From positions 11,712 to 18,459 of the forward strand of contig DEGE01000024.1 in NCBI GenBank assembly GCA_002351365.1: a stretch of DNA of 6,748 nucleotides, in the 5' to 3' direction. A program made the position numbers and the translations under genes. Source of the stretch: Candidatus Saccharibacteria bacterium UBA2834. Lineage in GTDB: Bacteria; Patescibacteriota; Saccharimonadia; Saccharimonadales; Saccharimonadaceae. Shown piece by piece: positions 1 to 6,748 of this stretch. A model generated the notes under the pieces. That model was not told where the DNA came from. It saw only the letters and a list, made by a program, of their open reading frames with translations, and did no database searches. Positions within the stretch are counted from its first letter, which is position 1; each line of letters starts with the position of its first letter.

Positions 1-774
1 TAATTTCAAAATATCCGTGTGTACCTGCATCAAGTCCTTATTTTTTACCTGGTAGATACCGTTCATCTGGTTTACCATCATCAGACAGTCGCTCTTGAAG
101 TTTACCTTCTTATACCCCAGTTCAATCGCCTGCTCAATCCCCTCTTTTAGGCCATAATATTCAGCTAAGCGACTATTCGACATACCCAAGAATTCGCCAC
201 CACGCTTAATTTCCTTGCCATCCTGATCGATAATATAATAACCAAGACCACTTGGCCCAGGATTACCACGACTACCACCATCTGTATAAATCGTCACGAC
301 GCCGCTTGCCGTCAAATTACCTTCACCCGGCTCAGCAGTTCGGCGTATCGCCACTGGCGCATTTTGTTTATTTTGCGTAATTTGCAGCACCATGCCAGAT
401 GCTTCGTCTAGCGCTAAATCTGTCGCCTCACTTAATTCGCACCAATTATACGCCACATGACGTTCGTTCGTCAGCTTAACTTCAACATTTTCATCAAATA
501 TTACCCTATAAACAATGAATAGGTTTGCCATCTCGGATGAATATTCAAGATTCGTAAAGGTTACCACATCCTCTAGCAATAATTCCTGCGTCTGTACCGC
601 CAAGTTCTCGTAAATAATTCGAGCCATCGCCTCATCGGGTTGCTCACCAAAAATAATCTTGCCAGTCGGGAGTTCATAATTATTCATACCCTCCACGCGC
701 CCAGCCGCTCTCTTTAAAAGCAGGATTTTGCCACCCCGTTCACAAATCGCCGTCACCCGAATTCGCTGTTTCAT
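1..774 (-). CDS. Nudix-like domain fused to RNase HI domain (C-terminus beyond window)
   Basis: An open frame of 258 codons starts at ATG 774-772 and runs off the window without a stop. Residues 1-125 or so are a Nudix fold: a beta strand with RVTAICERGGKILLLKR, then a Nudix box at 38-60. The box keeps G38, E44, R52 and E56, but the canonical REUxEExGU reads RIIYENLAV, so two of the three box glutamates are Ile53 and Asn57 and the Gly is Ala59. Hydrolase activity is therefore doubtful. A linker (about 125-157) leads to an RNase HI domain of the RVT_3 type: TDGGSRGNPGP at 164-174 with Asp164, RLAEYYGL with Glu205, and KSDC with Asp228. These match the first three catalytic carboxylates; the fourth would lie outside the window. 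RNase HI cuts RNA in RNA-DNA hybrids. The gene has its own promoter and no Shine-Dalgarno, and follows a small RNA gene. The domain calls are secure; the job of the fusion is unknown. Confidence 0.88.
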   Translation of the reverse strand, partial: MKQRIRVTAICERGGKILLLKRAAGRVEGMNNYELPTGKIIFGEQPDEAMARIIYENLAVQTQELLLEDVVTFTNLEYSSEMANLFIVYRVIFDENVEVKLTNERHVAYNWCELSEATDLALDEASGMVLQITQNKQNAPVAIRRTAEPGEGNLTASGVVTIYTDGGSRGNPGPSGLGYYIIDQDGKEIKRGGEFLGMSNSRLAEYYGLKEGIEQAIELGYKKVNFKSDCLMMVNQMNGIYQVKNKDLMQVHTDILKL

Positions 775-783
775 CTACACTAT

Positions 784-792
784 ATTATAACA
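784..792 (-). promoter_or_regulatory. Extended -10 promoter of the Nudix-RNase H gene
   Basis: On the minus strand TG-T-TATAAT (792-784) is a perfect extended -10. No good -35 lies 16-18 bases upstream. Only nine bases separate the hexamer from the ATG at 774, which puts the likely start site at about 776 and gives an mRNA with a leader of about 2 bases or none. No ribosome binding site fits in that space. Confidence 0.75.
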
Positions 793-819
793 TGTAGCTT
801 AAGCTTATTTTGAGACATC

Positions 820-837
820 AAAAAATCCTAAGTAAGT
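820..837 (-). terminator. Intrinsic terminator formed by the closing stem of the small RNA
   Basis: The 3' arm ACTTACTTAGGA (837-826) pairs with the RNA's own 5' end (954-943) and is followed by TTTTTT (825-820). The pairing is long-range and AT-rich, so termination may be incomplete. A separate promoter for the next gene begins about 28 bases further on. Confidence 0.55.
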
Positions 838-955
838 ATCGTTTTCCCGTGATAAGAACACGGTGGGTAAACTCTCTCATCTCGAAACCACGGCTTCAAG
901 ATGTCAAATTCCCTAAAACATGATTATTCAGGAAAATCATGCACTTACTTAGGAC
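820..955 (-). ncRNA. Candidate structured small RNA, about 136 nt, four-way junction
   Basis: A perfect 12-base inverted repeat (954-943 with 837-826 on the minus strand, TCCTAAGTAAGT / ACTTACTTAGGA) closes the element. Inside are three hairpins: 941-935 with 925-919 (7 bp, CATGATT/AATCATG), 903-895 with 886-878 (9 bp including one wobble, CATCTTGAA/TTCGAGATG, loop GCCGTGGT), and 863-859 with 851-847 (5 bp, CCGTG/CACGG). An extended -10 just upstream puts the RNA's 5' end at about 955, the base of the closing stem, and six Ts follow the 3' arm (825-820). That arrangement is a complete small-RNA gene read from the minus strand. Possible tertiary contacts are loop 1 (UUCCU) with AGGGAA at about 914-909, and GUGG of loop 2 with CCAC at about 867-863. 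I recognise no family: the SRP RNA tetraloop motif is absent and it is short for 6S RNA, although a divergent 6S cannot be excluded. Confidence 0.7.
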
Positions 956-961
956 ACTTTT

Positions 962-970
962 ATTATATCA
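962..970 (-). promoter_or_regulatory. Extended -10 promoter of the small RNA
   Basis: TG-A-TATAAT (970-962, minus strand) is a perfect extended -10. The start site 7 bases downstream is G955, directly at the first base of the closing stem. It lies in the short gap after the M50 protease stop (988-990), so it serves only what follows. Confidence 0.72.
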
Positions 971-987
971 CAACTAGTCGTTCGACA

Positions 988-1611
988 CTAACCGCCGATA
1001 ATCCACTGGAATGCCGTCAGAATTCCGTTCGCAGCAGTCAGCATATAGTTACTAAACAACCCACCACATAGTAATAGAAGCATATAGATAATAATAATGC
1101 CGTAGCGCTCCATTGCCCGCATCATGTTCTTAATTGCCTCTGGCGCTAAAGCATATAGAATCCTCGAACCATCTAATGGTGGAATCGGCAAAATATTAAA
1201 TAGACAAAAGCCCAAATTCACCATTACACCGGTCGAAAGAAAAGTGCCCAACAGGCCAGTTCCACCCGTCCAGGCAAATAATAGGAAAAAGATAAAAGCT
1301 AAAACTAAATTAGTAAACGGCCCCGCAAACGCCACTAAAGCAAACCCCCATTCTCCGCCCTTAACCTTTCGTGAATCAACCGGCACCGGCTTGGCGCCAC
1401 CGAATACTGGCATACCGGAAATTGCCAGTACCAACGGTATAATAATTGTCATAAACGGATCAATATGCTTAAGTGGATTCAAAGATAAGCGCCCATCATT
1501 CTTCGCCGTATCATCACCCAATTTGTACGCCGTAAAACCATGCGCCAATTCGTGTAGTACCATCGAGAATACCGTTACTACAAACACAAAAATAAGGTAA
1601 GGGATATCCAT
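988..1611 (-). CDS. Site-2-type intramembrane zinc metalloprotease (peptidase family M50)
   Basis: The product is 207 residues, the compact form of the M50 family found in many bacteria. Residues 5-24 are a membrane segment carrying the zinc site HELAH (20-24: His20, Glu21, His24). GRLSLNPLKHIDP (40-52) and GGAKPVPV (71-78) are typical of this family. The segment around AGPFTN (96-101) and NLGFCLFNILPIPPLDGSR (132-150) supplies the third ligand, Asp147. A last hydrophobic stretch covers about 171-186. All catalytic residues are present, so it should cut substrates inside or near the membrane. No PDZ domain is present, and neither is a neighbouring anti-sigma factor or sporulation gene, so its substrate is unknown. 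It begins 30 bases after rpmB but has its own extended -10 placed six bases before the ATG, with no Shine-Dalgarno, which suggests leaderless translation. Confidence 0.95.
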   Translation of the reverse strand: MDIPYLIFVFVVTVFSMVLHELAHGFTAYKLGDDTAKNDGRLSLNPLKHIDPFMTIIIPLVLAISGMPVFGGAKPVPVDSRKVKGGEWGFALVAFAGPFTNLVLAFIFFLLFAWTGGTGLLGTFLSTGVMVNLGFCLFNILPIPPLDGSRILYALAPEAIKNMMRAMERYGIIIIYMLLLLCGGLFSNYMLTAANGILTAFQWIIGG

Positions 1612-1617
1612 TACCTT

Positions 1618-1626
1618 ATTATACCA
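1618..1626 (-). promoter_or_regulatory. Extended -10 promoter of the M50 protease, abutting the ATG
   Basis: TG-G-TATAAT (1626-1618, minus strand) is followed by only six bases before ATG at 1611-1609. The expected start site is A1612 or the A of the ATG itself, giving a leaderless mRNA. No -35 hexamer is clear; that position falls on the rpmB stop codon. Confidence 0.72.
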
Positions 1627-1641
1627 AAATCTGCTTAATAC

Positions 1642-1833
1642 TTACTTAATCAGACCTTTTTTGCGGAGCGTACGAAGAGCGGAAGTTGAAACGTTCAACT
1701 TAACCTTGCGGCCATCCACCATAAAAGTACGCTTTTGGATGTTTGGCTTAAAAACCTTGCGAGTCTTATGCTGAGAAAAGCTCACATTGTGGCCATACAT
1801 CTTGCCTTTACCGGTAATTTCACATACTGCCAT
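1642..1833 (-). CDS. rpmB: Large ribosomal subunit protein bL28
   Basis: This is a 63-residue basic protein. It begins MAVCEITGKGKMYGHNVS, which matches the L28 N-terminus (VCxxTGKxPxxGxNVSH). The central KTRKVFKPNIQKRTF and the C-terminal LNVSTSALRTLRKKGLIK are equally typical. Length fits the family. Only one cysteine (Cys4) is present, so this is a zinc-free form. L28 sits on the 50S subunit near the E site. It has its own promoter with a leader of about 30 bases and only a weak purine-rich stretch (AGAGAA) before the ATG. It is separated by 80 bases from the upstream gene, so it is a stand-alone ribosomal gene here. Confidence 0.96.
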   Translation of the reverse strand: MAVCEITGKGKMYGHNVSFSQHKTRKVFKPNIQKRTFMVDGRKVKLNVSTSALRTLRKKGLIK

Positions 1834-1869
1834 ATTATTATTCTCTGTTATTTCTTAAAACTATGCTCT

Positions 1870-1898
1870 ATTATATCTTATAATCCCTTATTTTGCAA
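1870..1898 (-). promoter_or_regulatory. Promoter of rpmB (TTGCAA, 17 bases, TATAAT)
   Basis: On the minus strand TTGCAA (1898-1893) and TATAAT (1875-1870) are separated by exactly 17 bases. This is the clearest sigma-70-type pair inside the AT-rich part. The start site would be near 1863, giving a leader of roughly 30 bases before the rpmB ATG (1833). Confidence 0.7.
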
Positions 1899-1913
1899 GA
1901 GATAAGACCGCCC

Positions 1914-2363
1914 TTAGTCGAGCTTATATACCTCAAGTGTTGTCGGCAAAGAGTTTGCATTCTTAATTTTTAATTTTTTCTCCACCTTTACGCTCGCTTT
2001 TACTTCTGAAAAGTCCATATTCCCCATTGGAATCACAATTTTTGGCTCTACAATTGAGACTACTTTCGCATCAGCGGTACCCAAGATATCGATTGGGCCA
2101 AGCTCGTCCAGCTCCTCGGTCTTTACCCCAGAACCAACCAAACCAATCTTAATGCCATCAACATCAATGCGATACATCACGCCGCCTTCTTTGGTGTCGG
2201 TGGCATTTACCACAATATCGCCAATCTCATATTCGCCCGCCCCCTCAAGCTCACCTACCGCCAAGCCTGCATCAATCTTTGATTGTGCGACATTGACATT
2301 TACGACCTTTTCCTTAGCTCGAATCGTCATTTCGTTCGAATTTTTTAATTCAATATCAAACAT
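1914..2363 (-). CDS. Metallo-beta-lactamase-fold protein without metal ligands (pseudoenzyme)
   Basis: This 149-residue protein follows the outline of the Lactamase_B_3 / UlaG-like family. GAGEYEIGDIVV (41-52) matches the family's GEYEV block, then MYRIDVDGIKIGLVGSG aligns with the strand that usually reads IRICHLGD. ELDELGPIDIL and VEPKIVIPMGN follow, the last aligning with PKIVIPMHY. The metal-binding residues are gone: His and Asp of HLGD are Val and Ser, the His of IPMHY is Gly, and no HxHxDH motif or N-terminal GH-F/TDP motif exists. It cannot be a normal metal hydrolase; a binding or scaffold role is inference. It lies 28 bases after the winged-helix gene with its own Shine-Dalgarno AGAGGAG (2376-2370, 6 bases from the ATG), so the two probably form an operon. 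The fold call is fairly safe; the function is unknown. Confidence 0.72.
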   Translation of the reverse strand: MFDIELKNSNEMTIRAKEKVVNVNVAQSKIDAGLAVGELEGAGEYEIGDIVVNATDTKEGGVMYRIDVDGIKIGLVGSGVKTEELDELGPIDILGTADAKVVSIVEPKIVIPMGNMDFSEVKASVKVEKKLKIKNANSLPTTLEVYKLD

Positions 2364-2391
2364 AATTCACTCCTCTTCTGCCCACGTCTAA

Positions 2392-2994
2392 CTATAATAT
2401 ATTATTTGGATCGTAGCGTTCGCTAACTTGAAGCTGCATCACGTTACGCAAGAAACGATCGCGCACACTTTTACGGTAAATGTATTCTTCTTTCGAAAGG
2501 ATTACATAATTCAGAGGCTTACCTTCACGCTTTTCTACTACCTCAGCCCAACGCGTCAACTTACGCGCCTCGTCGTTACCAATAATCAACAAATCGATAC
2601 CATCTTGTCCAACTAAACGATTTGTTACTAGCACGGCGTCAATAAGGTTTGCTACCGGCCTAATATAGTCGGCCCAAACATCACGCACAACCTCAACATC
2701 CTCCACAGAACCAATTTTCTTTGAAAAAATCTCGGTCATCGGCTTCGCAAATGGATGCTTCATGTTTGCCGAGTAATAAAGTTTATTTTCGTAGTTCTCA
2801 GTTTTTACCAAACCCAGAGTACTTAAATTAGTCAGCTCTCGCCGCACAGAGTTAATCTGTTCACCAATTACCCTAGTAATTTCCCGCACATAGTAATTTT
2901 TATCTGGGTTATCAAAGAATAGCGCCAAGAGCTTCGCCCTAGTCTTTGAGCCAAATAATTTTTCTAGTGGCATTGTATTATTCTCTTTGCTCAT
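2392..2994 (-). CDS. Winged-helix DNA-binding protein with degenerate nucleotidyltransferase-like C-terminus
   Basis: The protein has 200 residues. Residues 10-78 form a winged helix: LFGSKTRAKLLALFF, then YYVREITRVIGEQINSVRRELTNLSTLGLV as helix-turn-helix, and KLYYSANMKHP as the wing. This layout matches ArsR/MarR-like regulators common in archaea and CPR bacteria that carry an MNT-type nucleotidyltransferase domain behind the wing. Residues about 95-190 resemble that domain: IDLLIIG (133-139) aligns with the usual SDIDLLVVG strand, and PLNYVILSKEEY fits the following beta strand. The catalytic GS motif is missing, and the first Asp of DxD is Gly132, so it is probably inactive. It likely binds DNA, perhaps its own promoter. 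An in-frame Met8 is an alternative start, but the promoter sits 9 bases before Met1. It is probably co-transcribed with the downstream pseudo-metallo-beta-lactamase gene. Confidence 0.75.
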   Translation of the reverse strand: MSKENNTMPLEKLFGSKTRAKLLALFFDNPDKNYYVREITRVIGEQINSVRRELTNLSTLGLVKTENYENKLYYSANMKHPFAKPMTEIFSKKIGSVEDVEVVRDVWADYIRPVANLIDAVLVTNRLVGQDGIDLLIIGNDEARKLTRWAEVVEKREGKPLNYVILSKEEYIYRKSVRDRFLRNVMQLQVSERYDPNNIL

Positions 2995-3003
2995 CTTAAT
3001 ATA

Positions 3004-3012
3004 ATTTTATCA
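3004..3012 (-). promoter_or_regulatory. Extended -10 promoter of the winged-helix operon
   Basis: TG-A-TAAAAT (3012-3004, minus strand) lies nine bases before the ATG at 2994. The start site would be about 2996-2997, giving a leader of 2-3 bases and no room for a Shine-Dalgarno. It lies in the 31-base gap after the miaA stop, where I see no GC-rich terminator, so some readthrough from miaA is possible. Confidence 0.6.
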
Positions 3013-3025
3013 CAAAAAGAATAAA

Positions 3026-3817
3026 TTAATTTTTTGAATAATATTTTAATATCCAATCTTTCGCTGCGGCGAGTTCAAGCCAATTAATATTCTTATTGCG
3101 CTTGAACCAAGTTAGCTGCCGCTTCGCCAAATGCCAGTCATCCGTCGCATTCAAACGAATGGCCTCTTCCCGACTAATATTTCCCCGCATCATCTCCCAG
3201 ACAATCGGATAAATATCAGACTTCATTGCCTGGCTATCCCAACCATATTGCTCAACCATGCGCAAGCATTCATCCTCAATATCCTGAGCAAATAATTTAT
3301 ACGACCTTTCCAGCAAGCGCGCTTTGAGCACATCCCGCGGCCATTTGAGTCCAACGAGTACAAAATTTGCACACATTTCTGAACGGTCTGAACAAGTTTT
3401 TTTCACATCATTTGTAAAATGATAGTCGTAAACAAGTGCATCCACATATAGCCCAGTCCCTCCAGCGATAATCGGCAACCTGCCCCGTTTTTGTATCTCG
3501 GCTATTTTCTCGCGCGCATATTTCTGGAAGTCCACCACCGTAAAACGATCATTTGGCTCTACCAAATCAATTCCCCAATGCGGAATACCCTGCATCTCGT
3601 CCGGCATCGGTTTTGCAGTACCAATATCCATACCCTTGTAAATTGCGCGTGAATCAGCAGAAATCACCTCCGCAGCGATATTCACGCCACGTAGTTTTGC
3701 TAACTCGCGCGCAACTTCAATTGCGAGTCCTGTCTTTCCACTACCCGTCGGTCCAATAATGACCAGGATCTGCTCCTGGCCATTATTGTGCGACTTTGCG
3801 TTATTTGCCTTTTCCAA
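3026..3817 (-). CDS. miaA: tRNA dimethylallyltransferase MiaA (short form)
   Basis: MiaA transfers a dimethylallyl group to N6 of A37 in tRNAs that read codons starting with U. The 263 residues show the P-loop GPTGSGKT (22-29), SADSRAIYKGMDIGTAKP (53-70) with the catalytic Asp55, GIPHWGIDLVEP, FTVVDFQKYA, IIAGGTGLYVDAL, and near the end AKRQLTWFKRN. It is shorter than the usual 300 or so residues. The usual GYKE stretch reads IYPIVWEMMRG, a local divergence. The start is TTG at 3817-3815; no ATG or GTG lies before the P-loop, and AGGA (3830-3827), overlapping the efp stop codon, is 9 bases away. The gap to efp is 11 bases, so it is the last gene of the rpsF operon. A 15-bp stem-loop lies inside codons 10-22 and may restrict translation or stability. 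Confidence 0.95.
   Translation of the reverse strand: MEKANNAKSHNNGQEQILVIIGPTGSGKTGLAIEVARELAKLRGVNIAAEVISADSRAIYKGMDIGTAKPMPDEMQGIPHWGIDLVEPNDRFTVVDFQKYAREKIAEIQKRGRLPIIAGGTGLYVDALVYDYHFTNDVKKTCSDRSEMCANFVLVGLKWPRDVLKARLLERSYKLFAQDIEDECLRMVEQYGWDSQAMKSDIYPIVWEMMRGNISREEAIRLNATDDWHLAKRQLTWFKRNKNINWLELAAAKDWILKYYSKN
3754..3788 (-). promoter_or_regulatory. 15-bp stem-loop inside the start of miaA
   Basis: On the minus strand CAATAATGGCCAGGA (3788-3774) pairs with TCCTGGTCATTATTG (3768-3754) around the loop GCAGA. Fourteen pairs are Watson-Crick and one is G-U, which forms only in the minus-strand RNA (on the other strand it is an A-C mismatch). It covers codons 10-22, from the variable N-terminus to the first residue of the P-loop. 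No T-run follows, so it is not an intrinsic terminator. A role as translational brake or RNA processing site is inference. Confidence 0.6.
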
Positions 3818-3828
3818 GGTATTTTATC

Positions 3829-4389
3829 CTATTTTTGACGTTCGCGATAAGCGTAAGTTTCCGTATCGACTGAAATTACATCATCAGTCTTAATGAAAGC
3901 TGGAACTTTAATCGTAACACCAGTTTCAAGCTTTGCATCTTTCTGAACAGAAGACGTCGTATCGCCCTTCACTACGCTTTCGGTATAATCAACCTTCAAC
4001 CAAACATTCTTTGGCAATACCAAGTTAATTGGCGCGTCGTTGTAGAACTGAATATCAAAGTTCTCGCCTTCCTTCATGAAGTCCTTTGAATCACCAACAA
4101 GGTCAGCGTTCAATTCGTATTGCACGAAGGTTTCTGGATTCATGAAGTAGAACTTCTCGCCGTCGTTATAAAGATACTGGGCGGTTTGGTTTGACACTTC
4201 GGCTGGCTCAATCTTTTCCTGTCCTTTAAAGGTCTTTGGCAATAATGCGCCAGTAACCAAGTTCTTTACCTTGACGTTTACGATGCTACCACCGCGGCCC
4301 ATCACTTTTTGTGAATACTCGACCACCTTGTATGGTTGACCATCGAGCGTAATCAGGGTGTTTTTCTTTAAATCTGTAGGTCCGTACAT
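3829..4389 (-). CDS. efp: Translation elongation factor P
   Basis: EF-P binds ribosomes stalled on proline runs, between the P and E sites, and helps peptide bond formation. The 186-residue length is normal. The N-terminal KOW-like domain (1-65) has the start MYGPTDLKKNTLITLDGQPYKVVEY and the loop KVMGRGGSIVNVKVKNL. The two OB domains follow, with MNPETFVQYEL (83-93) and a C-terminal end, LETGVTIKVPAFIKTDDVISVDTETYAYRERQK, close to the family pattern. The residue at the tip of the loop, normally modified, is Arg32 rather than Lys. In Pseudomonas-type EF-P this Arg is rhamnosylated by EarP; no EarP or lysine-modifying gene is in the window. GGGGGT lies just before the ATG as ribosome binding site. 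It is 15 bases after rpsR and 11 before miaA, in one operon. Confidence 0.97.
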   Translation of the reverse strand: MYGPTDLKKNTLITLDGQPYKVVEYSQKVMGRGGSIVNVKVKNLVTGALLPKTFKGQEKIEPAEVSNQTAQYLYNDGEKFYFMNPETFVQYELNADLVGDSKDFMKEGENFDIQFYNDAPINLVLPKNVWLKVDYTESVVKGDTTSSVQKDAKLETGVTIKVPAFIKTDDVISVDTETYAYRERQK

Positions 4390-4404
4390 TTTACCCCCGA
4401 CTTT

Positions 4405-4602
4405 CTATGCCGATGCTACAAATGGCATTAATGCTAGATGGCGCGCACGCTTCACGGCAACAGCCAACTGGCGTTGTTGTTTAGCAGAGAGACCAGTCTT
4501 TGCGGTTGGCTCAATGCGACCATAGGCGTCAACATAGCGCTGAAGCGTTTTGACGTCACGGTAATCAAAATACATATTTGGATCGTTCTTGTAACGTTTC
4601 AT
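4405..4602 (-). CDS. rpsR: Small ribosomal subunit protein bS18
   Basis: The 65-residue basic protein carries the S18 core: [50 protein letters not shown]. It has the family's FIDYKDVxxLxxFIxxxGKIxPRRxTGxxAKxQRxLxxAIKRARxxALLPF outline nearly unchanged. It lacks the extended N-terminus with zinc-binding Cys seen in some bacteria. S18 pairs with S6 on the platform of the 30S subunit. AAAGG precedes the ATG, just after the ssb stop; the gap to ssb is 11 bases. The S6-SSB-S18 gene order is the classic one in bacteria. Confidence 0.97.
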
Positions 4603-4613
4603 ATTTTACCTTT

Positions 4614-5066
4614 CTAAAATGGAATTTCACTTAAATCAATTGGCTCGTCACTAATGTCGTCTGGAGCAACATCTTGTGCTGCGCTGGCGGATTTGCTGCT
4701 ACCACCAGAATAAGAACCACCTTCACCGCCGTTTCCGCCGCCGATGAAATTGAAGTCCTCGACATTAATTTCGACACGGGAGCGCTTCTGGCCTTCCTTG
4801 TCTTCCCAGCTACGCTGATCAAGACGACCGGAAACCATAATTCCGCTACCCTTCTTAGCATATTGCGCGATAATTTCGCCGCTCTTTCCCCACGCCGAGC
4901 AGTCAATAAACGAAACCTGCTCTTGTTGTGAGCCCGAGCTATCTTTGTAATTACGATTTACTGCGACCGTAAAGCTACAAACCTGTGCACCACTTGGTGT
5001 GCTACGTAGCTCTGGATCACGGGTTAAATTGCCCATGATGATTGCTTTGCTAAAACCGCGCGCCAT
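4614..5066 (-). CDS. ssb: Single-stranded DNA-binding protein
   Basis: SSB coats single-stranded DNA in replication and repair and recruits partners through its C-terminal tip. Residues 1-112 are the OB fold: MARGFSKAIIMGNLTRDPELRSTPSGAQVCSFTVAVNR, FIDCSAWGKSGEIIAQYAKKGSGIMVSGRL, and RVEINVEDFNFIGG. A Gly/Ser-rich linker (about 109-128) leads to an acidic tip ending DLSEIPF, the expected IPF end. The 150-residue length is normal. The gene begins 3 bases after the rpsF stop. Its Shine-Dalgarno AGGAGG (5080-5075) lies within the rpsF stop region and the last Glu codons, so translation of the two is likely coupled. Confidence 0.97.
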   Translation of the reverse strand: MARGFSKAIIMGNLTRDPELRSTPSGAQVCSFTVAVNRNYKDSSGSQQEQVSFIDCSAWGKSGEIIAQYAKKGSGIMVSGRLDQRSWEDKEGQKRSRVEINVEDFNFIGGGNGGEGGSYSGGSSKSASAAQDVAPDDISDEPIDLSEIPF

Positions 5067-5069
5067 ATA

Positions 5070-5426
5070 CTATTCCTCCTCTTTTGCTGCTGTTTCTTCT
5101 TGCGCTTTGCGCTCTTGGCGTTGAGCCAAAATCTTTTCACGACGTGGATCTTTTGCTACGAGCAAGTAGCGAATAACTTCGTCAGTAATATTGAGTACTG
5201 ATGAAATTTTGCTTGGTGCTTGTGCAGGAAGTTCCAATTCGTAGTAATAATAAACTGCAAAGTCTTGGCCTTTAATCTGATAAGCAAGTTTTTTCTTACC
5301 TTCGTTGTTTTCCTTGGTAATCTTGCCGTCATTGGACTCAATCAGAGCCTTGACTTTGTCGGTAGCCGCCTCAAGATTCATCTCCAAATCTGGATGAACG
5401 AGTACGGTTAGTTCGTATTCTCGCAT
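5070..5426 (-). CDS. rpsF: Small ribosomal subunit protein bS6
   Basis: S6 binds S18 and 16S rRNA on the 30S platform. The 118 residues begin MREYELTVLVHPDLE, continue with KITKENNEGKKKLAYQIKGQDFAVYYYYELELPA, and include ISSVLNITDEVIRYLLVAKD, the usual S6 core, then a charged tail ending AAKEEE. I choose the ATG at 5426-5424. The frame can be opened two codons earlier at GTG (5432-5430), but that GTG overlaps the Shine-Dalgarno AAAGGAG (5438-5432), while the ATG is 5 bases from it. It is first in the operon rpsF-ssb-rpsR-efp-miaA. The leader of about 65 bases contains a hairpin just before the Shine-Dalgarno, a plausible S6:S18 feedback site. Confidence 0.96.
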   Translation of the reverse strand: MREYELTVLVHPDLEMNLEAATDKVKALIESNDGKITKENNEGKKKLAYQIKGQDFAVYYYYELELPAQAPSKISSVLNITDEVIRYLLVAKDPRREKILAQRQERKAQEETAAKEEE

Positions 5427-5431
5427 GAACA

Positions 5432-5438
5432 CTCCTTT
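5432..5438 (-). promoter_or_regulatory. Shine-Dalgarno that fixes the rpsF start
   Basis: AAAGGAG on the minus strand lies 5 bases before ATG 5426. The upstream in-frame GTG (5432-5430) shares its first base with this site and could not be served by it. This decides for the shorter S6. Confidence 0.85.
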
Positions 5439-5440
5439 GG

Positions 5441-5487
5441 TTAAAGCAAGAGCACATTATTTTCTAACTAGTCTCTTGCTGAGTTAA
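5441..5487 (-). promoter_or_regulatory. Leader hairpin before rpsF, candidate S6:S18 autoregulatory site
   Basis: AGCAAGAG (5480-5473) pairs perfectly with CTCTTGCT (5452-5445) around a 20-base loop. TTAA (5487-5484) and TTAA (5444-5441) can extend it beyond a 3-base bulge. The hairpin ends a few bases before the Shine-Dalgarno. Leaders of rpsF operons in many bacteria bind the S6:S18 dimer; I do not see that motif's conserved CCG-containing bulge clearly here, so the assignment rests on position and pairing. Confidence 0.5.
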
Positions 5488-5497
5488 TATTATCAGA

Positions 5498-5526
5498 ATT
5501 ATACCACATCCCGCCCCTGTTCGCAA
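5498..5526 (-). promoter_or_regulatory. Promoter of the rpsF-ssb-rpsR-efp-miaA operon
   Basis: TTGCGA (5526-5521) and TG-G-TATAAT (5506-5498; hexamer 5503-5498) are separated by 17 bases. The start site is expected at about 5491, giving a leader of about 65 bases. The promoter lies directly after the terminator of the upstream gene. Confidence 0.78.
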
Positions 5527-5532
5527 GCCATG

Positions 5533-5561
5533 AAAAAGCCCCGGACTAAGTCCGAGGCTTT
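5533..5561 (-). terminator. Intrinsic terminator of the 268-residue protein gene
   Basis: The arms 5561-5550 and 5546-5535 form 12 pairs around a TTA loop (GCCTCGGAC / GTCCGGGGC core), followed by TTTTT (5537-5533). The one non-Watson-Crick pair is T-G on the minus strand and A-C on the plus strand, so it serves the minus-strand gene that ends at 5592. Confidence 0.9.
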
Positions 5562-5591
5562 CCTCTCTTTACAAGAAACTAAAACCGTGGG

Positions 5592-6398
5592 TTAGTTTTT
5601 GCGCTCCGGCTCTTCGTCGGGCCCATCAGAGTCAGGCTCGTCGTCGCCACCGACGATATTGCCCAACATTTCGAGCAAATCACCCAAACCAGGGCCGCCC
5701 AGGATACCTACGCCGATGCGCAGACCGCCGTCGGGAGACTTCTTCTTGTCTTCCGCTTCCGCCTGCTTGATGAATTCGTCGCCCGGATCCACATCGTGAT
5801 GCGCCTCGAACCAAGCACGGAGTTCATTCAGCGCATCAGCCGCCTCTTCGGCAAAGTCTTCAAACTCCGCCACAGCGTCCTCGTCAACCGAATACTCGTC
5901 GGAGTTCTCCAGCTCAGCCAGATGCGTCCTGAATGACCCAAGCTGGACAACGACATTGTGGTAAACGGCGCCCAGCTCATGATTCATCACGCGAAGCAAG
6001 CGCGCAAAGGTCTCAGGCGCAAGCTCGAACAAATCCTCTTCGAGCAACAGGGAATCGGCCACCATATCCAGGACGGTACGCTCGCGCCGGTCCAGAATCA
6101 AAGAGGCGAAATGATCATCGCCCGCCGCAGCCGAATGCGCCATCATGTGACTCGCGACATTCATGTTTCCAAACAACCGACAGCACAGCATCGAACGATG
6201 CACCTCGCACTCAAAATCCAGCTTCTGTACAAAATCGAAGTCGTCGGACTGGTCGGCCAATTCCTTCAGGACAGGTTTCGCTACCAGGTTGTGCAGGTTC
6301 GCCAGGGCCGTCACGTTGCCGCTCAGGAACCACTGTTCATACAGGTCCATCAGGGTTCTCGCTGTGTACAGCTTTAAAGTAATCTCATTGCTTGTCAT
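5592..6398 (-). CDS. Unrecognised acidic helical protein, 268 residues
   Basis: I do not recognise this protein. There is no signal peptide. Residues 1-160 look all-helical with mixed charge and contain Cys-Cys (72-73) and many His and Met. Residues 161-215 are strongly acidic (EDFAEEAADALNEL and similar) and could be an amphipathic or coiled helix. After a KKK (218-220) comes a Gly-rich hydrophobic stretch at 224-251 (GVGILGGPGLGDLLEMLG), then an acidic Pro/Asp/Glu tail. The gene stands alone: a strong promoter (6492-6520), a leader hairpin with T-tract, AAAGGAGGTG (6416-6407) ten bases before ATG 6398, and a terminator. G+C is clearly above the operon downstream (58% in two 60-base samples), so it may be foreign or under different selection. 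That coding is real is supported by the length, the strong ribosome site and the terminator; the function is open. Confidence 0.85.
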   Translation of the reverse strand: MTSNEITLKLYTARTLMDLYEQWFLSGNVTALANLHNLVAKPVLKELADQSDDFDFVQKLDFECEVHRSMLCCRLFGNMNVASHMMAHSAAAGDDHFASLILDRRERTVLDMVADSLLLEEDLFELAPETFARLLRVMNHELGAVYHNVVVQLGSFRTHLAELENSDEYSVDEDAVAEFEDFAEEAADALNELRAWFEAHHDVDPGDEFIKQAEAEDKKKSPDGGLRIGVGILGGPGLGDLLEMLGNIVGGDDEPDSDGPDEEPERKN

Positions 6399-6406
6399 GT
6401 AAAATA

Positions 6407-6416
6407 CACCTCCTTT
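6407..6416 (-). promoter_or_regulatory. Near-perfect Shine-Dalgarno of the 268-residue protein gene
   Basis: AAAGGAGGTG on the minus strand matches the full anti-Shine-Dalgarno and is the strongest ribosome site in the window. It points to high translation from ATG 6398 once the leader is transcribed through. Confidence 0.85.
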
Positions 6417-6446
6417 AGTCTCGCATGACAGAAAAAAGAGTGAATG

Positions 6447-6489
6447 AAAAAGGGCTTAGCTCCTCTCTGTGAGAGTTTTGCTAGCCTTT
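6447..6489 (-). promoter_or_regulatory. Leader hairpin with T-tract (attenuator-like) before the 268-residue protein gene
   Basis: Starting at the predicted transcript start, the minus strand forms an outer stem of 10 pairs (6489-6480 with 6460-6449, two one-base bulges), a 4 by 2 internal loop, and an inner stem CTCTC-ACA-GAGAG (6475-6463), followed directly by TTTTT (6451-6447). This is the shape of an intrinsic terminator placed between promoter and gene. It could be an attenuator, a 5' stabilising hairpin or the end of a very short RNA. A second T-run lies at 6437-6432 without a clear hairpin of its own. Confidence 0.65.
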
Positions 6490-6491
6490 CA

Positions 6492-6520
6492 TTTATACCA
6501 TACTACGCGAAATAAGTCAA
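6492..6520 (-). promoter_or_regulatory. Strong promoter of the 268-residue protein gene
   Basis: TTGACT (6520-6515), exactly 17 bases, then TATAAA (6497-6492) preceded by TGG (extended -10). This is the best overall promoter in the window. It starts two bases after the T-tract of the preceding terminator. Confidence 0.85.
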
Positions 6521-6521
6521 G

Positions 6522-6551
6522 AAAAAGACCCCGGTCGCTCTGACCAGGGTC
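6522..6551 (-). terminator. Intrinsic terminator of the gene ending at 6565
   Basis: GACCCTGGTC (6551-6542) and GACCGGGGTC (6536-6527) form 10 pairs around the loop AGAGC, followed by TTTTT (6526-6522). The single wobble is T-G on the minus strand, in agreement with transcription from the gene that stops 14 bases upstream. Confidence 0.9.
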
Positions 6552-6564
6552 AAATTTTACGCAG

Positions 6565-6748
6565 TTAATCTTCGCTCGAATCCTCATCTTCGTCGGAATC
6601 GTTCCATCCACCGGTGGGGTCAAAGTAATCGCAACTGGCGCAGTCGCCATTACACCTCATATCCATCCACTCCGGATGCAATTCACGCAATTCAAGAATA
6701 TGGTCAGTCGCATCGTCGCGCACAGCCATGGCTCTCTGCCACAAATCA
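6565..6748 (-). CDS. C-terminal part of an unrecognised small acidic protein with a Cys motif
   Basis: An open frame enters from the right edge and stops at TAA 6567-6565. Its first codon in view is at 6747-6745. An ATG at 6729-6727 would give a 54-residue protein, but no convincing Shine-Dalgarno precedes it and the frame stays open to the edge, so the true start is probably outside. Counting from that Met, Cys26, Cys30 and Cys33 form C-x3-C-x2-C (RCNGDCASCDY), possibly part of a metal site, followed by an Asp/Glu/Ser-rich tail (NDSDEDEDSSED). A good terminator 14 bases downstream supports a real gene. Its composition resembles the neighbouring 268-residue protein gene. I cannot name it. Confidence 0.65.
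   Translation of the reverse strand, partial: DLWQRAMAVRDDATDHILELRELHPEWMDMRCNGDCASCDYFDPTGGWNDSDEDEDSSED

Follow-up and report, generated by a model that had tools for sequence, protein, structure and literature searches.

A predicted compact and divergent 6S RNA gene in Saccharibacteria

Introduction

What is encoded between the M50 protease gene and the NUDIX/RNase H gene of Candidatus Saccharibacteria bacterium UBA2834? The window (i.e., the whole stretch of 6,748 nucleotides that was analysed) carries a series of minus-strand genes, in which the M50 protease gene (988–1611), an intergenic RNA and the gene for a NUDIX/RNase H protein (774–1) follow each other; L28, MiaA, EF-P and others are encoded upstream of this stretch. 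A sequence-only reading had proposed that the intergenic region encodes a free-standing structured RNA of about 136 nt with its own promoter, three inner hairpins arranged in a four-way junction, and a closing stem that doubles as terminator. The RNA was said to match no family, and was thought to be either a new regulatory RNA or a very divergent 6S RNA. A covariance-model search against Rfam and an alignment of relatives had been proposed as checks; the results of both are presented here.

As described in parts of PMC12005410, PMC8414754 and PMC8876501, known 6S RNAs form a rod that mimics an open promoter, and the 5' strand of its bubble is the template on which RNA polymerase carrying the primary sigma factor makes a short product RNA (pRNA). 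According to the same parts of these papers, this copying refolds the 6S RNA and thereby frees the polymerase.

Results

A predicted RNA gene with its own promoter and terminator

The predicted transcript covers positions 820–955 of the minus strand and is 136 nt long, including the terminal T-run; RNA position p corresponds to window position 956 − p. It is preceded by an extended −10 promoter, TGATATAAT, at 962–970 (minus strand), which places the +1 on 955 and hence the 5' end at the base of the closing stem, as had been read from the sequence. In the genus alignment, a loose −10 element (TANNNT) precedes the RNA in every one of the 41 sequences; 35 have an extended −10, always at the same spacing.

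The closing stem is formed by a 5' strand at 943–954 (RNA 2–13) and a 3' strand at 826–837 (RNA 119–130), both on the minus strand. These arms make up the perfect 12-bp inverted repeat, with 105 bases between, that had been noticed before. It is the only perfect inverted repeat in the window of at least 12 bases within 150 bases; 0.07 of these are expected per window according to 200 mononucleotide shuffles. The two strands covary, with two-sided changes in at least some sequence for seven of the eight outer pairs.

Six Ts at 825–820 follow the 3' arm and make the closing stem an intrinsic terminator. A T-run, defined as five Ts or as six with one A or C, was found in 38 of the 41 genus sequences. 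It lies directly behind the stem in 36 of these 41, is preceded by an extra hairpin in two (L023 and L028), and does not occur after the closing stem in three (L009, L017 and L018). The proposed double role of the stem thus applies to most of the genus but not to all of its members. Because three members have no T-run and two have an extra hairpin, the closing stem is more than just a terminator, and its terminator function has been gained or lost among members of the genus. Since the T-run follows directly in 36 of 41 sequences and not in all, the structural role of the stem is probably older than its role in termination.

The minus strand from 815 to 960 folds at −50.7 kcal/mol. Dinucleotide shuffles reach −29.5 ± 3.6 kcal/mol (z = −5.88), and none of 200 was as good. 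BLAST searches found the RNA in 42 of the 45 genus genomes, and the three misses were genomes with an estimated completeness of 81–94%. One genome, G043, contains two copies (C4:50735–50867 and C19:7744–7875). The second lies on a contig of 8.7 kb, is identical to the copy of G041 over the compared stretch, and is either a true duplicate or contamination.

For the genus alignment (A1) we used 41 of 43 sequences, leaving out two identical rows; a weak 18-base match, L044, was also excluded. The proposed pairs were standard pairs in 94.8% of the alignment cells, and pairing dropped to 30–50% when the structure was shifted by one to three columns. Two-sided changes occurred in 24 of the 44 pairs, against 16.8 ± 1.6 in shuffled alignments (0 of 500). 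The suggested alignment of relatives therefore revealed compensatory changes in the stems. Conservation and covariation support the earlier idea of a free-standing structured RNA, and point to a gene of its own at 820–955 with a predicted promoter and terminator.

Elsewhere in the window, three of the nine scanned predicted proteins (200, 268 and 59 aa; 2392–2994, 5592–6398 and 6565–6744, minus strand) had no Pfam match at E ≤ 0.001. By eye, terminator-like GC-rich hairpins followed by Ts were seen on the minus strand at 5526–5557 and at about 6523–6552, just downstream of the genes for the 268-aa and 59-aa proteins. The hairpin at 5526–5557 matched Acido-Lenti-1 with 15.9 bits, under the cut-off of 37.

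Relatives connect the RNA to the 6S family

The Rfam scan of the window yielded sub-threshold matches only, all of them away from the RNA. The window RNA did not match the 6S model (RF00013) at E ≤ 10, a search of the 45 genus genomes with RF00013 gave no matches, and none of the 295 family genomes had a match over the Rfam cut-off. This cut-off, at 46.4 bits, is a detection threshold and not a biological definition.

We built a covariance model, R1, from the 41 genus RNAs. It matched 217 of the 295 family genomes and 41 of the 61 genera, nearly always with a single match per genome; 42 of the 217 belong to the genus, from which R1 itself was made. Of the 175 family matches outside the genus, we compared 40, taken from the stronger ones listed, with the whole of Rfam. 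RF00013 matched 23 of these 40 distant members on the same strand and at the same place, with 22.7–45.8 bits, while 17 had no RF00013 match; no other Rfam family recurred at the RNA among the 40. Hence, the statement that the RNA matches no family, and likewise the empty Rfam search at this locus, holds for the window sequence by itself but not for its relatives. An example is L083, where the 6S consensus GGGagccc...gggcaCCCACCUgg is aligned to GGGAGCUC...GAGCACCCACCUGG. The aligned part comprises the base of the terminal stem and the start of the 3' bubble, and holds the core GGGA...ACCCACC. Two further family genomes had RF00013 matches of a different kind: G095 with 35.4 bits at a place without an R1 match, and G287 with 11.1 bits away from the RNA.

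A second model, R2, was made from 28 distant family RNAs (alignment A5) with a covarying rod structure. R2 does not count as independent of 6S. Its members were selected after the Rfam scans, with RF00013 matches in 23 of the 28 sequences kept versus 1 of the 13 dropped, and its rod was set with 6S in mind. One member, L101, was fetched through an RF00013 search, and is matched by R1 as well. Both R1 and R2 were calibrated briefly, which leaves their E-values approximate.

R2 found the window RNA with 62 bits (E = 4.9e-9). It matched 161 of the 197 genomes of the order (139/161 of good quality), and 112 of the 161 lie outside the family. In the phylum, RF00013 found 22 of 286 genomes at E ≤ 0.1. 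Three were over the cut-off, and 6S RNA in this phylum has therefore not been wholly unseen by models. We tested R2 at 20 of these 22 RF00013 loci (L188 and L191 belong to the window's own order), and it matched 19 of the 20 at the same place and strand with E-values up to 0.015, although in four of the 19 over part of the model. Of the three phylum loci over the 6S cut-off R2 matched two, missing the best one, L173. In scans of the whole genomes, R2 matched 74 of the 286 phylum genomes at E ≤ 0.01 per genome, of which a few may be chance, and in all 14 genomes matched by both models R2 and RF00013 agreed on the place. R1 matched the 6S loci of the phylum weakly, two of them at wrong places. 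In a further set, comprising 41 of 80 loci, R1 matched 30 and missed 11, including that of Ca. Nanosyncoccus alces (L252).

Because R2 matches the window strongly, and because R2 and RF00013 mark the same genes, the window RNA and the 6S RNAs of Rfam can be joined. Judged from these sequence comparisons, the predicted RNA at 820–955 is a compact, divergent version of 6S RNA. The relatives thus favour the second of the two options that had been offered, a very divergent 6S RNA, over a new regulatory RNA.

Rod and four-way junction

Two alignments were used beyond the genus. A4 contains 79 of 82 family sequences, after removal of identical cores. A5 contains 28 of 41 distant sequences; 12 of the 13 excluded ones were shorter or differently built, and L109 was nearly identical to L107. 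RNAalifold recovered the terminal stem alone from A4, because in this mixed alignment the genus sequences and the distant ones do not line up in the 3' part. We therefore limited A4 to counts in the 5' hairpin, the terminal stem, the loop and the start site, and used A5 for the distant members.

The three inner hairpins are present between the arms of the closing stem in the window, all on the minus strand. On the 5' side of the central bubble, the hairpin CAUGA/UCAUG (919–941) was paired in 91.5% of the cells across the 79 family sequences, with two-sided changes in all five pairs. On the 3' side, CCGUG/CACGG (847–863) was paired in 95.6% of the cells in the genus, with two-sided changes in two of five pairs. 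Between them lies a covarying terminal stem, GGG...CCC, with an apical hairpin and a strongly conserved CGUG loop (865–913). Its helices 2–4 were paired in 100, 98.1 and 94.4% of the cells, respectively (79 family sequences).

For the window RNA, the four-way junction is indeed the single fold of lowest energy (−49.3 kcal/mol), but a rod of the 6S type (−46.6 kcal/mol) is only 2.7 kcal/mol away and is preferred by several of ten distant relatives that were folded singly. The rod also covaries. In the 28 distant members 24 of its 37 pairs had two-sided changes, against 15.3 in shuffled alignments, and 91.7% of the cells were paired, a percentage that is flattered since the rod was derived from the L094 fold (50 pairs) by dropping 13 poorly kept pairs. 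The two loop contacts that had been suggested did not hold up. For the contact UUCCU:AGGGAA, AGGGAA sits in the terminal stem, and UUUUC of loop 1 is instead complementary to GAAAA, which comes after the last hairpin. For GUGG:CCAC, GUGG varies in eight of the 79 sequences and CCAC in none.

A predicted pRNA start site and collapse helix

The start-site pattern in the 79 family sequences predicts a pRNA template at 926–942 (minus strand), with a start opposite the U at 926 (RNA position 30) and the predicted pRNA 5'-AUUCAGGAAAAUCAUGC. The assumed start base is a pyrimidine in 78 of the 79 sequences (U in 66 and C in 12, corresponding to a start with A or G, respectively), and the base next to it is A in 73 of 78. 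L013 is the only sequence off the pattern. A GG occurs at positions 6/7 of the product in 62 sequences and at 5/6 in 16; the pattern permits GG only at 4/5 to 6/7, and GG is therefore not independent evidence, whereas the pyrimidine is unforced. According to part of PMC8414754, pRNAs of lactic acid bacteria have GG at 5/6, and those of E. coli and others at 4/5. The 5' bubble strand contains a long conserved run, UUUUCCUGAAUAAUCAU, and is among the best-conserved parts of the RNA.

Two alternative pairings of the central bubble share a 3' strand. In the middle stem, UUUUC at 932–936, inside the loop of the 5' hairpin, is complementary to GAAAA at 842–846 (both minus strand). These strands are nearly invariant in the genus, with 99.5% of the cells complementary, and a longer form in the distant members reaches 95.4%. 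Covariation of the middle stem was not clear in permutation tests (53 of 2000 permutations for all sequences, 114 for the distant ones and 761 for the genus). In the predicted collapse helix, GUUUU at 915–919, on the distal part of the 5' bubble strand, is complementary to AAAAC at 841–845 (minus strand), which overlaps the 3' strand of the middle stem. The 3' strand GAAAAC thus has two possible partners, UUUUC or GUUUU.

The collapse helix covaried across the family. The mean Watson–Crick run was 4.43 in the 79 family sequences versus 3.50 ± 0.12 after permutation (0 of 2000), and 4.87 versus 4.46 ± 0.10 among 37 distant sequences (1 of 2000), in both cases with relatedness uncontrolled. Within the genus alone, covariation of this helix was not clear (69 of 2000). 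In these permutation tests, the 3' strands of L080, L113 and L120 ended a few bases early. The predicted helix resembles the 'central bubble collapse helix' described for the 6S-1 RNA of B. subtilis; weak internal pairing of the 5' bubble had been predicted for that RNA, but probing did not confirm it (both in part of PMC8876501).

Neighbouring genes and alternative explanations

All 61 loci have an M50 gene upstream in the same orientation, as would be expected if the structure were a mere terminator of that gene. Yet 134 model positions are kept, with invariant loops and covariation, and the RNA has a −10 of its own, which leaves this explanation with next to no probability. In 50 of the 61 loci the RNA is followed by the NUDIX/RNase H gene at a distance of up to 300 bases, in line with a cis-acting leader, such as a riboswitch or attenuator, in which the closing stem would be a regulated terminator. 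In the other 11 loci, however, the gene is not found within 300 bases. In the window it has a separate extended −10, TGTTATAAT, at 784–792 (minus strand) just ahead of its ATG at 774; similar −10-like elements were seen, though not counted, before this ATG across the genus alignment. Furthermore, in 16 of the 40 distant loci an RNase P RNA (eight loci) or a tRNA (eight loci) comes after the RNA on the same strand. A leader would call for a constant, promoterless downstream gene. After the synteny count we dropped the leader or riboswitch as a candidate and regard it as very improbable.

The resemblance to 6S RNA could also mislead. A structured RNA specific to this lineage, with no kinship to 6S but sharing a few conserved bases by chance, would fit the lack of a direct Rfam 6S match for the window or the genus, the short length, and the stable 5' hairpin that makes the four-way fold the one of lowest energy. 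Chance would hardly produce 6S matches at the same place in 23 of 40 distant members, nor the matches of R2 at 19 of 20 Rfam 6S loci and the 14 agreements in 14 whole genomes, and we consider such an RNA unlikely. Ms1 RNA of Actinobacteria, by contrast, would keep the 6S ancestry and change the function: it is a case of a 6S-shaped RNA with a changed partner, which binds core polymerase without sigma and is about 300 nt long, according to part of PMC9130861. An RNA of this kind, with a shape derived from 6S and not copied into pRNA, would share the predicted link to RNA polymerase. Against it stand the length, which at 136 nt from the predicted +1 through the T-run is far from that of Ms1, as well as a 5' bubble strand that is among the best-conserved parts and a start base that is U or C in 78 of 79 sequences. 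This makes an Ms1-like RNA quite improbable.

The RNase P RNA genes mentioned above follow the RNA in L107, L109, L111, L112, L113, L116, L118 and L121, and the tRNA genes in L106, L108, L110, L125, L128, L129, L139 and L141. In L109 the RNase P RNA begins 26 bases beyond the R1 match. In such loci, the 6S RNA may be excised from a joint transcript.

Bacterial SRP RNA (RF00169) is likewise small and single-copy, and was considered by elimination. It was rejected: the Rfam scans gave no RF00169 match at the RNA, and the Ffh M domain (PF02978) was found in none of 41 relatives, as opposed to 14 of 14 controls. The search yielded a side observation on the signal recognition particle itself. The SRP54 GTPase domain (PF00448) had matches in 18 of the 41 relatives, one of them over the cut-off (23 bits summed), and in 14 of 14 controls. 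SRP RNA over the cut-off was found in none of 21 relatives, with weak matches in three genomes, and in nine of 14 controls. From these genome searches, the window's order appears to lack a signal recognition particle.

Discussion

Our results make it very probable that the window contains the gene of a compact, divergent 6S RNA, whose predicted 136-nt RNA would bind sigma70 RNA polymerase as a mimic of an open promoter and would likely be released after being copied into pRNA. In its own genome, an assembly of about 85% completeness, one match to Sigma70 region 2 was found. The sequence features, the conservation and covariation, the occurrence as a single copy and the homology to 6S RNA through relatives were observed directly; transcription, polymerase binding, pRNA synthesis and refolding with release are inferred from the biology of 6S RNAs, as would be any link to host attachment or starvation.

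In the proposed mechanism, the closing stem would mimic downstream DNA, the central bubble the melted region, and the terminal stem upstream DNA. The polymerase would begin the pRNA at U30 (window position 926), yielding 5'-AUUCAGGAAAAUCAUGC, and the copying would disrupt the middle stem UUUUC:GAAAA. The 3' strand thus freed could then bind the distal part of the 5' bubble strand, as GUUUU:AAAAC in this RNA and as UUGAUA:UAUCAA in relatives. The 5' strand would be kept by the pRNA while the collapse helix forms, and the complex of RNA and polymerase would dissociate.

Among known systems, 6S RNA (SsrS, RF00013) is the closest, in particular the type of B. subtilis 6S-1 and lactic acid bacteria. 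The likeness comprises the closing stem, a central bubble with a hairpin on its 3' side, and a terminal stem with the GGGA...ACCCACC core. A putative start site for pRNA, with GG at product positions 5/6 or 6/7, and a predicted collapse helix would add to it. The 3'-side bubble hairpin has been described for known 6S RNAs in parts of PMC8414754 and PMC8876501. In contrast to known 6S RNAs, the closing stem is cut to about 12 bp and is fused to the terminator in most of the genus, the 5' bubble has a conserved hairpin, and no family genome is found over the Rfam cut-off. 6S RNAs are usually about 200 nt long; at 136 nt, the RNA predicted here is shorter.

Among the open-access papers covered by our word searches, we found no description of 6S RNA in Saccharibacteria, the candidate phyla radiation, Patescibacteria or TM7x. 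In the parts of PMC8321541 that contain the wording '6S RNA', the passages are unrelated. What appears to be new is an order-wide, compact form of 6S RNA.

More tentatively, the bubble could be a conserved two-state switch of a stripped-down 6S RNA, with the middle stem as one state and the 5' hairpin plus collapse helix (GUUUU:AAAAC or UUGAUA:UAUCAA) as the other, flipped by pRNA synthesis. In an epibiont that has very few sigma factors, such a switch might be the main global control of transcription, turning for instance between starvation away from the host and growth on it. We consider this extended scenario possible but doubtful.

If the identification as 6S RNA is true, a global regulator of RNA polymerase would extend to a bacterial lineage that is among the most reduced. 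Annotation with Rfam's 6S model finds none there over the cut-off (0 of 295 family genomes), while R2 finds the RNA in 161 of 197 genomes of the order. The RNA would then be a natural 6S RNA of minimal build, with a short closing stem and a precise pRNA prediction, and its covarying collapse helix would make the release mechanism testable by comparison across genera.
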